From assembly GCA_020061125.1 (NCBI GenBank), contig JAGUYV010000359.1, positions 1 to 11,973 of the forward strand: DNA of 11,973 nt, written 5' to 3'. A program made the translations under genes and the position numbers. Below the pieces are notes generated by a model. The model ran no database searches and had not been told where the DNA came from. It saw only the letters and a program-made list of their open reading frames with translations. The DNA is from a bacterium. Lineage in GTDB: Bacteria > UBP15 > UBA6099 > DSWB01. Shown here one piece after another: positions 1-11,973 of the stretch; positions within the stretch are counted from its first letter, which is position 1, and every line of letters begins with the position of its first letter.

Positions 1-15
1 ACGCTCTTCCGATCT
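1..15 (+). other. Illumina adapter remnant at contig edge
   Basis: The first 15 bases, ACGCTCTTCCGATCT, are identical to the 3' end of the Illumina TruSeq read-1 adapter and lie exactly at the sequence end. Genomic sequence therefore starts at about base 16. The open frame of the neighbouring minus-strand gene runs through these bases by chance, so residues encoded there are not real. Confidence 0.95.
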
Positions 16-584
16 GTGCGGCTGCACAGGGTGGGCGCGGGTTTCGCGGCCACCGCGCGGCTGGTGTCGCGGCCCTGTTCCATGATCGAGAGCGGCGCGT
101 CAAGCGTGTTGCCGCTGGTGGTGGGTTCCCCGGTGCGGAAGGTGGCGCGGGGCACGCTGAAGGCTCCGGTCACGCCGCCCTGCGTGGCGTTGGCGCCGAA
201 GCTGTTGATGGTCGTGGTTTGCACGGTCGTGGCGCCGTTGGCGTCCGTGGCGCGCACCGCGACATCATAGGACCCGGCCGCGGCCGCGGTCAGGGTGTAC
301 TGGGTGTCGGATACCCTCGTGAGGGTTCCGCCGCTGGTGGTCCACACATAGGTGATCGCATCGCCGTTGGCGTCGGTCGCGGTCGCGGTGATGGTGGCGG
401 AGTCCGCGCCGTCGGACAGGATCACGGCCTTGCTGGCGGCCAGGCTCACCGCGGGCGGCTGATTGCCAAGGCTCGAGGCGGTGATGCCGCCGCCGCTGCG
501 TCCTCCGCATCCGGCAATCGCGCCCAGAATCACGAGCAGGCACAGCAGCCCCGAAACAATTCTTTGTTGGTTGAACGATTTCAT
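16..584 (-). CDS. Ig/PKD-like domain lipoprotein (C-terminus missing)
   Basis: This partial gene encodes about 189 residues before it meets the contig edge. The N-terminus is a lipoprotein signal: a short polar start, a hydrophobic stretch at residues 9-24 and a lipobox ending A-G-C with Cys26 as the probable lipidated residue, followed by a Gly/Ser-rich linker. Residues 41-125 resemble a PKD/cadherin-like Ig domain: NQPP at the start, the TDANGDAITYVW signature, then GSYDVAVRATDANG. Such domains usually mediate surface or periplasmic protein or sugar contacts. Nothing recognisable follows residue 130. The start is ATG at 584 with an AGGGAGAG Shine-Dalgarno 12 nt upstream. It lies 22 nt behind the beta-barrel-like gene on the same strand, so the two are probably co-transcribed and both cell-envelope exposed. 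Lipoprotein assignment is firm; the function is unknown. Confidence 0.8.
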
Positions 585-606
585 CACTTTGAATGGCTCT
601 CCCTTC

Positions 607-1134
607 TCACAGGTTCCACTGCAGCATCGCGGTCACGGCGTTTCCGAAGCGCACCTGGTTCTTTTTCACAGGCGATGCGCTCTGGAGCCGCACGGTCCAG
701 CGATCCGACAGATCGTATTCAAGCGCGCTCATGGGAACGAGCTTGGTCATTTCGCCGCCGACGCCGAAATCCATCTGGTGCAGCGAAAAGCCCAGCCCGG
801 CGCGCAGTGTCTGCCGGTCGTTCACCGGCATCATATAGCCGAGGTTCACTATGGTGTGATCCACATCCGCGCCCGCAAGCGCGCCCGTGGATATGTTCAC
901 TTCCGTCTGGGCGTACATCATATCCAGAAACACAATGTCCTTGTCCATCTGGAACTTGTATCCAAGGGACACGGCCCAGCCCGCGTCCAGGTCCCCCTCG
1001 TTCGGGAGAACGGCCCCTGCGCCCACGGACCACTGCGACTGACCCGCGGAAGCCTGCTCCGCCGCGCGCGCCTGCATGGGCGCCAGGACCGCAGCGGCAA
1101 GCATCATGCACACAACCAGCCTTGCGACCTTCAT
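607..1134 (-). CDS. Secreted outer-membrane beta-barrel-like protein
   Basis: A 175-residue protein with a classical signal peptide (residues 1-24, MKVAR then a hydrophobic core, ending ARA before AEQAS). The mature part alternates polar and hydrophobic residues in segments such as WSVGAGAVLP, GWAVSLGYKF, IVNLGYMMPV and RAGLGFSLH, separated by turns with D, N and G. That is the pattern of a small transmembrane beta-barrel of the OmpW or OprG size class, but no family signature is decisive. I chose the ATG at 1134 over an upstream in-frame start (1182) because AGGGAGG sits 7 nt before it and it begins the signal peptide directly. It is first in a probable operon with the lipoprotein at 584. 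The C-terminus ends QWNL, not the usual aromatic last residue, so barrel insertion is inferred. Confidence 0.75.
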   Translation of the reverse strand: MKVARLVVCMMLAAAVLAPMQARAAEQASAGQSQWSVGAGAVLPNEGDLDAGWAVSLGYKFQMDKDIVFLDMMYAQTEVNISTGALAGADVDHTIVNLGYMMPVNDRQTLRAGLGFSLHQMDFGVGGEMTKLVPMSALEYDLSDRWTVRLQSASPVKKNQVRFGNAVTAMLQWNL

Positions 1135-1488
1135 TTTATTGCCTCCCTTGAGATGTTTTGAATTGTTTTTTTCGCTCTTCAATATGGTAAATTCCCTGCG
1201 GGAAACAGTTGTTCGTTGTGAAGGGGATTCTGTTGTTTGCGCACCCTTGTGCGCCCTCTGGCCTGTGCTTTTACCACAAGTTTGTCAAGCCAATTAAAGA
1301 AAGTTTAGGGGGATCCGTTCAAATATCAATGGAATTGCTTGACATTTATTCCACAATCAGCGGCGGCGCAGCCGCGCGCCCATTTCCGCGCGCTCATGGC
1401 GCATTTTGCCGGGAATATGTTACAATGTTGGCGCGGCGCAAGAATTGCGTTCGGGCAATGTGAGGCGCCGCGGAGGAGGGAAACCCCA
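1135..1488. other. Divergent intergenic region with short inverted repeats
   Basis: This 354-bp gap separates the divergent barrel gene (minus) and epimerase gene (plus). It is AT-richer than its surroundings and holds no convincing gene. Two small palindromes stand out: TTCCC-TGC-GGGAA at 1192-1204 and GCGCAC-CCTT-GTGCGC at 1239-1254, both in the leader side of the minus-strand operon. Isolated TTGACA hexamers occur at 1339 (plus) and at 1288-1283 (minus), neither with a properly spaced -10. The palindromes may be operators, but nothing proves it. Confidence 0.5.
1418..1426 (+). promoter_or_regulatory. Candidate extended -10 promoter for the epimerase gene
   Basis: TGTTACAAT matches an extended -10 element (TGn followed by TACAAT, 5/6 to TATAAT). 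It lies 62 nt upstream of the ATG at 1489. No good -35 is present at 17 bp, which extended -10 promoters can tolerate. Assigned from sequence only. Confidence 0.45.
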
Positions 1489-2490
1489 ATGGCGCTGCAC
1501 CTGGTCACCGGCGGAGCCGGGTTCGTGGGCAGCATTCTGGCGCGCCGCCTGCTCGAACAGGGCGAAGATGTGCGCGTGTTCGACATGGTGCACTCGGACC
1601 GCGTGCCCGAGGGCGTGCAGATGTACGCCGGGGACATGCGCGACCGCCGCGCCGTGCGCCACGCCTGCCGCGGCGTGGATGTGGTCTACCACCTCGCCTT
1701 CATCCAGGCCTCCTCCAAAAATGTCCGCGCCAAGCGCTGGAACATCAACTTCAAAGGCACCAAGCACTTCATCGAATACTCGCAGGACGCCGGCGTCAAG
1801 CGCTTCGTGCTCGTCAGCAGCATGGATGTGTACAGCCCACGGCCCCCGTGCCCGTGCACCGAACTCGCCAGCACCGATCACCCCTACGGCTGGTACGGCC
1901 GCCACAAAGCCGCGGTCGAGCGCCTCGCCATGGAATACCACGAAATGTCCGGCTTCCCCGTGGTCACCCTCCGCTTCCCCACCATCTGCGGACCCGGCTA
2001 CTACGCCCGCAAGTCCCTGCTCGATCTCATGGACTGGATCGCGCGCGGCCGGCCCCTCATCTGGATTGACGGACCCGACATCCGGTGCGACTTTGTGCAC
2101 ATTGACGATGTGATCCAGGGCCTGCTTCTGGCCGGCAGAGCGCCGGACAAGGCCGGCGGCCAGGTGTTCAATGTGTCCTGCTCCGAACCCGCCACGCCCG
2201 TGGCCCTCATGAAAGCCTGCCTGCACCACCTCGGGCGCCGCATGCCCATCATCCGCGTGCCGCGCGAACCCGGCATCGCGCTCGCAAGGCTCATGACCCG
2301 CACCAACATCCTCGACTTCCCCCCCGAGCAGCTCGACTACCTGTTCTACGACAACTTCTACTCCTCGGACAAAGCCCGCAAGACCCTGGGCTACGAACCC
2401 CGGTTCACCGCCGAGGAAGCCGTCATCGAGCTGTTCCGCAGCTACCTGCCCCAGAGAACGAGCATCAGAGCCAAAGCCAAGAATTACTGA
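1489..2490 (+). CDS. NAD-dependent epimerase/dehydratase (extended SDR family)
   Basis: A 333-residue Rossmann-fold enzyme acting in the cytoplasm on a nucleotide sugar, sterol-like or related hydroxyl/keto substrate. The NAD-binding glycine motif TGGAGFVG is at residues 7-14, and Asp32 ends the second strand, which favours NAD over NADP. The catalytic set is visible: Ser110/Ser111 in VLVSSMDVY and the YxxxK pair Tyr136/Lys140 in YGRHK. The HIDDV motif at 204-208 is typical of extended SDRs. Length fits the family (about 310-350). The substrate-binding half is not diagnostic; it could be a UDP-sugar epimerase, dTDP-sugar dehydratase or 3-beta-HSD-like dehydrogenase. Start: ATG at 1489 with GGAGGAGGG 8 nt upstream; the 50-codon upstream extension of the frame (to 1339) has no glycine-motif homology and overlaps the promoter. 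It is monocistronic, facing the flagellin gene tail-to-tail. Confidence 0.88.
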   Translation: MALHLVTGGAGFVGSILARRLLEQGEDVRVFDMVHSDRVPEGVQMYAGDMRDRRAVRHACRGVDVVYHLAFIQASSKNVRAKRWNINFKGTKHFIEYSQDAGVKRFVLVSSMDVYSPRPPCPCTELASTDHPYGWYGRHKAAVERLAMEYHEMSGFPVVTLRFPTICGPGYYARKSLLDLMDWIARGRPLIWIDGPDIRCDFVHIDDVIQGLLLAGRAPDKAGGQVFNVSCSEPATPVALMKACLHHLGRRMPIIRVPREPGIALARLMTRTNILDFPPEQLDYLFYDNFYSSDKARKTLGYEPRFTAEEAVIELFRSYLPQRTSIRAKAKNY

Positions 2491-2556
2491 TCGCCCGCCG
2501 GTTGCCGGAAAAGGACACCGCGGAGAGGTGAAGCGGGATCCGGCGATCCGGGATTC

Positions 2557-2718
2557 GGGGACTCAAAGCCAGGTAAATTAAAATCAAGGCGGCGGCATTC
2601 GGCGATGCCGCCCTACATGTTTTGAATCTCACAGAAACAAAATCGCCTTGCCTCCGTGTTCTCTGTGCCTCTGTGGTCTCCGTGGTAATCTTTGCTTTTG
2701 CTTTTGTCTTCGCCTTTG
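2557..2718 (+). repeat. Composite dispersed repeat, copy A
   Basis: Order of modules: GGGGACTCAAA (2557-2567); a spacer; a 31-bp block at 2588-2618 that is identical in copies B and C and contains the hairpin GGCGGCAT-N6-ATGCCGCC followed by CTACAT; a linker with TCACAGAAACAAAATCGCC; degenerate TCCGTG/CTGTGG-type repeats; CCGTGGTAATC; and a pyrimidine-rich tail of TTTTGC/TTTGC units. This copy lacks the GCGCGGC palindrome module seen in B and C. No coding capacity and no transposase. Confidence 0.85.
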
Positions 2719-2728
2719 CGCCAGGCGC

Positions 2729-2765
2729 AAAAAATAAACCCCCGGCAGGGGTTGCCTGCCGGGGG
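2729..2765 (-). terminator. Intrinsic terminator of the flagellin gene
   Basis: A perfect 11-bp stem, CCCCCGGCAGG (2739-2749) paired with CCTGCCGGGGG (2755-2765), encloses a 5-nt loop. Read on the minus strand it is followed immediately by TTTATTTTTT (2738-2729), a classic U-tract. It is about 107 nt past the flagellin stop. The plus side has no T-run, so it acts for the minus strand. An adjacent perfect palindrome TTTGCGCC-A-GGCGCAAA lies at 2715-2731. Confidence 0.88.
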
Positions 2766-2872
2766 AGTATTGCTTAGCCGTTTATTGCGAACCGTTGCCG
2801 GAATTCGCGTCTCCTCCGCGTGCTGTCATGACTTGTGGAGCGATACCGGGGCCGCCGCGTGGCGGGCCGGGA

Positions 2873-4492
2873 TCACACCAGCAGTGCGTTGTCCTGTCCC
2901 ACACCCTGTTCGGAAATGAGGTTCAGGACCGCGCTGGGGGTGGCGTTGGCGTGCAATCCTGCGGCCACTGCCGTGTTTAAGATGATCTGCTGTTTGGTCA
3001 TGCCAGTCGCGGTTTCCGCGATGTCCGTATCCGCAATTTTCGACTTGGCGGCCGTGGTGTTGATGCGCTCGGCCGTGAGATCGTTGATGACGGCTTCGAT
3101 ACGGTGCATGTACGCGCCGGTTGTGGCGCGCTCCTGCGCGATGTACTCGATGCCCGCATCCACTGTGCTGATGGCGTTCTGCGCGGCGCTGACCGAGGTC
3201 AGGCTCACGCCCGAGAGCTTGGTGGTGCGCGCCGTGATGGTGCGGAACTCGAATGCGGCCCGGTCCTCGGACAGGTTGTCCGGCCCGACCTGGAAACTCC
3301 ATTCGTAGTCGCCGCCATAGGCGCTAAGCGCAGATGTCACCTGGTTGACCCATGTTGTTGCGGGAACAACGAGGTCAAACGGCGCCGGTGTGGGATTGTA
3401 ATACGGATCCAAATCAAAGGACCCGCCGTTGGCAATCGCCTCATAGTCACTGTCTCTCAAATAAAAGGGATTGCCCAGGTTTTCATCCACATTCCCGGCA
3501 TACATGCATGTAATGCCGCTGGCGTTCAAGGCAGATAGAACCTGATTCTCAAGCGAAGCGTCCACATCCACAGGATTTCCGCTGCCTGTGGAACCCTGAT
3601 CATCGCTGTCAGCGTCAGTAATCAGAATTATGACCTTCTGGGCGTCGGTGCGGAATGTGAATGCATCACCTGGCGTTCCGGCAGTATATCTTTCTGTAGC
3701 TTCAACAACTGCGTCCATGCCGCGCTCCGTGCCTCCTGCAGTCGTAAGTGCGTCTACGCCCTGTCCGCCGGACGTGAACGACACCGCATCACTGTAGAAT
3801 GTGAAGTCCCCTTGCGTTATGGCTCGGTCCGCTGCGTTGCCATAGTTGCCCAGAGTGACTGAACCAGCAGCAACAGGAGGCGCGCCAAGACTTGTGCCAT
3901 TGAAACCCACTGCGGACATGCGAAGATCAAATCCCTTGGCCTTAAATTGTGTGAACATGGTGTTCGCGGCATTGGATATGGCTGTAATATATGACCCCAT
4001 ACTCCCGGTCCTGTCAAACACCCATACCACATCCAACTCTCCTGGACCGAACAGGTATTGCGTTCCGCCTGTGCCGCCTGAATCCACGGAACCGTTCATG
4101 GACGAGTATTTGCCGACTTTGTCTATCTCGGCAATAAGCGCTTGCGCTTCGTCGTTCATCTTCTGACGGTCCGAGTCTGTAAGCGTGGCTTCGTTGGCTG
4201 CCCTGACGGAGAGTTCCTTGAGGCGCATGGCCATCTTGAGCTGTTCTTCCATGAGCCGGTCGCGGCCTTCCATCCAGATGAGCGCTTCCTGCGCGTTTTC
4301 GATGGCGACATCTATCCCGCGGTAGTGGGCGCGCATGCTTTCGGAGATGGCCAGGCCCGCGGGGTCGTCGGCGCCGCGGTTGATGCGCATGCCCGAGCTT
4401 AACCGCTCCATGGTTGTTTTCAGGTCGCGGTTAACCCAGAACTGGTTGGCCAGGTTCTTCATTGCGTCTACATTTGTCTGTACGCTAAACAA
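2873..4492 (-). CDS. Flagellin with an inserted von Willebrand factor A domain
   Basis: A 539-residue filament protein. Residues 1-135 are a clear flagellin N-terminal D0/D1 region (ERLSSGMRINRGADDPAGLA, then ESMRAHYRGI, LKELSVRAAN). Residues 396-525 are the C-terminal region (FQVGPDN, IAQERATTGAYMHRIEAVIN, MTKQQIILNTAVAAGLHANA), plus a 14-residue extra tail. In place of the usual hypervariable domain, residues about 152-385 form a vWA domain: a hydrophobic strand into the MIDAS motif DRTGS (Asp160, Thr162, Ser164), GGTERGMDAV (Thr255) and VIILITDAD (Asp293). All metal-site positions are present. The start is TTG at 4492: AAGGGGGTGAT precedes it and flagellin homology begins there. Hand-counted GC in three 60-nt vWA blocks is about 49%, against 62% in two flagellin-arm blocks, suggesting separate origin of the insert. 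No other flagellar gene is nearby. The flagellin call is firm; ligand binding by the vWA part is inferred. Confidence 0.93.
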   Translation of the reverse strand: MFSVQTNVDAMKNLANQFWVNRDLKTTMERLSSGMRINRGADDPAGLAISESMRAHYRGIDVAIENAQEALIWMEGRDRLMEEQLKMAMRLKELSVRAANEATLTDSDRQKMNDEAQALIAEIDKVGKYSSMNGSVDSGGTGGTQYLFGPGELDVVWVFDRTGSMGSYITAISNAANTMFTQFKAKGFDLRMSAVGFNGTSLGAPPVAAGSVTLGNYGNAADRAITQGDFTFYSDAVSFTSGGQGVDALTTAGGTERGMDAVVEATERYTAGTPGDAFTFRTDAQKVIILITDADSDDQGSTGSGNPVDVDASLENQVLSALNASGITCMYAGNVDENLGNPFYLRDSDYEAIANGGSFDLDPYYNPTPAPFDLVVPATTWVNQVTSALSAYGGDYEWSFQVGPDNLSEDRAAFEFRTITARTTKLSGVSLTSVSAAQNAISTVDAGIEYIAQERATTGAYMHRIEAVINDLTAERINTTAAKSKIADTDIAETATGMTKQQIILNTAVAAGLHANATPSAVLNLISEQGVGQDNALLV

Positions 4493-4536
4493 CAGTCATC
4501 ACCCCCTTTCTTTAGCAGAGTCATTGACATGGTCCT

Positions 4537-4545
4537 TCTATAACA
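4537..4545 (-). promoter_or_regulatory. Weak candidate extended -10 upstream of flagellin
   Basis: On the minus strand TGTTATAGA resembles an extended -10 (TGn then TATAGA), about 45 nt before the TTG start. There is no matching -35. I searched this leader for sigma-28 (TAAA, then GCCGATAA) and sigma-54 (TGGCAC, then TTGC) patterns and found neither. A 10-bp palindrome GTGCGCGCAC lies further upstream at 4594-4603. Confidence 0.3.
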
Positions 4546-4795
4546 GGGTCCGGCGTGACGCCTCCATTGGCTCAATACGCCCGATGCACATCCGTGCGCG
4601 CACACGCAGCTGCGCATTGTTGCGTCAGCGGCGCGCGGGTGCCACCTCCGTGTGTCCAGACGGGCGCGCTGCTCCTTCAGCGCACCGGACCTGCTTCTAT
4701 TCTGTTTTCCCGTGCGCCCGGCGGGGCCGGCCGGGACGCTGTTTCCTCATGCGATCATCCTTTCATGAGTCATGGAATCAGTGATTCGGGGTTCC

Positions 4796-5090
4796 GGGGA
4801 TTCAAATCCCATGCGCAAAACCCGTGCGCGGAACCTCGAAAATGGTTTTCATGCGCGGCGCATAGCCGCGCGCTCTGTGTTCCTTTATGGCCTCCGTGGC
4901 AATCCTTGCATTTATGTTGTTCTTGCACACCGTTCAACGGTGCGCCATGCGGCGGCGGCATTCGGCGATGCCGCCCTACATTCTTCAAAGTTCATAGAAA
5001 CAAAAGCGGTTTCCCCGCTGTGTTCTCTGTGCGCGTCCGTGCCCTCCGTGGCAATCCTTGTCTCTGTTATTTTGCTTTCCCTTCGCGTCC
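4796..5090 (+). repeat. Composite dispersed repeat, copy B (longest, internally duplicated)
   Basis: Modules in order: GGGGATTCAAA (4796-4806); GGTTTTCATGCGCGGCGCAT with the palindrome GCGCGGC-gcata-GCCGCGC (4853-4871), shared with copy C; a first CCGTGGCAATCCTTG unit ending near 4910; the 31-bp hairpin block at 4951-4981, identical to A and C; TCATAGAAACAAAAGCGGTT; degenerate TCCGTG repeats; a second CCGTGGCAATCCTTG unit near 5046-5060; and a T/C-rich tail. The CCGTGG unit therefore occurs twice. Confidence 0.82.
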
Positions 5091-5182
5091 TCCGCGAACC
5101 CTTGCGCTCTCTGCGTCAATCATTTCATGCACACCGCGGTAACGCGCCTTCATGCCACGGGTACGCAAAAACGCGATGACCC

Positions 5183-5197
5183 CAGCGGCCGCCGCTG
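5183..5197 (-). terminator. Possible weak terminator or palindrome after merR
   Basis: CAGCGGC-C-GCCGCTG is a perfect 7-bp inverted repeat 44 nt past the MerR-like stop. On the minus strand a run of five T appears only about 11 nt later, too far for a standard intrinsic terminator. A single-base loop would also have to open. It may equally be a protein-binding palindrome. Confidence 0.25.
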
Positions 5198-5240
5198 TTA
5201 TTCTTATGCCGTTTTCACCCGCCCAGGAGACGGCCGCGGT

Positions 5241-5501
5241 TCAGAACCCGGATGCGGTGCGCAGGTACATCTGGCGGCGCGCGCCAGCGATGGTGAACAG
5301 CTCGATCGTGAGCAGTTCCTTGATCTTGCGCAGCACCGCGATGTCCGCCTCGGTGTACACCCGGTTCTTACGGCTCACGCGCCGGGGCTTGATGAAATCC
5401 TTGAATTCCTTCTCCCAGTAGCGAAGGGTGTGGGATTCCACATCCAGCATCCTGCTGACTTCGCCGATGGAGAACATCTGCTGTTCCATGACCATTGCCA
5501 T
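5241..5501 (-). CDS. Minimal MerR-type DNA-binding transcriptional regulator
   Basis: An 86-residue protein made almost entirely of a MerR winged-helix DNA-binding domain. The helix-turn-helix is MFSIGEVSRMLDVESHTLRYW (about residues 9-29 of 86, given with its wing YWEKEF next), followed by the RVYTEADI wing and helix and the IKELLTIELFTIAGARRQM segment. The usual C-terminal effector-binding part is absent, and there are no metal-binding cysteines, so it is a stand-alone DNA-binding unit. I chose the ATG at 5501 because AAAGGAGGT lies 6 nt upstream; two further in-frame ATGs follow at once. An upstream extension to 5624 is not supported. It is monocistronic between two long repeat-bearing non-coding regions. 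MerR proteins normally bind palindromes in long-spacer promoters; its targets cannot be read here. Confidence 0.85.
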   Translation of the reverse strand: MAMVMEQQMFSIGEVSRMLDVESHTLRYWEKEFKDFIKPRRVSRKNRVYTEADIAVLRKIKELLTIELFTIAGARRQMYLRTASGF

Positions 5502-5672
5502 GACCAGACCTCCTTTTCCGCCATGCGCTGCAATGTGCGTCAACTCGCCCCGCCCTCTATGGCGGGTTGCCTGCATGCCTCGGTTTTTTCTGTTCCAAAC
5601 AAAAACCGCCCCCTGGCGCGGCATGTTATGCCGGCTTCCGGTAGCGGTCGGTTGCGTGCGGGACTGCGGGAA

Positions 5673-5801
5673 ATGGGATTCCCGGCGGTTTGCCCCGGGA
5701 TTTCGCCCTGCGAATACGCATGCCCTGCATCCTCCGTGATGACGGGATTCGACATCCTTGTCGGTTCATGGAAACGCCCGGCGGCCCGCCGGGAATCCCA
5801 T
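5673..5801. repeat. Spaced 16-bp perfect inverted repeat
   Basis: ATGGGATTCCCGGCGG at 5673-5688 is the exact reverse complement of CCGCCGGGAATCCCAT at 5786-5801; the arms enclose 97 bp. Outside the arms the similarity continues weakly (GCGGGA on both sides). The interior has no open frame. It could be a small mobile element remnant or a large RNA hairpin. Confidence 0.7.
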
Positions 5802-5944
5802 GAAATCCCGCGTCCTTGCCAGTATTATCGGCATGGCGCATCGCGATCTTGATAGCTGCGGCAAAAAAAACGGATCGTTGGGCGCGTTTTTATTTGAAGT
5901 GATTTATCGGATGACAGGAAGTCGGCAAAAACAGCACCCGGCGA

Positions 5945-6185
5945 AAAACAAGGGCAAAGGTGAAAAAATTTAAGGCAAAGGCAAAGACAATGATTACCAC
6001 GGAGGGCACGGAGATGCACGGAGGACACGGAGAAAACCGCTTTTGTTTCTATGATATTTTCAATTATGTAGGGCGGCATCGCCGAATGCCGCCGCCGCAA
6101 GGCGCATGGAGTGCGCGGCCATGCGCCGCGCCTGAAAACAATTTCGTATTCCCCACATGCTTTAAGGTTTTGGTTTTGAACCCCC
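5945..6185 (-). repeat. Composite dispersed repeat, copy C (inverted orientation)
   Basis: Read on the minus strand, modules appear in the same order as copy B: GGGGGTTCAAA (6185-6175); GTTTTCAGGCGCGGCGCATG with palindrome GCGCGGC-n5-GCCGCGC (6131-6113); the 31-bp hairpin block at 6096-6066, identical to A and B; TCATAGAAACAAAAGCGGTT; degenerate TCCGTG repeats; CCGTGGTAATCATTG; and a tail of CTTTGCC units ending near 5945. It begins 12 nt past the hydrolase stop codon. Confidence 0.85.
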
Positions 6186-6219
6186 GGCTCCCCGGTTCAC
6201 TGAACCGCCGGCTCCCCGG
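6184..6219. repeat. 12-bp direct repeat around the hydrolase stop codon
   Basis: CCGGCTCCCCGG occurs at 6184-6195 and again at 6208-6219, spaced 24 bp start to start. One copy lies beyond the stop and the other encodes the C-terminal residues GPGEP. A palindrome CGGTTCA-C-TGAACCG sits between them. This looks like a local duplication at the gene end. Confidence 0.7.
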
Positions 6220-7093
6220 GTCCCAGGGCCAGGCTCACCATGCAGCGGTTTCCGAATCGAAGCACATTGTCCTGGATGAACGAAACATCCTCATTGTAAT
6301 CTTGCGCCAACGCGCGGTTGATGGCGGCTTCATCCGGGCCGTGCTTTCTGGCCAGGCGCTGGATGCGCTCGAAAAACTGCTCGGTGGCGCGCACGGAGCG
6401 GTCCAGAAACCGGCGCGCGCGATTCCCGCGGAAAAACACAAAATGGCCCGGGCACACGAATTCCGGTTCCAGGGCCGCAAGCCGGCGCAGGGTTTCGAGA
6501 TATTGTTCGAGATTGTCGAACGCCGTGGGCCAGATGCGGCCGCTGGGCAGGGGCATGCCGCAGGCGTCGGACACGAAAAGCGCGCCGCTGCCGCGGTGGA
6601 AAAGGCACAGGCTGCACGGGGAATGCCCCGGCGCATGGATGACTTCCAAAGAGCATGCGCCCGTGTCCAGCACACCACCCGGTTCGAGAACATGCGCCCC
6701 GGACACTCCGCGCCACTCCACCACCGTGTCCGCGCCCGGATAAACTGACGCAAAAAGCGCATTTTCATTGACTTTTTCCATGGCGCGCACAAAGCCGGGC
6801 GCAGGCTCGTCCAGGGTCAGAACGCGCGCCGCGGGCGCGCTGCACGCCAGGCGCGCATCCGGGAATTCCCGCAGCAGCCGCACGGCCCCGCCCGCGTGAT
6901 CATAATGCGAATGCAGGGCCGTGAGCCACGCCGGGGCGGCACCGAGATCCTCGCGCAGCATGCGCGCAACCAGAGGCGCGGTCTGGCTGATGCCCAGTTC
7001 GAGCAGTGCGGGCCGCTCACCCCTCACCAGGTAAAAACTGAACACGGCCCCGCCGAAATAGACTATGTCTTCTGTAATTTCACGAATGGTCAC
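6197..7093 (-). CDS. Metallo-beta-lactamase-fold hydrolase
   Basis: A 298-residue metal-dependent hydrolase. The family motif HxHxDH is intact as HSHYDH (His61, His63, Asp65, His66), and the remaining ligands fit: His157 in APGHSP, Asp176 in VSDACGMP and His217 in CPGHF. With both metal sites filled it is probably active, of the glyoxalase II-like or thioesterase-like branch. The last 80 residues are a helical C-terminal extension that would shape the substrate pocket. No signal peptide is seen, so it is cytoplasmic. The start is GTG at 7093 without a strong SD; translational coupling to the membrane-protein gene, whose stop lies 20 nt upstream, is likely. Its end overlaps a 7-bp palindrome CGGTTCA-C-TGAACCG, and repeat copy C begins just downstream. 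The substrate cannot be deduced. Confidence 0.85.
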   Translation of the reverse strand: MTIREITEDIVYFGGAVFSFYLVRGERPALLELGISQTAPLVARMLREDLGAAPAWLTALHSHYDHAGGAVRLLREFPDARLACSAPAARVLTLDEPAPGFVRAMEKVNENALFASVYPGADTVVEWRGVSGAHVLEPGGVLDTGACSLEVIHAPGHSPCSLCLFHRGSGALFVSDACGMPLPSGRIWPTAFDNLEQYLETLRRLAALEPEFVCPGHFVFFRGNRARRFLDRSVRATEQFFERIQRLARKHGPDEAAINRALAQDYNEDVSFIQDNVLRFGNRCMVSLALGPGEPAVQ

Positions 7094-7113
7094 GGATTGT
7101 ATCTGACCCGTTT

Positions 7114-8088
7114 CTAACCCGCACTGGCAAAAAACAACAACAGGAACAACGCCAGGCCGCAGGCGAAAACCACCTCGAAATTCCGCTGTTCAAGGCGCGC
7201 GGCGATGCGCAGGCACAGGAACACGCACAGGCCCATGGCGCCCGCTGCAATGACCATGTCCAGCAGATGCGGGGTTCCGCCTTGCAGCGCCAGGGCTGCA
7301 GACAGCCCGGTTTTGTGGACGAACGCAAGCCGGGCGAGCCACAGCACAAGCAGCACGGGCGGCAGCGCCATGAGCGTTTTCCATGCTCCGGCGTTCAGCA
7401 CCACAAGTATCGTAAAAACGCACAGAAAAAACAGCAGAGAAAGGGGTTTGTAGGAAACATAGAAGCTCCAGAACCCGGCCATGGGGGCCAGGGGCGCGGC
7501 CAGAAGCCAGTGGCGCTCGGCCCCGCCCTTGTGCGCCACATAGTGCGCCAGGGTCAGCAGGGACAACGCGCCAATTACGGCGTTGATGATCCACGGATTG
7601 TTGAAATATGCGCCGAACACGGTGCGGGCCAGTTCGCCGCCCTGGAGCGCGATGGTGGCCAGGTACATGCCCAGCGCGCCCCCGCCGCCCATGAGCACGG
7701 CCACTTTCCAGTCCACGCTGTACCCGCGCCACCCCGCCAGCGCCGATGCGCCCAGAATCACGCACAGCAAAACCAGCACGCCCGTGGTTTCAGTGTAGGA
7801 TGGAGACAGGAGGCGAATCAGCCCCCCGGGCCATTGCGGCAGAAACGCGGCGCCTCCCGCGGACAGCAGGATGCGATAGAGATCGTCGCCCAGATAAGCC
7901 AGCACGGGATTGCAGGTGAACCCCGCGGGAAGACCGCCGAGCGCGGCAACCACCACGAGCACAAGCCGCCGCGCGGGGTGCACAGCCGCGGCCGCAATCG
8001 CCAGCCCCAGAAATCCCGCAAGGCACAACGCATACGCCCATACGGGGATTCCCCCGCCGCCACCGCTTTTTCCGCTCTTTTTCGCCAT
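7114..8088 (-). CDS. Polytopic inner-membrane protein of unknown function
   Basis: A 324-residue integral membrane protein. After a basic, glycine-rich N-terminus (MAKKSGKSGGGGG) there are about nine to ten hydrophobic segments, near residues 15-36, 42-60, 103-120, 128-148, 165-185, 195-211, 214-232, 237-256, 275-296 and 303-321. Loops are short. No transporter, kinase or protease motif is recognisable. A polar segment at 60-100 (FTCNPVLAYLGDDLYR, SPSYTETTG) between segments two and three could be a functional loop. I prefer the ATG at 8088 to the TTG two codons earlier; neither has an evident SD. It is followed after 20 nt by the metallo-hydrolase gene, so the two very probably form an operon and may act together, for example transport or membrane synthesis coupled to hydrolysis. 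That link is inference only. Confidence 0.75.
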   Translation of the reverse strand: MAKKSGKSGGGGGIPVWAYALCLAGFLGLAIAAAAVHPARRLVLVVVAALGGLPAGFTCNPVLAYLGDDLYRILLSAGGAAFLPQWPGGLIRLLSPSYTETTGVLVLLCVILGASALAGWRGYSVDWKVAVLMGGGGALGMYLATIALQGGELARTVFGAYFNNPWIINAVIGALSLLTLAHYVAHKGGAERHWLLAAPLAPMAGFWSFYVSYKPLSLLFFLCVFTILVVLNAGAWKTLMALPPVLLVLWLARLAFVHKTGLSAALALQGGTPHLLDMVIAAGAMGLCVFLCLRIAARLEQRNFEVVFACGLALFLLLFFASAG

Positions 8089-8152
8089 GTGCAAAGCCGC
8101 GCGCCCGCGCGCCGTCCCGTGTTGTTTTATTGTCCGTTGCGATCCGCTGAAA

Positions 8153-8191
8153 TTGTCAAAAAATCAAAACAAGCGCGACCCGCAGCCGCGC
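8153..8191 (-). terminator. Candidate intrinsic terminator of the flavin-binding protein gene
   Basis: On the minus strand GCGCG-gctgcgggt-CGCGC (8191-8173) is followed at once by TTGTTTTGATTTTTTG. The stem is only 5 bp, with an alternative CCCGC/GCGGG pairing, but the T-rich tract is good. It lies about 50 nt past the stop at 8243 and separates this gene from the membrane-protein operon. Confidence 0.45.
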
Positions 8192-8242
8192 GGGGCATGG
8201 CCGCGTTTGGCATGGAGGCGGAACCGGCCGCTGCTCCGGGGG

Positions 8243-8689
8243 TTATTCCGCGAGCCATTTTTCCTTGTAACCAAACTCGCGGCGGTAATCTATAAAATCC
8301 ACGCGGGCGGGATTGATCTCGTAGAACATGGCCTTGCTGCTGCGCCAGTGGATGAGGCGGAACACGGTGAATTTGTCAAAGAACAGAGTGCGGATTCGTT
8401 CCTTTTTCTGATCGTCGGTGACCACCGAGGCGGTTCCCCAGTACTGCACGCCCTGCACGCCGCGCATGTCCAGGTACGATTCGTTGACCGTGATGGCGAC
8501 ATCCGGGTTTTTGGCCAGGGCCTGAACTTTGGCCGTGCCGGGGATGGAAACGATGTAGATGCGCAGTCCGAAATTCACATATTCGAGCGCGCTGGCGTGC
8601 GGTTTGCCGTCGAGCACCGTGGCCAGGGTGCAGATGCTGTGCTCCTGCAGGTAGCGGCTGATTTTCTGTTCGAGTTCGTCGCGGTTCAT
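8243..8689 (-). CDS. Pyridoxamine 5'-phosphate oxidase-like flavin/split-barrel protein
   Basis: A 148-residue protein with the PNPOx-like split beta-barrel layout. It opens with a helix (ELEQKISRYLQEH), then ICTLATVLDGKPHASALEYVN, whose T-L-A-T...G-x-P-H-A-S pattern is typical of the family. Next come the strand LRIYIVSIPGTAKVQALAKNPDVAITVNE, the VQYWGTASVV strand and the RSSKAMFYEINPARVDFIDYR end (parts listed in order, each a separate element). Members bind FMN, F420 or haem and act as small cytoplasmic oxidoreductases; biosynthetic PNPOx proteins are longer and carry extra motifs not seen here. Start ATG at 8689 has GGGAGA 8 nt upstream. It is monocistronic, divergent from the esterase, with a candidate terminator downstream. 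The cofactor and substrate are undetermined. Confidence 0.85.
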   Translation of the reverse strand: MNRDELEQKISRYLQEHSICTLATVLDGKPHASALEYVNFGLRIYIVSIPGTAKVQALAKNPDVAITVNESYLDMRGVQGVQYWGTASVVTDDQKKERIRTLFFDKFTVFRLIHWRSSKAMFYEINPARVDFIDYRREFGYKEKWLAE

Positions 8690-8993
8690 GGCGTGCTTCT
8701 CCCGTGCGCGAAATGTTTGAGTGCAGATGAAAACCCGGCGCGCGCAAACCAGATTTCATGCGCCGGACCAATTAAGATTATCATATTCAAGCCGCGATGG
8801 AATCACCACCCGGCCAGAGCGCACGGGCGGTCCGCCGTTGTTGCCATATGCATATCGGGCGCCTTCTCAAGACGAGGCCGGACAATTTCGAGATTTGACA
8901 TGGCCGCGGTTCAGGTTTCAGCCTTGACCCCCGGTTTGCCGGGGACTTAAAATGAAGCGCGCCGCTTGCGGTGACTTTGCCGGAGGATTTGCC
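8690..8993. other. Divergent intergenic region with palindromes
   Basis: This 304-bp gap between the flavin protein and the esterase has no gene. It contains CCGGCGC/GCGCCGG (8735-8741 and 8760-8766), the perfect 10-bp palindrome ATATGCATAT (8846-8855), and the esterase promoter (8924-8953). On the minus strand GATAAT at 8782-8777 is a possible -10 for the flavin protein, without a good -35. An extra TTGACA at 8895-8900 has no partner. Confidence 0.55.
8924..8953 (+). promoter_or_regulatory. Sigma-70-type promoter of the esterase with palindromic spacer
   Basis: TTGACC at 8924-8929 (5/6 match to the -35) and TAAAAT at 8948-8953 (5/6 match to the -10) are 18 bp apart. Transcription would start near 8960, leaving a leader of about 34 nt to the ATG at 8994. 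The spacer is largely a perfect palindrome, CCCCGG-tttg-CCGGGG (8929-8944), well placed to be an operator for a dimeric regulator. Confidence 0.6.
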
Positions 8994-10625
8994 ATGAACC
9001 GCTTTCTCGAACGCATGAAATCAGCAGGACTCCTGATCGCCCTCCTTGCGCTGGGCTGCGCCGCGCGCGCGGCCGCCGCGGACTGCGCGAACATTCCCAC
9101 GGACAAGGGGCCGGTCACGGGCGTGGACAACAAGGGCGTGTGCGAGTACAAGGGCATTCCGTTCGCGGCGCCGCCGGTTGGCGAACTGCGGTTCCGCCTG
9201 CCCCAGCCCGCGCAGCCGTGGACCGCTCCCCTGGTTGCGGATGCGTTCCGCGCAGAATGTTACCAGACGCCCATGGTGGACCTGGGGGCGAGCAAGAAGC
9301 CCACGGGCGACGAGGACTGTCTGTATCTGAATGTATGGTCCGCCGCGGCCGCGGGCGCGAACAAGCCGGTCATGGTTTTCATTTACGGCGGCGGGTTCCA
9401 GCACGGGTCCGGCAGCATGGACACTTATCACGGCGCGCGCCTGGCTGCCACCGGGGATGTCGTGGTGGTGACTCTGAATTACCGCCTCGGCCCCTTCGGG
9501 TTCTTCCTGCACCCCTCCCTGGCCGAACCGGACGGAACCAACGAGGGCAACTATGGCATGTACGATCAGATCGCGGCCCTCAAATGGGTGCGCGCCAACA
9601 TAGCCGCGTTCGGCGGCGATCCGGACAATGTGACCCTGTTCGGAGAATCCGCGGGCGGCATGAGCATCGCCATGCACCTCACTTCGCCACTCACCGCGGG
9701 CCTGTTCCACAAAGCCATCATCGAGAGCGGCCCGGTGTTCATGTTGAGCAAGACCCTCAATGAGCTGATGCCCGTGGGTGAATCCGTGGCCGCGCACCTG
9801 GGCTGCGGGAACCCGGCCACGGCCGCGGCCTGCCTGCGCGCCCTGCCCGCGGAGGACATCCTGCTCAAGGTCAAGAGCGGCATCATGTTCCTGGACACGC
9901 CCGGCGACACGCAGAAGTTCCCGTCCGAGCCTCTGGCGGGCGGCCTGCTCTACCCCAAAACCGCGATAGCCGCGTTCCGAGCGGGCGAGTACCACAAGAC
10001 CGTCCCCGTGATCATCGGCACCAACAAGGACGAGGCTTCATTCTTCGTTTTCAACGACAAGCTGGAAACGCGCGACGACTTCAATGCGCGCCTGGCCAAG
10101 GACAGGTCCAAGATGGAGGCCATCATGGGCCGCAAAATCCTGTCCGGCACAATCCTCGATTTTTATGATCCTGACAAATTCGAAACCCCGCGCAAGGCGT
10201 ATGCGGAGCTGATGGGCGACATGGCTTTCACCTGCCCCACGCGCATGCACGCCAACCTCATGGCGGGACACGGCACGCCCGTGTACCTGTACCACTTCAC
10301 GCACGAGCCGGAGGGCGTGGAGATGCTCGGCGACTGGGGCGCGTTCCACGGCTCCGAGCTGCCCTTCGTGTTCGGCAACATGACCTTTCTGGGCATGAAA
10401 TTCCCCTACGCGAACAACAAGAAGGTTTCGCGCAAAGTGCTGGGCCTGTGGGCCGGATTCGCGCACACGGGCGCACCGCAATACGAGGACGCCCCGGCCT
10501 GGCCCGCCTACGACCCGCAGACCCAGGCGTTCATGGAGTTGAGCCTGGACATGAAGGCCGGGCAGGGCTTCAAGAAGGACCGCTGCGATGCGTTCCAGAG
10601 CGCGCTCGGAGATCTGTTCCAGTAA
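8994..10625 (+). CDS. Secreted type B carboxylesterase
   Basis: A 543-residue alpha/beta-hydrolase that would cleave carboxylic esters outside the cytoplasm. Residues 1-28 are a signal peptide (basic start, hydrophobic core at 11-22, ending ARAAAA). The family features are in order: EDCLYLNVW at 107-115, the oxyanion loop GGG at 132-134 in YGGGFQHGS, the nucleophile Ser219 in FGESAGG, Glu347 in NKDEASFF and His452 in GAFHGSELPFVFG. The triad is therefore complete and length is normal. Cys31/50 and Cys90/109 could form the conserved N-terminal disulfides. I chose the ATG at 8994 (CGGAGG 8 nt upstream); an earlier in-frame ATG at 8952 overlaps the -10 element. It is monocistronic. Immediately after its stop codon lies a miniature transposon-like insertion. 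Substrate is not predictable. Confidence 0.93.
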   Translation: MNRFLERMKSAGLLIALLALGCAARAAAADCANIPTDKGPVTGVDNKGVCEYKGIPFAAPPVGELRFRLPQPAQPWTAPLVADAFRAECYQTPMVDLGASKKPTGDEDCLYLNVWSAAAAGANKPVMVFIYGGGFQHGSGSMDTYHGARLAATGDVVVVTLNYRLGPFGFFLHPSLAEPDGTNEGNYGMYDQIAALKWVRANIAAFGGDPDNVTLFGESAGGMSIAMHLTSPLTAGLFHKAIIESGPVFMLSKTLNELMPVGESVAAHLGCGNPATAAACLRALPAEDILLKVKSGIMFLDTPGDTQKFPSEPLAGGLLYPKTAIAAFRAGEYHKTVPVIIGTNKDEASFFVFNDKLETRDDFNARLAKDRSKMEAIMGRKILSGTILDFYDPDKFETPRKAYAELMGDMAFTCPTRMHANLMAGHGTPVYLYHFTHEPEGVEMLGDWGAFHGSELPFVFGNMTFLGMKFPYANNKKVSRKVLGLWAGFAHTGAPQYEDAPAWPAYDPQTQAFMELSLDMKAGQGFKKDRCDAFQSALGDLFQ

Positions 10626-10629
10626 CCGT

Positions 10630-10759
10630 GGGGGTGTTGAAAACCCCAAGAAACTGCACCAAAAACGCGGGCGCAGTAAAAAATAGGGACTGGGAACGCG
10701 GCGTTTTTCCGCGTGCCTGTACATGTTTTTCACGGCCGCCTGGATATTTCAACAGCCCC
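10630..10759. mobile_element. Miniature inverted-repeat element (MITE-like) with 5-bp target duplication
   Basis: A 130-bp segment bounded by GGGGGTGTTGAAA (10630-10642) and TTTCAACAGCCCC (10747-10759), which are inverted repeats matching at 12 of 13 positions. ACCGT directly abuts both ends (10625-10629 and 10760-10764), an exact 5-bp direct duplication. The interior has no open frame but has nested pairing: AAAAACGC with GCGTTTTT, and ACGCGG-n7-CCGCGT at 10696-10714. It would need a transposase supplied elsewhere. The left duplication includes the last base of the esterase TAA stop. Confidence 0.8.
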
Positions 10760-10764
10760 ACCGT

Positions 10765-11133
10765 CCCGGACCCGCGCCCGGAAAATTTCTGATTCAGATG
10801 TTGCCAACCGGGTATAACAGCAGTGGGCGGCAATCCGCACACAAGACACCGGGGGACGCGGGCGAACGGGGCGTGGAATCAGGATTCTGACAATTCCAAA
10901 CGGCGCGCAACCGCAACGGCGGCGCGCGCCGGACACGGAAGTATTGCTTCGAAGCGCCGCAACACCCTCGAAATGCGCTATAGGTAATATGCCGAAAGGC
11001 ATCAGCAGTTGCTGCTCCGGGGATGGCGCGCGGCCCGGCCGCGCGCAACGCAGTACCGACGCCGCATGCACGGACCTGGCGTCCGGCCGCGGCCGGGTTG
11101 TTCATCCTCTGGAGCAGGGAGCGCATTTCTCTC
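10765..11133. other. Intergenic region upstream of the sigma factor gene
   Basis: About 370 bp with no supported gene and no promoter I would defend. The frame of the sigma factor stays open back to 11023, but that extension is Ala/Arg/Pro-rich and looks like non-coding GC-rich DNA. Confidence 0.5.
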
Positions 11134-11754
11134 ATGACGGACTGGCCCCGGCGCGAAACCCTGGAAATCCTCAACGGCATCCTCGAATCCAGCGAAGACG
11201 CCTGGCAGGCGTTCCAGAACCGTTACGGCAACTGGATCTACGGCATCGCCATCCACCACTTCGGCCGCTCCCCCGAGGACGCGCAGGAGGATTACCAGAA
11301 TGTGGTGATAAAGCTCCTGGGTTCCGACTGCCGCATCATCCGCCGGTTCCTGGCCAACCCGGAGACGGACTTCCACAGCTACCTGCTGACCGTGGTGCGC
11401 AGTTGCATCATTGACGAGCTGCGGCGCAGGAAGCCCGAGGCCGCGTACGACGCCAACCGCGACCGCATGAACGGCCCGGCGCCGGGCGCGCTTCCGGACG
11501 CGGCCGAAAACGCGGAAAACGCCCTGGTTGTGGACCAGATCGTGCGCGCGCTGTACCGCGGCATCAGCGAGGAGGAAAAGCTCATCTTCCGGCTGTTCTT
11601 TTTCGAGGGGCGGACATACAAGGAAATCAGCGTCATGGTGGGCCGGCTGTTCGGGCGCGCCATATCCGTGAACACCGTGGGCGTGAAGATATCGAGGCTT
11701 CGGGGCAAGCTGGCCCGGTGCGCGCGGCATCAGGGTTTTTTCGAGGGCGCGTAA
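11134..11754 (+). CDS. ECF-type RNA polymerase sigma factor
   Basis: A 206-residue protein with two sigma regions. Region 2 spans about residues 22-100: AWQAFQNRYGNWIYGIAI, SPEDAQEDYQNVVIKLL, then FHSYLLTVVRSCIIDELRRRK, matching the core-binding and -10-recognition helices of ECF factors. Region 4 spans about 135-197: ISEEEKLIFRLFFFEGRTYK, EISVMVG, then ISVNTVGVKISRLRGKL, the -35-recognising helix-turn-helix. An acidic/alanine linker joins them (112-132). Compared with typical ECF factors there are about six extra residues, RLFGRA (171-176), inside the helix-turn-helix turn. The start is taken as the ATG at 11134, where homology begins; its SD (GGGAG, 12 nt away) is weak, so a start further upstream remains possible. 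An incomplete gene follows after 130 nt and could encode a partner or anti-sigma factor. Confidence 0.88.
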   Translation: MTDWPRRETLEILNGILESSEDAWQAFQNRYGNWIYGIAIHHFGRSPEDAQEDYQNVVIKLLGSDCRIIRRFLANPETDFHSYLLTVVRSCIIDELRRRKPEAAYDANRDRMNGPAPGALPDAAENAENALVVDQIVRALYRGISEEEKLIFRLFFFEGRTYKEISVMVGRLFGRAISVNTVGVKISRLRGKLARCARHQGFFEGA

Positions 11755-11884
11755 GATCGCGCGCCAAACATGCGTTACCTGATCAAACGGGCGGCGCGCC
11801 GTGTTGCGGCATGCGCAGCGGCAGGCGTTTCTCGTGTGCGGCGCGGCATGTCGCGGAAACGGACCGGCAATGGGCGGAGACTGG

Positions 11885-11973
11885 ATGAAACATGAACTCA
11901 AACGCTGGCGCGACGGGCAGGGCCGCGAGGCCGGCGAAGCCCTGCGCCGCTACTTGAGCGCGGACCCCGTGGA
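11885..11973 (+). CDS. Start of an unknown gene, truncated by the window end
   Basis: Twenty-nine codons are visible, beginning MKHELKRWRDG and rich in Arg, Glu and Ala. The ATG at 11885 has GGAG 5 nt upstream; an in-frame ATG at 11870 is an alternative. The position, 130 nt behind an ECF sigma gene on the same strand, is where anti-sigma factors or co-regulated membrane proteins often lie, but the visible part shows no zinc-finger or membrane segment. Function unknown. Confidence 0.5.
   Translation, partial: MKHELKRWRDGQGREAGEALRRYLSADPV

Follow-up and report, generated by a model that had tools for sequence, protein, structure and literature searches.

A flagellin carrying a vWA domain at its variable-region site, and its relatives in an order of uncultured bacteria

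Flagellins whose variable region holds a recognizable domain have been catalogued on a large scale. Among 26,587 flagellins surveyed, vWFA is listed as the eighth commonest variable-region domain, with 21 cases (Table 1 in Eckhard et al., 2017, PMC5595980), and therefore the architecture described here is not new. The same source showed that filaments incorporate flagellinolysin, which ranks second in abundance among their flagellins and whose domain lies exposed on them and is active (PMC5595980). A literature search for a studied vWA-flagellin led only to the 2017 table. The initial annotation of this locus, which named no characterized flagellin-vWA fusion, was thus right in that no characterized case was found in the literature, but the architecture itself had been catalogued in 2017 (PMC5595980, 21 cases): it is an architecture already known and, in the literature searched, uncharacterized.

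The vWA-flagellin reported here is encoded in a stretch of 11,973 nucleotides, called the window hereafter. The features of the gene and its product are:

2873..4492, minus strand: vWA-flagellin gene, 539 aa, TTG start, TGA stop
4499..4509, minus strand: ribosome-binding site AAAGGGGGTGA, with the TTG start 6 bases further on (from the sequence)
4088..4483, minus strand: flagellin N-terminal helical region (D0/D1), residues 4-135 (Pfam PF00669, 6.6e-25; AF2 helices)
3305..4039, minus strand: vWA domain replacing the variable region, residues 152-396 (Pfam VWA, PDB profile, homologues)
4001..4015, minus strand: MIDAS motif 1, DRTGS, residues 160-164 (D160, S/T162 and S164 in 11/11 proteins)
3725..3736, minus strand: MIDAS motif 2, GGTE, residues 253-256 (Glu256 invariant, Thr255 not)
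3599..3619, minus strand: MIDAS motif 3, TDADSDD, residues 292-298 (D293 and D298 in 11/11, D297 in 10/11)
3242..3310, minus strand: flagellin D1 beta hairpin (FQVG...), residues 395-417 (AF2 strands 395-401 and 411-417)
2915..3169, minus strand: flagellin C-terminal helical region, residues 442-526 (Pfam PF00700, 3.8e-14)
2739..2765, minus strand: intrinsic-terminator-like hairpin of 11 pairs followed by TTTATTTTTT, 3' of the gene (consensus match only)

Both ends of the protein are those of a FliC-family flagellin, with Flagellin_N and Flagellin_C in register, and the arms match solved flagellin structures by sequence with a best value of 9.5e-33. The flagellin termini had been described as intact, and the E-values of the two Pfam matches (6.6e-25 over residues 4-135 and 3.8e-14 over residues 442-526) agree with this. 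A full-length AF2 model was built from an alignment of 28 flagellins, without aligned sequences for the insert. In this model the arms have a pLDDT of mostly 70-96, the expected helices (6-33, 44-100, and 106-129 in the N arm) and the D1 hairpin are formed, and the core resembles flagellar filament structures, with a TMt of 0.73-0.77 for the best matches. Pfam and AF2 also place the insert where it had been assigned, at the flagellin variable region between the Flagellin_N helices and the FQVG hairpin.

The middle region is vWA-like, as proposed, by domain search, by profile matches to the PDB and by its homologues. On the whole protein the Pfam VWA match (residues 154-306, E 4e-4, 21.1 bits) falls slightly below the curated cut-off of 23.8 bits, while the insert scanned alone passes it (9.4e-6, 26.4 bits); moreover, eight of the nine inserts of the family match Pfam VWA, with a best value of 2e-12. 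An insert profile compared with the PDB matches collagen VI (1.8e-12), PTMP1 (5e-8), integrin alpha-1 and beta-6 (both about 5e-4) and also Mfa5. The domain had furthermore been called complete. The Pfam match covers positions 1-119 of the 174 positions of the profile; the C-terminal third of the domain, there to judge from length and alignment, has diverged too far to be matched. AF2 gives a mean pLDDT of 36 for the insert alone, modelled from one sequence, and a pLDDT below 50 over most of its length in the full model, where the insert lacks alignment depth; at these values the predicted strands and helices alternate as those of a Rossmann-like alpha/beta fold would. With the pLDDT this low, the fold of the insert is argued from the sequence profiles; the homologues and several separate sequence tests support a vWA domain at the variable-region site of an intact flagellin.

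Eleven proteins were aligned over the metal site. Eight residues are invariant in all 11 (D154, D160, S164, M165, D189, E256, D293, and D298), and position 162 varies only between Ser and Thr, so that DRTGS and the third-motif Asp, both pointed out in the initial annotation, hold across the family (D160, S/T162, S164, and D293 kept in 11/11). The MIDAS threonine read in GGTERGMDAV (T255) is probably a wrong assignment: the position is occupied by T, L, D, V, N or I, with Thr in 3/11, and Thr255 was dropped in favor of Glu256, which is conserved in 11/11. When the insert profile is compared with the PDB, Glu256 aligns with the conserved second-motif Glu of the integrin beta-6 I domain. Because this residue is both invariant and so aligned, a MIDAS of the Glu type (D160, T162, S164, E256, D293) is likely, and metal binding is predicted; the three elements sought in a MIDAS (DxSxS, Thr/Glu in motif 2, Asp in motif 3) are found at D160, S/T162, S164, E256, and D293. 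In integrin beta-3, Glu220 bridges the MIDAS and the adjoining SyMBS ion (PMC3792891). Among nine compared members, 10 residues in 245 are invariant in the vWA part and 5 in 278 in the arms; on this comparison, a vWA conserved above the arms is the reverse of what would be expected of an unconstrained variable region. Two vWA-flagellins (L061:1417-2919 and L170:623-2125) have strongly diverged N arms without the usual LSSGxRIN motif and a shortened C arm, and in both the first MIDAS motif reads DRSGSMSDD, similar to the DxSxSMxDD pattern (MIDAS and ADMIDAS) of integrin beta.

The genome to which the window belongs (G000) measures 4.1 Mb and is 79% complete. Three more full-length vWA-flagellins are encoded on other contigs of it: C433 (42% identity), C287 (37%), and C69 (35%). 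In the same order, full-length homologues occur in G001 (two), G002, and G006 (two), and one in G005 is broken off by the assembly; a much more distant full-length protein, matching VWA at 6.7e-12 (46.4 bits), lies on a 124-kb contig of G035, from another lineage. Homologues of the same architecture had been called for, and they were found as three paralogues, in four more genomes of the order and in one unrelated genome. Exact sequence matches identify G004 as the MAG 'bacterium UBP15_UBA6099', which the window's order of uncultured bacteria therefore includes, G002 as USMO_maxbin.112 and G006 as USCA_metabat.19_sub. In G317, a second genus of the G035 family, a flagellin (L222:4548-6068) bears a degenerate vWA-like insert in which DTGSA replaces DxSxS; with its MIDAS motif gone, the metal site is dispensable in some cases. 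In total, matches spanning the insert occur in at least seven of 386 genomes (G000, G001, G002, G005, G006, G035, and G317), a lower bound since the best four candidates per genome were scored. A single-protein scan of database contigs found nothing, an alignment-based contig scan gave 80 flagellin loci, 0 of them with a vWA insert by the insert profile, and the viral contigs searched held no relative of the vWA-flagellin.

In a tree of the flagellin arms, the window protein pairs with one of the two G001 proteins (G001b, support 100/100), its orthologue from another family of the same order, and C287 groups with G001a and G006a (99/97). C69 and the G035 protein are placed elsewhere, the arms of the latter with those of other lineages (Domibacillus, Treponema, and a Lachnospiraceae MAG; 96/92). 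Well supported branches force at least two state changes and three are needed in total, although the tree has long branches, C433 foremost, and its details are unsure. As reconstructed from the arms, the vWA has been acquired by flagellins independently more than once. Furthermore, the window vWA is nearest to that of C433, with 52% identity, while the arms of the two proteins are only 27-32% alike; this disparity suggests that the vWA domain has been exchanged between paralogues.

From these data we favor, with modest confidence, the reading that the protein is an accessory flagellin showing metal-dependent binding sites on the filament. Its D0/D1 arms would polymerize alongside the genome's short canonical flagellins, and the vWA, with its intact Glu-type MIDAS, would replace the variable region and face outward, where a divalent metal would link it to an acidic group on a ligand. 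The number of such sites on the filament, available to a surface, polymer or other cell, would then scale with the amount of vWA-flagellin incorporated and, with a vWA in the outward-facing part of each such subunit, the flagellum may be a long array of binding sites. Expression, assembly, metal binding, and ligand binding are steps that we infer. Weighing against this reading, the gene is solitary and lies outside any flagellar operon, its neighbors being unrelated genes (an NAD-dependent epimerase, a MerR regulator, a metallo-beta-lactamase-fold protein, a carboxylesterase, and an ECF-type sigma factor); no promoter was recognized upstream, FlhA is missing from the genome, the insert is modelled at low pLDDT, and G317 has a vWA without the motif. 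vWA domains also serve as structural or enzyme-partner modules. More generally, the conserved metal site makes a putative role in adhesion or bundling plausible.

Bundling would involve no outside ligand: the vWA domains would contact each other or neighboring flagellins laterally, stiffening or bundling the filament. Other flagellins are known whose outer-domain contacts shape the filament. The four different vWA-flagellins of the genome could pair with one another, and the closeness of the window vWA to that of C433, despite their dissimilar arms, is consistent with such pairing. However, it is at the metal-site motifs that the conserved residues are concentrated, a pattern that ligand binding explains at least equally well, and we regard lateral contact as a less likely but serious explanation.

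Rather improbable, in our judgment, is a paralogue that is silent or seldom used, or one whose product lies outside the main filament, leaving the vWA without a present flagellar role. Upstream of the gene, no promoter of the sigma-28 or sigma-70 type was recognized, the best sigma-28 match there being no better than in shuffled sequence, and the one genome has about 20 flagellin genes; the C-terminus of the protein has, in addition, diverged from that of the short flagellins of the same genome. Against this, the reading frame is open, with 539 aa plus a stop on the minus strand from 4492 to 2873 confirmed by translation, AAAGGGGGTGA ahead of it is a strong ribosome site, and a GC-rich terminator-like hairpin with a T run follows at 2765-2739. 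Moreover, an orthologue is retained across families and the MIDAS residues are invariant.

The intergenic parts of the window hold, in three copies (2588-2710, 4873-5060, and 5972-6106, one inverted relative to the others), a repeat element of two modules, GGCGGCGGCATTCGGCGATGCCGCC... and CTCTGTG...CTCCGTGGCAATCCTTG. Elsewhere, the related pair of contigs L095 and L181 have 140 bases in common at 95%, outside the genes compared.

That an assembler joined flagellin arms to a vWA, as a single metagenome-type contig and a third-position G+C of 0.55 in the insert against 0.76 and 0.81 in the arms might suggest, is refuted, because the same architecture recurs at full length on three other contigs of the genome and in G001, G002, G006 and, on a 124-kb contig, G035, so that the joint is no assembly artefact, a point on which the first interpretation of the locus had been left to depend.

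The accessory-flagellin reading gains a wider setting from the remaining flagellins of the genome. A profile search gave 21 Flagellin_N matches, one of them FlgL-like, and of the approximately 20 flagellin genes about 10 are plain, canonical flagellins in tandem among them, and eleven have large inserts: four vWA domains, one HExxH peptidase (C328), propellers, DxDGDG-type repeats and two without a Pfam match (C299 and C180). FliG was found in this 79%-complete genome and FlhA was not; five out of the six relatives in the order have FlhA, and the simplest reading of its lack is the incomplete assembly. An organism without flagella, raised by the missing FlhA, is out given the FliG gene and these relatives.

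Orthologues of several insert-bearing flagellins, the HExxH protein and its motif among them, occur in further genomes of the order. The HExxH flagellin (HEMTHA...WGQEM; L041:152-1810, which is C328, L178:1254-2939, and L133:3968-5653) is kept across the genomes of the order; C328 scores 81 bits against the flagellinolysin model NF033876, well under the cut-off of 205, and its presumed third ligand, a Glu, lies about 20 residues past the first His, vs. 29. Propeller-like (TolB/PD40) inserts occur in C422, C487, C423, and C52 (L043:2138-3841, L044:4775-6526, L048:2823-5849, and L055:2-2026): by PD40/DPPIV_N the first three are of propeller type and C52, a partial gene, only weakly so, C487 matches TolB at 302 bits, and C423 carries, in addition, an extended series of DxDGDG repeats of the calcium type (TSP3-like). 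Very large inserts, in proteins of more than 900 aa, are those of C299 (L046) and its relatives L177 and L180, and the insert of C180 (L050) and its relatives L183 and L184 is without a Pfam match; both have orthologues across the order.

It is possible, and we advance it tentatively, that this order builds its filament from a vertically kept kit of domain-bearing flagellins (adhesin-like vWA, HExxH peptidase, beta-propellers, and calcium-type repeats), the filament being a multi-function surface organelle for which swimming would be one job among several; the vWA, with its Glu-type MIDAS, would have been recruited several times independently. What is new here is a vWA-flagellin family in several genomes, with orthologues across families and four paralogues in one genome, its Glu-type metal site, the vWA having been acquired repeatedly, and the other domain-bearing flagellins that accompany it. 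An architecture that was formerly one line in a survey table now has a multi-genome family, and its conserved metal-site residues open a direct test, namely whether the filament binds a ligand through the MIDAS metal. How far a flagellum can become a display surface would be seen from the other domain-bearing flagellins of these genomes.

Compared with known systems, the window protein shares with the vWFA flagellins of Table 1 (PMC5595980) the position of the vWA inside the hypervariable region; those stand in the table as a row without a study, whereas the window lineage offers four paralogues in one genome. Like flagellinolysin, it is for the rest an ordinary flagellin with a functional domain in the variable region, but the insert is there a metallopeptidase and here a vWA: no HExxH occurs in the whole 539-residue sequence, and the match to NF033876 is weak (25.4 bits, cut-off 205) and lies in the hairpin and C-arm part common to flagellins, so that neither the gluzincin site nor the score of a flagellinolysin is found. 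Finally, the likeness to integrin beta I domains extends to DxSxS, the second-motif Glu and the third-motif (T/S)D, with integrin beta-6 aligned residue by residue (E 5e-4), although the homology to the window vWA is remote and the rest of the integrin is missing from the protein.
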